Assembly: GCF_015040615.1 (NCBI RefSeq) | Contig: NZ_CP060402.1 | Coordinates: forward strand, 1,178,001 to 1,242,000 | Direction of reading: 5' to 3' | DNA from: Microbacterium sp. YJN-G | GTDB lineage: Bacteria; Actinomycetota; Actinomycetes; Actinomycetales; Microbacteriaceae | Length of the DNA: 64,000 nucleotides | In this document: piece by piece, positions 1-64,000 of the stretch | Layout of the letters: every line of letters starts with the position of its first letter | Numbering within the stretch: position 1 is the stretch's first letter | Notes under the pieces: generated by a model | Seen by the model: only the letters and a program-made list of their open reading frames with translations | Database searches by the model: none | Told to the model about the DNA's origin: nothing | Program-made: the position numbers and the translations under genes

Positions 1-220
1 TGCGGCAGGCCTCGCGGACGGCGACCATCTCGGCGTGGCCCGAGATGTCGGTGTCCTTGATGACGGTGTTGCCGATCGCCACGACGATCTCGCCGTCGGC
101 GTTGACGAGGGTCGCGCCGAACGGGCCACCGGTGCCGGCGCGCATCCCGTCGATGGTCACCTCGACCGCCGGGCCGAAGTACGAGTCGAGCACTTCGGCG
201 GAGGGGGTGGTGTCAGTCAT
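1..220 (-). CDS. Nucleoside/guanine deaminase-like protein, cytidine deaminase fold (partial)
   Basis: This is the N-terminal 73 residues of a zinc deaminase; the rest lies beyond the left edge. It shows the GGPFGA segment and the HAEMVAVREAC signature, in which His is a zinc ligand and Glu the proton shuttle. This layout is typical of GuaD-type guanine deaminases and tRNA adenosine deaminases, and the cysteine pair of the zinc site is expected in the missing part. The ATG at 220 follows a good AGAAGGAG ribosome binding site. It is the last visible gene of a minus-strand run that starts with two nucleobase permeases and an oxamate carbamoyltransferase module, so deamination of a purine or related base for nitrogen is likely. 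The substrate is inferred from context. Confidence 0.75.
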   Translation of the reverse strand, partial: MTDTTPSAEVLDSYFGPAVEVTIDGMRAGTGGPFGATLVNADGEIVVAIGNTVIKDTDISGHAEMVAVREACR

Positions 221-254
221 TGCTCTCTCCTTCTGTGGTTGCGGCGGATGCCGG

Positions 255-1763
255 TCAGTTGCTGCTCTTGGATGCGGACAGCGTCAGGATGGCGTAGCCG
301 ACGAAGCCCACGATCAGGCCCGAGAAGAACGCCAGGTTGTTCACCTGCGCCAGGAACTCGACGCTCGAGACTCCGGGCACGCGGCCGATCATGGTGATCA
401 CGAAGCTCGCGATCAGTACGCCCAGGGCGCGCCAGTTGTACGCCGGCAGCGATCCCTTCTGACCGCCCTTGTAGTCGGCGTAGATGCCGTCGACGTCGAG
501 GGTCTTCTTGCGCTCCACGAAGTACGAGGCGAGCATGATGCCGACGATCGGGCCGAACATCGAGCCGATGAGCGAGTAGAACAGGAACAGCGCGTCGGTG
601 TTCTCGACGAACTGCCACGGCAGGATCAGCGTGCCGATGACGGCGGCGAGGATCGCACCGCGCTTGAGCGTGAACAGCTTCGGCAGCTGAGCGGTCAGCT
701 GCAGACCGGCCGGCAGCATGTTGCCGAAGACGACGAAGGCGACAGCGCCGACGTTCATCGCCAGGATCAGGAGCACGACGACGAACGGGTTGCCGACGCC
801 CTCGTTGATGGCCTGGATGAAGACGCCGGGACGGTTGATGTCGAAGTCGCCGCCCGAGACGACCTGCAGGGCGGCCACGAACGAGACCGTGACCAGCGCG
901 AACAGGATGTACGAGCCGATCACGCCGATGGGGAACCCGATGGCAGGGGCCTTCATCGAGGTGGCGTTGCGGGTGTAGTCGCCGGTGTTGACGATGGGTC
1001 CCGCCCAGTTCGACACCAGGATCGACACGCAGGTGATGAAGATCAGCGGGGTGACGGGGGAGTCGACCACACGGGTGGAGAACACCTCTCCGAGACCGCC
1101 CGCGTTGACCACGGCCAGCACCACGGCGATCACGACGAGGATGTAGACCGCCGGGTTCGCCCAGTTGCTGAACTTGCCGAGGAACGCCTGGCCGCCCAGG
1201 AACAGGCCGACGGTGATCACCCAGGTGATCAGGTACGAGATGGCGGTCGGGATCGGCAGGCCGAGGATGTCGGCGCCGCCCCCGATGTTCATGTATCCGG
1301 GCCAGATGGTCTCGAAGACGACGTCGAAGGCCTGTGCCGACGAGACGCTCGTGATGCCGAAGAACATGAAGCCGGCGATGATGCCGCGCACCCAGGTGGG
1401 CACCAGCGCGCCCTTGTGGCCGAAGGCCTCTCGCAGCTGCATCGCGAACGGCACGCCGTACTTGGCGGCGGCCTGTCCGTTGAGGATGTAGCCGATCGAG
1501 ACGATCACCGCGGCGGTCATGATGGCGCCGACCACCTGCCAGGCGTTCAGGCCCAGCGCGAAGAAGGTCATGACGGTGAAGTAGGACAGGATGTTGTGGA
1601 TCGGCCCCATCCACACGGTGATGAACTGCGGGGTCTTCCAGGTGCGATCCTTGGGACGGATCGGCAGCACATCATCGGCATAACCGCGCGCCGAATACTC
1701 GGCGATGCGCTCGGCGCCGGGGTCGACCAGCTGCGGGTCGATTGCGGGTGCGGACATGGTCAT
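255..1763 (-). CDS. NCS1 family nucleobase:cation symporter (cytosine/purine permease-like)
   Basis: The 502-residue protein is an integral membrane transporter with about twelve hydrophobic segments, the usual size for nucleobase:cation symporter-1. A hydrophilic N-terminus is followed by RTWKTPQFITVWMGPIHN, a form of the first-helix region of NCS1 carriers, and by a NWAGPIVNTGDYTRN segment resembling the conserved helix 6 region. The family imports cytosine, uracil, purines, allantoin or hydantoins with Na+ or H+. The gene lies 34 bp upstream of the deaminase, which points to import and deamination of one base. An in-frame ATG at 1757 is an alternative start; neither has an ideal ribosome binding site. 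A strong hairpin separates it from the upstream NCS2 gene. Exact substrate unknown. Confidence 0.88.
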   Translation of the reverse strand: MTMSAPAIDPQLVDPGAERIAEYSARGYADDVLPIRPKDRTWKTPQFITVWMGPIHNILSYFTVMTFFALGLNAWQVVGAIMTAAVIVSIGYILNGQAAAKYGVPFAMQLREAFGHKGALVPTWVRGIIAGFMFFGITSVSSAQAFDVVFETIWPGYMNIGGGADILGLPIPTAISYLITWVITVGLFLGGQAFLGKFSNWANPAVYILVVIAVVLAVVNAGGLGEVFSTRVVDSPVTPLIFITCVSILVSNWAGPIVNTGDYTRNATSMKAPAIGFPIGVIGSYILFALVTVSFVAALQVVSGGDFDINRPGVFIQAINEGVGNPFVVVLLILAMNVGAVAFVVFGNMLPAGLQLTAQLPKLFTLKRGAILAAVIGTLILPWQFVENTDALFLFYSLIGSMFGPIVGIMLASYFVERKKTLDVDGIYADYKGGQKGSLPAYNWRALGVLIASFVITMIGRVPGVSSVEFLAQVNNLAFFSGLIVGFVGYAILTLSASKSSN

Positions 1764-1795
1764 CCGTTTCTCTCTGCACCGGTGTTCGGTGTTGT

Positions 1796-1830
1796 GGCGG
1801 GTCCGGGAGCGGTGCTCTCCCGGACCCGCC
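1796..1830 (-). terminator. Strong hairpin after the NCS2 permease gene
   Basis: A perfect 14-bp stem (GGCGGGTCCGGGAG paired with its complement) encloses a 7-nt loop. It lies 8 bp past the stop codon of the NCS2 permease gene on the minus strand. No U-run follows, so termination may be partial and leave some read-through into the NCS1 gene. Confidence 0.7.
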
Positions 1831-1838
1831 GGGGTGAT

Positions 1839-3470
1839 TCAGCCCTTGGAGGACTGGATCAGGGAGGGGGTGACGGCGTGGCTCAGAGTGATCTCGTCGT
1901 TGTCGGTGAACGTCACCGACTCCTTCAGGACGCGATCCTGGATCCACTTCGCCAGGAACAGCATGGCCACCATCCCGTACGCGACCAGGAACATCACGTG
2001 GGTGTCGGCCAGGGTGAACTCCGCCGGGAGGCTCGGCACCGGGGCGTGGATGATGCCGAACAGCGACAGCAGACCGGCGAGGATGCTGACGATCACACCG
2101 AGCATCGGCTTGTTCCGGATCGCGAAGATCGCGATCATGCCCCACAGCAGCGACGACAGCGGTGCGCCGTTGCCGAGCGTGGAGATACCCGCGAAGTAGG
2201 TGCCAGCCCCGTTCAGGGCCTCTGCTCCCACCTCGCCGACGTTGGTGCCGGCCGCCTTCAGCGTGTTGCTGACGAGGCTGTTGGCCCAGTTCGCGATCCA
2301 TGGGAACAGCGCGATGAAGATCACCGGCAGCTCCACCTTCGGCGTCTCACGCACCGACTGCGCGGCGGTGACGATGCCGATGTAGATCAGGATCGGCGCG
2401 ATCGCGGCCATCGGGACGACCGACAGCAGCAGCGCGCTCATGCCGAACAGGCCGACGGCGAACATCGTGATGCCGTTGAGCATCGTGTAGCCGATGCCGG
2501 CGCCCATCTCCTTGTACGCGGTGTGGCCGATGTACACGGTGACAGGGTACGGGTTGCCCATCAGGGCACCGATCATCGTCGCACCACCGTTGACCAGCAT
2601 GACCGGGCGAGCCTGGTAGTGGTCGCCTGCGGCCTCAGCGGCCTCGATGTTCTCGAGGTCGAACACGTAGTTCGCCAGCGCCAGCGGCACGGCCGAGGCG
2701 AGGAACGGACCGGCGTGCTGCAGACCCTCGAAGAAGTTGCCGATGGACACCTGCGGCGGGTGCCAGCCGGCGTGCGCGAGAGCCGACTGCACGGCCTCGG
2801 GCGTCTGCAGGCCGAAGGCCCACGCGGCGGCGGTACCGACGATCAGCAGCAGCAGGCCGGTGGGCACCTTGCCCAGGAACGGCGAGCGGCCGAACCAGTT
2901 CATGAACACGATCGCCAGCACGACGAACGCGACCACGGGGAACTGGAAGGTCTGCAGCATCGGGTTCATCGCCAGCAGCAGCAGGCCCAGACCCGCCAGA
3001 CATGCCAGTAGCACGGAGCGCGGCACGGCGCGGCGCAGCAGGTCGCCGAAGAACGATCCGACGAACAGGATCAGTCCCTCCAGGAAGCCCCAGACCAGGC
3101 CGATGCCGACCGCGAGCTCGGCATCCTGCGTGGTGGAGTACACCGGCAGGATCACCAGGAACGTCACGGTGAAGATCGACGGGGCGCTGGGCCCGGAGGG
3201 CAGGGCCACGACGTCGCCGCGGCCCTCCTTCGCCGCGAGGCGCCTGGCGAACCAGACGTACATCGATGAGGTGATCAGGATCGCCAGGCCGAACGCCGGT
3301 GCGATCCGCCCGACGACCATCCCCACCGGGAGCCCTGCCATGGTGAGCAGCGCCGTGAAGGTGATGATGTTGGTCAGGTTGTTGGTGAACAGCGCGAAGA
3401 ACGCCGCGATATCACCCTTCTTCCACCACTTCAGCTCGGTGCCCGTGCCGACGGGCGCGACGGCGGTCAC
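1839..3470 (-). CDS. NCS2-like xanthine/uracil-type permease
   Basis: The 543-residue polytopic membrane protein resembles the NCS2/AzgA group of xanthine, uracil or (hypo)xanthine permeases, with at least twelve hydrophobic helices and conserved stretches such as NLTNIITFTALL, LPSGPSAPSIFTVTFL and MGNPYPVTVYIGHTAYKEMGAG. The GTG start at 3470 overlaps the stop of the DUF1116 gene by GTGA, so translation is probably coupled. This makes it the transporter of the oxamate carbamoyltransferase operon. Import of a purine, or of a ureide degradation intermediate such as oxalurate, is the inferred role. A strong hairpin follows the stop. Confidence 0.85.
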   Translation of the reverse strand: MTAVAPVGTGTELKWWKKGDIAAFFALFTNNLTNIITFTALLTMAGLPVGMVVGRIAPAFGLAILITSSMYVWFARRLAAKEGRGDVVALPSGPSAPSIFTVTFLVILPVYSTTQDAELAVGIGLVWGFLEGLILFVGSFFGDLLRRAVPRSVLLACLAGLGLLLLAMNPMLQTFQFPVVAFVVLAIVFMNWFGRSPFLGKVPTGLLLLIVGTAAAWAFGLQTPEAVQSALAHAGWHPPQVSIGNFFEGLQHAGPFLASAVPLALANYVFDLENIEAAEAAGDHYQARPVMLVNGGATMIGALMGNPYPVTVYIGHTAYKEMGAGIGYTMLNGITMFAVGLFGMSALLLSVVPMAAIAPILIYIGIVTAAQSVRETPKVELPVIFIALFPWIANWANSLVSNTLKAAGTNVGEVGAEALNGAGTYFAGISTLGNGAPLSSLLWGMIAIFAIRNKPMLGVIVSILAGLLSLFGIIHAPVPSLPAEFTLADTHVMFLVAYGMVAMLFLAKWIQDRVLKESVTFTDNDEITLSHAVTPSLIQSSKG

Positions 3471-4891
3471 GGCTTGACCGTGTCTGCAAGGGCGCGCAGC
3501 GCCTTCTGGAAGGCCTCGACCGGCGGGTGCGTGATGCCGGCGCCGATCATGCCGATACCGGGATCCTTGTGCGCGATCGCGGTGTTGATGATCGGCAGGA
3601 TGCCGGTCTCCATGACCTTGCGCACGTCGATGCCGCTGGGCACGCCCATGAAGTCGAGCGCCGGGATCGTGATGTTCGGGTTGTTGCCGGTGGTGATGGC
3701 GTTCATCGTGCGCGAGTAGCCCATGGCCTCGTCCACGGTGCCGCCGACCAGGGCGACGATCGCGGGTGCGGCCGCCATGGCGAAGCCGCCGATGCCGAAC
3801 GTCTCGGTGATGGCCGAGTCGCCCATGTCCAGGCCCGAGTCGGCCGGGGTGTACCCGGCGAACATCGGCCCGATGACCTCCTGTGCGGGGCCGGTGAACC
3901 ACTGACCGCCGGTGCCGGAGACGCGGATGCCGAAGTCGACGCCGTTGCGTGCCATCGTCGTGACGACGGTGGAGTTCTCGATGCCGTTCGCAGCATCCAT
4001 CGACGCCTTCGCCGCGACCATCCAGGTCGGCCCGGAGAAGTAGTCCGAGGACGCGACGAAGTCGAAGACCTCGCGCTTCTCCTTGGTGGTGAAGTCCGTC
4101 TCGAGGATGTACGGGGCCAGCGCCTGGATCAGCAGGGTGGTGCCTGCGACGTTGCGGTTGTGCGCCTCGTCACCCATGTGCAGGGCTTGCGAGAGCAGCA
4201 GACGCAGGTCGAGACCCTCCTCGTTCAGCGCCATGGCGCCGGCGAGGACGGGACCGAACACGTCGCGCATCCAGTTCAGGCGGTCGATGACCGACTGGTC
4301 GTTCGCACCGAAGCGCAGGATCTTCGACAGCTGCTCCGACAGGTTCGTGTACGCGGTGTTGCCGTACGCGCGGTTGGTGACCTTGTGCACCCACATGCTC
4401 GCACTGGTGACGCCTGCCATCGAGCCGACCGACTGGTGCTCGTGGCAGGGGGCGAAGGTGATCTCGCCGGAGGCGGCGAGCTCGAACGCCTCGTCGACGT
4501 CCTTCGCGAGACCCTCGAACACCAGCGCACCGGTGACGGCGCCCTTCATGGGGCCCGACATCCGGGTGAACTCGATCGGGGGACCGGCGTGCAGGATCGT
4601 CTTCTTCGTCATGCCAGGCACCGTGTCCAGCGCCTGGCCGAAGCCCTCCAGGAACGGCTGCGAGCCGAGGATGCGCTCCAGCGCGACCTGGTTGGCGGCG
4701 TCGATCTTCTCGGCGACCGCCGGGTCCTCGAGGCGGCTGAGCGCGGCGATGACCTCGGGGTCCCCGCCGCCCGGCGGGGTCCAGTCCATCAGCACGGGCG
4801 CGACGCCCTGGGCCTTCAGGTCATCGGCGAACATGTCGAGACCGAGGTTCACCGGCTTCAGCTCGGTGGAGAACAGATCGTTGACACTCAT
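3467..4891 (-). CDS. allG: DUF1116 family protein, oxamate carbamoyltransferase subunit AllG
   Basis: The 474-residue protein belongs to the DUF1116 (YlbE/AllG) family. In Escherichia coli, FdrA, YlbE and YlbF (AllF, AllG, AllH) form the oxamate carbamoyltransferase that phosphorolyses oxalurate to oxamate and carbamoyl phosphate at the end of anaerobic allantoin breakdown. Family-like stretches here include GPPIEFTRMSGPMKGA, FAPCHEHQSVGSMAGVTSASM and GQWFTGPAQEVIGPMF. The start codon overlaps the FdrA stop as TGATG and the end overlaps the permease start as GTGA, so the three genes are tightly coupled. All four module genes (fdrA, DUF1116, DUF2877, carbamate kinase) are together here, which supports the assignment. 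The real substrate in this organism is inferred. Confidence 0.85.
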   Translation of the reverse strand: MSVNDLFSTELKPVNLGLDMFADDLKAQGVAPVLMDWTPPGGGDPEVIAALSRLEDPAVAEKIDAANQVALERILGSQPFLEGFGQALDTVPGMTKKTILHAGPPIEFTRMSGPMKGAVTGALVFEGLAKDVDEAFELAASGEITFAPCHEHQSVGSMAGVTSASMWVHKVTNRAYGNTAYTNLSEQLSKILRFGANDQSVIDRLNWMRDVFGPVLAGAMALNEEGLDLRLLLSQALHMGDEAHNRNVAGTTLLIQALAPYILETDFTTKEKREVFDFVASSDYFSGPTWMVAAKASMDAANGIENSTVVTTMARNGVDFGIRVSGTGGQWFTGPAQEVIGPMFAGYTPADSGLDMGDSAITETFGIGGFAMAAAPAIVALVGGTVDEAMGYSRTMNAITTGNNPNITIPALDFMGVPSGIDVRKVMETGILPIINTAIAHKDPGIGMIGAGITHPPVEAFQKALRALADTVKP

Positions 4892-6441
4892 CAGTTGTCA
4901 CCCTTCGCGACGAATTCACGGGCCAGCAGGCCGAGGTTGGTGGAGGAGGAGGCGATGGTCACGCCGGCGGCCTCGAGCTTGGCCACCTGGTCGGCGATCG
5001 CCGGGGTGTCCAGGTCGGTGCCGAGGACGTAGCCGAGGATCTCGAGGTGCTGGCCGCGTGCGGCGGCCTTCGCCTTGGCCTCGGTGATCGCCGGGATGGT
5101 CACGCCCACGGGGTCCTCGTGCGAGCCGAAGCCGAGCACGAAGTCCATCGCGATGACGCCGACCTCCGGGTCGTCCGCCTCCTGGACGATGCGCTGCAGA
5201 CGCAGCGACGGGTCGATCATGGGGTGCGGACGGCCGTTGGTGAAGTCGTCGTCGCCCATGTCGAGGAAGGTGTGCTCCTTCGAGTCATCCATCGCGCCGA
5301 TCCGGTAGGCCGGGTCCTTCTGGATGTTGGAGTACACGTTGTCGTACTTGGCGAGAGCCGCGAACATCGACTCGTCGCACAGCGTGCCGCCGCAGAACAG
5401 ACCGCGGACGTACTTCTGCTCGGGAGCGAGCTTGGCGCGCACCTCTTCGATCAGCGGCAGGTTCAGCGGGTGCTTGTCGAGGGTCGACTCGTCGATGCCG
5501 GACGCCACCACGGCGGCGATGGCGAGCGGCTTGGTGCCCTCGGTGACCATCGTCACGTTGTCGTAGCCCGACTCGGTGCGGTCCGAGCCGAGGAAAGTGA
5601 CGAACACCGGCTTGGATGCTGCGCCGGCGACGGCGAGCACCTTCTCGGCGACCTCTTCGGCCGGGGGCTTGGAGATGAGCGCGATGACCTTGGTCTCGGG
5701 GTCGGCGTCGAGGGCCTTGATGCCGTCGATCATCGAGATGCCGCCGATCTCGGTGGACAGGTCGCGGCCGCCGGTGCCCAGCAGCTGCGAGACGCCGCCG
5801 CCGAAGTCATGGATGCGCACCGAGAGCTCCTGGCTGCCGGTGCCCGAGGCCCCGACGATGCCGATGCTGCCGCGGCGCACCGCGTTGGCGAAGGCGAGAC
5901 CGACGCCGTTGATGATCGCGGTGCCGCAGTCGGGTCCCATCACCAGCAGGCCGTTCTCGTGCGCGAGGTTCTTCAGCGACAGCTCGTCCTCGACCGACAC
6001 GTTGTCGGAGAAGATCATGACGTTCTTGCCGGCGTTCAGTGCCTTGCGCGCCTCGCGGGCGGCGAAGGCGCCGTTGACCGAGATGAGCACGAGGTTGCTG
6101 TCGGGTGCCTCGGCGAACGCGCCGTCGAGCGTGCGGTAGCGCACCTCGGCGGCGCCGCCTGCGCTCTTGCTCTTGCGGGCGAGGATGTCGTCGACGGCCT
6201 GCACTGCGGCCTCGATGGTGTCAGCGCTGGCGTCGATGACGATCATGAGGTCGCTGGGCTTGGCCGCGTCGATGGCGGGGTCCTCCACGCCGACGTTGAG
6301 CAGCACCTCCTTGTTCATCGGGGTCGCCATGCCGAGCAGCGCCTGCGTGACGCCGTCGACGGCGTTCGCCTTGGTGCTCATCGACATGAGCGAGACCGAA
6401 TCGATGTAGGTGTTCTTCCTGATTTCGATGTGCCTGGTCAT
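4891..6441 (-). CDS. fdrA: FdrA family protein, oxamate carbamoyltransferase subunit AllF
   Basis: The 516-residue protein belongs to the FdrA family, related to the succinyl-CoA synthetase alpha subunit. It has a Rossmann-like core with VIDASADT near residue 70, MGPDCGTAI, the nucleotide-binding style loop GIVGASGTGSQELSVRI, and GYVLGTDLDTPAIADQV near the C-terminus. In E. coli FdrA is the AllF subunit of oxamate carbamoyltransferase. The ATG at 6441 is preceded by GGAAGGA at good spacing and begins MTRHIEIRKNTY, as expected for the family; earlier in-frame codons add an unrelated basic tail and were rejected. It lies 20 bp after the AllH-ankyrin gene and overlaps the DUF1116 gene by one base. 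Confidence 0.88.
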   Translation of the reverse strand: MTRHIEIRKNTYIDSVSLMSMSTKANAVDGVTQALLGMATPMNKEVLLNVGVEDPAIDAAKPSDLMIVIDASADTIEAAVQAVDDILARKSKSAGGAAEVRYRTLDGAFAEAPDSNLVLISVNGAFAAREARKALNAGKNVMIFSDNVSVEDELSLKNLAHENGLLVMGPDCGTAIINGVGLAFANAVRRGSIGIVGASGTGSQELSVRIHDFGGGVSQLLGTGGRDLSTEIGGISMIDGIKALDADPETKVIALISKPPAEEVAEKVLAVAGAASKPVFVTFLGSDRTESGYDNVTMVTEGTKPLAIAAVVASGIDESTLDKHPLNLPLIEEVRAKLAPEQKYVRGLFCGGTLCDESMFAALAKYDNVYSNIQKDPAYRIGAMDDSKEHTFLDMGDDDFTNGRPHPMIDPSLRLQRIVQEADDPEVGVIAMDFVLGFGSHEDPVGVTIPAITEAKAKAAARGQHLEILGYVLGTDLDTPAIADQVAKLEAAGVTIASSSTNLGLLAREFVAKGDN

Positions 6442-6461
6442 CGTGTTCCTTCCGGGTGGGG

Positions 6462-8048
6462 TCAGGCCTGGTGGCGCTCGAGGATGGCGACGATCTCGTC
6501 GAAGCCGCGCTTGCGCGCGAGTTCGATCGGGGGCACGCCCCATTCGTCGGTCATGCCGGGCTTGGCGCCGTGGGCGAGGAGCAGCTCGACGGTCTGCTGG
6601 CGGATCGGACCGCCGTCACCGAGGATGATCGTCTCGATCAGCGCGGTCCAGCCGAGCGTGTTGGTGAGGTTGACGTTGATGTTCGTGTTCTCGAGGAGGT
6701 AGCGCACGATCTCGAGGTGCCCCTTCTCGGCGGCCGGCGTCAGGCCGTTCCCGCCGAACCGGGTGAGGCGCTTCAGATCCGCGCCGGCCTCGACCATGAC
6801 CTTCACGAGCTCGATGTCGTTGAAGATGCAGCCGTGGATGAACGGGTTGAAGCAGGTCTGGTCCTGGGCGTCGATGTCGACGCCCTCGGCGATCAGCGCG
6901 CGGACGACATCGAGGTGCCCGCCGCGTGCGGCGCGCAGGATCGCGGTCGCCTCCTCGCGGTCGAGCGCGTTCTTGTCGGCCCCGTCGGCGAGGGCGGCGC
7001 GCACGCCGTCCAGGTCGCCGGCGGATGCGGCCTCCAGGTAGCGCTGGTCTGCGCTGTTGTCTGTCATCGGGTGATCTCCTTCTTTCGTGGATGCATGTGG
7101 ATCGGCGCCGTCGCCCCGCTCCGGGTCGGATGAGGTCTCGTGCGCACCGGCTTCGATCTCGAGAGCGAGACGGATGCCGGTGAGCAGGTCGGCTCCCGAG
7201 CTGTGGCCGATGGCGAGGATGCGCGCGGCGGCATCCTCCAGCGCATGCGGGTCGCGAGCCTGCAGGGCGGCGACGAGGTCGTGCATGCTGTGCCGCCCGC
7301 GCGCACTCAGGGCGGCGCGGATGGTCGTGGCGCTCAGCAGGGTCGTGCGCGATTCGTGGGCGGCGACGCCGGCGGTCAGCGCGGGCAGCATGCGGTTCAG
7401 CCGCATCCCGGGCTGGGCGGCGAGGAATCCGAATCCGGTGAGGATGTCGTCGCCGGATGGGGTGAGCCCCTCACCCAGGCCCATCAGCCTGCCCACGGCG
7501 GCTTCGATGGCATCCTCGTCGAGCGCACCGCGCAGCGCCGCGCCGGCGGCTGCGCGCAGTCCGTCGACGCCCGCGTCGAGGAGGGCGGCGCTGGCGCGGC
7601 CGAACGGGGTCTGCGGCGCCGGTGCTGCGGCGGCCGCGCCGAGCGCCTCCCGGGCCAGGAGCAGCTCGGCCGAACCCAGTGCGGAGAGGTCTGCGGATGC
7701 CGGCACCCAGGGGGTTCCCCCGGCCCAGCGGATCAGCACCTCGCCGTCTGCGGTGCGGATGCGGATGCCGTCGGCGCCGGCCGTCGCGCGTGCGCCCTCA
7801 TGCAGGGTGAGTCGTGCCCAGTCGGCGGGGGAGAGGCGGATGGTCCACGGTGCGTCGTCGAACTCCGCGCTGATCACGGCCACGAGCAGTCCGCCCAGCA
7901 GCACGTTCGCGGCGCGCCGGTGCACGGAATGCACGGAACCGGCCACGGCGGTCGCCGGATGACGGACTGCAGCGCCTGAGAGCGTCTCCTCAAGCGCTGC
8001 ATCCCATGACACCGCGTTGAGGGCGGTGAGGGCTGCGACGGGGGTCAT
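6462..8048 (-). CDS. allH: DUF2877 (AllH) domain fused in frame to ankyrin repeats
   Basis: The 528-residue reading frame joins two proteins. Residues 1 to about 300 are a DUF2877 (YlbF/AllH) domain with its hallmark GLGEGLTPSGDDILTGFGF; this is the third subunit of the oxamate carbamoyltransferase complex. A low-complexity linker rich in Asp, Glu and Ser follows. Residues 328 to 528 form four to five ankyrin repeats, for example GGHLDVVRALIAEGVDIDAQ and KGHLEIVRYLLENTNINVN. AllH homologues usually lack ankyrin repeats. No stop codon separates the parts, yet a near-perfect ribosome binding site precedes the ATG at 7067, so both a fusion and a separate 201-residue ankyrin protein could be made. 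The first gene of the operon, it starts at 8048 after AGGAGAG. Confidence 0.82.
   Translation of the reverse strand: MTPVAALTALNAVSWDAALEETLSGAAVRHPATAVAGSVHSVHRRAANVLLGGLLVAVISAEFDDAPWTIRLSPADWARLTLHEGARATAGADGIRIRTADGEVLIRWAGGTPWVPASADLSALGSAELLLAREALGAAAAAPAPQTPFGRASAALLDAGVDGLRAAAGAALRGALDEDAIEAAVGRLMGLGEGLTPSGDDILTGFGFLAAQPGMRLNRMLPALTAGVAAHESRTTLLSATTIRAALSARGRHSMHDLVAALQARDPHALEDAAARILAIGHSSGADLLTGIRLALEIEAGAHETSSDPERGDGADPHASTKEGDHPMTDNSADQRYLEAASAGDLDGVRAALADGADKNALDREEATAILRAARGGHLDVVRALIAEGVDIDAQDQTCFNPFIHGCIFNDIELVKVMVEAGADLKRLTRFGGNGLTPAAEKGHLEIVRYLLENTNINVNLTNTLGWTALIETIILGDGGPIRQQTVELLLAHGAKPGMTDEWGVPPIELARKRGFDEIVAILERHQA
7065..7081 (-). promoter_or_regulatory. Internal ribosome binding site and ATG for a free ankyrin-repeat protein
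   Basis: On the minus strand AAGGAG (7076-7081) lies 8 nt before an in-frame ATG at 7067, which begins MTDNSADQRYLEAA, a natural ankyrin-protein N-terminus. The site is stronger than those of most genes here. It suggests that the ankyrin part (6462-7067, 201 residues) was originally a separate gene and may still be translated alone. Confidence 0.6.
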
Positions 8049-8105
8049 CGTCTTCTCTCCTGAGCCTTGTGCACGTGGTTCGCGTGCTCGGCTGTGTATT
8101 TTCTA

Positions 8106-8155
8106 CGGTATACCATTACGGCTAATGGGATACCATTTGTAAGTCTGGCATACCA
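8106..8155. promoter_or_regulatory. Three 20-bp-phased TGGNATACCA operator repeats
   Basis: Within the divergent region between the AllH-ankyrin operon and the carbamate kinase gene, CGGTATACCA (8106-8115), TGGGATACCA (8126-8135) and TGGCATACCA (8146-8155) are spaced exactly 20 bp apart, about two helical turns. TGGTATACCA is a perfect palindrome of the type bound by FadR-subfamily GntR regulators (compare UxuR TTGGTATACCAA). The FCD-type GntR protein encoded at 9206 is the obvious candidate ligand, which could act on both promoters. Confidence 0.65.
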
Positions 8156-8193
8156 CGCCGACTTCATCCACCGTGAAAAAAGGGAGAACCCAC

Positions 8194-9150
8194 ATGCGCG
8201 TCGTAGTCGCTCTCGGAGGTAACGCGCTCGCCCGGCGCGGCGAGCCCATGACCGCCGAATTCCTGCGCTCGAACGTCCGGTCGACGTGCGAGTCGCTGGC
8301 CAACCTCGCCCGTGACAACGAAGTGGTCATCACCCATGGCAACGGCCCGCAGGTCGGCCTGCTCGCCCTGCAGAACCTCGCCTACCAGGACGTCGCCGCC
8401 TACCCGCTCGACATCCTCGGCGCCGAGACGCAGGGCATGATCGGCTACGTCGTCCAGCAGGAGCTCTCGAACGCACTCGAGGGCAAGCGCGAGGTCGCCG
8501 GCATCATCACCACGACCGTCGTCGACGAGTCGGACCCCGCCTTCGACCGCCCCACCAAGCTCATCGGCCCGCAGTATTCCGCGCACGACGCCGCTGAGGC
8601 GGCCGCCGAGTACCGCTGGACCATCGCGAAGGACGGCAACGCGTTCCGCCGCGTCGTGCCCTCGCCGAACCCGCTCTCGATCGTCCAGGCGCCGCTGATC
8701 CGCCGCCTGCTCGAGGCAGGCAGCCTCGCGGTCTGCGTCGGAGGCGGCGGTGTGCCCGTCCGCATCGACGCGAAGGGCCGCCACATCGGCGTGCAGGCCG
8801 TGGTCGACAAGGACCTCGCTTCTGCGGCGCTGGCCGCCGACATCGAGGCCGACACCCTGATCCTGCTCACCGACGGCGACTACGTCAGCGAGAACTGGGG
8901 CACCCCCGAGCAGCGCGACATCCACACCGCATCCGCCGACGCCGTCGCCTCGATGCGATTCGCCGAGGGCTCGATGCAGCCGAAGATCGACGCCGCGATC
9001 CGCGTGGCGCGTGCCGGCGGCCGCACGCTGATCGGTCCGCTCGACCGCCTCGACGACCTGCTCGCGCGCCGGATCGGCACCGAGATCGTGCCGACCCTCG
9101 AGGAGGGCATCCGCTGGGTCGAGAAGACGCCCGCGGGCAAGAAGGCCTGA
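8194..9150 (+). CDS. arcC: Carbamate kinase
   Basis: The 318-residue protein is an amino-acid-kinase-fold carbamate kinase of normal length that makes ATP, ammonia and CO2 from carbamoyl phosphate and ADP. Motifs include VVALGGNAL at the N-terminus, THGNGPQVGLLALQ, CVGGGGVPV, VDKDLASAALA and LLTDGDYV. The ATG at 8194 follows AAGGGAGAA; a GTG at 8173 would add seven residues and was not chosen. It is divergent from the FdrA/AllG/AllH operon and is the natural consumer of the carbamoyl phosphate that complex produces, like YbcF/AllK in E. coli. An imperfect hairpin (9156-9178) separates it from the regulator gene. Control by the phased operators upstream is inferred. Confidence 0.93.
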   Translation: MRVVVALGGNALARRGEPMTAEFLRSNVRSTCESLANLARDNEVVITHGNGPQVGLLALQNLAYQDVAAYPLDILGAETQGMIGYVVQQELSNALEGKREVAGIITTTVVDESDPAFDRPTKLIGPQYSAHDAAEAAAEYRWTIAKDGNAFRRVVPSPNPLSIVQAPLIRRLLEAGSLAVCVGGGGVPVRIDAKGRHIGVQAVVDKDLASAALAADIEADTLILLTDGDYVSENWGTPEQRDIHTASADAVASMRFAEGSMQPKIDAAIRVARAGGRTLIGPLDRLDDLLARRIGTEIVPTLEEGIRWVEKTPAGKKA

Positions 9151-9205
9151 TCGCACACGCGAAGAGGTTGATCGCGTGCGGTCCGCAGCGTGGGAGGATG
9201 AGAGC

Positions 9206-9910
9206 GTGAGCAGAGCAGAAGAACGCGTGCTCGAGTCGACCAGGGTCGCGACGTGGCTGCGCGACGCGATCGTGGTCGGATCACGCGCCCCGGGCAGCAA
9301 GCTGATCGAGCGGGATCTCGCCGCCGAGTTCGGCGTCAGCCGTGTGCCCGTCCGCGACGCTCTGAAGGTGCTCGAGTCCGAGGGCCTGGTCGAGCTGCGG
9401 CCGCGCACGTGGGCGATAGTCCGGGAGTTCACCGCCACGGATCTCGCCGACCTCGACGAGGTGCGTCAGGTGCTCGAGCCGCTCGCATTCCGTCTCGCCG
9501 CGCAGCGTCATCGGCGCGACGGACTCGAGCGGCTCAGCGCCGCCCTCGCCGATGAGCAGGAGAGTGCGCGCAGCGCCGACAGCCTGGTCTCCCGGCGAGC
9601 CGCGGCGGATTTCCACGAGATCGTCGTCGAGCTCTCCGAGAACCGGCTGCTCGCCGATGTGATGAGCGGCATCCGCAGCCGGCTGCGCTGGGCTCTGGCC
9701 CAGCACGACGACCTGCAGCACATCGCCGAGGAGCACGTCCAGCTTTTCGAGGCCATCCGCGATCGCGACGGTGAGCGGGCAAGTGCGCTCGCGTTCCGGC
9801 ACGTCGAGAGCAGCCGGCTGCAGCGCATCGCGCATGCCGAGGCGCTGCGCACCGGCCCCGTTCCCTTGCGGGCTGAGCGACCCGCCGGGGCCGGTATCCT
9901 TGGCGAATGA
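9206..9910 (+). CDS. GntR family transcriptional regulator, FCD subgroup
   Basis: The 234-residue protein has a winged helix of GntR type at residues 15-75 (VATWLRDAIVVGSRAPG, LAAEFGVSRVPVRDALKVLE) and an alpha-helical FCD ligand domain from about residue 85 to 215. The FCD domain carries the usual acidic and histidine metal ligands in FHEIVVELSENRLL, HIAEEHVQLF and FRHVESSR. The GTG at 9206 is preceded by GGGAGGATGAG and was preferred to the upstream ATG. It follows the carbamate kinase gene and overlaps the aminotransferase gene by ATGA. It probably controls the oxamate and nucleobase catabolic genes through the three TGGNATACCA repeats; the effector is unknown. Confidence 0.85.
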   Translation: MSRAEERVLESTRVATWLRDAIVVGSRAPGSKLIERDLAAEFGVSRVPVRDALKVLESEGLVELRPRTWAIVREFTATDLADLDEVRQVLEPLAFRLAAQRHRRDGLERLSAALADEQESARSADSLVSRRAAADFHEIVVELSENRLLADVMSGIRSRLRWALAQHDDLQHIAEEHVQLFEAIRDRDGERASALAFRHVESSRLQRIAHAEALRTGPVPLRAERPAGAGILGE

Positions 9911-11130
9911 CACGCCGAACCCTGGACCAGTCCTCCAAGCTCAAGAACGTTCTCTATGAGATCCGGGGCAAGGCACTGGTCGAGGCGGCGCGTCTGGAGG
10001 CCGAGGGCCACCAGATCCTCAAGCTGAACACCGGCAACCCTGCGACCTTCGGGTTCGAGGCCCCCCACCAGATCGTGCGCGACATGCTCGCCGCGCTGCC
10101 GACCGCGCACGGGTACAGCGACAGCAAGGGAGTGATCTCGGCCCGCCGCGCCGTGGTGAGCCGGTACGAGGAGATCCCCGGCTTCCCGCGCTTCGACCCC
10201 GACGACGTGTTCCTCGGCAACGGGGTCTCCGAGCTGATCACCATGGTGATGCAGGCGCTGCTCGACCAGGGCGACGAGGTGCTCATCCCCACGCCCGACT
10301 ACCCGCTGTGGACGGCCATGACCTCGCTGGCCGGCGGGACGCCGGTGCACTACCTGTGCGACGAGGACAACGGCTGGCAGCCGGACCTCGACGACATCCG
10401 CGCGAAGGTGACGCCGCAGACCAAGGCCATCGTGATCATCAACCCCAACAACCCCACCGGAGCCGTGTACTCCCGTGAGGTGCTCGAGGGGCTCGTGCAG
10501 ATCGCCCGTGAGAACCAGCTGCTGCTGCTCTCCGACGAGATCTACGACCGCATCCTCTTCGACGACGCCCAGCACATCCCCACCGCCACGCTGGCCCCCG
10601 ATCTGCTCTGCCTCACCTTCAACGGCCTGTCCAAGACGTACCGGGTCGCCGGCTACCGTTCCGGCTGGGTGGTGATCACCGGACCGAAGGCGCACGCCAA
10701 GGGGTTCCTGGAGGGCATCACGCTGCTCGCCTCGACCCGGCTGTGCCCGAACGTGCCCGCGCAGCACGCCGTGCAGGCGGCGCTCGGCGGCGTGCAGTCC
10801 ATCGACGCGCTCATCGCCCCCTCCGGGCGGCTGCACGAGCAGCGCGACATCGCCTGGCAGGGGCTGGAGTCGATCCCCGGTGTGAGCTGCGTGAAGCCCG
10901 AGGGTGCCCTGTACGCGTTCCCGCGGCTCGACCCCGAGGTGCACGAGATCCGCGACGACGAGAAGCTCGTGTACGACCTGCTCGTCTCCGAGAAGATCCT
11001 GCTCGTGCAGGGCACCGGCTTCAACTGGCCCGAGCCCGACCACCTGCGCGTCGTCACACTGCCCGAGGCGCGGGTGCTCAGCGAGGCGATCGAGCGGCTC
11101 GGGAACTTCCTCGCGAGCTACCGGCAGTGA
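9907..11130 (+). CDS. PLP-dependent aminotransferase, class I (AlaA/AspC-like)
   Basis: The 407-residue fold-type I aminotransferase shows LNTGNPATFGFEAP, GNGVSELI, NPNNPTGAVYS, LSDEIYDRILFD and the PLP lysine in GLSKTYRVAGYRSGW. Best matches by eye are the AlaA group (alanine transaminase) and the mycobacterial protein called AspC, so an alanine or aspartate amino donor is likely. The ATG overlaps the gntR stop. A TATCCT box 6 nt before the start suggests its own leaderless promoter, so it need not belong to the carbamate kinase operon. Its last 53 bp overlap the convergent CpaE-like gene. Confidence 0.88.
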   Translation: MTRRTLDQSSKLKNVLYEIRGKALVEAARLEAEGHQILKLNTGNPATFGFEAPHQIVRDMLAALPTAHGYSDSKGVISARRAVVSRYEEIPGFPRFDPDDVFLGNGVSELITMVMQALLDQGDEVLIPTPDYPLWTAMTSLAGGTPVHYLCDEDNGWQPDLDDIRAKVTPQTKAIVIINPNNPTGAVYSREVLEGLVQIARENQLLLLSDEIYDRILFDDAQHIPTATLAPDLLCLTFNGLSKTYRVAGYRSGWVVITGPKAHAKGFLEGITLLASTRLCPNVPAQHAVQAALGGVQSIDALIAPSGRLHEQRDIAWQGLESIPGVSCVKPEGALYAFPRLDPEVHEIRDDEKLVYDLLVSEKILLVQGTGFNWPEPDHLRVVTLPEARVLSEAIERLGNFLASYRQ

Positions 11131-12280
11131 CCTCGGGCCTGAGGAGCCCTGCTGCGACGCGCCGCACCGCCGAGACCAGGGCGGACCGCGGCGAGACATC
11201 GGCGATCGCCCGCGCGTGCAGCGCGGCGGCGTCGACAGCACGCTGATCGTCGGGGACGAAGGCGACGTCGTCGATCCCGGCGAAGCGGTCGAGCGTCCGT
11301 CGGATCTGCCCGCGTGCGTCGATGCCGAGAGAGCCCGGCCGCACGCGGTTCGCGACCACCGTCACCGGCGTCGCGCCGAGGAGGTGGCGCAGTTCGGAAT
11401 AGCCGCGCAGGAAGCGGCTGACGCCGAGCGGGTCGGCGGAGAGCACGGCGACGACCGCGTCGGCCTCGAGCAGCGCCGCCGTGGTCGCCGCGTGCCGGGC
11501 GGGTCCTGCGGCATCGAGGGGGTCTTCGTCCTCGTCGAACTCCGCGGCGACGTCGACGACGGTCTCGTCGAGCCACGACCGGCAGGTGGCGAGCGTCGTC
11601 CTCACGCGTGCCGCGCCGAGCTCGGGCCAGCGACGAGGACGGTTCAGCCCGCTGAGCACCTCCACGGCGCCGCCCGAGGTCTCGACCGGCGTCGACAGGC
11701 GCGACAGCTCCGCGGCATCCAGGCTGCCGAGCTCCGCGCGGCGGCAGGCGGCGGCCAGCCCGGGGGCCTCATCGCCCAGCCCCAGCAGCAGCGCGATCGA
11801 TGGCGCGACGCTGTCGGCGTCGACGAGCCCGGTGCGTCGCCCCGCCCGCGACAGCTCGACGGCCAGCTGCACCGCCATCGTCGAGCGGCCGGGTGCTCCG
11901 TGCGACCCCCATACGGCGATCACCCGGGACGACCGGCCCGATCCGGTCCGCTCGGAGGCCGGAGCTGACGACAGCGCCTCGACGACCCGCCAGGCAGGAG
12001 TGTCCCACGGCAGGGGAGCGGGCAGCGCGAAGCGCGAGACGATATGGGAATCGGCGGAGCCGACGGGCAGGATGCGCACGCCGGCCCGGTCGCAGGCAGC
12101 CACGAGATCCGCGGTGAGCACGGTGCGCGTCGGGGTGATCAGCAGGGCGTCGATCCCGTCGAGCGACAGCCCGGGGAGGTCATCCGGATCCACCCGGCGC
12201 ACCTCGAGCCCCTCGAGCTCGAGATCGGATGCCATCATCGCGGCCTCCTCGCCCGTGGCGACGATGACGACCGAGGTCAT
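11078..12280 (-). CDS. CpaE-like MinD/ParA-type P-loop protein
   Basis: The 400-residue protein has an N-terminal receiver-like region (residues 1-110) and a MinD/ParA-type domain from about residue 130. The P-loop region reads WGSHGAPGRSTMAVQLAVEL, so the conserved GKS/T lysine is replaced by arginine; a GLVDADSVAPSIALLLG stretch follows as in CpaE. Such proteins help place Flp pilus or secretion machinery, and the altered P-loop suggests weak or absent ATP hydrolysis. The start overlaps the SAF-domain gene by ATGA. No other tad/flp genes are in the window. The 3' end overlaps the aminotransferase gene by 53 bp in convergent orientation; the Ser/Arg-rich tail may be unstructured. Confidence 0.75.
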   Translation of the reverse strand: MTSVVIVATGEEAAMMASDLELEGLEVRRVDPDDLPGLSLDGIDALLITPTRTVLTADLVAACDRAGVRILPVGSADSHIVSRFALPAPLPWDTPAWRVVEALSSAPASERTGSGRSSRVIAVWGSHGAPGRSTMAVQLAVELSRAGRRTGLVDADSVAPSIALLLGLGDEAPGLAAACRRAELGSLDAAELSRLSTPVETSGGAVEVLSGLNRPRRWPELGAARVRTTLATCRSWLDETVVDVAAEFDEDEDPLDAAGPARHAATTAALLEADAVVAVLSADPLGVSRFLRGYSELRHLLGATPVTVVANRVRPGSLGIDARGQIRRTLDRFAGIDDVAFVPDDQRAVDAAALHARAIADVSPRSALVSAVRRVAAGLLRPEVTAGSSRGSSRAARSPR

Positions 12281-12891
12281 GAGCCCGCTCCGGCCGGGAT
12301 GATCGAGATGATCGACCCGCCGGTGATCGCGGCGAGCACGTCGCCCACATCGGCGCGGTCGATGACCACCTCCACGTCGGTGCGGGTCTGGCTCAGCATC
12401 CCCTCGGCTTCGGCGATCGACCCCACGATCGCGTCTCCGACCAGCACGCGCGGCGCGTCGAAGGACCGACCGTCGTCGACGGGAGGGGCATGCCACAGCT
12501 CGACGACGGAGCCTGCGCCGAGTCCCTCGGGTATCGAGATGCTGCTCACCACGACCGTCGTGGTCCGCGCGGCGTCCTCGTCGCCGATCGCGGACTGCGG
12601 CACCAGCTCGCCTTGCGGCAGGGTTCGCGTGGCGATCGAACCGGGATCGAGGTCCTGGGGTGCGAGGTAGGTCTCGGTGAGGGCGGCGAGGCCGACCTCG
12701 ACCACCTGGAAGTCGGCGGAGGTGAGGGACTCGCCCGGCAGCACCGTGCGCGTCGCCTGCAGGACCGGCGTCGTCTGGCGCGAGGAGGAGACCAGCAGCC
12801 AGACTCCGGCGATCGACACGGCGACCAGCGCCAGCCCGATCAGGAACCTGAGATCACCGAAGAACGGACGACGGGCACGCGGGTGCATCAT
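12277..12891 (-). CDS. SAF-domain membrane protein (CpaB/RcpC-like)
   Basis: The 204-residue protein begins with a basic stretch and one membrane helix (LIGLALVAVSIAGVWLLVSS, residues 15-36). A SAF domain follows (VLQATRTVLPGESLTSADFQVVEV), then a beta-rich extracytoplasmic region. Flp pilus protein CpaB/RcpC has the same order but is longer. It is translationally coupled (ATGA) to the CpaE-like gene, so the pair probably acts together at the membrane. It is divergent from a small helix-turn-helix gene. Function beyond family level cannot be read from the sequence. Confidence 0.8.
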   Translation of the reverse strand: MMHPRARRPFFGDLRFLIGLALVAVSIAGVWLLVSSSRQTTPVLQATRTVLPGESLTSADFQVVEVGLAALTETYLAPQDLDPGSIATRTLPQGELVPQSAIGDEDAARTTTVVVSSISIPEGLGAGSVVELWHAPPVDDGRSFDAPRVLVGDAIVGSIAEAEGMLSQTRTDVEVVIDRADVGDVLAAITGGSIISIIPAGAGS

Positions 12892-12930
12892 GCAGCCATG
12901 GTCACAGATTCCGCCGCCGTGCCCGAAAAG

Positions 12931-12939
12931 TTATCCACA
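12931..12939 (+). promoter_or_regulatory. DnaA-box-like TTATCCACA
   Basis: A perfect TTATCCACA nonamer lies between the divergent SAF-protein and helix-turn-helix genes. An identical site occurs at 13926-13934, and TTGTCCACA, the form common in actinobacteria, occurs on the minus strand near 38510-38518. They may be scattered DnaA sites or shared intergenic motifs. Confidence 0.4.
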
Positions 12940-12976
12940 GGGCGGATTTCCAGGACTGCGCAGGCGGGTCCCGGGG

Positions 12977-12986
12977 GACAATTGTC
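12977..12986. promoter_or_regulatory. GACAATTGTC palindrome before a small HTH gene
   Basis: A perfect 10-bp palindrome sits 3 bp before the ATG at 12990, where a -10 box would be expected for leaderless transcription. Because the gene encodes a DNA-binding protein, an autoregulatory operator is plausible but unproven. Confidence 0.3.
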
Positions 12987-12989
12987 AGC

Positions 12990-13268
12990 ATGCCCGAAGC
13001 ATCCGACATGGCTCCTCGCTTCCTCGCTCCCGCGCAGGTCGCCGAGCTGCTGAGCATCGAGGTCGATGAGGTCATCCTCCTCGTGCAGGAGGGACGGCTG
13101 CGCGGCTCGCAGCTGGGCTCTCCGCCCCGCTGGCGCATCGAGGAGGCCAGCCTCGCCGATTACCTCGACGAGCAGTCCGAGCAGTCCCGCCGCATGGCCC
13201 TGTGGCGGCAGGCGAACGAGGCGAGCTTCCCCGAGCTGTGGGGCACGACCCCGTTCCGGCGCGACTGA
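12990..13268 (+). CDS. Small helix-turn-helix (excisionase/MerR-like) protein
   Basis: The 92-residue protein carries an excisionase-family winged helix: FLAPAQVAELLSIEVDEVILLVQEGRLRGSQLGSPPRWRIEEASLADYL, written here only as a description of residues 10-60 with the turn at VAELL and the wing at PPRWRI. The remaining 30 residues form a charged helix. No phage or integrase genes are nearby, so it is more likely a resident regulator than a recombination factor. It lies between divergent minus-strand genes, with a palindrome directly upstream. Confidence 0.7.
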   Translation: MPEASDMAPRFLAPAQVAELLSIEVDEVILLVQEGRLRGSQLGSPPRWRIEEASLADYLDEQSEQSRRMALWRQANEASFPELWGTTPFRRD

Positions 13269-13291
13269 CCCCCACCGGCGACTGACGCCGG

Positions 13292-13885
13292 CTACAGCGC
13301 CGACGAAGACCCGCGTTCGACGCGCACCCAGAGGATCGCCCCGAACGGGATGAGGTGGAACCCGCGCACCGAGCGTGCCCGCCGCGGCTCGTCCGGGTCG
13401 TGCACCGCGAGATCGAGATGATCGGCGCCGGCACGATCGATCGTGCCGTGCCGCGGCTCGACGCCGCGCGCGGCCACGGTCACCGCCGCACGGCGGCGGG
13501 CGAGATCGCGCAGCACGAATCCGAGCGTCATGCGCTCGCGCAGTCCAGCGGATGCCGTGCCCGTGCCGAGCCCGGCCAGCAGCGTTCCGTGGTCGGCGCC
13601 GATGGCCGCGATCGCTTCCACGGGTACGATGCGCAGCCGGGTGTCGTCCTGCGCGACGACCCCGATCCAGTCGGCGCCGACCGCGCGCAGCTCGCTGTTC
13701 CACCGCTCGCCGCAGCCGAACTCGAGACGCAGTCTGGCACCGGTGCCCAGCACGCGCAGCCGTTCGTGCAGGGTCAGCTTCGAGATCCGCAGGCGCTCGG
13801 CTTCGGCATCCAGCGCGGCGCGCTCGGCCTCCCACTCGGCGGCGAGCTGGCCTTCGAGGTCCTCGAAGAGATGGTCCCATTCCAC
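13292..13885 (-). CDS. Hypothetical protein
   Basis: The 197-residue soluble protein is not recognised. An N-terminal acidic helix (LFEDLEGQLAAEWEAERAAL) with coiled-coil character is followed by a mostly beta region in which ARLRLEFGCGERW, WIGVVAQDDTRLRIVPVEAIAAIG and FHLIPFGAILWVRV stand out. Alternating strands suggest a small barrel, possibly PRC-barrel or SH3-like. The GTG at 13885 is the start that avoids a long compositionally biased extension; its ribosome binding site is weak. It sits convergent to the helix-turn-helix gene and divergent from an Rv3235-like gene. Confidence 0.6.
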   Translation of the reverse strand: MEWDHLFEDLEGQLAAEWEAERAALDAEAERLRISKLTLHERLRVLGTGARLRLEFGCGERWNSELRAVGADWIGVVAQDDTRLRIVPVEAIAAIGADHGTLLAGLGTGTASAGLRERMTLGFVLRDLARRRAAVTVAARGVEPRHGTIDRAGADHLDLAVHDPDEPRRARSVRGFHLIPFGAILWVRVERGSSSAL

Positions 13886-14030
13886 CCGACAGAGCGTACG
13901 GGAGGGTGCCGAAGGCCCGCGTGAGTTATCCACAGATCCGCCGGCGCGTCTTCCGCTCGCCGGTCTCGCGTGCTTCACTGCAATGGTCCGCACACGACTG
14001 GACAGCTGCCACGACCGGGGGGATCGCGGA

Positions 14031-14420
14031 ATGACGACGCTGAACGAGTACTTCGCACCACAGCCGACCTCGGCCGATCGTCTTCCCGATCCGGTGCCGC
14101 TGCTGCGCAGCCTGACCCAGGGGGCGCTCGAGGTGCTCGCCGGCGTACGGGAGGTCGAGCAGCTGGCGCGGTGGTTCAGCGAGGACGCGTTCCGGGCGCT
14201 CGTCACCCGGTCGAATCTGTCGGCCAGGGCGCGCAGCGCCCGCGGTATCGCCCCCGCCCGGCCGACGTTCCAGATCCTGTCCATCCGCGACAGCGCGCCC
14301 GCCGACGGCGTCGTCGAGGCAGTGATCGTCGTGGCCGGTCCCGGGCGCACCCGTGCCGTGGCGGTGCGACTGGAAGGGCTGGACGGGCGCTGGCGGGCGA
14401 GCTCCTTCGCCGTGCTGTGA
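14031..14420 (+). CDS. Rv3235-like family protein
   Basis: The 129-residue protein resembles the small actinobacterial Rv3235 family of unknown function. The N-terminal part is polar and proline-containing; the core (LLRSLTQGALEVLAGVREVEQLARWFSEDAFRAL, residues about 25-60) is helical, and the C-terminal half forms beta strands ending in RAVAVRLEGLDGRWRASSFAVL. A DnaA-box-like TTATCCACA lies about 100 bp upstream. The ATG at 14031 was chosen because the family-like part starts soon after it. Confidence 0.65.
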   Translation: MTTLNEYFAPQPTSADRLPDPVPLLRSLTQGALEVLAGVREVEQLARWFSEDAFRALVTRSNLSARARSARGIAPARPTFQILSIRDSAPADGVVEAVIVVAGPGRTRAVAVRLEGLDGRWRASSFAVL

Positions 14421-14468
14421 ACCCGCACGCGCCGCGGTGCACGCAGGGGTGCCCAGTAGGCTGAGGGA

Positions 14469-15938
14469 GTGTCAACACTCAGTGATCTCGTCCACGCCCA
14501 GGGCCGCCTGACCGACGCGGATGTCGAATGGCTGCACCGCCTTGCCGGCGACGGGCAGCTGCTCGCCGACCTCGCATCGGCCGACATCGTGATGTGGATC
14601 GAGACGGCGGACTCCTCGTTCGTCGCCGTCACGCACTCCCGGCCCAGCGGCGCGGCCACGCTGTTCTACCGCGACATCGTCGGTGAGAAGGTGCGCCCGC
14701 AGTGGCGCACGCAGGTGCAGGCCGCATTCGAGTCCGGTGACATCGTCGACTCATCGTCGCCGGACTGGTTCGAGGAGACGCCGACGCGGGTGCGCGCTGT
14801 GCCGATCGTCAGCGGTGACGGCAAGCGCGTACTGGGGGTGCTCACCCGGCACACCAACCTCGGCGAGGCCCGCATGCCCTCGCGTCAGCAGATCAGCTTC
14901 GACGAGTGCGCGAACGACCTGTTCCGCATGATCACCTCAGGCGAGTTCCCCGACCTGTCGGCGCCGACCGCGCCGCGTCGCGGTGCCCCGCGGGCCTCGG
15001 ACGGACTGATCCGGCTCGATGTCGACGGGATCACCACCTTCGCCAGCCCCAATGCGCTCTCGGCCTTCAACCGGATGGGATTCGACGACGAGCTGGAGGG
15101 CGAGTCGCTGGCCGAGGTGACCACGCGCATCGTGCCGCCCTCCCGTCAGGTCGACGAGTCGCTGCCCGTGGTGGTCACGGGGCGTGCGCCATGGCGCACC
15201 GACATGGAGGCGCGCGGGGTCACCGTGTCGCTGCGTGCGATTCCGCTGAAGGACCACGGCACGCGCACCGGGGCGATCGTGCTGTGCCGCGACGTGTCGG
15301 AGCTGCGCCACCAGGAGCAGGAGCTCATCACCAAGGACGCCACGATCCGAGAGATCCACCACCGGGTGAAGAACAACCTGCAGACCGTGGCCTCCTTGCT
15401 GCGCATCCAGGCCCGGCGCACCCATTCCGATGAGGCGCGCGAGGCCCTGACGCAGGCCATGCGCCGGGTGGAGTCGATCGCCGTCGTGCACGACACCCTC
15501 GCCAGCGGGCTGTCGCAGACCGTCGACTTCGACGAGGTGTTCGATCGGGTGCTCAAGCTGGTCGCCGAGGTCGCCGCCGCGCCCAACACGCGGGCGCGCA
15601 CCCAGCTGGAAGGGCGCTTCGGCGTGCTGCCCAGCGAGTACGCCACCCCGCTGGCGCTCGCGCTGACCGAGGTGGTCACCAACGCCGTCGAGCACGGCCT
15701 TGCAGGCCGCGAGGGCATCGTCCGCATCGAGGCGGCCCGCACGGCGGAGATGCTGCGCGTCACCGTCACCGACAGCGGCCACGGGCTGCCTGAGGGGCGT
15801 GTGGGGCAGGGACTCGGCACGCAGATCGTGCGCACGCTCATCCAGGGCGAGCTCAGCGGCACCATCGACTGGAAGGGCATCGAGGGCGAGGGCACGCAGG
15901 TGACCATCGAGATCCCGATGCGCTGGATCAACGCTTGA
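14469..15938 (+). CDS. pdtaS: PdtaS-type sensor histidine kinase
   Basis: The 489-residue cytosolic sensor kinase has the PdtaS order: a GAF-like domain (about 1-150), a PAS domain (about 175-285), a HisKA_2 dimerisation domain with the phospho-acceptor in IREIHHRVKNNLQTVASLL (around residue 296), and an HWE/HisKA_2-type ATPase domain with ALTEVVTNAVEHGL and VTDSGHGLP boxes. In mycobacteria PdtaS phosphorylates PdtaR, an ANTAR RNA-binding antiterminator, and responds to cyclic di-GMP and to copper or nitric oxide. No pdtaR gene is in the window. The GTG start follows a TAGGCT box by 6 nt, suggesting a leaderless transcript. The 3' end carries a tandem duplication spanning the stop codon. Confidence 0.88.
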   Translation: MSTLSDLVHAQGRLTDADVEWLHRLAGDGQLLADLASADIVMWIETADSSFVAVTHSRPSGAATLFYRDIVGEKVRPQWRTQVQAAFESGDIVDSSSPDWFEETPTRVRAVPIVSGDGKRVLGVLTRHTNLGEARMPSRQQISFDECANDLFRMITSGEFPDLSAPTAPRRGAPRASDGLIRLDVDGITTFASPNALSAFNRMGFDDELEGESLAEVTTRIVPPSRQVDESLPVVVTGRAPWRTDMEARGVTVSLRAIPLKDHGTRTGAIVLCRDVSELRHQEQELITKDATIREIHHRVKNNLQTVASLLRIQARRTHSDEAREALTQAMRRVESIAVVHDTLASGLSQTVDFDEVFDRVLKLVAEVAAAPNTRARTQLEGRFGVLPSEYATPLALALTEVVTNAVEHGLAGREGIVRIEAARTAEMLRVTVTDSGHGLPEGRVGQGLGTQIVRTLIQGELSGTIDWKGIEGEGTQVTIEIPMRWINA

Positions 15939-15969
15939 GCGTCAACGCCTGAGCGTCAACGCCTGAGCG
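15928..15969 (+). repeat. Three 14-bp tandem copies spanning the pdtaS stop codon
   Basis: The unit TCAACGCYTGAGCG occurs three times head to tail (15928, 15942, 15956), with one T/C difference in the first copy. The first copy contains the pdtaS stop TGA at 15936-15938 and the later copies repeat it in shifted frames. It looks like slippage duplication of the gene end. Confidence 0.9.
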
Positions 15970-15986
15970 AGAACGCCAGACAGACG

Positions 15987-16028
15987 AGAGCGCCGGCCGG
16001 GATCGAATCGATCCCGGCCCGGCGCTCT
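15987..16028. terminator. Bidirectional hairpin between pdtaS and whiB1
   Basis: A 20-bp stem with one bulged C (AGAGCGCCGG then CCGGGATCGA, with complementary right arm) lies between the convergent genes pdtaS and whiB1. It is symmetric enough to serve both strands. Confidence 0.8.
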
Positions 16029-16042
16029 CTTCAGGTCTGTGC

Positions 16043-16291
16043 TCAGCCGGCGCGGCGTGCGCGGGCTGCGCGGCGCTTGAGGGCGCGGCGCTCGTCCTCC
16101 GAGAGACCGCCCCACACGCCCGAGTCCTGTCCGGACTCGAGGGCGTACTGCAGGCAGATCTCCGTGACGGTGCAGGTGGCGCAGACGGCCTTCGCCTTCT
16201 CGATCTGATCCACAGCCGGTCCGGTGTTCCCGACAGGGAAGAACAGCTCGGGGTCGACGGTCAGGCAGGCGGCTTTGTCACGCCAATCCAT
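16043..16291 (-). CDS. whiB1: WhiB1-type iron-sulfur transcription factor
   Basis: The 82-residue protein has the WhiB layout. Four cysteines (in KAACLTV, AKAVCATCTVTEICLQYA) bind a [4Fe-4S] cluster that reacts with nitric oxide; a GVWGG turn and a basic tail (KRRAARARRA) bind DNA. Length, MDWRDKAAC start and PELFFPVGNTGPA match WhiB1, the essential member that pairs with the main sigma factor. The ATG at 16291 follows GGAG. A plausible sigma-A-type promoter lies about 150 bp upstream, giving a long leader. Confidence 0.92.
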   Translation of the reverse strand: MDWRDKAACLTVDPELFFPVGNTGPAVDQIEKAKAVCATCTVTEICLQYALESGQDSGVWGGLSEDERRALKRRAARARRAG

Positions 16292-16437
16292 ATGATGGCT
16301 CCTCAGAGATGTGGTGTTCGGTGTGGGCGGCCGTCTAAGCGGCGCTCGAAGTCGGGGAGCGGATCGGGATTCAGCTACCCTGGTCATGCGGGCAGAGAAC
16401 CCGCCCCACTCCGATGTGGGAGCACATGGCTTTGTCC

Positions 16438-16466
16438 ATTCTGTTACAGAAACAATCTGAAATCAA
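16438..16466 (-). promoter_or_regulatory. Candidate whiB1 promoter
   Basis: On the minus strand TTGATT (16461-16466) and CAGAAT (16438-16443) are separated by 17 bp, a reasonable housekeeping promoter. Transcription would begin near 16430, about 140 nt before the whiB1 ATG. Confidence 0.4.
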
Positions 16467-16471
16467 GGGTT

Positions 16472-16509
16472 TTCTCACGGCTCTTGGGATTTCTCATGGC
16501 TCTTGGGAG
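16472..16509 (+). repeat. Two 19-bp tandem copies before a small membrane-protein gene
   Basis: The unit TTCTCACGGCTCTTGGGAT is followed directly by a copy differing at two positions (TTCTCATGGCTCTTGGGAG). The second copy leads into the GGGAGGAG ribosome binding site of the gene starting at 16518. Confidence 0.85.
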
Positions 16510-16517
16510 GAGTCCCC

Positions 16518-16928
16518 GTGCGCAGGTCCGGACCCGCGGTGATCGCCGCCGTCATCCTCGGTGCCGAGGCGATCGCGCTGAGCGTGGTCTGCGTCATCGA
16601 GCTGTTCGCGCTCGGCGCCGGTGACGCCAGCTCCGTCGCCAGCGGCATCGCGCTGATCGTGCTGACGCTGCTCGGTGCGGCCGGTCTCTTCGCGTTCGCG
16701 TTCGGAACGCTGCGCGGGGCATCCTGGGCGCGCTCGGGCGGCATCCTGCTCCAGGTGCTGGCCATCGCACTGGCTCTGGCGGCGCTGACCATCCAGCCCA
16801 CGCCGTGGCCGTTCGCCCTCGCGGTCGGACTGTCCGGCGCCGCCGGCCTGGTCGCGCTGATCGCGACGGTCAGGCGCGACGGCGCCGCCGATCCCCGCCT
16901 TCAGCGACCCGCCGCCGACGAGGACTGA
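16518..16928 (+). CDS. Small integral membrane protein
   Basis: The 136-residue protein consists of about four hydrophobic helices (AVIAAVILGAEAIALSVVCV, SGIALIVLTLLGAAGLFAFA, GGILLQVLAIALALAALTI, FALAVGLSGAAGLVALIATV) with a short charged C-terminus. Small four-helix proteins of this kind are common in Microbacteriaceae and have no assigned function. The GTG at 16518 follows GGGAGGAG. It is convergent with bcp, with a two-tier hairpin between. Confidence 0.65.
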   Translation: MRRSGPAVIAAVILGAEAIALSVVCVIELFALGAGDASSVASGIALIVLTLLGAAGLFAFAFGTLRGASWARSGGILLQVLAIALALAALTIQPTPWPFALAVGLSGAAGLVALIATVRRDGAADPRLQRPAADED

Positions 16929-16938
16929 GCGACGCGGC

Positions 16939-16973
16939 GACCCGTGCGGGCCGGCGCGTCGTGCGCCGGGGTC
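16939..16973. terminator. Two-tier hairpin between convergent genes
   Basis: CCGGCGC (16951-16957) pairs with GCGCCGG (16963-16969) inside an outer GACCC/GGGTC pairing. It lies just past the membrane-protein stop and at the 3' end of bcp. Confidence 0.55.
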
Positions 16974-16974
16974 G

Positions 16975-17451
16975 TCAGGCGTCGATGCCGAGCGTCTTGC
17001 GCAGGCGTGCCACGTGGCCCGTGGCCTTGACGTTGTACTGGGCGTGCTCGATGACGCCCTGCTCGTCGATCACGAACGTCGAGCGGATGACGCCCTCGAC
17101 GACCTTGCCGTAGTTCGTCTTCTCGCCCCACACGCCGTAGGCGCTGTGCACGGCGTGGTCGGGGTCGCTCAGCAGCTCGAAGGTGAGCGCGTCGCGCTCG
17201 CGGAACTTGCGCAGCTTCTCAGGCGTGTCGCGGGAGACGCCGATGACGGTGTAGCCGGCGCCCTGCAGCGACGAGATGCTGTCGCGGAAGTCGCACGCCT
17301 GCGTCGTGCAGCCGGGCGTCATGGCCGCCGGGTAGAAGTACAGGATGACCTTCTGCCCGCGAAGGCCTGCCAGCGAGACATCCTCGCCGTCCTGGTCACG
17401 CAGGGTGAAGTCGGGTGCGGTGCTGCCGGTTTCGAGACGTGTCGTGGTCAC
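16975..17451 (-). CDS. bcp: Thioredoxin-dependent peroxiredoxin, Bcp/PrxQ type
   Basis: The 158-residue protein is a one-domain peroxiredoxin that reduces hydrogen peroxide and organic hydroperoxides with thioredoxin. The motif YFYPAAMTPGCTTQACDFRD contains the peroxidatic cysteine (GCTTQAC, about residue 48) and the second cysteine five residues later, the PrxQ arrangement. GVSRDTPEKLRKF and the Arg in IRSTFVID complete the active site. The GTG start follows TAGGCT by 6 nt, so it is probably leaderless. It is convergent with a small membrane-protein gene. Confidence 0.93.
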   Translation of the reverse strand: MTTTRLETGSTAPDFTLRDQDGEDVSLAGLRGQKVILYFYPAAMTPGCTTQACDFRDSISSLQGAGYTVIGVSRDTPEKLRKFRERDALTFELLSDPDHAVHSAYGVWGEKTNYGKVVEGVIRSTFVIDEQGVIEHAQYNVKATGHVARLRKTLGIDA

Positions 17452-17479
17452 CTCACCAGCCTATCCGGCGGGCCGGGGA

Positions 17480-18523
17480 TCAGCCCCCGAACGTCGTCAG
17501 CAGCCGCTGCAGCGATTCCAGCCGCGCCCTGCCGGTGTCGCCCAGCGTGCCGTCCGCGGCGGCCTCGTTCAGCGCGCAGTCCTCGGCGCCGGGAAGGTGC
17601 GTGCAGCCCCGGGGGCACTCCTCGGCGATCTCGGCGAGTTCGGTGTACGCCGCGAGGATGTTCGCGCGGTCGACATGGCCGAGCCCGAAGGAGCGCACGC
17701 CGGGTGTGTCGATCACCCATCCGCTGCCCTGCGGGGTCGCGTACCGCAGCGACACCGTCGATGACGAGGTGTGCCGGCCGCGGCCGGTCACCTCGTTGAC
17801 GTGGCCCGTCGCCCGCCCCGCACTGGGTACCAGGGCGTTGACGAGGGTCGACTTGCCGACACCTGAGTGGCCGACGAAGACCGTGGAGTGGCCGATGAGC
17901 GCGGCGCCGATCTCGTCGACCGGCATGCTGCCGCGGGCGCTGGTGAACACGGTCAGGTCGAGCCCGTCGAAGTGCGACAGGAACTCGGCCGGATCGGCGA
18001 GGTCGGTCTTGGTGACCACCAGCAGGGGGCGGATGCCAGCGTCGAGCGCCGCGACGAGATAGCGATCGACGAGTCGTGCCCGCGGCTCGGGGTCGGCCGC
18101 GGCGACGACGATGAGCATCTGGTCGGCGTTGGCGACGATCACCCGCTCCACCTGATCGGTGTCGTCGGCGCTGCGCCGCAGCAGCGAGGTGCGCTCGGTG
18201 AGGCCGACGATGCGGGCGAGCGAACCCTCATCGCCGGAGGTGTCGCCCACCACGCGGGCCCCGTCGCCGGTGACGATCGGCGTGCGCCGCAGCTCGCGGG
18301 CGCGTGCAGCCGTCACCATGCGCTCGTCGGAGCCGCCCTCGCCCAGCAGCACGCTGTAGCGGCCGCGGTCGACGCCGAGGATGCGGCCGATCTCGGCATC
18401 CTCGTGGGCGGGGCGGCGTTTGGTGCGAGGACGGTTCGCCTTCGGATTCGGGCGCGTGCGGATGCTCGCCTCGTCGAACTCCTCGAAGTCGTCGAGCTCG
18501 TCGTCGTCGCCCAGCCAGCTCAC
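17480..18523 (-). CDS. rsgA: Ribosome small subunit-dependent GTPase RsgA
   Basis: The 347-residue protein is the circularly permuted GTPase that checks late 30S subunit maturation. An acidic then basic N-terminal tail precedes an OB fold. The permuted G motifs follow in order: TKTD (G4), the P-loop GHSGVGKSTLVNAL, the switch region GRGRHTSSST, and DTPGVRSFGL (G3). The C-terminal zinc site is CPRGCTHLPGAEDC. The GTG at 18523 overlaps the aroA stop (GTGA), so translation is coupled, an arrangement common in actinobacteria. Confidence 0.93.
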   Translation of the reverse strand: MSWLGDDDELDDFEEFDEASIRTRPNPKANRPRTKRRPAHEDAEIGRILGVDRGRYSVLLGEGGSDERMVTAARARELRRTPIVTGDGARVVGDTSGDEGSLARIVGLTERTSLLRRSADDTDQVERVIVANADQMLIVVAAADPEPRARLVDRYLVAALDAGIRPLLVVTKTDLADPAEFLSHFDGLDLTVFTSARGSMPVDEIGAALIGHSTVFVGHSGVGKSTLVNALVPSAGRATGHVNEVTGRGRHTSSSTVSLRYATPQGSGWVIDTPGVRSFGLGHVDRANILAAYTELAEIAEECPRGCTHLPGAEDCALNEAAADGTLGDTGRARLESLQRLLTTFGG

Positions 18524-19845
18524 GTGGTGGCGCTCCCCAGCATCCGCTCCCACAGCAGCGTGAACTCGGGGAGCGTCTTCGTGGTCGTGCCGATGTCGTC
18601 GACCTCCACCCCGGGGACGCGCAGCCCGATGAGGGCTCCGGTGGTCGCCATCCGGTGGTCGTGGTAGGCGCCCCAGGCGCCGCCGTGCAGCGGTCGTGGG
18701 ATGATCCGCAGCCCGTCGGGCAGCTCCTCGACCTCGCCGCCCAGCGCACGCAGGTCGCTGATCAGCGCTGCGATGCGGTCGGTCTCGTGGGTGCGGATGT
18801 GGCCCACGCCGCGGATCGTGGTCGGCCCGTCGGCGAAGGCCGCGAGCCCGGCGATGGTCGGGGTCAGCTCGCTGGCGGCCGACAGATCGAGGTCCAGCCC
18901 CCGGATGCCGTCGCCGGCGCGCACCGTGAGGGCACCGCCGTGCCGGCTGGTGTGCGCGCCCATCGCGTGCAGGATGTCGGGCAGCAGGGCGCCCGGCTGG
19001 GTCGAGTGCAGCGGCCAGCCCGTGATGGTGACCTCGCCGCCGGTCACCAGTGCCGCCGCGAGGAAAGGTGCGGCGTTGGAGAGGTCGGGTTCGATCGCCA
19101 CGTCCTTGGCGCGCGGCACGCCCGCCTCGACGAGCCACTCGCCGACCGCGGGGCGCTCGATGCGGATGCCGCGGCGGCTGAGCGACTCGATCGTCATGTC
19201 GATGTGCGGCAGGCTCGGCAGGTGCTCACCGGTGTGCACGAGGTGCAGGCCGACGTCGAAGCGGGGGGCTGCCAGCAGCAGCCCGGAGACGAACTGGCTG
19301 GAGCCGGAGGCGTCGACCTCGACGCGGCCGCCGCGGATGCGCCCGCGCCCGCGGATGGTGAACGGCAGCGACCAGGTGCCCTCGTCGTCGATGTCGACCC
19401 CGAGGTCGCGCATGGCGGTGATCATGGCGCCCATCGGGCGGTGCAGCGCGGTCTCGTGCGCGGTGAGGTGCACGTCGTCGGAGGCGAGGCCCGCCAGCGG
19501 CGCGATGAAGCGCATCACGGTGCCGGCCTGTCCGCAGTCGATCGTCGCGCCGCCGCGCAGGTGTGCGGGGGTGACGAGCAGGTCGGGGCCGAACTCGCCG
19601 TCCGATGGCACCTCCTCGATGCCGATGCCCAGCTGGCGCAGCGCCTCGATCATGCGACGCGAGTCGTCGGAGTGCAGCGGGCGCAGCAGCCGGCCGGGGC
19701 CGTCGGCGATCGCCGCGATCATCAGCTCGCGGTTGGTGAGGGACTTCGACCCGGGAATCGTCACGGAGGCGTGCACGGGCGCGCCGGCCTCCGGCGCCAG
19801 GTACGGGCCGCGGACGGGGGCGGGGGAATACCGATCAGTGCTCAT
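18520..19845 (-). CDS. aroA: 3-phosphoshikimate 1-carboxyvinyltransferase (EPSP synthase)
   Basis: The 441-residue enzyme joins shikimate 3-phosphate and phosphoenolpyruvate in the shikimate pathway. Diagnostic segments are [64 protein letters not shown] and [17 protein letters not shown]. The GSKSLTNR and GQAGTVMRF forms are typical of the actinobacterial enzyme. The ATG at 19845 is preceded by TAGGCT at 8 nt on its own strand. The opposite strand of the same bases carries the sigH promoter, so the two 5' ends share control DNA. Confidence 0.95.
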
Positions 19846-19850
19846 CGGTT
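19824..19850 (+). promoter_or_regulatory. SigH/SigR-type autoregulatory promoter of sigH
   Basis: GGGAATA (19824-19830) and GTT (19848-19850) match the SigH/SigR consensus GGGAAT-N18-GTT exactly in sequence and spacing. Transcription should start near 19857, about 36 nt before the sigH ATG. The element overlaps the aroA start codon on the other strand. Confidence 0.8.
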
Positions 19851-19892
19851 CATAGCCTAGTGAAGCCTGCGACACGCGGAGAAAGGAGAGAC

Positions 19893-20561
19893 ATGACGAC
19901 GACGCTGATGCGCACGCCCGAGGTCCTCTCCGCTGTCGATGACCTCGCCAGCCTAGACTGGCCGGTGATGGACGAGACAGCATCCGGCGATCCTCGACGC
20001 GACTTCGAGGAGCAGGCGATCCCGTACATGGATCAGCTCTACGCGGCGGCCATGCGCATGACGCGCAACCCCGCCGATGCGGCTGACCTCGTGCAGGAGA
20101 CGTTCGTGAAGGCCTACGGGGCGTGGTCCTCGTTCTCGCAGGGCACCAACCTGAAGGCGTGGCTCTACCGCATCCTCACGAACACCTACATCAACATCTA
20201 CCGCAAGCGCCAGCGCGAGCCCTATCAGGGCACCATCGACGAGCTCGAGGACTGGCAGCTGGGCGGAGCGGAATCGACGACGGCCACGCACAGCCGCTCG
20301 GCCGAGGCCGAGGCGATCGACCGCATGCCCGCATCCGTCGTCAAGGATGCGTTGCAGGAGGTGCCCGAGGACTTCCGTCTGGCCGTGTACCTCGCCGACG
20401 TCGAGGGATTCTCCTACCAGGAGATCGCCGACATCATGAAGACCCCCATCGGCACCGTCATGAGCCGTCTGCACCGTGGCAGACGGATGCTGCGGGAGCT
20501 GCTGGCAGACTACGCCGCCGAGCGAGGGATCGCGGCGGCCCGATCGAGGAGCAGGAAATGA
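19893..20561 (+). CDS. sigH: ECF/group IV sigma factor SigH (SigR), redox and heat stress
   Basis: The 222-residue sigma factor closely resembles Streptomyces SigR and mycobacterial SigH. Region 2 is clear ([44 protein letters not shown]), as is the linker ([20 protein letters not shown]) and region 4 ([43 protein letters not shown]). It directs thioredoxin, mycothiol and proteostasis genes when its anti-sigma factor is oxidised. The ATG at 19893 follows AGAAAGGAGAG. It overlaps rsrA by ATGA and is preceded by a consensus SigH promoter, so positive autoregulation is expected. Confidence 0.93.
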
Positions 20562-20803
20562 GTGACTGCGGCTGTGAGAAAGCCCGCCGGGACCTGGAGG
20601 AGTACCTCCGCAACGAGGTGTGCAACACCGAGCACGCCGACATCCGGATGCATCTGGAGAACTGCCCGTCGTGCAAGGACGAGGCGCTGGTCGCCACGAC
20701 CCTGACCGAGGTCGTCGCCCGAGCGTGCAAGGAGAACGCGCCCGAGGAGCTGCGCGAGCAGGTCTTCGCCCGGCTGCGTGCCGTGCAGGCCGTCTCGCAC
20801 TGA
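20558..20803 (+). CDS. rsrA: Zinc-binding redox anti-sigma factor (RsrA/RshA type)
   Basis: The 81-residue protein has the zinc anti-sigma motif HLENCPSC (His-x3-Cys-x2-Cys) around residues 32-39, with further cysteines in MSDCGCEKA and EVCNTEH. In the family, oxidation forms a disulfide, expels zinc and releases the sigma factor. The length and the coupled ATGA overlap with sigH match the SigR-RsrA and SigH-RshA pairs. It lacks an obvious promoter of its own. Confidence 0.9.
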
Positions 20804-20847
20804 CCCGCATCCGCGAGACCGTCGGCGGCGCCCCCTAGTCTGGAGGC

Positions 20848-22146
20848 ATGACGGTCATCGACGCACGCAACGTCCCCGCCGACCCGCAGTCCCACGACCG
20901 TCTGAGAGACGCAGGCTACGACTACCGGGTGGTCGACCTGAGCGTCGACGCGGAGGCCACCGCCCTCAGCCGTGCGACCGCCCGCGGCTTCCTCGGATCC
21001 GAACCGAGCGACGCCGAGCTCGTGCGGATGCGCGAGAGCGCCGCGACCAGGCGGAACATCGGCGTGTACGAGCCCGGGGCCGAGGCCGAGACGCTGCCGG
21101 TCGCGACGATCAACTCGTGGGTGGCACCCATGACGGCGCCCGGGGGAGAGATCCCCATGTGGGCGATCAGCGCCGTGACCGTCTCGGCGATGCACCGTCG
21201 TCGGGGCATCGCGCGGAATCTGCTGGAGGGCGAGCTGCGCGCAGCAGCATCCGCCGGGGTGCCGCTCGCCGGCCTCACCGTCTCCGAGGCGACGATCTAC
21301 TCGCGGTACGGTTTCGGCCCCGCGGTGCCGGCCGCACGCGTCGAGATCGACACGAGCCGCAGCGGATGGGCGGGCGCCGAGGCGCCGGGGCGGCTGGAGT
21401 ACCTCGAACGCGAGCAGCTGGTCGACGAGCTCGGCGCGGTGCACGAGCGCGCACGCAGCCGCAGAACGGGACAGATCCCGGGCTGGCGGGGACGCTGGCT
21501 GCAGATGGCGGGCCTCGGCGACGAATCCAAGAAGGATGCCGCGGTGCGAGGCGTGCGCTACCTGGATGCGGCGGGCGAGACCCGCGGGGCGATCGCATAC
21601 ACGCTGGAGGATCTGCCGGATGCGTTCCGGAGCACTCTGCGGATCAGGCATCTCGCGGCCGAGACCGACGAGGCGCTGCGCGCCCTGTGGCGGTTCGCCG
21701 TCACCCATGATCTCGTGGACAGGGTCGAAGCGGACCTGCGGCCCGTCGACGATCCGATCGTGCATCTGGTGGCCGATCAGCGCGCCGTCCGCTTCACCGT
21801 GCACGACCACGGCTGGCTGAGGGTGCTCGATGTCCCGGCCGCGCTGCAGGCGCGCCGGTACGCCGCATCCGCCGATGTCGTGATGCAGGTCGACGACGCG
21901 CTCGGGTTCGCGCGCGGCACCTGGCGGGTGCGCATCGGCGCCGACGGCGCCGCCGAGGTGACGGATTCGGATGCCGACCCCGATGTGATGCTGGGCGTCG
22001 TCGAGCTGTCGACCGCGTACGCGGGCGCGGTACCGCTCGGCCAGCTCACGGCCGCCGGTCGCGTGCACGGCGACGAAGCCGCGATCGCCGCACTCGGCCG
22101 TGCGCTGCGCGTGGACCCGTCGCCCGCACTGGGCATCTGGTACTGA
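20848..22146 (+). CDS. Eis-like GNAT family acetyltransferase
   Basis: The 432-residue protein resembles the Eis (enhanced intracellular survival) family: an N-terminal GNAT domain with the acetyl-CoA loop MHRRRGIARNLLEGEL (about residues 110-125), a second degenerate GNAT-like domain, and a C-terminal SCP2-like domain ending in a free carboxylate (SPALGIWY), which in Eis takes part in catalysis. Eis enzymes acetylate several amines of aminoglycosides and other substrates; the natural substrate here is unknown. A TAGTCT box lies 6 nt before the ATG. The 3' end is tandemly duplicated across the stop. Confidence 0.85.
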   Translation: MTVIDARNVPADPQSHDRLRDAGYDYRVVDLSVDAEATALSRATARGFLGSEPSDAELVRMRESAATRRNIGVYEPGAEAETLPVATINSWVAPMTAPGGEIPMWAISAVTVSAMHRRRGIARNLLEGELRAAASAGVPLAGLTVSEATIYSRYGFGPAVPAARVEIDTSRSGWAGAEAPGRLEYLEREQLVDELGAVHERARSRRTGQIPGWRGRWLQMAGLGDESKKDAAVRGVRYLDAAGETRGAIAYTLEDLPDAFRSTLRIRHLAAETDEALRALWRFAVTHDLVDRVEADLRPVDDPIVHLVADQRAVRFTVHDHGWLRVLDVPAALQARRYAASADVVMQVDDALGFARGTWRVRIGADGAAEVTDSDADPDVMLGVVELSTAYAGAVPLGQLTAAGRVHGDEAAIAALGRALRVDPSPALGIWY

Positions 22147-22201
22147 CCGGGCGGCATCTGGTACTGACCGGACGGCATCCGGCGCTGACCTGACGGCATC
22201 C
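22132..22201 (+). repeat. 21-bp tandem repeat (3.3 copies) spanning the eis-like stop codon
   Basis: A 21-bp unit beginning GGCATCTGGTACTGACCGG starts at 22132, 22153 and 22174, with a 7-bp partial copy at 22195. The first copy holds the last codons and stop TGA (22144-22146). Copies two and three repeat the in-frame TGA and diverge gradually. Confidence 0.9.
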
Positions 22202-22327
22202 CGAGGCAGCGGCGGGTGAGCCGCTCGCCGACGCGATCCGGTCGGGTTCCGACGCATTCCCGCCAATCCGGTCCGGCAGACCCGGCACCGGGCGTTCGCC
22301 GTGCGTGGCCGGGGCTAACGTGACCGG

Positions 22328-23785
22328 GTGAGCATCCGTGAATCCTCGGTCGCAGGCGCCTCCGCCGCCGACGCGCGCACCGGCCGACTCGGGCTGGGCC
22401 CGGGGATAGCGCTGTACCTGGCATCCGTCCTCGGCACAGGGTTGCTGGTGCTGCCGGGTCTGACCGCACGCACCGCCGGGCCGGCGAGCATCCTGGCCGT
22501 GGCCCTCGTGACGCTGCTGGCCGTGCCGCTCGCCGGGGCCTTCGCGGCCCTCGCCTCACGCCACCCCGATCCGGGTGGAGTGGCCAGTTACGCCCGGCGG
22601 GCACTCGGTCCCACCGCAGCCAGGGCGACCGGTTACTGGTTCCTGTTCGGCGTCGCCGCGGGAGGACCCGTCGTCGCCATGCTCGGTGCGCAGTACGTCG
22701 CCGTCGTGCTCTCCCTGGATGCGGCGGCGGTGCCGCCGATCGCACTGGCCTTCCTGATCGGTCCTTTCGTCACGAACCTGTTCGGGGTGCATGTCACCGG
22801 CTGGCTGCAGCTGGCGCTCACCGGCCTGCTCATGGCCGTCGTGGTCACAGTGGTCGCCGTCGCAGCCCCCGCAGTCGACCCCGCGCACCTCACTCCGTTC
22901 CTGCCACACGGCTGGGGCGGGGTCGGCACGGCCATCGTCATGTTCGTGTGGGCGTTCGCCGGCTGGGAGGTCGGGACGCACATCTCAGGCGAGTTCCGTG
23001 ATCCGCGGCGCACCATCCCCATCGCGACGACCGTCACGCTGCTGCTCTCGGGGGCGAGCTACCTGGTGCTGCAGGTGGTGACGGTCGGTGCTCTCGGACC
23101 GAGCGCGGGTGACGGCGACGCCGTGCTGCTCGATCTCGCGCGCCTCGGAGACCTGCCCGCCGCACCCGCGCTGATCGGCGCCGCCGCCGGGATCGTCGCA
23201 CTCGGAGTGCTGAACGTGTACCTCGCCGCGTTCTCGAAGTTGGGTGCGTCGCTGGCATCCACGTCAGATCTTCCTCGCTGGATGGCCAAGGGCGTCGAGA
23301 ACGGTCTGGTGCCGCGTCGCGCGCTGCTGGTCACCGGGGTGCTGATGCTGGGCTATTTCGCCCTCATGCTCGCGGCCGGGGGAGACCTGCAGCCCTTCAT
23401 CCTGGTCCACACCGCAAGCATGGTCGCCATCTACGCGGTCGGCATGATCGCGGCGGTGCGCCTGCTGCCGCGGGGGTCGGCCGGGTATCGCCTCGCCGTC
23501 GCAGCGACTGTGCTCACGGTCGGGCTGCTGCCGCTGGCCGGTGCCGCCCTGATCGTCCCGGCCGTTCTCGCCGGGGCCGCCGTGCTGGTGACCCTGCTGA
23601 GGCGCCCCCCGCCGGACCGCCGGCACCGGCTGACGCGGCGGCATCCGCTCCTGGGTGCAGAGCCGACGCTTCCCGGCGGCAGCACGCGCGCCGGCCCGGC
23701 GTCGGCACGCACGCAGGCCCGGCGACGGTACGCGCGCCGGCCTCAGACGCAGGATGCCGCCTCCCGGCGGGAGACGGCATCCTGA
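22328..23785 (+). CDS. APC superfamily amino acid permease
   Basis: The 485-residue protein is an APC-type transporter with about twelve helices. The N-terminal signature GIALYLASVLGTGLLVLPGL corresponds to the broken first helix that binds the amino acid backbone, and PGGVASYARRALG and FVWAFAGWEVGTHISGEFRDP are also family-like. It most resembles YjeH-type exporters of neutral amino acids, judged only from motifs. The last 70 residues are basic, proline-rich and probably disordered. The GTG at 22328 follows TAACGT by 6 nt. The final codons fold into the hairpin that ends this transcript. Confidence 0.82.
   Translation: MSIRESSVAGASAADARTGRLGLGPGIALYLASVLGTGLLVLPGLTARTAGPASILAVALVTLLAVPLAGAFAALASRHPDPGGVASYARRALGPTAARATGYWFLFGVAAGGPVVAMLGAQYVAVVLSLDAAAVPPIALAFLIGPFVTNLFGVHVTGWLQLALTGLLMAVVVTVVAVAAPAVDPAHLTPFLPHGWGGVGTAIVMFVWAFAGWEVGTHISGEFRDPRRTIPIATTVTLLLSGASYLVLQVVTVGALGPSAGDGDAVLLDLARLGDLPAAPALIGAAAGIVALGVLNVYLAAFSKLGASLASTSDLPRWMAKGVENGLVPRRALLVTGVLMLGYFALMLAAGGDLQPFILVHTASMVAIYAVGMIAAVRLLPRGSAGYRLAVAATVLTVGLLPLAGAALIVPAVLAGAAVLVTLLRRPPPDRRHRLTRRHPLLGAEPTLPGGSTRAGPASARTQARRRYARRPQTQDAASRRETAS
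23752..23782. terminator. Hairpin at the end of the APC permease gene
   Basis: GGATGCCG pairs with CGGCATCC and CTCCC with GGGAG, with one internal mismatch and a GGC loop. The hairpin overlaps the last codons of the permease gene and lies between it and the convergent kgd gene. Confidence 0.6.
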
Positions 23786-23799
23786 TTCCGGCGGTGTTC

Positions 23800-26700
23800 T
23801 CAGTCGAGCGTCAGCGCGGCCTTGAGCAGGTTGACCTGCTCGGTCGCGTGCACCTTCGACGACCCGGTGGCGGGAGAGGCCGCGGCGGGACGCGAGACCA
23901 CGCGGAAGCCGCGGTCGCGGACCTTGGCGAACTCCAACGCCAGGAACGGCCAGGCGCCCTGGTTCTCGGGCTCGTCCTGCACCCACACCAGCTCGGCGTT
24001 CGGGTACGAGTCGGTGATCTCGCGCAGCGCGTCGATCGGCGTCGGGTAGAACTGCTCGAGGCGCACCAGGGCGATCTCGGGGTTCGGGTTCTTGTCCAGC
24101 TCGCTGCGCAGATCCCAGTGGATCTTGCCCGCGTGCACGAGCACGCGCTTGACGGCGTTGCGGTCGACACCGCGATCGTCGTCGAGCACCGGCTCGAACC
24201 GGCCCTGGGTGAAGTCCTCGACCTGGCTGGTGGCCCCGCGCAGACGCAGCATCGCCTTCGGGGTGAAGACCACCAGCGGCTTGCGCGGGCGGGAGTACGC
24301 CTGGCGGCGCAGCAGGTGGAAGTACGACGCCGGGGTCGACGGGCGTGCGACGATCATGTTCTCCTGCGCGCACAGCTGCAGGAAGCGCTCCATCCGGGCC
24401 GACGAGTGGTCAGGACCCTGACCCTCGTAGCCGTGCGGGAGCAGCATGACCACACCGGACTGCTGGCCCCACTTCTGCTCGGCAGCCGAGACGTACTCGT
24501 CGATCACCGACTGGGCGCCGTTGACGAAGTCGCCGAACTGCGCCTCCCAGAGCACCAGCGCCTCGGTGTTCTCGACCGAGTAGCCGTACTCGAATCCGAG
24601 CGCGGCGTACTCGCTGAGCAGCGAGTCGTACACGAAGAACCGGCCCTGGCTGTCGGACAGGTTCGTCAGCGGCAGCCACTCCTGTCCATTCCGCCGGTCG
24701 TGCAGCACGGCGTGGCGCTGCACGAAGGTGCCGCGGCGCGAGTCCTGACCTGCCAGGCGCACCGGGGTGCCCTCCACGAGCAGCGAGCCGAACGCGAGCA
24801 GCTCGCCGAAGCCCCAGTCGATGCCGCCCTCGCGGCTCATCGAGACACGCTTGTCGAGCTGCTGCTGCAGCTTGGAGTGCACGGTGAAGCCGTCCGGCTT
24901 GTTGGCATGCGCATCTCCGATGAGGTGGATGACCTCGAGCGGCACGCCGGTGACCTCGGGCGAGCCGATCTGGTCGTCGACCGGTGCCAGGTCGGGGGCG
25001 ATCGGGGTCGCACCGGTCTCGGCGGCGTGCGTCTCGGCGAAGGCGATCTCCAGGCGGTTCTGGAAGTCGGCCTTGGCCTGCTCGTACTCCTCCTCGGTGA
25101 TGTCGCCGCGACCGACCAGCGCCTCGGTGTACAGCTTGCGCACCGAGCGCTTGGCCTGGATCAGGTCGGTCATCAGCGGCTGGGTCATCGACGGGTCATC
25201 GCCCTCGTTGTGACCGCGGCGGCGGTAGCAGACCAGGTCGATGACGACGTCGCGGTGGAAGCGCTCGCGGTACTCGAAGGCGAGCTGGGCGACGTGGATC
25301 ACCGACTCGGGGTCGTCGCCGTTCACGTGGAAGATCGGCGCCTGGATGGTCTTGGCGACATCGGTGGCGTACACCGAGGTGCGCGAGTCGGTCGGCAGCG
25401 TGGTGAAGCCGACCTGGTTGTTGACCACGACGTGCACGGTGCCGCCGGTGCGGTAGCCGCGCAGCTGCGACATCTGCAGCGTCTCGACGACGACGCCCTG
25501 GCCCGCGAAGGCCGCGTCGCCGTGCACGAGGATCGGCAGCCAGGCGAACGTGCCGATGGGCTTGCGATCCTGCTTGGCGCGCACGATGCCCTCGAGCACG
25601 CCGTCGACGGTCTCGAGGTGCGACGGGTTGGCGGCCAGGTACACCGGCAGCTCGGCCCCGTCCTGCGCCACGAAGGTGCCCTCGGTACCGAGGTGGTACT
25701 TCACATCGCCCGAGCCGCGCTGGTTGCCCGGCGTCAGCGAGCCCTCGAACTCGCGGAACACCTGCCCGTACGTCTTGCCGGCGATGTTGGTGAGCACGTT
25801 GAGCCGGCCGCGGTGCGCCATGCCGATCGCGGCGCCGTCGAGGCCCGCGGACGCCGCACCCTGCAGGATCTCGTCCAGCAGCGGGATCAGCGACTCGCCG
25901 CCCTCCAGCGAGAAGCGCTTCTGGCCGACGAACTTCGTCTGCAGGAAGGTCTCGAACGCCTCAGCCTCGTTGAGCTTGCTCAGCACGCGCAGCTGCTCGT
26001 CGTGGCCGGGCTTGACGTACTTGATCTCGACCTTCTCCTGGAACCAGCGACGCTGCTCCGGATCCTGGATGTGCATGTACTCGATGCCCAGGGTGCGGCA
26101 GTACGAGTCGCGCAGGACGCCCAGGATCTCGCGCAGCTTCATCACCCGTCGTCCGCCGAAGCCGCCGGTGACGAACTCGCGGTCGAGGTCCCAGAAGGTG
26201 AGGCCGTGGCTCTCGATCTCGAGGTCGGGGTGCGAGCGCTGCACGTACTCGAGCGGGTCGATGTCGGCCATCAGGTGACCGCGGACGCGGTACGAGTTGA
26301 TCAGCTCCTGCACGCGCGCCTGCTTGTCGACGCGCTCGGCGAGGTCGACGGCGATGTCGGCGTTCCAGCGGATGGGCTGGTAGGGGATGCGCAGCGCGGC
26401 GAAGATCTCCTCGTAGAACTCGCGTTCGCCGATGAGCAGCTCGTGCACCTTCTTGAGGAACTCGCCCGAGCCGGCGCCCTGGATGACGCGGTGGTCGTAG
26501 GTGCTGGTCAGGGTGATGGTCTTGCCGATGCCGAGCTCGGTGAGCGTCTTCTGGCTGGAGCCCTGGAACTCGGCGGGGTAGTCGAGGGCGCCGGCGCCGA
26601 TGATGCAGCCCTGGCCCTTCATCAGGCGCGGCACCGAGTGCACCGTGCCGATGCCGCCGGGGTTGGTCAGCGAGACAGTGGTGCCCGCGAAGTCGGCGGC

Positions 26701-27462
26701 CGTGAGCTTGTTGCTGCGTGCGCGGGCGATGAGGTCCTCGTACGCGGCGAGGTACTCGCCGAACGTCATGGTGTCGGCGCGCTTGATGCTGGGCACCAGC
26801 AGCGCACGGGTGCCGTCGGGCTTGGGAATGTCGACGGCGATGCCGAGGTTCACGTGTGCGGGGGCGACCACCGAGGGCTTGCCGTCGATCTCGGCGTAGA
26901 AGACGTTCTGGCTCGGGAACTCCTTGAGCGTCTGGATCAGGGCCCAGCCGATCAGGTGCGTGAAGCTCACCTTGCCGCCGCGGGTGCGCGCCATGTGGTT
27001 GTTGATGACGATGCGGTTGTCGATCATCAGCTTCGCGGGGATGGTGCGCACACTCGTGGCGGTGGGGACGGTCAGCGACTGGTCCATGTTCGCCGCGAGC
27101 GTCTTGGGCATGCCGCGCAGCGTCGTGACGGTCTGCTCGTCGCCCGTGGCGTCTTCGCTCTTCGCCTCGTCCTTCGCCGCCGGCTTCGGGGCCTGAGCGG
27201 GGATCGGCGTGCGCTTGGCGGGCTTCGCGGTGGTGCGTGCGACAGGCTGGGCGCCGATGACCGGGACGGGCGCGGTCACAGGGTGGGCGGGTTGCGCGGG
27301 TGCGGCAGCGGCGTCAGTGCCGGGGGTGTAGTTCTCGAGGATCGGCCACCACTCCTTGTCGACGGAGTTCCTGTCCTGCTTGAACTGCTGGTAGAGCTCG
27401 TCGACGAGCCAGGAATTGGCTCCGAACCCTCCGTCGCCCCCGCCGGTCACCTGGTTCGACAC
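23800..27462 (-). CDS. kgd: Multifunctional 2-oxoglutarate decarboxylase/dehydrogenase E1 component (Kgd/SucA)
   Basis: The 1220-residue protein is the actinobacterial fusion of a truncated E2-type acyltransferase domain and a thiamine-diphosphate E1 domain. Residues 1-40 form the E1 N-terminal helix; residues 45-115 are an Ala/Pro linker. The acyltransferase-like domain (about 115-345) ends in the catalytic TYDHRVIQGAGSGEF. The E1 domain fills the remainder, with GMAHRGRLNVL, GDAAFAGQGVV and YRRRGHNEGDDPS. It feeds succinyl-CoA or succinate semialdehyde into the TCA cycle; FHA proteins such as GarA inhibit it in relatives. The GTG at 27462 is weakly supported by GAGGG, and a 10-codon upstream frame ends 4 nt before it. 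It is divergent from guaB1. Confidence 0.95.
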   Translation of the reverse strand: MSNQVTGGGDGGFGANSWLVDELYQQFKQDRNSVDKEWWPILENYTPGTDAAAAPAQPAHPVTAPVPVIGAQPVARTTAKPAKRTPIPAQAPKPAAKDEAKSEDATGDEQTVTTLRGMPKTLAANMDQSLTVPTATSVRTIPAKLMIDNRIVINNHMARTRGGKVSFTHLIGWALIQTLKEFPSQNVFYAEIDGKPSVVAPAHVNLGIAVDIPKPDGTRALLVPSIKRADTMTFGEYLAAYEDLIARARSNKLTAADFAGTTVSLTNPGGIGTVHSVPRLMKGQGCIIGAGALDYPAEFQGSSQKTLTELGIGKTITLTSTYDHRVIQGAGSGEFLKKVHELLIGEREFYEEIFAALRIPYQPIRWNADIAVDLAERVDKQARVQELINSYRVRGHLMADIDPLEYVQRSHPDLEIESHGLTFWDLDREFVTGGFGGRRVMKLREILGVLRDSYCRTLGIEYMHIQDPEQRRWFQEKVEIKYVKPGHDEQLRVLSKLNEAEAFETFLQTKFVGQKRFSLEGGESLIPLLDEILQGAASAGLDGAAIGMAHRGRLNVLTNIAGKTYGQVFREFEGSLTPGNQRGSGDVKYHLGTEGTFVAQDGAELPVYLAANPSHLETVDGVLEGIVRAKQDRKPIGTFAWLPILVHGDAAFAGQGVVVETLQMSQLRGYRTGGTVHVVVNNQVGFTTLPTDSRTSVYATDVAKTIQAPIFHVNGDDPESVIHVAQLAFEYRERFHRDVVIDLVCYRRRGHNEGDDPSMTQPLMTDLIQAKRSVRKLYTEALVGRGDITEEEYEQAKADFQNRLEIAFAETHAAETGATPIAPDLAPVDDQIGSPEVTGVPLEVIHLIGDAHANKPDGFTVHSKLQQQLDKRVSMSREGGIDWGFGELLAFGSLLVEGTPVRLAGQDSRRGTFVQRHAVLHDRRNGQEWLPLTNLSDSQGRFFVYDSLLSEYAALGFEYGYSVENTEALVLWEAQFGDFVNGAQSVIDEYVSAAEQKWGQQSGVVMLLPHGYEGQGPDHSSARMERFLQLCAQENMIVARPSTPASYFHLLRRQAYSRPRKPLVVFTPKAMLRLRGATSQVEDFTQGRFEPVLDDDRGVDRNAVKRVLVHAGKIHWDLRSELDKNPNPEIALVRLEQFYPTPIDALREITDSYPNAELVWVQDEPENQGAWPFLALEFAKVRDRGFRVVSRPAAASPATGSSKVHATEQVNLLKAALTLD

Positions 27463-27623
27463 GCTTTATCGCCCTCTTCCGTCACTGAAGCTATGCATGC
27501 GGCTCGACAGCGAGAGCGCGTCGGGTCCGCACGTCTGTAACAGTGATCAAGCCTAATGCCATTCGCTCAGGAGAATCGCCCGCAGCCAGTGGTTTCGGCG
27601 GGTCGCAGGGGTACCGTGGCGAC

Positions 27624-29081
27624 ATGAGGTTCTCCGGCGAGCGACCCGCAGTGGATCTGACCTATTCCGATGTCTTCCTCGTGCCGCGCAGGTCGGGCAT
27701 CGCGAGCAGGCTCCAGGTCGATCTGGCACCGGATGACGGCACTCCGGCGACCCTTCCGCTGGTCGCGTCGAACATGAACTCCGTCACGGGTCCTCGCCTG
27801 GCTGCCGCCCTCGCCCGGCGCGGCGGGCTCGGCGTGCTGCCGCAGGATGTGCCGCTGCAGGAGCTGGATGCCGCGATCCGGTGGGTCAAGCGCCAGCCCG
27901 TTCGCTGGGACACGCCGCTGGTGATGTCCCCGGCGGCGACGGTCGCCGAGGCGCTGCGGATGCTGCCGCCCACGCCTGGACACGGCATCGTGGTCGCCGA
28001 GGCGACGGGGGACGAGCCGCTGCGCCGTGAGGAGGTCATCGGGATCATCCCGGCACCGAGGCTCGCGACGGCGCTGCCGGATGCCGTCCTCGGGGATCTC
28101 GTGCACGCCGAGCCGCTCGCGGTCGCCGCGGAGGACATCGGGGAGGGACGTGCCGCGTACGACACGATCGACGCGGTGGATGCCGAGATCGTGCTCGTCC
28201 TGGAGCACGGCAGGCTGGTCGGCACCCTCACCCCGCGCACCGCGCTGCGCTCGAGCCTGTACCGGCCGGCCGTCGATGCATCGGGCCGGCTCGCGGTCGC
28301 GGCGGCGGTCGGTATCAACGGCGATGTGGCCGAGAAGACACGCGCCCTGGCCGCCGCGGGCGTGGACGTGCTCGTGGTCGACACCGCGCACGGGCATCAG
28401 GACGGGATGCTGCGGGCGCTGGAGACCGTCGCACGTCTGGAGCTGGACATCCCGCTCGTCGCGGGCAACATCGTCACCGCAGAGGGCGTGCACGACCTGG
28501 TGCGGGCGGGCGCATCGATCCTCAAGGTGGGCGTCGGCCCCGGCGCGATGTGCACCACCCGGATGATGACCGCAGTGGGACGCCCGCAGTTCTCCGCAGT
28601 CCTCGAGACCGCAGAGGCCGCGCGCTCGCTCGGCGCGCACGTCTGGGCGGACGGGGGAGTGCGCTACCCGCGCGACGTCGCCCTCGCGCTCGCCGCAGGA
28701 GCGGCCTCGGTGATGATCGGGTCGTGGTTCGCCGGCACCATCGAGTCGCCGGGCGAGCTGCATCACGACACCGCGGGCCGCGCGTACAAGGAGTCGTGGG
28801 GCATGGCATCCACGAAGGCCGTCCAGGCTCGCTTCGAACGGCTGGACGCCTACGAGCGTGCCCGCCGTGAGCTGTTCGCCGAGGGGATCTCGTCATCCAT
28901 GATCCGCCTCGATCCGCTGCGGCCGGGTGTCGAGGACCTCATCGACATGATCACCTCCGGCCTGCGCTCCTCGTTCGCCTACACCGGTGCGTCGACGCTG
29001 GCCGAGTTCCACGAGCGCGCGGTCGTCGGGCTGCAGTCCGCGTCGGGGTACGAGGAGGGCAAAGCCGTCCCGCTGATGTGA
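27624..29081 (+). CDS. guaB1: GuaB1 family IMP dehydrogenase-related protein (probable GMP reductase)
   Basis: The 485-residue protein has the IMPDH/GMP reductase barrel (LTYSDVFLVP near the N-terminus, NMNSVTG, DTAHGHQDGMLRALETV, AGNIVTAEGV) interrupted by a CBS pair (about residues 90-220). The catalytic cysteine is in GVGPGAMCTTRMMTAVGRPQ. It belongs to the GuaB1 branch of actinobacteria, whose mycobacterial member works as a GMP reductase in purine salvage, not as the essential IMP dehydrogenase GuaB2. The ATG at 27624 follows TACCGT by 6 nt, giving a leaderless start. Confidence 0.88.
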   Translation: MRFSGERPAVDLTYSDVFLVPRRSGIASRLQVDLAPDDGTPATLPLVASNMNSVTGPRLAAALARRGGLGVLPQDVPLQELDAAIRWVKRQPVRWDTPLVMSPAATVAEALRMLPPTPGHGIVVAEATGDEPLRREEVIGIIPAPRLATALPDAVLGDLVHAEPLAVAAEDIGEGRAAYDTIDAVDAEIVLVLEHGRLVGTLTPRTALRSSLYRPAVDASGRLAVAAAVGINGDVAEKTRALAAAGVDVLVVDTAHGHQDGMLRALETVARLELDIPLVAGNIVTAEGVHDLVRAGASILKVGVGPGAMCTTRMMTAVGRPQFSAVLETAEAARSLGAHVWADGGVRYPRDVALALAAGAASVMIGSWFAGTIESPGELHHDTAGRAYKESWGMASTKAVQARFERLDAYERARRELFAEGISSSMIRLDPLRPGVEDLIDMITSGLRSSFAYTGASTLAEFHERAVVGLQSASGYEEGKAVPLM

Positions 29082-29147
29082 TCGGGGCGGTTCACCGCTC
29101 GGGTCGCGGCGCGCGTCACAGTCGGATTCTGTAAGATCGTGCGCACC

Positions 29148-29219
29148 ATGGACGACCCTCCTTCTTGCAGTATCTCGCCCCACCGCCCGATCCTCCGCTT
29201 CTGTGAGGACCACAGCTGA
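29148..29219 (+). CDS. Putative 23-residue leader peptide upstream of CNNM transporter genes
   Basis: A short frame starts at ATG 29148, 10 nt after a TAAGAT -10-like box, and begins MDDPPSC. It is rich in Asp, Pro and Cys overall. Its stop TGA (29217-29219) overlaps the ATG of the CNNM/CorC gene as TGATG. The last codons contain the AGGA ribosome binding site of that gene inside a small hairpin (CTGTG-aggac-CACAG), so translating ribosomes would open it. The acidic-proline N-terminus resembles MgtL, the Mg2+-sensing leader of mgtA. Only sequence logic supports translation; there is no visible ribosome binding site, so near-leaderless initiation is assumed. Confidence 0.5.
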   Translation: MDDPPSCSISPHRPILRFCEDHS

Positions 29220-30544
29220 TGGAATACCTGCTTCTGGGCGTGGGGCTTCTGCTCATCGTGGGGACGGGTCTGTTCGTCGCCAGCGAGTTCGCGCTCGTCA
29301 ATCTCGACCGGGCCGATCTGGAGGCGCGTCAGGCGCGGGGCGAGACCCGGCTGGCGCTGACGATCAGCGCACTCAAGATCACCTCGACCCACCTCTCCTC
29401 GGCGCAGCTGGGCATCACCCTGACGACGCTGCTCACCGGCTACACGATGGAGCCGGCGATCTCGACGATGCTCGAGCCGCTCCTCGAGGCCTGGAACGTA
29501 CCCGAGGCCGTCGCCGTGCCGGTGTCGGTGACCGTGGCGATGCTCATCGCGACGATCCTGTCGATGATCATCGGCGAGCTCGTGCCGAAGAACTTCGCCC
29601 TGGCGCTGCCGCGGGCCACGGCCAAGGTCGTGATCCCGTTCCAGACCGTGTTCACCATCGTCTTCAAGCCCGCGATCCTGCTGCTCAACGGCAGCGCCAA
29701 CGCGGTGCTGCGCGGCATGGGGATCGAGCCGAAGGAAGAGCTCTCGGGTGCGCGCAGCGCCGAGGAGCTCTCCTCTCTCGTGCGCCGCTCGGCGAGCCAG
29801 GGAGTGCTCGAGAAGGACACCGCGACGCTGCTCGATCGCAGCCTCACCTTCGCCCGTCTCACCGCGGATGACATCATGACGCCGCGCCCGAGCATGCACG
29901 CGATCTCGGTCGGCGACTCGGCCGACGACGTCATCCGGCTGGCGCGCAGCACCGGCCACAGCCGCTTTCCCGTCTACGACGACGACCTCGACGACATCAC
30001 CGGCGTCGTGCACGTGAAGGCCGCCGTCTCCGTGCCGCGCGAGAAGCGTCGTGAGGTTCCCGTCGGCGCGCTGAGCACCGAGCCGCTGCGGGTGCCCGAG
30101 ACCGTGCACCTGGACGTGCTCGTCGCAGAGCTGCGCTCGAAGGGCTACCAGATGGCGGTCGTCGTCGACGAGTACGGCGGCACCGCCGGCATCGTCACCC
30201 TCGAGGACCTCATCGAGGAGATCGTCGGCGAGGTGTTCGACGAGCACGACCGCTCGCGCGCGGGCATCGTGCGCCGAGTGGACTCCATCACGTTCCCCGG
30301 CGGACTGCGCCCCGACGAGCTGCTCGCCCGCACCGGGATCGCCGTCCCCGAAGGGGATGTCTACGACACCGTGGGCGGATACGTCATGAGCCTGCTCGAG
30401 CGGGTCCCTGTGCTCGGTGACGAGGTGCGCGTGGAGACCGGGACGCTGGCCGTCGTGCGGATGGACGGACGCCGCGTCGACCGCATCCGCTACACCGCCG
30501 ACCCCCTCGACACCGAGGACGACGAGACGGAGGCCGGCCGATGA
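29219..30544 (+). CDS. CNNM/CorC (HlyC-type) divalent cation transporter family protein
   Basis: The 441-residue protein has an N-terminal DUF21/CNNM membrane domain of three to four helices (to about residue 140, with [17 protein letters not shown] and [15 protein letters not shown]), a CBS pair (about 205-330, [12 protein letters not shown] and [30 protein letters not shown]), and a C-terminal CorC_HlyC domain. The family exports Mg2+ or Co2+ with Na+. It overlaps a short upstream peptide frame (TGATG) and the next paralogous gene (ATGA). Paired CNNM genes are common in actinobacteria and may form a heteromer. The old name hemolysin is not supported as a function. Confidence 0.9.
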
Positions 30545-31602
30545 GCGACTGGATGGGAATCGTCTGGCTGGTCGTGCTGCTGCTGGCCAACGCCTTCTTC
30601 GTCGGCGCCGAGTTCGCCGTCATCTCGGCGCGGCGCTCGCAGATCGAGCCGCTCGCCGAGCGCGGTTCGCGTGCGGCGAAGACCGCTCTGTACGCCATGG
30701 AGCATGCGACGCTCATGCTCGCCACCTCGCAGCTGGGCATCACGATCTGCTCGCTGCTGATCCTGAACGTCTCGGAGCCGGCGATCCATCACCTGCTCGA
30801 GGTCCCGATGCACGCGGTCGGCTGGGATCCGGCGGTCATCACCGTGGCCGCGTTCGTGATCACACTGTCGCTGGTGTCGTTCCTGCACGTGGTGTTCGGC
30901 GAGATGGTGCCGAAGAACCTCGCGTTCTCGATCCCCGACCGCGCGGTGCTGCTGCTGGCGCCGCCGCTGGTGTGGGTCTCGCGGGTGTTCCGGCACGTGA
31001 TCTGGGCTCTGAACGGTTCCGCGAACGCCGTGCTGCGCCTGTTCCGCGTCGAGCCGAAGAACGAGGCCGCGTCGACCTTCACCCTCGACGAGGTCGCGAC
31101 GATCGTCGACCGCTCCCGCCGGGAGGGCGTGCTGATGGACGCCTCCGGTGCGGTCGCCGCGGCCGTGGAGTTCACCGACAAGAAGGCCCGCGACATCGCC
31201 GTGCCGCTCGCCGAGCTGATCACCCTGCCCGAGTCGGCAACGCCCGGCGACGTCGAGCGTGCCGTGGCGCGCTACGGCTTCTCGCGCTACGTGATCGTCG
31301 ACGACGAGGACGCCCCGATCGGCTACGTGCACCTCAAGGACGTGCTGCGGGCATCCGAGGGCCCCGAGGACGACGAGCACGTGGACGAACCGCTGCCCTC
31401 CAAGCGCATCCACCACATGGTGCCGGTGCAGGAGGACACCGATCTCGAGGATGCACTGGCGGTGATGCGACGCGCCGGCCGCCACCTGGCGAAGGTGCGC
31501 GACGCCGCGGGTGAGACCACCGCGGTGCTGTTCCTCGAGGACATCCTCGAGGAACTCGTCGGCGAGGTGCAGGACGCCACTCGCCGCGGTCACGGTCGCT
31601 GA
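30541..31602 (+). CDS. CNNM/CorC family protein, second paralogue
   Basis: The 353-residue protein repeats the membrane CNNM domain (LLLANAFFVGAEFAVISARR, SQLGITICSLLILNVSEP, VFGEMVPKNLAFSIPDR) and CBS pair (PLAELITLPESATPGDVE, AVLFLEDILEELVGEVQD). It ends there, without the C-terminal CorC_HlyC domain of its neighbour. The ATGA overlap with the preceding gene implies coupled translation. The shorter partner may pair with the longer one in a cation exporter. A strong hairpin follows. Confidence 0.9.
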   Translation: MSDWMGIVWLVVLLLANAFFVGAEFAVISARRSQIEPLAERGSRAAKTALYAMEHATLMLATSQLGITICSLLILNVSEPAIHHLLEVPMHAVGWDPAVITVAAFVITLSLVSFLHVVFGEMVPKNLAFSIPDRAVLLLAPPLVWVSRVFRHVIWALNGSANAVLRLFRVEPKNEAASTFTLDEVATIVDRSRREGVLMDASGAVAAAVEFTDKKARDIAVPLAELITLPESATPGDVERAVARYGFSRYVIVDDEDAPIGYVHLKDVLRASEGPEDDEHVDEPLPSKRIHHMVPVQEDTDLEDALAVMRRAGRHLAKVRDAAGETTAVLFLEDILEELVGEVQDATRRGHGR

Positions 31603-31623
31603 GACCGGGCACCCCGCATTCCA

Positions 31624-31660
31624 CGCGCGCGGGCATCGCAGCAAGCGGTACCCGCGCGCG
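31624..31660. terminator. Bidirectional hairpin between the CNNM pair and an old yellow enzyme gene
   Basis: CGCGCGCGGG (31624-31633) and its perfect complement (31651-31660) flank a 17-nt loop. The hairpin lies 21 bp after the CNNM stop and 5 bp from the stop of the convergent gene. Confidence 0.7.
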
Positions 31661-31665
31661 CACGT

Positions 31666-32733
31666 TCAGCGCCAGTGGGCGCGCAGGTACTGCGGCGGCC
31701 AGGCGACCTCGGCATCCAGCTCGTGTGCGGCCCGCAGCCCGAAGTGCGGGTCGCGCAGCCATTCGCGGCCGGCGAAGACGGCATCCGCCGCCCCCGACGC
31801 CAGCGCCTCCTCGGCGTGTGCGCCCGAGGTGATCAGACCGACTGCGGCGGTGCGCACCCGGCCGCCGGCGCGGACGGTCGCCGCGAGCGGCACCTGATAC
31901 CCCGGCCGGTAGTCGATGCGGAGACCGGCGACGATCCCGCCGCTGGAGACGTCGACGAGGTCGGCGCCGTGCTCGGTCGCCCACACGGCGACCTGCGCCG
32001 CCTCCTCGGGCGTGAAGCCACCCTCGGCCCAGTCGGTCGCCGACAGGCGCACGAACACCGGCAGTGCGTCGCCGGCGGCCGCCCGCACGGCATCGACCGC
32101 GCGCAGCAGCATCCGGGCGCGGTTCTCCAGCGAGCCGCCGTACTCGTCGTCGCGCGTGTTCGACAGCGGGGAGAGGAACTCGTGCAGCAGATAGCCGTGC
32201 GCGCCGTGCACCTCGAGCACGTCGAACCCGGCCTCCACCGCGCGACGGGCGGCATCCGCGAACGCGGTGACCACCCGTTCGATGCCCTCGGCATCCAGCG
32301 CGGCCGGTGCGGCCAGCCCGTCGAAGGCGATCGCCGAGGGGGCGACGGTGGGCCAGCCGCCCTCATCGCGCGGCACCGAGCCGCGGTTCTCTGCCCACGG
32401 CCACCAGGTCGACGCCATGCGCCCGGCGTGCGCGAGCTGGATGCCGATCAGTCCGCCCCGCTCGTGGACGTCGGCGACGACCTCCGCCCAGGCGTCGCGC
32501 TGCTCGTCGGACCACAGGCCGGTGTCGCGCGGCGAGATGCGCCCCTCGGGGACGACCCCGGTGGCCTCGGCGAGCACAAGGCCCGCCCCGCCGGAGGCGA
32601 ACTGGGCCAGGTGCGTGCGGTGCCAGCGCTGTGGAACGCCGTCCACGGCGCTGTACATGCACATGGGCGAGACCCACAGCCGGTTTCGGAAGGTGCGCTC
32701 GCGCAGAGCGAGAGGGGAGAAGAGCAGACTCAC
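31666..32733 (-). CDS. NADH:flavin oxidoreductase, old yellow enzyme family (YqjM-like)
   Basis: The 355-residue FMN barrel enzyme is close to the YqjM/XenA (class III) old yellow enzymes that reduce activated alkenes and nitro compounds. The N-terminus LFSPLALRERTFRNRLWVSPMCMYSA includes the flavin-tuning Cys in PMCMYS, typical of this class. IQLAHAGRMAS, EVHGAHGYLLHEFLSPLSNTRDDEYGG (quoted only in part as a landmark at about residue 170) and FAGREWLRDP complete the active-site landmarks. Length is normal. It appears as a single-gene unit between convergent hairpins. Confidence 0.88.
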   Translation of the reverse strand: MSLLFSPLALRERTFRNRLWVSPMCMYSAVDGVPQRWHRTHLAQFASGGAGLVLAEATGVVPEGRISPRDTGLWSDEQRDAWAEVVADVHERGGLIGIQLAHAGRMASTWWPWAENRGSVPRDEGGWPTVAPSAIAFDGLAAPAALDAEGIERVVTAFADAARRAVEAGFDVLEVHGAHGYLLHEFLSPLSNTRDDEYGGSLENRARMLLRAVDAVRAAAGDALPVFVRLSATDWAEGGFTPEEAAQVAVWATEHGADLVDVSSGGIVAGLRIDYRPGYQVPLAATVRAGGRVRTAAVGLITSGAHAEEALASGAADAVFAGREWLRDPHFGLRAAHELDAEVAWPPQYLRAHWR

Positions 32734-32783
32734 CCTATGACGCTACCGCCGCGGGGAGCGGAGGGGCGCGCTAGCGTTGAGGG

Positions 32784-33644
32784 ATGATCCGCGCGTGGAC
32801 GAGGGGTGACACCATCGCGTTCCTGCGTGTGCCCACGGCGGCGGACGACAAGTACTCCCGCGGCGTCGTCGCCCTGCACACGGGGTCGGCCGCCTACCCG
32901 GGCGCCGCTGTGCTCGGTGTCGAGGCGGCGTGGCGCGCCGGGGCCGGGTACGTCCGGTACACGGGTGGAGCGGCGGATGCCGCGCTCGCGCGCCGCCCCG
33001 AGACCGTCGCGGGCTCCGACATCGGCCGCACCCGGGTGGGGGCGTGGGTGATCGGCTCGGGAACGGATGCCGCCGGCCGCACCCCCGACGAGCGGGCGAT
33101 GCTGCTGCGGATCCTGGCAGGCACGGCACCGGTCGTCGTCGACGCGGGGGCACTCGACCTGGCGCGCGAAGCGGCGGCGCCGACCGTGCTCACCCCGCAC
33201 GCCGGAGAGCTGCGCCGGCTGCGCGAGGAGCTCGGGCTCACGGCGCGATCCGGGGTCGACGGGCGGGGGCCGGCAGCGGAATCGTCCGAGGCCGCGCTCG
33301 CTACCGAGGCCGAGGAGACGGCGCAGGCGCTCGGGTCCGTCGTGCTGCGCAAGGGCGCCGTCACCCTCGTCGCCGCGCCGGGTCAGCAGACGATTCGCGT
33401 CGACAACGGACCGGCCTGGCTGTCCACCGCGGGCACCGGAGACGTGCTCGCCGGTGTCATCGGGGCGCTGCTGGCGGCGAATCCCGGGCGCGAGCTCTCC
33501 GAGACCGCGGCAGCGGCGGCCTGGCTGCACGGGCACGCGGCGACCGTGGCATCCGGGGCACGTGACGGTGCGCCCGGGCATCCGATCGTCGCGCTCGACG
33601 TGGCAGAGGCGCTCCCGGCCGCCATCGGGGAGCTGCTCTCGTGA
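32784..33644 (+). CDS. nnrD: ADP-dependent NAD(P)H-hydrate dehydratase
   Basis: The 286-residue ribokinase-like protein repairs hydrated NAD(P)H. Landmarks are DDKYSRGVVALHTGSAAYPGAAVL near the N-terminus (a degenerate form of the HKGxxGxxxVxGGS loop), PVVVDAGALD, TPHAGELRRL, RKGAVTLV and the phosphate loop NGPAWLSTAGTGDVLAGVIG. The NnrE epimerase domain often fused to it is absent. The ATG at 32784 follows TAGCGT by 6 nt. Its end carries a degenerate tandem duplication over the stop codon. Confidence 0.88.
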   Translation: MIRAWTRGDTIAFLRVPTAADDKYSRGVVALHTGSAAYPGAAVLGVEAAWRAGAGYVRYTGGAADAALARRPETVAGSDIGRTRVGAWVIGSGTDAAGRTPDERAMLLRILAGTAPVVVDAGALDLAREAAAPTVLTPHAGELRRLREELGLTARSGVDGRGPAAESSEAALATEAEETAQALGSVVLRKGAVTLVAAPGQQTIRVDNGPAWLSTAGTGDVLAGVIGALLAANPGRELSETAAAAAWLHGHAATVASGARDGAPGHPIVALDVAEALPAAIGELLS

Positions 33645-33676
33645 TCGCTGCTCTCGTGACCTCTACTTTCGTGTCC
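33632..33676 (+). repeat. 15-bp degenerate tandem repeat over the nnrD stop codon
   Basis: GCTGCTCTCGTGATC, GCTGCTCTCGTGACC and TCTACTTTCGTGTCC follow each other from 33632. The stop TGA (33642-33644) is in the first copy and is repeated in frame in the second. Confidence 0.8.
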
Positions 33677-33702
33677 TCGCTCTCCACCGCGGTGCGGCGC
33701 GG

Positions 33703-34986
33703 ATGAGCCGGACGAGGGGCCGTATCGCTCTGCTGTGGGGAGGCTTTCTCGCCGCGCACGCGATCGTCGCCGTCCTGGGCTGGGTGCTGCCCAGCCAGCC
33801 GATGGGCGACGTCGTGCTCGTCTACCTGCCGTGGTCATCCTCGGCGCTCGGCGGCGGTGCCGTCGTCGGGCTGACCGAGGCATGGGTGTACCCGCAGCTG
33901 GCGCTCGCACCGATGCTCATCGCGCAGCTGCTGGCCGTGCCGTTCATGTCGCTGCTGGGCGCAGAGGGCGCCTACCTGGTCGGCTGGGCCGCGCTGGCGA
34001 CTCTCTGCGATCTGCTCGGCTTCGCCGCACTCGTGGGAAACGGCCGGACCCGCAGGCGGCGCACGGCCGCCTGGTTCTGGACGGCGGCGCTGCTGCTGCT
34101 CGGTCCGATCGCCCTGTACCGGATCGACGCCGTCACCGTGCCGCTCGCGGTGGCCGGCGGGCTGTGGCTCGCGCAGCGTCCCCGCGTCGGCGCGGCCGTG
34201 CTGACCATCGGCGCGTGGATCAAGGTGTGGCCGGGCGCCCTCGTACTGGCGGCCCTGGCCGTCGGCCGCCGCGCCGGACAGGTGGCCCTGTTGGCGGCAT
34301 CCGTCACCGCCGCGATCGCCGTGATCCTGCTGATGCTCGGAGCCGGTGAGAACCTGCTGGGATTCCTCACCGCGCAGACCGGGCGCGGCCTGCAGATCGA
34401 GGCCGTCGCCGCCACACCGTTCCTGTGGCTCGCGGTCGCCGGGCTCGCCACGATCGACTACAGCTTCGACATCCTCACCTACCAGATCACCGCACCCGAG
34501 GCGGATGCCGTCTCGGCACTCCTCACACCGCTCATGGTGCTCGTCGTCGGGCTCATCGTCGCCCTCGGGGTGCTCCGCGCGCGGCGCGGCGCTGCGTGGC
34601 AGCGGCTGCTGCCGCCCCTCGCCCTCGCGCTGATCGCGGCGCTCATCGTCACGAACAAAGTCGGATCGCCGCAGTTCCAGACCTGGCTCATCGTGCCGGT
34701 GATGCTGTGGATCGTGTTCGACCGGCCCCGTGCCCGCACGGCCGTCGTACTCGTGCTCATGCTGTGCGCGCTGACCTTCGCGGTGTACCCGCTGACCTAC
34801 GACGAGCTGCTGGCAGCCGACTTCTGGGCGGTGCTCATCGTGACGGTGCGCAACATCCTGCTCGTCGCGCTGCTCGTGCATGCCCTGCGCGTCGTGCTGC
34901 GCGTGCCCGGCGCTGCCGCCGCAACCGAGACCACCCGCCGATCCGTCGCCGCGGACCGGCCGACTGAGCGGCCCAGAGGCCGCTGA
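33703..34986 (+). CDS. GT87-type (DUF2029) integral membrane glycosyltransferase
   Basis: The 427-residue protein has about ten to twelve hydrophobic helices and an early extracytoplasmic segment (GDVVLVYLPWSSSALGGG) with the Asp expected in polyprenyl-phosphate-sugar dependent GT-C enzymes. The layout resembles DUF2029/GT87 alpha-mannosyltransferases of actinobacteria that build lipoglycans or cell-wall glycans. A GAWIKVWPGALVLAALAVG stretch is characteristic (compare KxxPxxLxP in the family). A helix-rich C-terminus ends in a polar tail. Substrate cannot be inferred. Confidence 0.7.
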   Translation: MSRTRGRIALLWGGFLAAHAIVAVLGWVLPSQPMGDVVLVYLPWSSSALGGGAVVGLTEAWVYPQLALAPMLIAQLLAVPFMSLLGAEGAYLVGWAALATLCDLLGFAALVGNGRTRRRRTAAWFWTAALLLLGPIALYRIDAVTVPLAVAGGLWLAQRPRVGAAVLTIGAWIKVWPGALVLAALAVGRRAGQVALLAASVTAAIAVILLMLGAGENLLGFLTAQTGRGLQIEAVAATPFLWLAVAGLATIDYSFDILTYQITAPEADAVSALLTPLMVLVVGLIVALGVLRARRGAAWQRLLPPLALALIAALIVTNKVGSPQFQTWLIVPVMLWIVFDRPRARTAVVLVLMLCALTFAVYPLTYDELLAADFWAVLIVTVRNILLVALLVHALRVVLRVPGAAAATETTRRSVAADRPTERPRGR

Positions 34987-35001
34987 CCCACTGGAGGACC
35001 C

Positions 35002-35319
35002 ATGCTCGTCGCCTTCTCCGTCGCCCCGTCAGGTACCGGCCGGGAGGACGGCTCGGTTCACGACGCCGTCGCCGCCGCCGTGCGCGTGGTGCGCGAATCC
35101 GGTCTCGCGCACCGCACCACCAGCATGTTCACCGAGATCGAGGGACCCGACTGGGACACCGTCATGGACGTCGTCAAGCGCGCGACCGAGGCCGTGCTGC
35201 CCTTCGGATCACGCGTATCGCTCGTGCTGAAGGCCGACATCCGCCCCGGCTTCGACGGTGAGCTCGACGGCAAGATCGAGCGGCTGGAGGCCGCGATCGA
35301 CGCGGCACGTGAGGACTGA
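35002..35319 (+). CDS. MTH1187/UPF0045 family thiamine-binding protein
   Basis: The 105-residue protein has the ferredoxin-like fold of the UPF0045 (MTH1187/YkoF-like) family, whose members bind thiamine or its hydroxymethylpyrimidine moiety in the cytoplasm. Strand and helix landmarks are MLVAFSVAPSG, VHDAVAAAVRVVRESGL, HRTTSMFTEIEGPDWDTVMDVVKRA and RVSLVLKADIRPG. It follows the membrane glycosyltransferase gene by 15 bp after GGAGGACCC and precedes the Nudix gene by 6 bp. Precise role is not established. Confidence 0.8.
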   Translation: MLVAFSVAPSGTGREDGSVHDAVAAAVRVVRESGLAHRTTSMFTEIEGPDWDTVMDVVKRATEAVLPFGSRVSLVLKADIRPGFDGELDGKIERLEAAIDAARED

Positions 35320-35325
35320 GCGCCG

Positions 35326-36075
35326 ATGAGTGCGGACGTTCCCGCGGCTGGGATGCCGGGGGTGCCCGGGCCGGGGGCGTCTGGGTCGGGTATGCCTGGG
35401 CTGGGGGAGCCTGGGCCGGGGAAGCCGCCGCCGGAGAAGCCGATCCGCGTCGCCGGCACCGCCGTCGTGTTGCGCGACGGGCCCGCAGGGCCGGAGGTGC
35501 TGCTGATGCGCCGGCCGCGTGCGGGTTCGTTCCCCGATGCCTGGGTGTTCCCCGGGGGCAGCCTCGAACCCGCCGATCGTGCGGGAGCTGCGACCGAGGC
35601 GGATGCCGCTCGCAATGCGGCCGTGCGGGAGACGTTCGAGGAGGCCGGCATCCGCATCCGCGATCTCGTCGCTCTGTCGCGGTGGACACCGCCGGCCGGG
35701 ACACCCGTCAGGTTCCGCACCTGGTTCTTCCTGGCGCGGGAGTTCGGCGACGAGGTGGTCCCGAACGCCGGCGAGGTCGAGGAGGTGGCGTGGCTGACCG
35801 CGGGCCAGGTCTTCGACGGGCATGCCGCCGGTTCGATGATCCTGCTGCCACCCACCTGGGTGACCCTGCACGCGCTGCTCGCGCACCGGACGGTCGACGA
35901 CGCGTACGCGGCAGTCGGCGAGCCCGAGCACTTCGCCACGCACATGCAGACCTCTGCGGAGGGGACCTTCGCCGTCTGGCACGGCGACGAGGCGCATCCC
36001 GAGGCGCCCGGTGCTGCAGGCGCACGGCACCGGCTGCTGATGGGCGCGCTGCCGTGGACGTACCAGCGCGGCTGA
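35326..36075 (+). CDS. Nudix hydrolase with Gly/Pro-rich N-terminal tail
   Basis: The 249-residue protein has a Nudix domain from about residue 40, with a Nudix box that reads GGSLEP, a 13-residue insert, then AAVRETFEEAGIRI. This spacing matches the Nudix subfamily related to human NUDT19 and coenzyme A diphosphatases, a tentative link. Residues 7-38 are almost only Gly, Pro, Met, Ser and Ala with short collagen-like triplets, from a locally repetitive DNA stretch (35345-35425). The tail is probably disordered. It ends 31 bp from the convergent metX gene. Confidence 0.82.
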   Translation: MSADVPAAGMPGVPGPGASGSGMPGLGEPGPGKPPPEKPIRVAGTAVVLRDGPAGPEVLLMRRPRAGSFPDAWVFPGGSLEPADRAGAATEADAARNAAVRETFEEAGIRIRDLVALSRWTPPAGTPVRFRTWFFLAREFGDEVVPNAGEVEEVAWLTAGQVFDGHAAGSMILLPPTWVTLHALLAHRTVDDAYAAVGEPEHFATHMQTSAEGTFAVWHGDEAHPEAPGAAGARHRLLMGALPWTYQRG

Positions 36076-36106
36076 GCCCGCGCGCGCGACCGGGTCTGCG
36101 CCGGTG

Positions 36107-37312
36107 TCAGGCCGCGAAGAGGCGCTCGAGGTGGGTGCTCACGGCATCCGTCTCGATGAGGAATCCGTCGTGCCCGAAGTCGCTGGAGAGCACGACGGCC
36201 TCGTCGTCGATGAGGTTCGGGATGCTGCGCGCGATGCGCTGCTGCCCGTCGACGGGGAAGAGCCGGTCGGTGTCGATGCCGACGACGAGGGTCTTCGCGG
36301 TGACGGCGTGCAGGGCCTCTTCGACGCCGCCGCGGTCGCGACCGACGTCGTGCGAGTTCATCGCCTCGACGACCGTGAGATAGCTGTTCGCGTCGAAGCG
36401 GCGGGTGAACTTGTTGCCGTGGAAGTCGAGGTACGACTCCACCGCGAACCTTCCGCCACGTCCGAGGGGTGACACGCCGGACTGCCAGGAGCGCTGGAAG
36501 CGCTGGTTGAGTTCGATCGGGCTGCGGTAGTTCAGCAGCGCCATCCGTCGCGCCAGCGCCAGCCCGCGGTGCGGGCCCTCGCCGAGTCCGGCGTCGTAGT
36601 ATTCGCCGCCGGCGAAGCGCGGGTCCATCCGCACCGTCTCGAGCTGCACGAAGTTCAGGGCGAGCTGATCGGCCGTGGTCACCGGGGGAGAGGACAGCAC
36701 AGCCAGCCGTTCCACCCGCTCGGGTTCCATGACCGCCCACTCCAGGGCGTGCATGCCGCCCATCGAGCCGCCGATCACGGCCGCCCAGCGGCCGATGCCC
36801 AGTTCGTCGGCCAGCCGGATCTGCGCGGAGACCTGGTCGCGGATGGTCAGGTACGGGAAGCGCGAGGCCCACTCGCGGCCATCCGGGGCGATGCTGGCCG
36901 GACCGGTCGATCCCTGGCATCCGCCGAGCATGTTCGGGGCGATGACGAACCACCGGTCGGTGTCGATCGCGGCCCCCGGACCGACAACCGGCTCCCACCA
37001 GCCGGCGGTGGGATGTCCCGCGCCGGCGGCGCCGCGCACGTGGCTGTCGCCCGTGAGGGCATGCAGGATCAGCACGGCGTTGTCGCGGGCCTCGTTCAGC
37101 TCACCCCACGACTCCCAGGCCAGGCGCGTGGCGGGCAGCACCTGTCCGTTCTCGGTGTGGAAGTCGCCCAGGAACGTGAACCGCCGATCGCCGGCGGGAT
37201 CGCCGTCGCGCCAGGCGCCGGTCGCCGGCGGGCGTGCACGCAGCAGACGTTGATCGGCTTCGGTCACGAGCGCCGACGGCACCGTGTCCTCAGAGGTCGT
37301 CTGCCAGTCCAT
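36107..37312 (-). CDS. metX: Homoserine O-acetyltransferase
   Basis: The 401-residue alpha/beta hydrolase-fold enzyme acetylates homoserine in methionine synthesis. Landmarks are LAWESWGELNEARDNAVLILHALTG (residue 60-85), WFVIAPNMLGGCQGSTGP, the nucleophile elbow GGSMGGMHALEWA, RRFDANSYLTVVEAMNSHDVG with the catalytic region, and the closing SDFGHDGFLIETD with the catalytic His. The ATG at 37312 gives the usual N-terminus; upstream codons add an odd Arg-rich extension. It is normally next to metY, but here 2.66 kb of inserted DNA lies between them. No SAM riboswitch is visible upstream. Confidence 0.94.
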   Translation of the reverse strand: MDWQTTSEDTVPSALVTEADQRLLRARPPATGAWRDGDPAGDRRFTFLGDFHTENGQVLPATRLAWESWGELNEARDNAVLILHALTGDSHVRGAAGAGHPTAGWWEPVVGPGAAIDTDRWFVIAPNMLGGCQGSTGPASIAPDGREWASRFPYLTIRDQVSAQIRLADELGIGRWAAVIGGSMGGMHALEWAVMEPERVERLAVLSSPPVTTADQLALNFVQLETVRMDPRFAGGEYYDAGLGEGPHRGLALARRMALLNYRSPIELNQRFQRSWQSGVSPLGRGGRFAVESYLDFHGNKFTRRFDANSYLTVVEAMNSHDVGRDRGGVEEALHAVTAKTLVVGIDTDRLFPVDGQQRIARSIPNLIDDEAVVLSSDFGHDGFLIETDAVSTHLERLFAA

Positions 37313-37368
37313 GCTCCCATTCTCGCCGGTGCGCCGCCCCCGCACCCGCACGTTACACACCCCGCCTT

Positions 37369-37454
37369 CCGCCGAAACCCCTCATGATTGTCGAAACCCC
37401 TCGTGAGCGGCGTAAATCACGAGGGGTGTGGACGCTCAGGTGGGGTTTCGGCGG
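37369..37454. repeat. 86-bp nested palindromic repeat, copy 1
   Basis: Outer arms CCGCCGAAACCCCTC (37369-37383) and TGGGGTTTCGGCGG (37441-37454) enclose inner arms AAACCCCTCGTGA and TCACGAGGGGTGT. The length and register equal the copy at 38561-38646. It lies 20 bp after the stop of the DUF559 gene and 57 bp upstream of metX, where it may also act as a hairpin terminator. Confidence 0.9.
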
Positions 37455-37473
37455 AGTGGGTGGGATGGGGGAT

Positions 37474-38457
37474 TCAGCCGGGCGGGCGGATGCCGAACGC
37501 CTGAAGTCGTCGTGCGAATCCGTCGAGGGTGCCGATGTGCTCGGATCCCCACCGCGTCGTGCGCCGTCCGGTCACGCCGCGGACGATGTCCTCCCGGATC
37601 TTCTCGTCGAAGACGATCTGCTCGGGTGCGCGGCCGCCGGTCATGTCGGCGCGGACGTACTTGCCTCCGCCGTCGAACTCGCCGAAGGCCTGCGAGCGGG
37701 GGAAGCCGAAGTCCATCCAGTAGTCCTCCTGATCGGGTCCGACCACGTGCACCTGCAGTTCGATGTCCCGGTAGCCAAGGCGGTTGAGCTGCAGGCGGCT
37801 GACGCTCTCACCCGGCAGCTGCGCGCGGCCGTCGGCGAATTCCACGATCCGCCGGGCCTGCCGGATGCCGCGGGTGTGTCGCATGTCGGCGCGATCGGTC
37901 AGCCGTCGGCGCCACTCCGCGGCGCGATCCTCGTCCTGGACGTGACCGGCCACCGCCTCGCGCCGCAGGGCGGCATCGGTGACGGACAGCCCGACCTCCT
38001 CGCGAGCGAAGCACGCCATATCGAGCACGGTGCGATCCAGAGAGGTGCAGCGGATGCCGTCGATCTCGACGATGTCGGCGTCGGAGATCGCGACGTCATG
38101 CCACGACACTCCCGTGCGTGTACGGGTGTGGCGTTCGCCGAGGATGACCACGTGCACCGCGGTCGGGGCGAGCCGGTACAGCGGGAGCCCGTGCAGCACC
38201 GCGGCCGATGGCCCCCAGAAGACCGGCCCGGCCGCATCCGCGTTGAGGTCGAACGCGAGCACCTGCAGCAGATGGCGACCTTCGTTCCAGAGCCCGTGCC
38301 ATTGCGCAGCATCCACGTACCTGCCCCGCCGGACGCGGATCAGCAGTTCCGCGGCGACCCGTGCTGAGATCTCCCGATCTGTGAGACCGTCGCGCAAAAG
38401 GTCGTCGCGCGTGCGCAGCATCCTGCGCGCCGTGATGAGGTCGAGCTCGTTCGCCAT
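37474..38457 (-). CDS. AbiEi/DUF559 protein: winged-helix N-terminus plus Vsr-like PD-(D/E)XK domain
   Basis: The protein of about 327 residues has an N-terminal winged-helix region of the AbiEi-antitoxin type (DLLRDGLTDREISARVAAELLIRVRRGRYVDAAQW, named here for residues 20-55). A middle domain contains FWGPSAAVLHGLPLYRL and GIRCTSLDRTVLDMA, standard in this actinobacterial family. A C-terminal DUF559/Vsr-like nuclease fold has the acidic set YWMDFGF and GEFDGGGKY (about residues 250-270) of PD-(D/E)XK enzymes. Many paralogues occur in Microbacteriaceae; none has a firm function. The gene is flanked on both sides by 86-bp palindromic repeats and splits the metY-metX pair, so it may be part of a mobile or repeat-associated unit. 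GTG 38466 is an alternative start. Confidence 0.8.
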   Translation of the reverse strand: MANELDLITARRMLRTRDDLLRDGLTDREISARVAAELLIRVRRGRYVDAAQWHGLWNEGRHLLQVLAFDLNADAAGPVFWGPSAAVLHGLPLYRLAPTAVHVVILGERHTRTRTGVSWHDVAISDADIVEIDGIRCTSLDRTVLDMACFAREEVGLSVTDAALRREAVAGHVQDEDRAAEWRRRLTDRADMRHTRGIRQARRIVEFADGRAQLPGESVSRLQLNRLGYRDIELQVHVVGPDQEDYWMDFGFPRSQAFGEFDGGGKYVRADMTGGRAPEQIVFDEKIREDIVRGVTGRRTTRWGSEHIGTLDGFARRLQAFGIRPPG

Positions 38458-38560
38458 GCCCGACACCCTGCCCCCGGCGCCGGTGCTTCAGCGGCCCGAT
38501 CCCGCCCATTGTGGACAACTCATCCACGTCCCGCACCTGTGCAGAGCGAATCTCCCGCCC

Positions 38561-38646
38561 CCGCCGAAACCCCTCAGCAATGTCGAAACCCCTCCTGAAT
38601 CACGCGATTCAGGAGGGGTTTCGGCAACCACGAGGGGTTTCGGCGG
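38561..38646. repeat. 86-bp nested palindromic repeat, copy 2
   Basis: Outer arms CCGCCGAAACCCCTC (38561-38575) and GAGGGGTTTCGGCGG (38632-38646) are perfect complements. Inner arms CGAAACCCCTCCTGAATC (38584-38601) and their complement (38606-38623) leave a 4-nt loop. Relative to copy 1 the inner stem carries a paired G-C to C-G change, which suggests the stem is selected. It lies 104 bp upstream of the DUF559 start. Confidence 0.92.
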
Positions 38647-38687
38647 AAGGCGCCGGGGTGGAGAGGGTGGGGATGCTCCTATGGATG

Positions 38688-39746
38688 TCAAGTCCGGATC
38701 AGGGTGTAGTAGATCTCTCGGGCGATGAGGCGTTTGAGGCAACGGATGATGTCTTTCTTGGTGAGGCCTTCTTCGGTGCGTCGGCGTGCGTAGGCCTGGG
38801 TTCTCGGATCCCAGCGCAGACGGCAGAGGACGATGCGGTAGAGGGCCGCGTTCGCTTGTCGATCGCCGCCGCGATTGAGTCGGTGTCGGTGGGTCTTCCC
38901 GGACGATGCGGGGATCGGAGCGGCCCCGCAGAGCATCGCGAACGCGGCCTCGGAGCGGAGACGGTCGACGTTCTCCCCTGCAGTAACGAGCAGCTGCCCG
39001 GCGACGTCAGCACCGACGCCGTTCAGCTCCAGCAGGGCGGGGTTGATCGCGGTGACGAGGGGTTCGATGATCGCGTCGAGTTCGACGATCTCCTCGACCA
39101 GCGAGGCGTGCCGTCGCGCCAGCGCGCGTAGGGCGATCTTCGTCGCCTGCTCAGGCTCGCCCGCACGGGCCGTGTCGGGGCGTAGCGCCGCGCAGGTGCA
39201 CAGCAGCTCCCGATCCGAGAGGTGCCGAAGACGCTCGCGGAGCTCGTCGGGTGCAGTGACCAGCAGGGTCTTGATGCGCCGGGTGCAATCAGCGCGCTGG
39301 TCGACCGCACTCCGTCGCGCGACACGCAGATTTCGGAGCGCTTCGACCTTCCCGGTGCGGTCTTTTGGAACTCCGGTGCGGACCCGAGCCAGCCCTGCAC
39401 GGGCTGCAGCCTCCGCATCCAGCGGGTCGGACTTCCCCGCGAACCGACGGGCCTTCCGGTCAGGCCGGTCGATCTCCAACAGATCAACCCCAGCACCGCG
39501 CAGATACCGGGCAAGCCCGGCACCGTATGCGCCGGTGCCCTCGATCGCTGCCAGCAGCACGACCCCGAACGCCACGGCCCAGCTCAGCAGCGCCGCATAC
39601 CCAGTCATGTCAGCAGGGAATTGCTGGCAACCCAGCAGCCGGCCAGTCGTATCGATCACCGCGGCCGTATGCGTGTCCCCGTGGGTATCGACTCCGACAG
39701 TTACCTCGATCTGGTCATCTTCGACTTCTCGTGCGATGGTGGTCAT
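38688..39746 (-). CDS. IS110-family transposase (DEDD recombinase)
   Basis: The 352-residue recombinase has an N-terminal RuvC-like DEDD domain (VTVGVDTHGDTHTAAVID, LAAIEGTGAYGAGLARYL, RRFAGKSDPLDAEAAARA), a coiled helical middle, and the C-terminal Transposase_20 domain with LNGVGADVAGQLLVTAGEN, FAMLCGAAPIPASSGKTHRHRL (Ser nucleophile in ASSGKT) and RRRTEEGLTKKDIIRCLKR. All key residues look intact, and there is no frameshift. The ATG at 39746 follows GAGAGGA. IS110 recombinases are guided by a structured bridge RNA from the noncoding end. Confidence 0.93.
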   Translation of the reverse strand: MTTIAREVEDDQIEVTVGVDTHGDTHTAAVIDTTGRLLGCQQFPADMTGYAALLSWAVAFGVVLLAAIEGTGAYGAGLARYLRGAGVDLLEIDRPDRKARRFAGKSDPLDAEAAARAGLARVRTGVPKDRTGKVEALRNLRVARRSAVDQRADCTRRIKTLLVTAPDELRERLRHLSDRELLCTCAALRPDTARAGEPEQATKIALRALARRHASLVEEIVELDAIIEPLVTAINPALLELNGVGADVAGQLLVTAGENVDRLRSEAAFAMLCGAAPIPASSGKTHRHRLNRGGDRQANAALYRIVLCRLRWDPRTQAYARRRTEEGLTKKDIIRCLKRLIAREIYYTLIRT

Positions 39747-39794
39747 CGCCGTTCCTCTCACTCAATCGGACAGAACGGCACGCACCGCCGAGAG

Positions 39795-39965
39795 CGAGTG
39801 GACAAGACAGTGATGGGTGCCTGCTGGCACAGGCTCCTATGAGGTCACAACCCTCGCACGGTGAGTGCAAGGCAGCCCCGCAGCGAACGACCGACAGATC
39901 CCGTTCAAGACCCGAAGTCAGTCAGACGCAGAGTCAGGACGACCGCTGCGGGGCTCCCACCACCA
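39795..39965 (-). ncRNA. Candidate IS110 bridge RNA
   Basis: The 5' noncoding end of the element, read on the minus strand, contains a 12-bp stem (AGCCCCGCAGCG, 39944-39955 with 39876-39887) enclosing a target-binding loop. Inside are GCGTCTGAC (39921-39929), identical to the left flank in metY, and GGGAT (39900-39904), complementary to ATCCC at the right flank. A second section holds CATAGGAGC (39835-39843), identical to the right end of the element, and CATCACTGTC (39808-39817), complementary to its left end (39967-39976). This order and polarity match the left/right target and donor guides of IS621-type bridge RNAs. Transcript ends are guesses. Confidence 0.7.
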
Positions 39966-39974
39966 TCATCACTG

Positions 39975-41294
39975 TCAGACGCGGGCGGCCTCGGCGACCG
40001 CGCGCGCGGCGGCGAGCGCCTGCTCGAGGTCGGACTTGAGGTCCTCGACGTTCTCCAGGCCCACCGACAGGCGCACCAGGCCCGGGGTGACGCCGCTGGA
40101 GAGCTGCTCCTCCGGGGTCAGCTGCGAGTGCGTGGTCGACGCGGGGTGGATGACCAGCGAGCGCACGTCACCGATGTTGGCGAGGTGGCTGAACAGCTTG
40201 AGGTTGTCGACGAACGCACGGCCGACGTCGACGCCGCCCTTGAGCTCGAACGACAGCACCGCGCCGACGCCCTTCGGGGCGTACTTGTTCGCGTTCGCGT
40301 ACCAGGGCGACGAGGGCAGGCCCGCGTAGCTCACCGAGGCGACGTCGTCGTGGTTCTCGAGCCACTCGGCGATCTCCTGCGTGTTCTGCACGTGACGCTC
40401 GATGCGCAGCGACAGGGTCTCGATGCCCTGGATGAGCTGCCAGGCGCTCGCCGGGGCGATCGCCGGACCCGTGTCGCGCAGCAGCTGCACGCGCGCCTTG
40501 ATGATGTACGCGATGCCGTCGCCCAGCACACCCGAGTAGCTGACGCCGTGGTACGAGGGGTCGGGCTCGGTGAGGCCGGGGAACTTGTCGGCGTGCTCGG
40601 ACCACGGGAAGGTGCCGCCGTCGACGATCGCGCCGGCGATGACCGTGCCGTGCCCGCCGAGGAACTTCGTGGCGGCGTGGATGACGATGTCGGCGCCGTG
40701 CTCGAACGGGCGCACGAGGTACGGGGTGGCGATGGTGTTGTCGATGACCAGGGGCACGTTGTTCTCGTGCGCGATGTCGGACACCGTGCGGATGTCGAGC
40801 ACGTTGATCTTCGGGTTGCCGATGGTCTCGGCGAAGAACAGCTTCGTGTTCGGGCGCACCGCGCTGCGCCACGCCTCGGGGTCGTCCTGGTCCTCGACGA
40901 AGGTGGTCTCGATGCCGAGCTTGGCCAGCGTGTAACGCAGCAGGTTGTAAGTGCCGCCGTAGATCGCGGACGAGGCGACGACGTGGTCGCCCGCACCGGC
41001 GATGTTCAGGATCGCCAGCGTCGCGGCCGACATGCCCGAGGCGAGCACGAGAGCGCCGGTGCCGCCCTCGAGAGCGGCCAGGCGCTGCTCGACGACATCC
41101 TGCGTGGGGTTCTGGATGCGCGTGTAGATGTTGCCGCTCTCGGCGAGCGAGAACAGGTTCGCGGCGTGCTCGGTGTCACGGAACACGTACGAGGTCGTCT
41201 GATAGATCGGGGTGGCACGCGAGCCGGTCACGGGGTCCGGAGCGGCGCCGGAGTGGATCTGCTTGGTCTCGAAACGCCATTCTGCTGCGCTCAT
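39975..41294 (-). CDS. metY: O-acetylhomoserine aminocarboxypropyltransferase (sulfhydrylase)
   Basis: The 439-residue PLP enzyme turns O-acetylhomoserine and sulfide into homocysteine. Landmarks are [27 protein letters not shown] at the N-terminus, [22 protein letters not shown], the PLP lysine in [16 protein letters not shown], and the closing [15 protein letters not shown]. The ATG at 41294 follows GGGAG. An IS110 element is inserted at its stop codon without changing the reading frame, and metX lies 2.66 kb downstream on the same strand. A palindrome TGTTACGTAACA and a short peptide frame overlapping the start lie upstream. Confidence 0.95.
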
Positions 41295-41365
41295 CGGAAC
41301 TCCCAGGGGGCGAGGATGTCGGGTGGAGGGCGGATGCCCTTCCAGCGACAGTACGGAAGCAGCAT
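41291..41365 (-). other. Possible 24-codon leader peptide overlapping the metY start
   Basis: A frame from ATG 41365 runs 24 codons and ends in a TGA that overlaps the metY ATG by ATGA. It includes one Cys and a Pro-Pro-Pro run. No ribosome binding site is visible, so it could be chance. If real, it would couple metY translation to an upstream peptide. Confidence 0.25.
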
Positions 41366-41387
41366 GAAGCGGACAAACGGCGGGAAA

Positions 41388-41399
41388 TGTTACGTAACA
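41388..41399. promoter_or_regulatory. TGTTACGTAACA palindrome between metY and an SDR gene
   Basis: A perfect 12-bp palindrome lies 94 bp upstream of metY and 45 bp upstream of the SDR gene. TAACAT on the metY strand overlaps it as a possible -10 box. A regulator of sulfur or methionine genes could bind here, but the palindrome matches no operator I can name with confidence. Confidence 0.4.
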
Positions 41400-41443
41400 C
41401 ACCGAATGCCCGGTCTGCGACCGGAAAGTCGTACGGTGGAGGC

Positions 41444-42229
41444 ATGCTGAACAGACGTGCCGTGGTGACCGGGGCGAGTACCGGAATCGGAGAGGCCACC
41501 GTGCGTGCCCTGCGCGCGCAGGGCTGGGAAGTCGTCGGAGTCGCGCGCCGCGCGGACCGGCTGGAGGCGCTCGCCGTCGACACCGGCGCCTCAGCGATCG
41601 CCTGCGATCTGACCGATGCGGATGCCGTGCAGGCGCTGGTCGCCGAGCTCGAGCGGAGCGGGCCCGTGCACGCGCTCGTGCAGGTCGCCGGCGGCGCCCG
41701 GGGCACCGACAGCGTCGAGGGCGGCTCGATCGAGGACTGGCAGTGGATGTACGACGCCAACGTGCTGTCCACGCAGCGCCTGGTCGCGGGTGTTCTTCCG
41801 CTGCTGCGGCGTGCCGCGGCCGAGACCGGCCACGCCGACACCGTCTTCGTCACCTCGACGGCCGCACAGGTCGCCTACCCGGGCGGGGCCGGCTACAACG
41901 CGGCGAAGGCCGCCGAGGCGATGCTGGTCAAGGTGCTGCGCCAGGAACTGAACGGCGAGCCGATCCGGGTGGTCGAGATCGCCCCGGGACTGGTGCACAC
42001 GGAGGAGTTCACGCTCAACAGGCTCGGCGGTGACCGAGTCGCCGCCGACGCGGTGTACGCCGGCGTCGATGAGCCGCTGCTCGCCGAGGATGTCGCCGAC
42101 ATCATCGCCTACGCGCTGAACGCGCCGCGCCGCGTGAACCTCGACCTCGTGACGATGCGTCCGGTGGCGCAGTCCGCCCAGCACCTGCTGGCGCGCGGTC
42201 CGCTGCACGTGCGCACCGACGTCGACTGA
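41444..42229 (+). CDS. Short-chain dehydrogenase/reductase
   Basis: The 261-residue Rossmann-fold oxidoreductase has the NAD(P) loop [13 protein letters not shown] at the N-terminus, an ARRADRL segment suggesting NADP preference, and the catalytic Ser in [12 protein letters not shown] with YNAAK. It is closest in style to YdfG-type serine/3-hydroxy acid dehydrogenases, a guess from motifs. The ATG follows TACGGT by 6 nt with GGAGGC between. It overlaps ung by one base (TGATG). Confidence 0.85.
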
Positions 42230-42927
42230 TGCCGCACACCCTCGCCGAGCTCGCCGGTACCGGGCAGATCGATCCGGGCTGGGCGGCGGCGCTGGCGCCC
42301 GTGCAGCCGCTGATCTCCGAGCTCGGGGAGCGGCTGCGCGCAGAGCAGGCCGCCGGGCGCGGATACCTCCCGGCCGGGGCGAACGTGCTGCGAGCCTTCC
42401 AGCGACCGCTGGACGACGTGCGCGTGCTGATCACCGGCCAGGACCCCTACCCCACGCCCGGCCACCCGATCGGCCTGTCGTTCGCCGTGGACGCCCATGT
42501 GCGCCCGCTGCCACGCAGCCTGGGCAACATCTACAAGGAGCGGCACACCGATCTCGGCATCCCTCCCGCACCGCACGGCGACCTGACCGCATGGAGCGAC
42601 CAGGGCGTCATGCTGCTGAACCGCGTGCTCACCGTGCGACCGGGCACGCCCGGGTCGCACCGCGGCTGGGGGTGGGAGACGATCACCGAGCTCGCGATCC
42701 GCACCCTCGTCGAGCGCGAACGCCCGCTGGTGGCGATCCTGTGGGGCGCGGACGCACGCGGCCTGCGGCCGCTGCTGGGCGCCACGCCGGTGATCGAGTC
42801 GGCACATCCCTCACCGCTGTCCGCGAGCCGCGGCTTCTTCGGCTCGCGTCCGTTCTCCCGCGCCAACGCGCTGCTCGAGCAGATGGGCGCACAGCCGGTG
42901 GACTGGCGCGTGGGCGGTGAGGAGTGA
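42229..42927 (+). CDS. ung: Uracil-DNA glycosylase
   Basis: The 232-residue family 1 enzyme removes uracil from DNA. It has the water-activating loop [22 protein letters not shown], the uracil-binding segment [14 protein letters not shown], and the DNA-inserting loop [24 protein letters not shown]. Length and motif spacing are normal. The start overlaps the SDR stop, and the stop overlaps the GNAT gene (GTGA), so the three are probably one transcript. Confidence 0.95.
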
Positions 42928-43424
42928 GCGCGCTGCACGTGCGGCCGGTGGCAGATGCCGATCTGCCTGGCATCCGCGACATCTACAACCACTACGTGCG
43001 CACCTCCACCGTCACCTATGACGAGGTCGAGTCGACCACCGAGGGCTGGGCGCACAAGAAGCAGCAGATCATCGCCGCCGGCATCCCGTTCCTCGTGGCG
43101 GAGTCCGGTGGCGAGCTGCTCGGGTACGCGCTCGGCCAGCCCTGGTCGCCGAAGTCGGCCTATCGCTTCACGATCGAGAACTCGATCTACCTCGCCCCGT
43201 CCGCGGCCGGTCGCGGCATCGGCTGGGCGCTGCTGGCCGAGTTCCTGGAGGCCTGTCGTGCCGCCGGGCTGCGCCAGGTCGTCGCGGTGATCGCCGATCG
43301 GGGAGCGGATGCGTCGATCGCCCTGCACCGCAAGGCCGGCTTCACCGATGCCGGCAGGCTGACGGATGTGGGCGTGAAGTTCGGCGAGTCGCAGGGCGTG
43401 TACTTCCTGCAGAAGGCGCTCTGA
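42924..43424 (+). CDS. GNAT family N-acetyltransferase (phosphinothricin acetyltransferase-like)
   Basis: The 166-residue protein is a single GNAT domain of the Pat/MddA type: [29 protein letters not shown] at the N-terminus and an acetyl-CoA loop [43 protein letters not shown] closes the fold. Such enzymes acetylate methionine sulfone, sulfoximine or phosphinothricin-like amino acids. The GTG start overlaps the ung stop. Confidence 0.85.
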
Positions 43425-43436
43425 CCGCCGCGGCCA

Positions 43437-44231
43437 TCAGTCCCCGGGATGCGGGATGACCGGGATCGCCGCCAGCAGCGCCTTCGTGTAGTCCTCGGAC
43501 GGATGCCGCAGCACGGCATCCGTCGTCCCGCGCTCGACGATCCGGCCGTCCTTCATGACCGCGACCGTGTCGGCGAGGTTCTGCACCACGCCGATGTCGT
43601 GCGAGACGAGGATCAGGGTCAGGCCCTCTTCGCGGCGCAGCCGCTCGAACAGGCCGAGGATCTGGGCGCGCACGGTGACATCGAGCGCAGACAGCGGCTC
43701 GTCGCCGACGAGGATGCGGGGCCGGTGCGCGATGGCACGGGCGAGGGCGACCCGCTGACGCTGGCCGCCGGAGAACTCGTGCGGATGCCGTTCGGCCATC
43801 TCGGCCTCGAGCCCCACCTGCCGCAGCACCTCGCGCACGCGGGCGCGCCGGTCACCGGGGATATCGAGCGCCCACAGCGGCTCGGCGATGATCTGGCCGG
43901 CGGTCATGCGCGGGTCCAGCGACGCGTACGGGTCCTGGAAGACGAGGCCGGTCTGCCTGCGCAGCCAGTGCAGGCTGCGTGATCGCGCGGTGGCGTCGAC
44001 CTCGCGCCCGTCGACGATCACGCGGCCGCTCGTCGGCCGGTCCAGGCCGAGCAGCAGCCGCATCAGCGTCGATTTGCCCGAGCCGGACTCGCCGATGATC
44101 CCCACCGACTCGCCGGCCTCGATGGTCAGGTCGGTGGGATGCAGCGCGACGCTGCGGCTGCTGCGCTCGAACAGGGTGCGCTTGGGCACGGGGAAGCTGC
44201 GGCTGAGCCCTTCGGTGACGATCAGGCTCAT
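43437..44231 (-). CDS. Peptide-type ABC transporter ATP-binding protein (DppF/OppF-like)
   Basis: The 264-residue ATPase has Walker A GESGSGKSTLMRLL, the Q-loop VFQDPYASLDPRMT, the signature FSGGQRQRVALARAIAHRP, Walker B ILVGDEPLSALDVTVRAQ and the H-loop VSHDIG. The Asp before the catalytic Glu is normal. It is the last gene of a six-gene minus-strand operon and overlaps the other ATPase gene by ATGA. The C-terminal oligopeptide-transporter extension is short. It energises uptake by the two adjoining permeases. Confidence 0.9.
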   Translation of the reverse strand: MSLIVTEGLSRSFPVPKRTLFERSSRSVALHPTDLTIEAGESVGIIGESGSGKSTLMRLLLGLDRPTSGRVIVDGREVDATARSRSLHWLRRQTGLVFQDPYASLDPRMTAGQIIAEPLWALDIPGDRRARVREVLRQVGLEAEMAERHPHEFSGGQRQRVALARAIAHRPRILVGDEPLSALDVTVRAQILGLFERLRREEGLTLILVSHDIGVVQNLADTVAVMKDGRIVERGTTDAVLRHPSEDYTKALLAAIPVIPHPGD

Positions 44232-45088
44232 GACGCACCTCCGCCCTCGCCGCCGGCATCCGGCTCGCCGCCGGCATCCTGCTCGCCCCCGGAATCCGGC
44301 GCGCCGCCGGCATCCGGCCGCCACAGGGTCGCGGTGGCGTCGCGCAGCAACGCCTGCGTGATGGGGGAGGCCGGCGCACTCAGCAGCTGCGCGACCGGGG
44401 CCTGCTCGACGACGCGGCCGTGCTCGAGCACGACGGCGTGGGTCGCGACCTGCGAGAGCACGGCGAGGTCGTGGGTGATGAACACCAGCGACATGCCCTG
44501 CTCCTCGACCAGTGACAGCAGCAGCGCGAGCACCTCGGCCTGGATCGTGACGTCCAGGGCCGTGGTCGGCTCGTCGGCGATGAGCAGCTTGGGCCGGCAC
44601 GCCAGCGCCATCGCGATGGCGACCCGCTGCCGCTGTCCGCCGGAAAGCTGGTGCGGATAGCGGTCGACGATCGTCTCGGGGTCGGGCAGGCGCACCCGGG
44701 CGGCCTCGGCGATGGCCCGTCCGCGGGCCTCGCGCCGGCCGATGCCCTCGTGGATGCGCACCGACTCGGCGATCTGCCTGCCCGCGGTGCGGATCGGGTT
44801 CAGCGCCGTGCGCGGCTCCTGGAACACCATGCCGATGTCGTCGCCGCGCAGCTTCGCCAGCTCGCGGTCCGGCATCCCGATCAGCTCCACGCCGTTCCAC
44901 CGGATGCTGCCGCTCGCGGCCGCTCCCTCCGGGAGCAGTCCCAGCAGGGCGAGCGCGGTGAGCGACTTGCCCGAACCCGATTCGCCGATCAGCCCGAACC
45001 GCTGTCCGTCGGCGACGGCGAAGGAGACGCCGTCGACGACGCGACGGCCACCGATCTCGATGACGAGGTCGTTCACCTCCAGGCTCAC
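44228..45088 (-). CDS. Peptide-type ABC transporter ATP-binding protein (DppD/OppD-like)
   Basis: The 286-residue ATPase has Walker A GESGSGKSLTALALLG, Q-loop VFQEPRTALNP, signature LSGGQRQRVAIAMALACRP, Walker B LLIADEPTTALDVTIQAE and H-loop ITHDLAV. The GTG start overlaps the permease stop (GTGA). The last 29 residues are four copies of a six-residue unit of the form PDAGGE plus GGGAS, an unusual low-complexity tail where relatives usually have an iron-sulfur or substrate-interaction extension. Confidence 0.9.
   Translation of the reverse strand: MSLEVNDLVIEIGGRRVVDGVSFAVADGQRFGLIGESGSGKSLTALALLGLLPEGAAASGSIRWNGVELIGMPDRELAKLRGDDIGMVFQEPRTALNPIRTAGRQIAESVRIHEGIGRREARGRAIAEAARVRLPDPETIVDRYPHQLSGGQRQRVAIAMALACRPKLLIADEPTTALDVTIQAEVLALLLSLVEEQGMSLVFITHDLAVLSQVATHAVVLEHGRVVEQAPVAQLLSAPASPITQALLRDATATLWRPDAGGAPDSGGEQDAGGEPDAGGEGGGAS
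44246..44317 (-). repeat. Four 18-bp coding repeats in the DppD-like C-terminus
   Basis: Seventy-two bases encode four hexapeptides (PDAGGA, PDSGGE, QDAGGE, PDAGGE). The repeated GCCGGCATCC core on the plus strand points to slippage expansion. Confidence 0.8.
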
Positions 45089-45951
45089 GCGACCACCTCC
45101 GGTACGTGCACCTGCGCGGCCCGGCGCGACAGCGTCGGATCGGTCGCCTCGCGCAGCGCGTCGCCGAGCAGATTCAGCCCGAGCACCGTGAGGGTGATGG
45201 CCAGCCCCGGCCAGACGACGGTCAGGGGATGCACGCCGATGTAGCGCTGCAGATCGGCCAGCAGCGTGCCCCACGACGCCTCGGTGAGCGAGGCGCCGAA
45301 GCCGAGGTACGACAGGCCCGCCTCGGCGAGCACGGCGACCGCCATCGACCACGACAGCTGCACGATGAACACCGGGGCGACGTTGGGCAGCAGGTGCCGC
45401 ACGAGGTTCTGGCCCGTGGTCAGCCCGCTGGCCCGGCCGGCGACGACGAAGTCGCTGCGCTGCACGTGGCGCAGCTCGGGGCGGGTGACCCGGGCGATGC
45501 TCACCCCGAAGCCGATGCCGACCGAGAACACCACCACCCAGAGGGATCCGCCCCACACCGCGGAGATCATCATGGCGATCATCAGCACGGGGAACGCGAT
45601 GAGGATGTCGACGAGTACGGCGACGGTCTCGCGCATCCACCGGGCCGTCAGCGCGCCGAGCGCCGCGAGCGCGACGCCCACGAGCGTCGCGACGATGCCG
45701 GAGCCGACCGCGACGAACATCGTGGTGCGGGCACCCGCCATGATGAGGCTGAGGATGTCGCGGCCTGTGCCGTCAGTGCCGAGCAGGTGCGGCCAGCCCG
45801 GTGCACCCCAGCGCGAGCGGACATCAGAGAGCATCGGATCGAACGGCGTCCAGAACAGCGACACGAGGGCGGTCAGGGCGATCAGCAGCACGACGGCGAC
45901 ACCGAACCTGCCGGTCGCCGACGAGAGCAGCGTGCGCAGCCAGCGGGGCAT
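45085..45951 (-). CDS. ABC transporter permease (DppC/OppC-like)
   Basis: The 288-residue permease has one N-terminal helix, then the binding-protein-dependent transport domain with about five helices. The segment HLLGTDGTGRDILSLIMAGARTTMFV is the typical DppC entry motif. The ATPase-coupling EAA loop is VVAGRASGLTTGQNLVRHLLPN. It overlaps the upstream permease (TGATG) and the downstream ATPase gene (GTGA). Confidence 0.9.
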   Translation of the reverse strand: MPRWLRTLLSSATGRFGVAVVLLIALTALVSLFWTPFDPMLSDVRSRWGAPGWPHLLGTDGTGRDILSLIMAGARTTMFVAVGSGIVATLVGVALAALGALTARWMRETVAVLVDILIAFPVLMIAMMISAVWGGSLWVVVFSVGIGFGVSIARVTRPELRHVQRSDFVVAGRASGLTTGQNLVRHLLPNVAPVFIVQLSWSMAVAVLAEAGLSYLGFGASLTEASWGTLLADLQRYIGVHPLTVVWPGLAITLTVLGLNLLGDALREATDPTLSRRAAQVHVPEVVA

Positions 45952-46904
45952 CAGACGGCCTCCTCGCGCTGGCGCGGATCGACTGCGTGATGGATGAGGT
46001 CGACGATGAAGCCGATGATCAGCACGAACGCGGTCAGCACGAGCAGCTCGCTCTGCACCTTCACCAGGTCGCGGGTGCCGACGTCGGCGACGAGCATCCG
46101 CCCGATCCCCGGCAGCGTGAACAGCTGCTCGATCACGACCGAGCCGACGATGATCCCTGCCACCTGCAGTCCCAGCACCGTCACGATCGACAGTCCGACG
46201 GCGGGGATGCCGTGCCGCACGAGCGCCTGGCGGCGGGTGAGCCCCTTGGCGGCGGCCGTGCGCACGAAGTCCTGTCCTGCCGCCTGCAGGGTGGCGCTGC
46301 GCACGAAGCGCATGAGCATGGCGCCTTCGATGATGCCGATGGTCAGTGCCGGAAGCAGCAGCGACTCGACCGCCCGGTCGGGCGTCGACCAGCCCGTGCG
46401 GGGAAAACCCTGCGCGGGCAGCCAGCCCAGCCAGTGCGCGAAGACGACCACGAGCATCATGCCCGCCCAGATCACCGGCACCGCCGCCACCGCCTGGGCT
46501 CCGACGCTCATCGCGGTGCCGCCTGCGCGCCCGCGCAGCATGGCGGAGAGGATGCCGAACGGCACGGCGATCAGCAGCGCGATCGCGAGGGCCATCAGAC
46601 CCAGCGGGACGGTCACCTGCGACTTCTCGATGAGCTCATCGCTCACCGAGGCGCCGCTGAGCTGCGAGGTGCCGAGGTCGCCGCGCAGGATGCCGCCGAT
46701 CCAGTCCGCGTACTGGGTGGTCAGCGGCCGGTCCAGGCCGAGCGACTCGCGCAGGGCCTCGACGGTCTCACGGCTGGCCTGCGTGCCGGCGATCAGCTGC
46801 GCGACATCGCCGGGGAAGACGCGCAGGGTGAGGAAGATGATCACGCTCGACACGAGGAGCCCTGCGATCAGCAGGGCCCCCCGTGTGAGCGTGTACCGGA
46901 GCAC
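45951..46904 (-). CDS. ABC transporter permease (DppB/OppB-like)
   Basis: The 317-residue permease has an N-terminal helix (GALLIAGLLVSSVIIFLTLRVFPGD), a periplasmic segment with LGLDRPLTTQYADWIGGILRGDLGTS, a five-helix core and the coupling loop FVRTAAAKGLTRRQALVRHGIPA. These are standard for DppB. It begins 3 bp after the substrate-binding-protein gene and overlaps the DppC-like gene. Confidence 0.9.
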   Translation of the reverse strand: MLRYTLTRGALLIAGLLVSSVIIFLTLRVFPGDVAQLIAGTQASRETVEALRESLGLDRPLTTQYADWIGGILRGDLGTSQLSGASVSDELIEKSQVTVPLGLMALAIALLIAVPFGILSAMLRGRAGGTAMSVGAQAVAAVPVIWAGMMLVVVFAHWLGWLPAQGFPRTGWSTPDRAVESLLLPALTIGIIEGAMLMRFVRSATLQAAGQDFVRTAAAKGLTRRQALVRHGIPAVGLSIVTVLGLQVAGIIVGSVVIEQLFTLPGIGRMLVADVGTRDLVKVQSELLVLTAFVLIIGFIVDLIHHAVDPRQREEAV

Positions 46905-46907
46905 CGG

Positions 46908-48437
46908 TCAGCCGGCGGTCTTCGTGACGCCCGCGAGGTCGATGCGCGAGTTGATCGAGTCCTGCGGGAAGCCCTCCACACCCGGCACCAGCGCGGTAAG
47001 CGTCGCGCCGTTGTACAGCCAGTCCGCGGCGTGGTCCTCCGAGACGATGCGGGCGGCCTCGGCGAGCAACTCGGCGGATGCCTCGGGATCGAGCTCGGCA
47101 CGCGCCTGGGCGTAGAGCTCCTGCACCTCGGCGTCGTCGTAGCCGAAGTAGTAGTCGGGGTTCGCCCAATTGCCGAAGTCGCGCGGCTCGACGTGCAGCA
47201 CGAAGCTCAGCTCGTAGTCGTGGTTGGTGTAGACGTCCTCCAGCCAGGTCGCGAACTCCACCCGGTCGACCTCGAGGGCGACGCCCACCTTGGCGAAGTC
47301 CGAGACGAGCACCTGTGCGACGGTCGTGCCGTAGAACGAGGGGATCGTCAGGGTGAGATCGAGCTCGTCGTGACCGGCCTCCTTCAGCAGCTCCGTGGCG
47401 CGGTCGGGGTCGTAGGGAGCGACCTCGGAGAGGTCCTCGTAGCCGGGGTCGAGCTCGGGGATCGGCCCGTAGAGGGTCTGACCGGCGCCGATCGCCTCGA
47501 TGAGGGCCTCGTGGTCGATGGCCAGGCGCAGCGCCTCGCGCACCCGGACGTCGTCGAGCGGCGCCTTGGCGTTGTTGAACGCGAGCGTGGCCTTGTCGGT
47601 GGTACGCCCCGTCGTGATGGTGAACTCGCCGGTGTCCTCGAGCTGCGAGACGAGCGTGGGGTCGACGGCGGTGAGCACGTCGAGGGTGCCGTCGAGCGCG
47701 GCGTTCACACCGGCGGTGAAGTCGTCGATGTACTGCAGCGTGACCTCGGCGACGCCGGCCTTCTCGCCCCAGTACTCGTCGTACCGGTCGAAGGTGATCG
47801 CGCTGCCCTTGGTCCACCGGCTGAGCGTGAACGGACCGGTGCCGTTCTCGGCCGTCTTCAGATCGGTCGTGTCACCGGTCTTGAACACCAGGCCCGCCGG
47901 TCCGGTCAGCGAGAAGAGGAAGTTCTGGTCGGGGGCCGTCAGCGTGATGACGACGGTGGTGGCATCAGGTGCGGTGATCGCCGACACGGCGGCGAACTCG
48001 GCGTTGCCCTGCAGGGCGGCATCCGTCCTGACCGCCTCGTAAGACGACACGACGTCGGCGGAGGTGAGGGCGGTGCCGTCGTGGAAGGTGATGCCCTCGT
48101 TCAGTGTGAAGGTGTACGTCAGTCCATCCGCCGAGATCTCGTACGAGCTGGCGAGCCGCTCGACGATCTGGTTGTCCTGCGTACGGGTGACCAGTCCCTC
48201 GTAGATGTTGTCGACGAGGATCTGCTCGAGCGCGGCACCGCTGGTGCGGCGGATGTCGAGGTTCGTCGGCTCGAGCACGAGTCCGACGGTCAGGCTCGCG
48301 TCAGGGTCGACCTCGCCGGTGGCGGTGGCGGCCGGCTCGGGAGTGCTCGTGCACGCGCTGAGCACGAGGACGCCGACGGCGAGGATGCCGACAGCGGCCA
48401 GGCGGGCCGAGCGGCGAGCGGTGCGGAAGGGAGACAA
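46908..48437 (-). CDS. Family 5 extracellular substrate-binding lipoprotein
   Basis: The 509-residue lipoprotein has a short basic N-terminus, a hydrophobic stretch and the lipobox VLVLSACTS, then the two-lobed SBP family 5 domain (VDNIYEGLVTRTQDN, TADVVSSYEAV-like TSADVVSSYEAVRTD, FNNAKAPLDDVRVREALRLAIDHEAL, GPIPELDPGYED). It captures peptides, nickel or similar ligands outside the membrane. The TTG at 48437 is preferred because GAGAGGA precedes it and the signal peptide follows at the right distance; the longer frame starts with an implausible proline-rich tail. The hydrolase gene lies 34 bp upstream. Confidence 0.88.
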   Translation of the reverse strand: MSPFRTARRSARLAAVGILAVGVLVLSACTSTPEPAATATGEVDPDASLTVGLVLEPTNLDIRRTSGAALEQILVDNIYEGLVTRTQDNQIVERLASSYEISADGLTYTFTLNEGITFHDGTALTSADVVSSYEAVRTDAALQGNAEFAAVSAITAPDATTVVITLTAPDQNFLFSLTGPAGLVFKTGDTTDLKTAENGTGPFTLSRWTKGSAITFDRYDEYWGEKAGVAEVTLQYIDDFTAGVNAALDGTLDVLTAVDPTLVSQLEDTGEFTITTGRTTDKATLAFNNAKAPLDDVRVREALRLAIDHEALIEAIGAGQTLYGPIPELDPGYEDLSEVAPYDPDRATELLKEAGHDELDLTLTIPSFYGTTVAQVLVSDFAKVGVALEVDRVEFATWLEDVYTNHDYELSFVLHVEPRDFGNWANPDYYFGYDDAEVQELYAQARAELDPEASAELLAEAARIVSEDHAADWLYNGATLTALVPGVEGFPQDSINSRIDLAGVTKTAG

Positions 48438-48471
48438 GGAGTGTCCTCTCGGAGGGGCGGAGGCTCCGCGG

Positions 48472-49386
48472 TCAGCGGAGAGTTCGGGTGAGGGCGTCGG
48501 AGGCCGCGGATGCCAGGGAGGCGGGATCGGTCTCCTGCACGTTGTGTCCGGCATCGACGGTGATCACAGTGGCGGACGGGATGCGGCGGGTCAGCTCGGC
48601 GACGTCGGCATCCTGCAGGAAGCCCTTCGTGCCGCGCACGAGGGTGACGGGGGCGCTGACGGCGGCGAGTGCGGCCCAGGGGTCGGCGATGTCGCGCGCA
48701 CGGTTCGCGGCGTTGAGCGCGTCGAAGGCGTGCCCGATGATCTGCGCGAAGTGGTGCTTCCACTCCACCCGGCCGTCCTCGCGCACGCGCGTGTTGAGGA
48801 AGACGCCGCGTTCGGTGTCCTCGCGGCTGCCGCCGAATCCGAAGCTCTCGGCGCGGGCGACGGCCTCGTCACGCGATTCGAAGTCGGTCACGGTGTAGAA
48901 CTCGCGCAGCACCGACGGCGCAGCGTCGGTGTCGAGTCCGGGCACGACGTCGACGAGCACGAGCTCGCCGACCAGCTCGGGGTTCCGGGCCGCGACGACG
49001 GCGGCGGTGAGTCCGCCCAGGGAGTGGCCGACGAGCACCTGCGGCTGCGTCGTCCACTCGGTCATCGCCAGGATGACGTCGGATGCCAGGGATGCGGGGG
49101 AGTAGTCGTGATCGGCACGCCAGGAGGAGTCGCCGTGACCGGCCAGGTCGATGACCAGCGCGGGGCGTCCGAGCAGCACCACGACGGCATCCCAGGTGTG
49201 GGCGTTCAGGCCCGCGCCGTGCAGGAAGGTCACCTCGGGGGCGCCCTCGCCGAAGCGCAGGGCGCTGAGCGAGCGGCCGTCGGCCAGGGGCAGTGCGATG
49301 CGCTCGACCGCGGGAGCGGGAACGCTGAATCTGGCGGCCTGCGCGGGCAGGTAGCGGAACTCGCTGGTGTCTGTTGCCACGGCCAT
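48472..49386 (-). CDS. Alpha/beta hydrolase
   Basis: The 304-residue protein has an alpha/beta hydrolase core: oxyanion region TFLHGAGLNAHTWDAV, nucleophile elbow VGHSLGGLTAAVVAA, a cap domain in the middle, and the late Asp/His pair around TLVRGTKGFLQDAD and VDAGHNVQETDP. The acyl substrate is unknown. It heads the ABC importer operon, so it may cleave the imported compound. TAATAG lies 6 nt before the ATG, compatible with a leaderless start. Confidence 0.85.
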   Translation of the reverse strand: MAVATDTSEFRYLPAQAARFSVPAPAVERIALPLADGRSLSALRFGEGAPEVTFLHGAGLNAHTWDAVVVLLGRPALVIDLAGHGDSSWRADHDYSPASLASDVILAMTEWTTQPQVLVGHSLGGLTAAVVAARNPELVGELVLVDVVPGLDTDAAPSVLREFYTVTDFESRDEAVARAESFGFGGSREDTERGVFLNTRVREDGRVEWKHHFAQIIGHAFDALNAANRARDIADPWAALAAVSAPVTLVRGTKGFLQDADVAELTRRIPSATVITVDAGHNVQETDPASLASAASDALTRTLR

Positions 49387-49545
49387 ATTCTGCTATTACG
49401 GCGGTGTGCGCAGGAAATCTCCGGGCAGAACGACAGCCCGGAAGGTGAGTATCTGAGCAGAAGAACGACACATTTGTTCCCACGCTTCGCGATCTGCATT
49501 TGATGGCGTCCCCGTGGTATTCGTGACCTCGAATAGGCTGGAGGC

Positions 49546-50250
49546 ATGACCGTTCTCGCGATTCCCGGTGCGGCCAATGTGCGCGATGTGGGCGGCATCC
49601 CGGTCGGGTCCGCGCGTGTGCGCGAGGGGCGCCTGCTGCGATCGGGGCAGCTCGCCGCGCTCACACCGGAGGGCCGGCGACTGCTGCGGGAGCGGGTGCG
49701 GCACGTGGTGGATCTGCGCGACGATGCCGAGGTGAGAAATGAGCCGTCGGCGCTGACCGAGGTGAACACGACCCGCATTCCACTCTTCCTGGGCTCGGTC
49801 GGCTCGTTCTTCGAGCAGAACATGGATCTCGCGGGCATGTACCGCCACCTCGTCGACGAGTCGGCATCCCGGCTGGTAGATGCCGTCCGCATCATCGCCG
49901 CCGGCGAGCCGACCCTCGTGCACTGCACGGTCGGCAAGGACCGCACGGGCGTCACGATCGCGCTCGCGCTGAGCGCGGTCGGCGCGGATCGGGATGCCGT
50001 GGTCGACGACTACGCGCTGACCGCGTCGCAGCTGCCCGTCGAGCGCAATCGCGCCGTCGTGTCGTATCTGCGCGCGCACATGCCGGATGCCACCAACGCC
50101 GTGGAGCTGGCCACCAAGTCTCCGGCGCCGGTGATGGCCGGTCTACTGGCCGACATAGACCGGCGCTTCGGATCGACCGCCGACTACCTGCTCGGCGCCG
50201 GTCTGTCCGCCGCCGAGCTGGATGCGCTGCACGAGACGCTCCTCGGATAG
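49546..50250 (+). CDS. Tyrosine-protein phosphatase (PTP/DSP fold)
   Basis: The 234-residue protein has the cysteine phosphatase loop LVHCTVGKDRTGVTIAL (HC-x5-R, about residues 124-140) and the early NVRDVGGIPVGS segment typical of MptpB-like atypical phosphatases with broad tyrosine, serine or phosphoinositide activity. No secretion signal is visible. A TAGGCT box lies 6 nt before the ATG with GGAGGC between. Confidence 0.88.
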   Translation: MTVLAIPGAANVRDVGGIPVGSARVREGRLLRSGQLAALTPEGRRLLRERVRHVVDLRDDAEVRNEPSALTEVNTTRIPLFLGSVGSFFEQNMDLAGMYRHLVDESASRLVDAVRIIAAGEPTLVHCTVGKDRTGVTIALALSAVGADRDAVVDDYALTASQLPVERNRAVVSYLRAHMPDATNAVELATKSPAPVMAGLLADIDRRFGSTADYLLGAGLSAAELDALHETLLG

Positions 50251-50282
50251 CGACGGCCGGTCCGGGCGGAGACATCGCCGGG

Positions 50283-50316
50283 GAAGGTTAGGCAACCCTT
50301 CATCGGGTGTTATGAT
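50283..50316 (+). promoter_or_regulatory. IdeR/DtxR-like iron box over the promoter of the SIP gene
   Basis: GAAGGTTAGGCAACCCTTC (50283-50301) is an imperfect palindrome resembling the DtxR/IdeR consensus TTAGGTTAGCCTAACCTAA, with about 12 of 19 matches. It overlaps the -35 region TTAGGC (50288-50293); TATGAT (50311-50316) is the -10 box at 17-bp spacing. Transcription would begin at or within 3 nt of the ATG at 50326. Confidence 0.5.
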
Positions 50317-50325
50317 GAATGCATC

Positions 50326-50787
50326 ATGAGCACCGTCGACACGTCCGCAGGCACACGAGCCGCACGCCGGGCATCACGTCGACCCCAGGTGCACCACCTC
50401 ATCGCCGCCGACGAGAACTCGTTCGCCGAGCTCGAGGTCGCACTCGCCACGCTGCCGCTGTGCGCCGTCGGCCGTGTGTTCATCGAGGTGCCCGAGGCCG
50501 CCGACATCCGCACCGTCACCGCTCCGCCGCGCATGACCGTCACCTGGCTGCCGCGGCTGCGCCGCAGCGGCGCACGTCGTGCGACCGGCGAGGCACTCAC
50601 CTGCGCTGTGACGGCATGGGCCGACGAGATGCTGTGTGATGACTCGGAGTCGGCGCTGCGCACCGAGGCGACGCTTCTCGGCGGGTACGTGGGCACGGCC
50701 GACATCGTCGAGCACCTCACCGAGCGTCACGGCGTCTCGCCGGCGCTGATCCACGCTCCTGCGCGGTACGGGCTGCCGGTCTTCTGA
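50326..50787 (+). CDS. SIP (siderophore-interacting protein) domain protein
   Basis: The 153-residue protein corresponds to the C-terminal NAD(P)H-binding half of siderophore-interacting ferric reductases (VHHLIAADENSFAELEVALATLP near the N-terminus, WADEMLCDDSESALRTEATLLGGYVG). The FAD-binding half is absent, so it cannot be a complete ferric reductase; stand-alone SIP proteins like this are seen in Microbacteriaceae. The iron-box-like operator upstream supports a link with iron. It is probably leaderless. Confidence 0.78.
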   Translation: MSTVDTSAGTRAARRASRRPQVHHLIAADENSFAELEVALATLPLCAVGRVFIEVPEAADIRTVTAPPRMTVTWLPRLRRSGARRATGEALTCAVTAWADEMLCDDSESALRTEATLLGGYVGTADIVEHLTERHGVSPALIHAPARYGLPVF

Positions 50788-50831
50788 GCAGTCAGGGCTT
50801 CTGATCCGTCAGCGCTTCTGATCCGTCAGCG
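50781..50831 (+). repeat. 17-bp tandem repeat (3 copies) over the SIP-gene stop codon
   Basis: Units begin at 50781, 50798 and 50815; copies two and three are identical (CTTCTGATCCGTCAGCG) and copy one differs at three positions. The stop TGA (50785-50787) lies in the first copy and recurs in the others in different frames. A degenerate fourth copy follows. Confidence 0.9.
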
Positions 50832-50847
50832 GCTCGGCGTCTGATCC

Positions 50848-51300
50848 TCAGCCGTGCGATGCCGGGCGCGAACGGCGCACGTAGCCGCCGTCCTCGAGCC
50901 CCGCTTCGATCTCGAAGCGGTTGCGCAGCGGATCGCGACCGGCGAACAGGTACAGCACCGGCATGAGGAACCCGTAGCGCAGCCACTGCTGCTGATGCAC
51001 GGACTCGTGCCGCAGCACCGCCTCCGACGGTTCGACGTCGCCGGTCAGGTAGCAGCCGCCCACGCACACGCCGCCGCGCGCGAAGGTCCAGTTCGGCAGC
51101 CCGCGGAACACCCAGAGTCCATTGCGGCGCTCCACGGCGCCGGTGCTCCACAGCGAGCCCCACACCCAGCCGACCGTCGTGCCCCACCAGTAGCCGAGGC
51201 GGCTGATCGGGGAGCGGAGCAGGATCCGCGGGATGCGGCGGTCGAAGCGCCGGCCGCGCTCGAGGATGCGGTCGGCGTCGGCGCGCCAGCCGGCGTTCAC
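50848..51300 (-). CDS. Hypothetical protein with HExxH motif
   Basis: The 150-residue protein carries RHESVHQQQW (about residues 97-106), a possible zinc HExxH site, and NRFEIEAGLED downstream could supply a third Glu ligand. Hydrophobic stretches (YWWGTTVGWVWGSLW and GFLMPVLYLFAG) suggest membrane contact. Database relatives are often loosely labelled Fe-S oxidoreductase, but no iron-sulfur cysteine motif is present. The GTG start overlaps the stop of the arginase-family gene (GTGA), implying coupled translation. Confidence 0.6.
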   Translation of the reverse strand: MNAGWRADADRILERGRRFDRRIPRILLRSPISRLGYWWGTTVGWVWGSLWSTGAVERRNGLWVFRGLPNWTFARGGVCVGGCYLTGDVEPSEAVLRHESVHQQQWLRYGFLMPVLYLFAGRDPLRNRFEIEAGLEDGGYVRRSRPASHG

Positions 51301-52103
51301 GCCACCGCGCCGATGAGCCGCAGGATCGAGCCCATGTCCTGCACGGCATCCGCGGGGCTGCGAGGCGCGAACCCGGCGATCGTCGCTCCCGCCAGCGGCA
51401 GTTCGGCGCGGACCTGCTTGATCGCCGCGACCAGCTCGGCGGTCGAGATCCCGAACGGCGCTGCCTCCGAGACGCCCTCCAGCTCCGAGGGATCGATGAC
51501 GTCGACATCGATGTGCACCCACACACGCGACGCACCGGTGGCGCGGACGGCGGAGAGCACGGCATCCGCATCCGCCGCATCGGCGGCGGACAGGCTGGTG
51601 ACGCGAGCGAGCGGCTCCTGCTCACCGACGTCGATGCTGCGCGCGCCCAGCAGGACGATCCGCTCGGGAGGGATGCCGGGGGAGAGGGCGAGGTGCGGTT
51701 CTCCCTCGCCCATCACGGCGCGCAGCGCCATGCCCGAGAACGCACCGGAGCGCGACGAGCCGGGGTCGTGCAGGTCGGGGTGCGCGTCGCACCACAGCAC
51801 GGCCACGTCAGCGGTGTCGATCGCATCGAGGGCGAAGACGCTCACACTGCAGTCGCCGCCCACGACGACGCTGTGATCAGCCGTATGCGTGAGGTTCTCG
51901 CCGATCAGCTGGCGGACGCGCTGCAGCGAGCTGAGCCTGCGCACGCCCGTGCCGAGCGACTCTCCTGCTTCGAGCGGCACGTCGAGGATCGTGGTGTCCC
52001 TGCTCGGCAGGTCACCGGCGATCGCGGTGGCGCCGTCGACGAGCAGCATGGCGCGGGGTGCGGGCGAACCCTGCCATTGCGGGGCGATGAGGAATCGGGT
52101 CAT
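51297..52103 (-). CDS. Arginase/agmatinase/formimidoglutamase family protein
   Basis: The 268-residue ureohydrolase has the manganese-binding motifs VVVGGDCSVSVFAL, LWCDAHPDLHDP and VWVHIDVDVIDPSELEGV, with all metal ligands present, although GGDHS is GGDCS here. That His-to-Cys change is also seen in other actinobacterial members. It may act on arginine, agmatine or a guanidino acid; substrate is undetermined. The ATG at 52103 follows GGGAGAG. It overlaps the HExxH protein gene. Confidence 0.85.
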   Translation of the reverse strand: MTRFLIAPQWQGSPAPRAMLLVDGATAIAGDLPSRDTTILDVPLEAGESLGTGVRRLSSLQRVRQLIGENLTHTADHSVVVGGDCSVSVFALDAIDTADVAVLWCDAHPDLHDPGSSRSGAFSGMALRAVMGEGEPHLALSPGIPPERIVLLGARSIDVGEQEPLARVTSLSAADAADADAVLSAVRATGASRVWVHIDVDVIDPSELEGVSEAAPFGISTAELVAAIKQVRAELPLAGATIAGFAPRSPADAVQDMGSILRLIGAVA

Positions 52104-52127
52104 GGTCTCTCCCGGGCGGAGAAAAGG

Positions 52128-52157
52128 GGGTGGATGCCGGCGCACCGGCATCCACCC
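52128..52157 (-). terminator. Intrinsic terminator of pspA
   Basis: GGGTGGATGCCGG pairs perfectly with CCGGCATCCACCC around a 4-nt loop, followed on the minus strand by CCCTTTTC. It begins 6 bp after the pspA stop. Confidence 0.8.
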
Positions 52158-52163
52158 ACCGGG

Positions 52164-52901
52164 TCATTCTGCTTCGAGCGCAGCCTGCGGGCGGCCGGAC
52201 TTGAGCTCGGCGAGGCGGGCCTCGACCTCGGTGAGCTCACCGAGGTCCTCGAGGCTCTCGAACTGGGCGTCCAGCGACGAGGCGGCAAGCTCCGCCTTGC
52301 CCTGGGCGAGGGCCTCCTGACGACGGATCTTGTCCTCGAAGCGGCCCAGTTCGCTGGTCGGGTCGAGCACGTTGATCGAGCCGATCGCGTCCTGCACCTT
52401 GGTCTGCGCCTCGGCGACCTTGGCGCGCGCGAGCAGTTCGCTGCGCTTGGCCCTGAGCTGCTCGAGCTTCTCCTTCATGCCGTTCAGGCCGCTCTTGAGC
52501 TTGTCGACGATCTCGGTCTGTGCGGCGATCTGCGGCTCGGCGGCGCGGGCGTCGCGCTCTTCGCCGATCTGACGCTGCAGGGCGATCTTGGCGAGGCTGT
52601 CGAACTTGTCGGCGTCGGCGGTGCTGCCGGCGGCGCGCAGCTCGTCGGCCTTACGGCTGGCAGCGAGGGCCTTGTTGCCCCACTCACGGGCGGCGCGGAC
52701 GTCCTCTTCGTGGTCGCGCTCGAGCAGGCGCAGGTTGCCGATGGTCTCGGCGATGGCCGACTCGGCATCCGCGATGTTGTTCGTGTAGTCGCGGACCAGC
52801 TGGTCGATCATCTTCTGCGGGTCCTCGGCCTGGTCGAGGAGGGAGTTGATGTTGGCACGGACGAGCGTGGAGATGCGTCCGAAGATGGATTCCTTGGCCA
52901 T
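52164..52901 (-). CDS. pspA: PspA/IM30 family membrane-stress protein
   Basis: The 245-residue protein is a long coiled coil of the PspA/Vipp1 family that assembles on the inner face of stressed membranes. The N-terminal amphipathic helix (MAKESIFGRISTLVRANINSLLDQAEDP) and the following heptad-rich helices (KMIDQLVRDYTNNIADAESAIAETI; RKADELRAAGSTADADKFDSLA) are typical. It lies 71 bp downstream of the TPM-domain gene on the same strand, after AAAGGA, and is followed by an intrinsic terminator. Confidence 0.9.
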   Translation of the reverse strand: MAKESIFGRISTLVRANINSLLDQAEDPQKMIDQLVRDYTNNIADAESAIAETIGNLRLLERDHEEDVRAAREWGNKALAASRKADELRAAGSTADADKFDSLAKIALQRQIGEERDARAAEPQIAAQTEIVDKLKSGLNGMKEKLEQLRAKRSELLARAKVAEAQTKVQDAIGSINVLDPTSELGRFEDKIRRQEALAQGKAELAASSLDAQFESLEDLGELTEVEARLAELKSGRPQAALEAE

Positions 52902-52972
52902 GGTGTTGGTTCCTTTGTCTTCTCGGATGGATGTCTTGCCGTGGTCGTGTGGAGAGGGCTGATCGGGTCAGG

Positions 52973-54991
52973 TCAGAAGCGGCCCCCGCCTCCGCTGCTG
53001 CCGATGCTTCCGCCTCCGCCGCCGAAGCCGCCGACGGAGAATCCGCCTCCGCCTCCGCCGCCGAAGAAGCCGCCGCCACCGCTGCTGCCGCCGCCCCAGC
53101 CGCCTCCGCCGCCGAAGCCGCCGCCGCCCCAGCCGCCTCCGCCACGGTGGCCGCCGGTCACCTGGCCGATCAGGATGCCGCCGAGCAGTGCACCGAGTGT
53201 GTCGCCGCCGCCCCGGCCTCCGCCGCCGAAACCGCCGCCGCCCCAGCTGTTCACGTCGTTCTCGGCCAGCCGCAGCGCGTGAGCGGCGAGGGTGTCGGCC
53301 CGCTGAGCGAGGGCGAGTGCCTGCACCGGGTCGGCATCGGCGAGGCTCCGGGCCTGGCTCTGCGAGTTCTGCGCCTCGACCAGGCGCGTGCGCGCCTGGG
53401 AGCCGACGGCACCGCGCCGGTTGAGGATGAAGCGCTCGGCCGCGGAGATCTGCAGATCGGCGCGGTTGATGACGTCGGCGAGCATGGTGCGGGCATGCTG
53501 GATGCGGGCCTGCTCGTCGCGCACCCGCGCGATGACGCCGTCGATGGTCGTGTTCGCGGCATCGAGTGCGCGCAGAGCGGCGAGCGGGTCGCGCCCGGTG
53601 CCGCCCAGTCGGGTCCGCGCCTGCTGGATCGCCTGTCCGCTGGCTTCGACGGCCCGTGCGAGCGAGCCGTCCCTGTCGGGGAGGGCGGCGGCGGCCCGCA
53701 TGTCGGCATCCAGTTCGGCGATCAGCGCCGTCGCCCGCTCATCGGCGCCGCGCAGGTCGCCCTGCAGGCGCTCGACGGCATCCTCGAACTGGGTGGCCTG
53801 CTGCACCGCACCCTCGGCGGCGCGCACCGCGACGGCGGCATCACCGGTGTCGCCGGCGGCGATGTGCTGCTCGGCCGCCTGGATCTGCTCGTCGGTGAAC
53901 GCCATCCGCGACCGCGCCTGTGCGGTGTTGTCGCTGACCGACGAGATCGCGTCGGGTGAGTAGGAGGAGGCGAGCTCGGCGAGGATCGCATCGGCGCGGT
54001 CGATCTCGGCGCCTGCGGCGGCGCGGAGCCGGCGCACGTTCTCCAGCGCGGCGGGTGCGTTCTGCTCGAGGCGACGCAGCTCGTCGAACTCCGCCTTGCG
54101 GTCCTCGAGCGCCTGAGTGGACTCCGAGCACAGCTGCAGGACGCGCTGGTTCCACGCGAGCCTGTCCTGGTCGGAATCGGGGATCTCGTCGTCGAGCTGC
54201 TGCTTGAGCGAGAACGCCTCGTCGAGGTTCGTCCGGGCGGTCTTGAGAGCTGCGACGAACGGGCCGATCACGTCGTCGCCGAACTGCGCCCGCGCGTACT
54301 CGAGCTCCTGCTCGCTGGAGCGCACCAGGTCGTCGGTGCGCACCAGGGCGATGTCGGCCTGCTGCGCCACCTCGTCGATCTGCGCCTGTCGTTTCGCCGC
54401 CTCGGCGGCACGCCGGCGTGCTCGCACGACGAGGAGCACGATCATGATCACGACGACAGCGACCGCGACGACGACGCCGACGATCATCCATGTCTGCGAG
54501 GTGCGCTGCGGGCCGAGCACGTAGATGTCGTACGCCTCGTCGGCTGCGGCGACCACCGCGCCGCTGAAGTCGCTCTCGCGCAGATCCGGGATCATCGCGT
54601 CGAGGATGCGGTCGCGCTCGGCCTCGGTCATCACACCGTCGTTCGGCCGCCACATCGTGAAGGTGCGTCCCTCGGTGGCGACGGAGATGAGGTACTGGGT
54701 GGTCGAGAGGCCGTTGCCCTGAGCAGTGGCATCCGTCCAGGCCTCGGTGTCAGAAGGATCGGTGAACTCGGGCACCAGCACGATGAACAGGTCGACGCGG
54801 GCCTCGTCGCGCAGCCGCTCCAGCGTGCTCTGCGCCTGGGCCGCGTCGACGTCGGAGACGACGCCGCTGTGGTCGGTGATGTACCCCTCGCCGAGAGGTG
54901 CGGGTGCGGTCGCGGATGCCGTTGCGAGCGAGAGTCCGCCGAGAACGGCGCCCAGCGCGATCGCGGCCACCGTCAGCCACCGTCTCCGCAT
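52973..54991 (-). CDS. TPM-domain membrane protein with coiled coil and Gly-rich tail
   Basis: The 672-residue protein has an N-terminal signal peptide, an extracytoplasmic TPM domain (YITDHSGVVSDVDAAQAQSTLERL, about residues 35-150), a membrane helix (WMIVGVVVAVAVVVIMIVLLVV near residue 180), about 400 residues of cytoplasmic coiled coil, and a 90-residue tail that is nearly all Gly, Ser, Phe and Trp ending in GGGGRF. The layout resembles TPM proteins found next to PspA homologues in other bacteria. The ATG at 54991 follows GGAGGGATC, 11 codons after an unlikely earlier start. Confidence 0.85.
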   Translation of the reverse strand: MRRRWLTVAAIALGAVLGGLSLATASATAPAPLGEGYITDHSGVVSDVDAAQAQSTLERLRDEARVDLFIVLVPEFTDPSDTEAWTDATAQGNGLSTTQYLISVATEGRTFTMWRPNDGVMTEAERDRILDAMIPDLRESDFSGAVVAAADEAYDIYVLGPQRTSQTWMIVGVVVAVAVVVIMIVLLVVRARRRAAEAAKRQAQIDEVAQQADIALVRTDDLVRSSEQELEYARAQFGDDVIGPFVAALKTARTNLDEAFSLKQQLDDEIPDSDQDRLAWNQRVLQLCSESTQALEDRKAEFDELRRLEQNAPAALENVRRLRAAAGAEIDRADAILAELASSYSPDAISSVSDNTAQARSRMAFTDEQIQAAEQHIAAGDTGDAAVAVRAAEGAVQQATQFEDAVERLQGDLRGADERATALIAELDADMRAAAALPDRDGSLARAVEASGQAIQQARTRLGGTGRDPLAALRALDAANTTIDGVIARVRDEQARIQHARTMLADVINRADLQISAAERFILNRRGAVGSQARTRLVEAQNSQSQARSLADADPVQALALAQRADTLAAHALRLAENDVNSWGGGGFGGGGRGGGDTLGALLGGILIGQVTGGHRGGGGWGGGGFGGGGGWGGGSSGGGGFFGGGGGGGFSVGGFGGGGGSIGSSGGGGRF

Positions 54992-55113
54992 AGTGATCCC
55001 TCCGACCGGCAGCCGATCCCCCATGGGACGAGTCTAAGCATTCGTGCCGACACGCGACAGCATCAGGAGGGGATCGCCGTTCGCCCTCAGCGCAGACGCA
55101 TACGCTGGAAGGC

Positions 55114-55953
55114 ATGGACGACAGGTACGGCAGTGACGTTCTCGCGGCAGGATGGCGCGACCGCGGCTCCGTGAAGGCGGTCGAGGTCGCCGCCGTGGCG
55201 GATCTCGTCGTCGAGGTGGCCGACGACGGCTATTGCGGTGCGATCACCCGCGTCGAGTCCGGGCTGGTCGAGCTCGAGGACTGGAAGGGCAGGCGGCGCA
55301 GCTTCCCGTTGGGCGGGGGTTTCCTCATCGAGGGGCGGCCGGTGCGACTGGTTGTGCCCGCGGCGAAGCAGCAGGGTCGGCGCCGCACGGCATCCGGCTC
55401 GTTCGCCGTCGCCGACGACCGGGCGAAGACGGCGCTGCCCAGCCGCATCCTCGTCGAGGGGCGTCATGACGCCGAACTCGTCGAGAAGGTCTGGGGTGCC
55501 GATCTGCGCGTCGAGGGCGTGGTCGTGGAGTATCTGCAGGGGATCGACCTGCTCGACGAACTGCTGGCGGAGGCGCCGCCGAACGCGACGCGCCGCTACG
55601 GGGTGCTCGTCGACCACCTCGTGCCCGGCTCGAAGGAGACCCGCATGGTCGAGAAGATCCTGCGCGGTCCGCACGGTGCGCACCTGAGGATCGTCGGACA
55701 CCCGTACATCGACGTCTGGCAGTGCGTGACGCCCGCCGCCATGGGCATCCGCGCCTGGCCGCAGATCCCGCGCGGCACCGACTGGAAGACCGGCATCTGC
55801 CGCGCCTTCGGCTGGCCGGCCGAGGATCAGGCCGACATCGCCCGCGCCTGGCAGCGCATCCTGTCTCGGGTGACGACGTTCCGCGACATCGAGCCTGCGC
55901 TGCTCGGACGGGTCGAGGAGCTCATCGACTTCGTCACGGCGCCGGCATCATGA
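55114..55953 (+). CDS. DUF3097 family protein
   Basis: The 279-residue protein belongs to the actinobacterial DUF3097 family of unknown function. An N-terminal strand-rich region (GSDVLAAGWRDRG, GLVELEDWKGRRRSFPL) is followed by a Toprim-like segment (ILVEGRHDAELVEKVWGADLRVEGVVVEYLQGID, and GVLVDHLVPGSKETRM), which could bind a metal and nucleic acid. WPQIPRGTDWKTGICRAFGW is a family marker. TACGCT lies 7 nt before the ATG. It ends upstream of trmB. Confidence 0.85.
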   Translation: MDDRYGSDVLAAGWRDRGSVKAVEVAAVADLVVEVADDGYCGAITRVESGLVELEDWKGRRRSFPLGGGFLIEGRPVRLVVPAAKQQGRRRTASGSFAVADDRAKTALPSRILVEGRHDAELVEKVWGADLRVEGVVVEYLQGIDLLDELLAEAPPNATRRYGVLVDHLVPGSKETRMVEKILRGPHGAHLRIVGHPYIDVWQCVTPAAMGIRAWPQIPRGTDWKTGICRAFGWPAEDQADIARAWQRILSRVTTFRDIEPALLGRVEELIDFVTAPAS

Positions 55954-56030
55954 GCGGCCGCTCGCGCGGTCCGGCTCCCGAACCCGTCGGAGGGCCCGGT
56001 GCGGCAGGAAGGCGCCGGTACCCTGGAGGG

Positions 56031-59444
<3,414 letters not shown>

Positions 59445-59469
59445 CGGGGGCGGCGTCCCGCCGCCTCGC

Positions 59470-60069
59470 TCAGCTGAGCTGCAGCGTCGTCAGGCAGGTG
59501 GGAGAGTCGGCGTCGGTCGCGAACGCCTGACTCGCCCGCAGCCCCTCGCTCTCGACGGTGATCGTGCCCTGGATGCCGCGCGGCAGCCACAGTCCCACGA
59601 AGCCGTTGTCGTTGGTGGTGCGCATCTCGTCGAGCACGACCGTGCCGTCGGAGGCGGTGACGATCACCCGGACGTCGGCGTTCGACAGCTCGCCGAGGCA
59701 GGTCGTCAGGCTGTGGAAGAAGCAGTCATGAGTGCGGTCGGCGTACGGCGCGACCGACGTGTAGAACACGTCGTCCGGTAGGGGCAGGGATGCCGTGCGC
59801 CCCTGGTCGTCGGAGAGCTCGACGTGATCCGGTCGAACCGAGGCGATCAGATCCGCCGGACGGCCGGCCACCGGGAGTGCATCGAGCCGGTCGACGACCT
59901 CGCGGGCGTCCAGGCCGTCCAGGTCGTGCGCGGCCAGCAGCTCGGATGCGGCGGACGCGGTGGATGTGGCATCCGGTTCGCTCTGCGCGGCCGGCGCCGC
60001 GCACCCGGCGAGGAACAGGGCCGCCAGCGCGGCGACGGTGACGGCGGGGACGAAACGGCGAGCGGTCAT
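59470..60069 (-). CDS. cueP: CueP family copper-binding lipoprotein
   Basis: The 199-residue lipoprotein has a signal peptide with lipobox LFLAGCAAP and a CueP domain: HDLDGLDAREVVDRLDALP, CFFHSLTTCLGELSNADVRV and the closing SPTCLTTLQL. The three cysteines match the copper-coordinating set of Salmonella CueP, a periplasmic copper-handling protein. The ATG at 60069 is preceded by TACGTT at 6 nt, a leaderless pattern, and a CsoR-like palindrome overlaps its promoter. Expected output is copper-induced expression. Confidence 0.88.
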   Translation of the reverse strand: MTARRFVPAVTVAALAALFLAGCAAPAAQSEPDATSTASAASELLAAHDLDGLDAREVVDRLDALPVAGRPADLIASVRPDHVELSDDQGRTASLPLPDDVFYTSVAPYADRTHDCFFHSLTTCLGELSNADVRVIVTASDGTVVLDEMRTTNDNGFVGLWLPRGIQGTITVESEGLRASQAFATDADSPTCLTTLQLS

Positions 60070-60075
60070 GCTGGG

Positions 60076-60102
60076 AACGTAGCCGGGTACCCTATGAGGG
60101 TA
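60076..60102 (-). promoter_or_regulatory. CsoR-like operator and leaderless promoter of cueP
   Basis: TACCCTATGAGGGTA (60088-60102) is a palindrome with 6-bp arms that closely resembles the Bacillus CsoR copper operator TACCCTACGGGGGTA. On the minus strand the -10 box TACGTT (60076-60081) follows, 6 nt before the cueP ATG, so repressor binding would block the promoter. Confidence 0.65.
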
Positions 60103-60178
60103 TTGGGAGATGTTGTAGGCGGGGCAGGTGCATCGGTTTGTGAGGCGGGGTTCGTGCCCCTCGCGTCCCTCGGCGCCC

Positions 60179-60237
60179 CTCCACGCGCCGCTTGTCACGG
60201 AGGATTGTCGCGTCTCCGAGGTCGGCGGCGCGTGGAG
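60179..60237. repeat. Long inverted repeat in the cueP-tRNA intergenic region
   Basis: CTCCACGCGCCGC (60179-60191) and GCGGCGCGTGGAG (60225-60237) are perfect complements enclosing a second small stem (CGGAG/CTCCG). The region holds no plausible gene. It may be a second terminator of the tRNA transcript or an unrecognised structured RNA. Confidence 0.6.
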
Positions 60238-60275
60238 CCTCCTGGCCGGCGGGGCCCGTCTGACGGTGGGGGTAG

Positions 60276-60324
60276 AACGCGCAAGAGGGGGACGACCCTT
60301 CGGGCCGTCCCCCTCTTGCGCGTT
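60276..60324 (-). terminator. Terminator of tRNA-Arg(CCG)
   Basis: A 22-bp stem with one A-C mismatch, starting AACGCGCAAGAGGGGGACG on the plus strand, has a TTC loop. It begins 3 bp after the tRNA 3' end and is followed by GTTCT on the minus strand. Confidence 0.85.
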
Positions 60325-60326
60325 CG

Positions 60327-60399
60327 TGCCCCCGACAGGAATCGAACCTGCGACCTACGGTACCGGAAACCGGCGCTCTATCCGCTGAGCTACGGAGGC
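60327..60399 (-). tRNA. tRNA-Arg (anticodon CCG)
   Basis: A 73-nt cloverleaf folds on the minus strand: acceptor stem GCCTCCG/CGGGGGC with one G-U pair, D-arm GCTC...GAGC, anticodon loop TTCCGGT (anticodon CCG, reading CGG), T-arm with TTCGAAT, and discriminator A. CCA is not encoded. The base of the anticodon stem has a C27-U43 mismatch. A strong terminator follows directly. Confidence 0.95.
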
Positions 60400-60526
60400 G
60401 AACCGTACGAGCCTATCATTCACCGGGCGAGGCTCCGTGCCGCGACGCGTCCTGTCAACCGGGTGGCCACAGACCCCCCGGAGGACGAGAATCCAGGGCA
60501 GAGACAGCGATCGAGAGGAGCACGGA

Positions 60527-60742
60527 ATGTCGCATCGATTCCACAAGGGAGATCACGTCTCGTGGAACTCCGAGGCCGGGCGCGTGCGGGGCCGCATCAC
60601 GAAGGTGCACACCGCCGACTTCGACTACAAGGGCCATACACGGCGCGCCAGCGACGACGATCCCCAGTACGAGATCAAGAGCGACAAGACCGACCACATC
60701 GCCGCACACAAGGGCGACGCCCTGACCCTGCTCGATGACTGA
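60527..60742 (+). CDS. DUF2945 (HVA1 TUDOR-like) protein
   Basis: The 71-residue basic protein is a single small barrel of the DUF2945 type (FHKGDHVSWNSEAGRVRGRITKVHT, YEIKSDKTDHIAAHKGDAL). The family is widespread next to DNA- and stress-related genes, with no established biochemical role. The ATG follows GAGAGGAGC. Its 3' end is duplicated, and the copy supplies the start codon of the DUF488 gene. Confidence 0.82.
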   Translation: MSHRFHKGDHVSWNSEAGRVRGRITKVHTADFDYKGHTRRASDDDPQYEIKSDKTDHIAAHKGDALTLLDD

Positions 60743-60765
60743 GACGCTGCTCGATGACTGAGCCG
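60728..60765 (+). repeat. 19-bp tandem duplication of a gene end that creates the next start codon
   Basis: CTGCTCGATGACTGAGACG (60728-60746) and CTGCTCGATGACTGAGCCG (60747-60765) differ at one base. The first copy has the DUF2945 stop (60740-60742); the ATG in the second (60754) starts the DUF488 gene. Confidence 0.92.
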
Positions 60766-61332
60766 CGCTTCCTCAGCGTCGGGCACTCCACGCATCCGAT
60801 CGACGAGTTCCTCACCCTCCTCACCGGTGCCGGTGTGCAGGCGCTGGCAGACGTGCGTCGTCTTCCCGGCTCCAACCGGTATCCGTGGTTCAACGAGGAC
60901 GCCCTCGCTGAGAGCCTCGCCGGTGCAGGCATCCGCTACCGCCGCATCCCCGGCCTCACCGGGCGCCGGAGGCGGCAGCGCGACGTCCCCGACGACGTGA
61001 ACGGCTTCTGGACGAACCGCAGCTTCCACAACTACGCCGATCACGCCCTCGGTGAGGAGTTCGGCGAGGGCCTCGACGCGCTCCTCCGCTTCGCCGACGA
61101 CGGCGACCCGGTGGCGGTGATGTGCTCCGAGGCGGTCTGGTGGCGCTGCCACAGGCGCATCATCGCCGACCACCTGCTCGCCCGCGGCATCCCGATCGGC
61201 CATCTCATGCCGGAAGGGCACGTGGCCCCCGCCGAGCTCACCCGGGGAGCCGTGGCGCGCCACGGAACCGTCGAGTACCCGGCGGCGGAGGCTACTTCGC
61301 CGGCTTCTGCGGAGTCCCGTCAGCCTCGGTGA
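60754..61332 (+). CDS. DUF488 family protein
   Basis: The 192-residue protein has the DUF488 pattern: FLSVGHSTHPIDEFLTLL at the N-terminus, LADVRRLPGSNRYPWFNEDAL, a middle segment ending RSFHNYADH, and the late cysteine region VAVMCSEAVWWRCHRRIIADHLLARG. The CSE..WRCHR segment may bind a metal or nucleic acid; function is unknown. Its start lies in a duplicated copy of the end of the preceding gene. Its last 41 bp overlap the convergent SGNH gene. Confidence 0.85.
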   Translation: MTEPRFLSVGHSTHPIDEFLTLLTGAGVQALADVRRLPGSNRYPWFNEDALAESLAGAGIRYRRIPGLTGRRRRQRDVPDDVNGFWTNRSFHNYADHALGEEFGEGLDALLRFADDGDPVAVMCSEAVWWRCHRRIIADHLLARGIPIGHLMPEGHVAPAELTRGAVARHGTVEYPAAEATSPASAESRQPR

Positions 61333-62086
61333 CCGGAGCCGAGCTGAACTCGTCCAGCGCGGCGGCGACCTTCTGCGCGAGGTAGGCGTGCCCGGCGTCG
61401 GAGGGATGCTTGCGCCCCGCACCCACATCGATCAGCCGCAGGTAGTTCGCCTCGGTGATCCAGTCGGCCTGGACGGGCGAGATGTACCACCAGCCGCGCG
61501 CCGCCGCGAGCCGCGCGAGGTCGCGGTCGATGCGTGCCGTCGATGCCCCGACGGGGAGCTCGTGGGGCGCGGGCCCCAGCACGACGATGGGGGTCTGCGG
61601 GAAGACCGTGATCAGAGCGTCCCAGGCGGCGTTCACCGCGGCGGGGAAGCCGGCGGCATCCTCACGCCTGTCGTTGATCGACCCCTGGATGATCACGAGG
61701 TCGGGCGCGATCCCGGCATCCAGCGCGCGGATGCGCGTGCCGAAGTCGGGACCGTCGACGCCCGGCTTCTGGTAGCCGCTCGCCCGCACCCCGTCGACGA
61801 CGGTCTCGCCGCCGATGAGATCGGCGAGCAGGTAGGCGTAGCCGCCCGTGGGCTCGGTCGCCGCGGAGCCGTAGGTCCACGAGTCGCCGAACACGAGCAC
61901 CTTCGGCTGCTCCGGAAGCACCAGCGGCGCGGGGGAGACACCGCCCTGCGCCGCAGCGATCGGCACGGTCTCGGCCGGCGGCATCCAGGGTCGCACGATG
62001 CCGAGCACGATGGTGAGGAACACCACCGCCGCGCCCGCGACTGCGAGGGCCATGCGGCGCCGTCGGGTCGGCGGATGCAAAGTCAT
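61292..62086 (-). CDS. SGNH/GDSL hydrolase, membrane-anchored
   Basis: The 264-residue protein has an N-terminal membrane anchor (LAVAGAAVVFLTIVLGIVRPW) and an extracytoplasmic SGNH esterase domain: VLVFGDSWTYGSAA (block I, nucleophile Ser), VIIQGSINDRRED (block III, Asn), and HPSDAGHAYLAQ (block V, Asp and His). It may deacylate glycans or lipids of the envelope. TACTCT lies 6 nt before the ATG at 62086. Its 3' end overlaps the DUF488 gene by 41 bp. Confidence 0.85.
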   Translation of the reverse strand: MTLHPPTRRRRMALAVAGAAVVFLTIVLGIVRPWMPPAETVPIAAAQGGVSPAPLVLPEQPKVLVFGDSWTYGSAATEPTGGYAYLLADLIGGETVVDGVRASGYQKPGVDGPDFGTRIRALDAGIAPDLVIIQGSINDRREDAAGFPAAVNAAWDALITVFPQTPIVVLGPAPHELPVGASTARIDRDLARLAAARGWWYISPVQADWITEANYLRLIDVGAGRKHPSDAGHAYLAQKVAAALDEFSSAPVTEADGTPQKPAK

Positions 62087-62148
62087 GGGACGAGAGTAGG
62101 CGAAGTCATCGCGGATGCGAATTCCGATCGTGTCACGATGCGCGAACA

Positions 62149-62187
62149 CGATCGCCCCTCCGCCGCGTGGGCGGGGAGGGGCGATCG
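62149..62187 (-). terminator. Terminator of the sugar ABC permease operon
   Basis: CGATCGCCCCTCC pairs with its complement around a 13-nt loop that can extend the stem further. It lies 17 bp after the MalG-like stop on the minus strand. Confidence 0.75.
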
Positions 62188-62204
62188 GGCGGGCATCACG
62201 GAGG

Positions 62205-63113
62205 TTACTTCGAGGTGCCCTGCGCGACGGATCCCTGCAGCTGACGCTGGAACAGCACGTAGACGATCAGCACCGGGATGATCGTGATCATCACGGCGGC
62301 GAACATCTGCCCGAAGTCCAGCGCGTAGCCCGCGGACGACGCATAGGACGCCATTCCCTGCGAGAGCACGTAGCTGTCCTTGTCGGTGTTCAGCGAGATC
62401 GGCAGCAGGAACTGGTTCCACAGGCCCAGGAAGTTCATGATGGCCACCGCCGCCATGCCGGGCTTGGCCATCGGAAGCATCACCTGGAAGAAGGTGCGCC
62501 ACTCGCTGGCACCGTCGACGTAGGCGGCCTCCTGGATCTCGTACGGCAGCGACTTGAAGAACGAGAACAGGAAGAACACGGTGAACGGCAGGGCGAACGC
62601 CACGTACGTGATGATCAGACCGGTCAGGGTGTTCAGCAGGCCCATGTTCTGCAGGATGAAGAACAGGGGCACGATGGCGAGGAAGATCGGGAACGTGAGC
62701 CCCGCCAGCATCAGGTAGTAGATGAGCCGGCTGCCGGGCAGCGAGAACCGCGCCAGCACGTAGGCGCACATGGCGCCGAGCATCATGACCAGCACCAGCG
62801 AGACGCCCACCACGATGACCGTGTTCAGGAACATCAGGCCGAAGGAGTTGTCCACCCACGCGCTGATGTAGTTGTCGAAGTTCCACTCAGCCGGCAGGCC
62901 GAACGGTGAGGCGAAGATCTCGGTCGTCGACTTGAACGACCCGATCAGCGTCCACACCATCGGCAGGATCACGACGATCGACCAGAGCGCCATGACCACG
63001 TGCGAGACGCCGCCGACGACCTTGTCGCCAGTGGTCGACTTCACCGTACGGGTGGGCGTCGGCGTCTTCGAGGTGCGGTCGATCGTGACCGCGGCGCGCG
63101 TCTGCGTGCTCAT
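62205..63113 (-). CDS. Carbohydrate ABC transporter permease (MalG-like)
   Basis: The 302-residue permease has a polar N-terminal tail, then six helices. The MalG-type landmarks are LPMVWTLIGSFKSTTEIFASPFGLP, the coupling loop LPYEIQEAAYVDGASEWRTFFQVMLPMAKPG (EAA-like, about residues 195-225), and LGLWNQFLLP. It works with the MalF-like partner and an extracellular lipoprotein to import a sugar or oligosaccharide. It overlaps the upstream permease gene by ATGA and is followed by a terminator. Confidence 0.9.
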   Translation of the reverse strand: MSTQTRAAVTIDRTSKTPTPTRTVKSTTGDKVVGGVSHVVMALWSIVVILPMVWTLIGSFKSTTEIFASPFGLPAEWNFDNYISAWVDNSFGLMFLNTVIVVGVSLVLVMMLGAMCAYVLARFSLPGSRLIYYLMLAGLTFPIFLAIVPLFFILQNMGLLNTLTGLIITYVAFALPFTVFFLFSFFKSLPYEIQEAAYVDGASEWRTFFQVMLPMAKPGMAAVAIMNFLGLWNQFLLPISLNTDKDSYVLSQGMASYASSAGYALDFGQMFAAVMITIIPVLIVYVLFQRQLQGSVAQGTSK

Positions 63114-64000
63114 GCGCGTACTCCTTCATCCTTGCCGCCGATCAGGCGGAACGCGCCGATGACGAGAGCGGCGAACAGCAGGGTGACGACCGCGAGGATC
63201 ACGCCCATCGCGGTGGCCAGGCCGAACTGACCTTTCTCGAACGCGGTGCGGAACAGGTACTGGCTCATCACCAGGGTGCTGTTGCCCGGTCCGCCGGTGG
63301 AGTTCAGGCCGGCCATGTAGACGAAGGCGTCGAGGGCGAGGATGCCCAGGTAGATGTACGCGGTCTGCACGTTGTCGCGGATCTGCGGCAGCAGGATCGA
63401 GATCACGGTGCGGAATCGTCCTGCGCCGTCGATGCGGGCGGCTTCGAGCGTCTCGGCGGGGATCCCCTTGATCGCGGCGATGAACAGGATCATGTAGAAC
63501 CCGACCATGCTCCACACGATCACGAAGATCGTCGCGCCCATGGCGGTGCGCTCGTCGCCCAGCCACGCGGGCAGGTCGGTGACGCCGAACAGGGCCAGGA
63601 TGCCGTTGAGCAGGCCGCCTGAGGGGGTGTAGATCATGTTCCACAGGATCGCGATGACGATCGCGGGGATCACGTAGGGGAAGAAGGAGACGACGCGGTA
63701 GAAGCTCGACCCCTTCAGACCTCGCACCTGACCGTGGCTCGGGCCGCCGACGGTGATCATGCTGGCGAAGATCAGCGCGATCACGATGGTGATCAGCGGC
63801 ACGACGATCGCGAGGACGATGTTGTTGCGCATCGCCAGGAGGAAGGTGGAGTCCTGGAACAGCCGGACGTAGTTGTCGAAGCCGACGAAGTCCATCGTCG
63901 CGGAGAAACCGGTCCAGTTCGTCATGCCGTAGTACAGGGCCTGCAGGAACGGCGAGATCACGAAGATCAGGAAGATCGCCAGGGGCAGGCCCAGGAACAC
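63110..64000 (-). CDS. Carbohydrate ABC transporter permease (MalF-like), 5' end outside the window
   Basis: At least 297 residues of a MalF-type permease are visible, and the gene runs off the right edge. Helices alternate with FGVTDLPAWLGDERTAMGA and the EAA-like coupling loop IKGIPAETLEAARIDGAGRFRTVISILLPQI. GGPGNSTLVMSQYLFRTAFEKG is the usual late segment of lactose/raffinose-type permeases. The missing N-terminus would hold the first helix. It is coupled to the MalG-like gene; a substrate-binding protein gene is expected just outside. Confidence 0.88.
   Translation of the reverse strand: MFLGLPLAIFLIFVISPFLQALYYGMTNWTGFSATMDFVGFDNYVRLFQDSTFLLAMRNNIVLAIVVPLITIVIALIFASMITVGGPSHGQVRGLKGSSFYRVVSFFPYVIPAIVIAILWNMIYTPSGGLLNGILALFGVTDLPAWLGDERTAMGATIFVIVWSMVGFYMILFIAAIKGIPAETLEAARIDGAGRFRTVISILLPQIRDNVQTAYIYLGILALDAFVYMAGLNSTGGPGNSTLVMSQYLFRTAFEKGQFGLATAMGVILAVVTLLFAALVIGAFRLIGGKDEGVRA

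Follow-up and report, generated by a model that had tools for sequence, protein, structure and literature searches.

The 64,000-nucleotide stretch of Microbacterium sp. YJN-G that we analyzed, referred to here as the window, contains on its minus strand an insertion sequence of the IS110 group (38674–39974; 1301 bp with both core dinucleotides included), one of three copies in the genome that are identical throughout their 1301 bp. The element encodes a 352-aa DEDD transposase/recombinase (38688–39746, minus strand; ATG at 39746, with the open frame running from a GTG at 39761) that combines the N-terminal DEDD domain (PF01548, 2.8e-24) and the C-terminal Transposase_20 domain (PF02371, 1e-16) of the IS110 family, both exceeding the curated cut-off. 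Its non-coding ends measure 226 bp on the left (39747–39972) and 12 bp on the right (38676–38687), which is the layout of the IS110 group; the IS1111 group would need a long non-coding region downstream of tnp together with subterminal inverted repeats and was rejected, as only 12 bp lie between the tnp stop and the core. The left end abuts the gene for a metY-like Cys/Met metabolism PLP enzyme (39975–41402, minus strand), whose TGA stop codon (39975–39977) is also the last triplet of the left target. The motif TTGAC, found in 46 of the 48 right ends of the elements tabulated below, would fit a promoter reassembled in the circular form; integrated copies would be without this promoter half, so that read-through from the upstream gene is a natural candidate source of RNA. 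A second IS110-family element in the genome, on another contig (C2) and with 36% identity to the first, is present in two copies (L004 and L005) within approximately 2.7 kb of shared sequence.

The left end contains a predicted bridge RNA region (39780–39974, minus strand; MFE -94 kcal/mol, z -3.56) in which a target loop is followed by a donor loop within a predicted, covarying structure, as in other members of the IS110 group. An initial annotation had proposed an IS110 bridge RNA whose four guides can all be read against the actual insertion, and we located all eight segments involved on the minus strand, three of the eight intervals lying 2 bases away from where they had been placed. The left target guide GCGTCTGAC (39921–39929; 8 nt plus the core C) equals the metY end GCGTCTGAC at 39974–39982, both exactly where they had been reported; this junction comprises the left target GCGTCTGA (39975–39982) followed by the core dinucleotide CA (39973–39974) and by GTGATG, the right donor half at the start of the left end (39967–39972). 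The right target guide GGGAT complements ATCCC at 38670–38674, that is, the right target TCCC (38670–38673) together with the last base of the right core dinucleotide CA (38674–38675), and it lies at 39898–39902 instead of 39900–39904. The left donor guide CATAGGAGC equals the right end of the element, CATAGGAGC at 38675–38683, which includes the left donor half CATAGGAG (38676–38683), and was found at 39833–39841, not 39835–39843. The right donor guide, proposed as CATCACTGTC against the left end GACAGTGATG (39967–39976), is likewise present, at 39806–39815 in place of 39808–39817; it consists of CATCACTG, which would pair with the core and the left end, and then TC, which faces the GA of the metY stop, outside the element. 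The 12-bp stem said to close the first loop is exact, with its 5′ arm AGCCCCGCAGCG (39944–39955) pairing throughout with its 3′ arm CGCTGCGGGGCT (39874–39885). The guides follow the order LTG-RTG-LDG-RDG, are complementary to target and donor and, as had been claimed, have the order and polarity described for IS621 in the text of Durrant et al. 2024 (PMC11208160). In a leader of 195 nt, chance would be expected to give 7e-4 exact matches to a 9-mer, 2e-4 to a 10-mer and 0.19 to a 5-mer, so that GGGAT is unconvincing taken alone; its case as a candidate guide rests on where it lies and on how it covaries in relatives. No Rfam family scored above cut-off. Two sub-threshold Rfam matches to a plastid 3′UTR (38577–38627) were set aside, as they correspond to a local inverted repeat; this GC-rich repeat (38561–38650), immediately to the right of the insertion, recurs in at least three further places in the genome at 86–91% identity, and from these matches looks like a dispersed intergenic palindrome.

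The predicted fold is accompanied by covariation. Across four helices, 145 cells were changed on both sides, whereas shuffles gave 60 and none of 500 reached as high a value; the covariation score was 0.465 vs 0.176 in shuffles, no slid version came near, and the putative target-loop stem in particular is strongly supported by compensatory changes. On the donor side, the right donor guide tracks the left end among relatives: CAGTGATG occurs with CATCACTG and CAGAGATG with CATCTCTG, a two-sided T/A change seen in 7 of 29 aligned elements. RNAalifold draws the right donor guide and the left end as one RNA helix because the guide complements that same left end, and whether the RNA would hold both segments depends on where it starts.

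The three copies occupy the sites GCGTCTGA/CA/TCCCTCC, GCGTCTGA/CA/TCCCCAC (the copy in the window) and GCGGCTGA/CA/TCCCGTC, which have 0, 0 and 1 mismatches to the predicted 14-mer target GCGTCTGACATCCC, the counterpart of the donor CATAGGAGCAGTGATG. The proposal that target choice can be predicted, with an 8-nt left half ending at the metY stop, is thereby borne out, as the copies match 14, 14 and 13 of the 14 letters. Across the rest of the 3.6-Mb genome the 14-mer has no exact match; two sites differ from it by 1 mismatch and 32 by 2, none of them occupied, and by these counts a few best sites among millions of positions were selected by the guide. The guide is not an absolute address: some near-matches stay unfilled, including the two 1-mismatch sites (GCGTCCGACATCCC and GCCTCTGACATCCC), which match as well as the site of the third copy does. 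One further copy (L003) adjoins an ABC permease gene. Another (L001) lies antisense within a gene for a putative zinc peptidase, and its site matches the guide in all 14 letters, from which it appears that the letters, not translation, are read. The initial annotation was silent both on this copy that is not behind a gene and on the stop triplet found in the guides of most relatives.

The relation between guide and site extends to related elements. A scan of genome contigs gave 118 loci, of which the best 80 were kept (92 to 46% identity), and 47 of these 80 together with our own three copies make up a table of 50 elements, the others being without recognizable ends or loops. Left ends, right ends and loops were found by fixed patterns picked without regard to agreement between guide and site; two loci (L038 and L065) had two left ends each, and the outer one was chosen by hand. 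In L065 (2728–2790), a 51-bp duplication of the left end reaches up to the left target guide, and the second left end immediately follows a copy of the guide sequence. In five other elements (L040, L044, L051, L061 and L063) approximately 1.5 to 2.4 kb separates the left end from the transposase match downstream of it, an arrangement that might have come about by insertion of DNA between the putative bridge RNA region and the gene. For the left guide, 10 columns were compared (the last 9 left-flank bases and the first core base) in 49 elements, L045 being excluded, and the flank agreed with the element's own guide in 419 of 490 letters, own copies included, compared with a mean of 294 and a maximum of 325 in 10,000 shuffles. 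From -8 through the core, each position agreed with the own guide at 0.84 to 1.00, whereas -9 gave 0.12; because agreement falls to background there, we take the left guide to comprise 8 nt and the core base. For the right guide, 240 of 329 letters agreed (shuffle maximum 216) in 47 elements, since L032 and L074 were without a right end and the right flank of L045 was masked. The ATC of the right target is nearly constant; the next two letters agree at 0.85 and 0.77 with the own guide vs 0.35 and 0.24 with other guides, and the letter beyond these is near background (0.38 own vs 0.26 other). The predicted right guide would be 5 nt, as initially proposed. When each of the 32 guide classes was represented by one row, agreement remained at 269 of 320 letters on the left (shuffle maximum 212) and 151 of 210 on the right (maximum 142). 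Taking the 14 predicted letters together, 17 of 47 sites match fully, 19 have 1 mismatch, 7 have 2 and 4 have 3. The core is CA on the left in 49 of 50 elements, with TA in one (L077), and CA on the right in 46 of 48, which agrees with the earlier statement that both junctions share CA, unlike the CT of IS621; three relatives (L065, L070 and L077) have guides ending in T. An unchanged loop at unrelated sites had been named as the outcome that would count against this reading; instead, the three identical copies are all at guide-matching sites, and relatives with different loops occupy sites matching their own loops.

We consider it highly probable that the locus as a whole is explained by an IS110-group element whose predicted bridge RNA places it, at a CA core, after GCGTCTGA, and whose stop-triplet guides allow insertion at gene ends. 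The guide segments, their match to the sites of the three copies and the covariation of guide and site across relatives are direct observations. In the proposed mechanism, minus-strand transcription of the left end would yield a bridge RNA with two internal loops, the second of which would pair with the end-to-end junction of the excised circle, CATAGGAG/CA/GTGATG, and the recombinase would then swap strands at the CA core so as to place the element after GCGTCTGA; we infer the transcription, the pairing within the protein complex and the strand exchange. Because the last triplet of the guide equals a stop codon, a match to the sense strand of a gene may fall at the end of that gene, in which case the gene would stay whole and the element would be co-oriented with it. 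That the stop triplet itself is favored for sparing genes is a further and less certain step.

The triplet before the core is TGA in 23 and TAA in 3 of the 32 guide classes, together 26, and is not a stop in the other 6. In 25 distinct guides, the distal letters from -8 to -5 turn over (entropy 1.87, 1.02, 1.76 and 1.80), and the CTGA that follows is mostly kept (1.03, 0.87, 0.95 and 0.24). A stop triplet also ends 38 of the 48 sites with enough flank, L045 and L089 having left flanks of less than 300 bases and thus falling outside the gene-end test. This test asks whether a reading frame open for 80 codons or more, with third positions resembling those of coding sequence (GC3 contrast), ends exactly at the triplet, requirements by which low-contrast genes are missed; by it, the triplet is the in-frame stop of the upstream gene at 19 of the 38 stop-triplet sites, and the other 19 failed. 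Pfam families above cut-off lie in the frame of the stop at 16 of the 19 gene-end sites, many reaching the last profile positions, and include MetY, ABC-2 permease, catalase C-terminal, AMP-binding C-terminal, DUF2469 and others; the exceptions are L035, with sub-cut-off matches only, and L038 and L100, with none. Outside the 19, the right frame also yields a Pfam match at L050 (TAA), L060 (TAA, a transposase remnant) and L064, three sites that failed the gene-end test. As background, gene ends made up 7 of 73 positions where a stop triplet plus CA is within 3 mismatches of any stop guide (Fisher 7e-6) and 12 of 90 of all CTGACA positions (Fisher 3e-5); a smaller first CTGACA null gave 2 of 39, and we use 12/90 because it is less favorable. 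Within our own genus alone, the CTGACA background rises to 11 of 56, and so two of three copies at gene ends here prove nothing by themselves.

A later sample was drawn with a donor-loop pattern from 394 and 396 whole genomes and from viral contigs. Its 12 non-own loci, less one that repeats the flank of L051 (L237) and three with non-stop guides (L245–L247), leave 8 stop-guide sites, 5 of which are gene ends (binomial 0.0017 vs 12/90). One of the five (L248, 8897–10200) lies on a viral contig, immediately after an open frame of 180 codons; the 8 sites also include that of L236, with a stop in its guide and GGA at its site. The left ends of L244–L247 were located by eye because the pattern missed them; L245–L247 are three copies of one element with the guide CTGG. 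Among the six non-stop guide classes of the tabulated elements is that of four copies in Phytohabitans flavus (L036, L039, L084 and L108), whose common guide is GCGGA and three of which have the right flank ATCATCGCGGTAGC in common, perhaps a repeat. Among distant IS110 relatives (approximately 50% identity), inspected by eye and uncounted, no stop triplet preceded the core at readable sites.

These data bear on whether the stop triplet is more than incidental. We propose, tentatively and with some doubt, that a branch of IS110 elements in Actinomycetota evolved stop-anchored guides, in which TGA or TAA is kept while the distal bases change, placing new sites just behind genes and in their orientation. 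There is a nearly even prospect that the guide works as described and the stop triplet is incidental, TGA|CA being a recombinase preference or inherited and the gene-end copies being survivors. The near invariance of the -1 and core positions of the guide (entropy 0.24 each in 25 distinct guides) speaks for this, as do the existence of non-stop guides in 6 of the 32 classes, the perfect match of L001 inside a gene, by which gene context is not needed, and the fact that the stop label requires only 5 changes on the transposase tree, from which 4 rows with short frames were omitted and in which a broken frame makes L075 an artefact. Against it, positions -3 and -2 do vary (TAA, CAA, GGA, TTA, AGA and TGG triplets) and so are not fixed by chemistry, and TAA is the commonest substitute for TGA, in 3 of the 9 non-TGA classes, a small number. 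Half of the stop-triplet sites failing the gene-end test, together with the intragenic position of L001, indicates that the stop is not read as a stop. As an RNA is blind to reading frame, the excess of gene ends needs either the loss of harmful insertions or guides that were set historically by gene-end sites. Loss of gene-disrupting insertions alone could produce the excess, and it probably accounts for part of it; the guide permits gene-end sites and fixes orientation, and selection may do the rest.

Two further readings are both very improbable. In the first, the ends are misassigned, GCGTCTGA and TCCC being part of the element and the agreement of guide and flank reflecting common descent, as might be thought from the 7–8 left bases and the right TCCC common to the three copies. 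Identical or near-identical elements nevertheless differ in this segment, with GCGTCTGA vs GCGGCTGA here and left flanks that include ATCAACTGA, GTCAACTGA, GTCTACTGA and CTCAACTGA in Nonomuraea jabiensis, where six elements have one common guide and differ in the distal target bases. In that genome 8 sites are within 2 mismatches of the 15-letter guide, 5 occupied and 3 empty, and the sixth copy is at a site with 3 mismatches. Element-free relatives, moreover, keep the TGA: among the best-matching same-genus loci fetched, out of 149 genomes, the gene stops at the corresponding TGA in all 29 metY loci and in all 14 ABC permease loci, the sequence after it being mostly different. From these relatives and the N. 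jabiensis flanks, the left target half is host DNA, here a host gene end with its stop codon, and misassignment is largely refuted. The second, in which protein contacts of the recombinase recognize the target and the similarity of the loop has some other cause, has only the conservation of core-proximal bases in its favor and hardly survives the agreement of guide positions -8 to -4 with the own site (84–98% in 49 elements, vs 24–71% with elements that have other guides).

IS900 of Mycobacterium avium subsp. paratuberculosis is an IS110-family element of an actinobacterium whose site and orientation preference lies at the start side of genes (ribosome-binding/start), not at the stop codon. 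Guide-directed recombination by a bridge RNA has been demonstrated experimentally for IS621 (Durrant et al. 2024, PMC11208160), and by analogy the mechanism best supported for the present element would be IS621-type bridge RNA-guided recombination, here with a CA core in place of CT. According to the text of that study, IS621 targets REP elements, whereas many copies of the element described here and of its relatives lie where a gene ends, stop codon included. Where the same text compares guides with target motifs, only CT-core guides were kept (PMC11208160), so that CA-core elements such as the present one fall outside that part. The seekRNA of ISEc21 (IS110 type) similarly lies in the non-coding region upstream of tnp, and in the accessible text of Siddiquee et al. 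2024 (PMC11187229) the seekRNA systems (ISEc21 and IS1111 types) resemble the present one in their target-matching RNA stretches and in natural reprogramming among relatives, and differ from it in their targets. The phrase ‘stop codon’ is absent from the main text of PMC11208160 and from the accessible text of PMC11187229, in which ‘termination codon’ occurs once. In the literature searched, which took in few subscription papers and no supplements, we found no report of stop-codon-aimed IS110 guides; IS900 (PMC8141618) is among the nearest known systems.

The machinery is known and published, and what is new here is a variant, the combination of a CA core with stop-containing guides. Its relatives amount to a natural data set of 49 guide–target pairs, nearly all with a CA core and readable letter by letter, which sets the length of the left guide at 8 nt and the core, and that of the right guide at approximately 5 nt (core A plus TCNN). 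If guides are indeed anchored on stop codons, they would spare the host and would bring the integrated bridge RNA and the recombinase under read-through from a host gene. Were this anchor selected, it would represent an RNA-guided route to harmless, transcribed sites behind genes, one that would be useful to engineers of bridge recombinases and that is directly testable.
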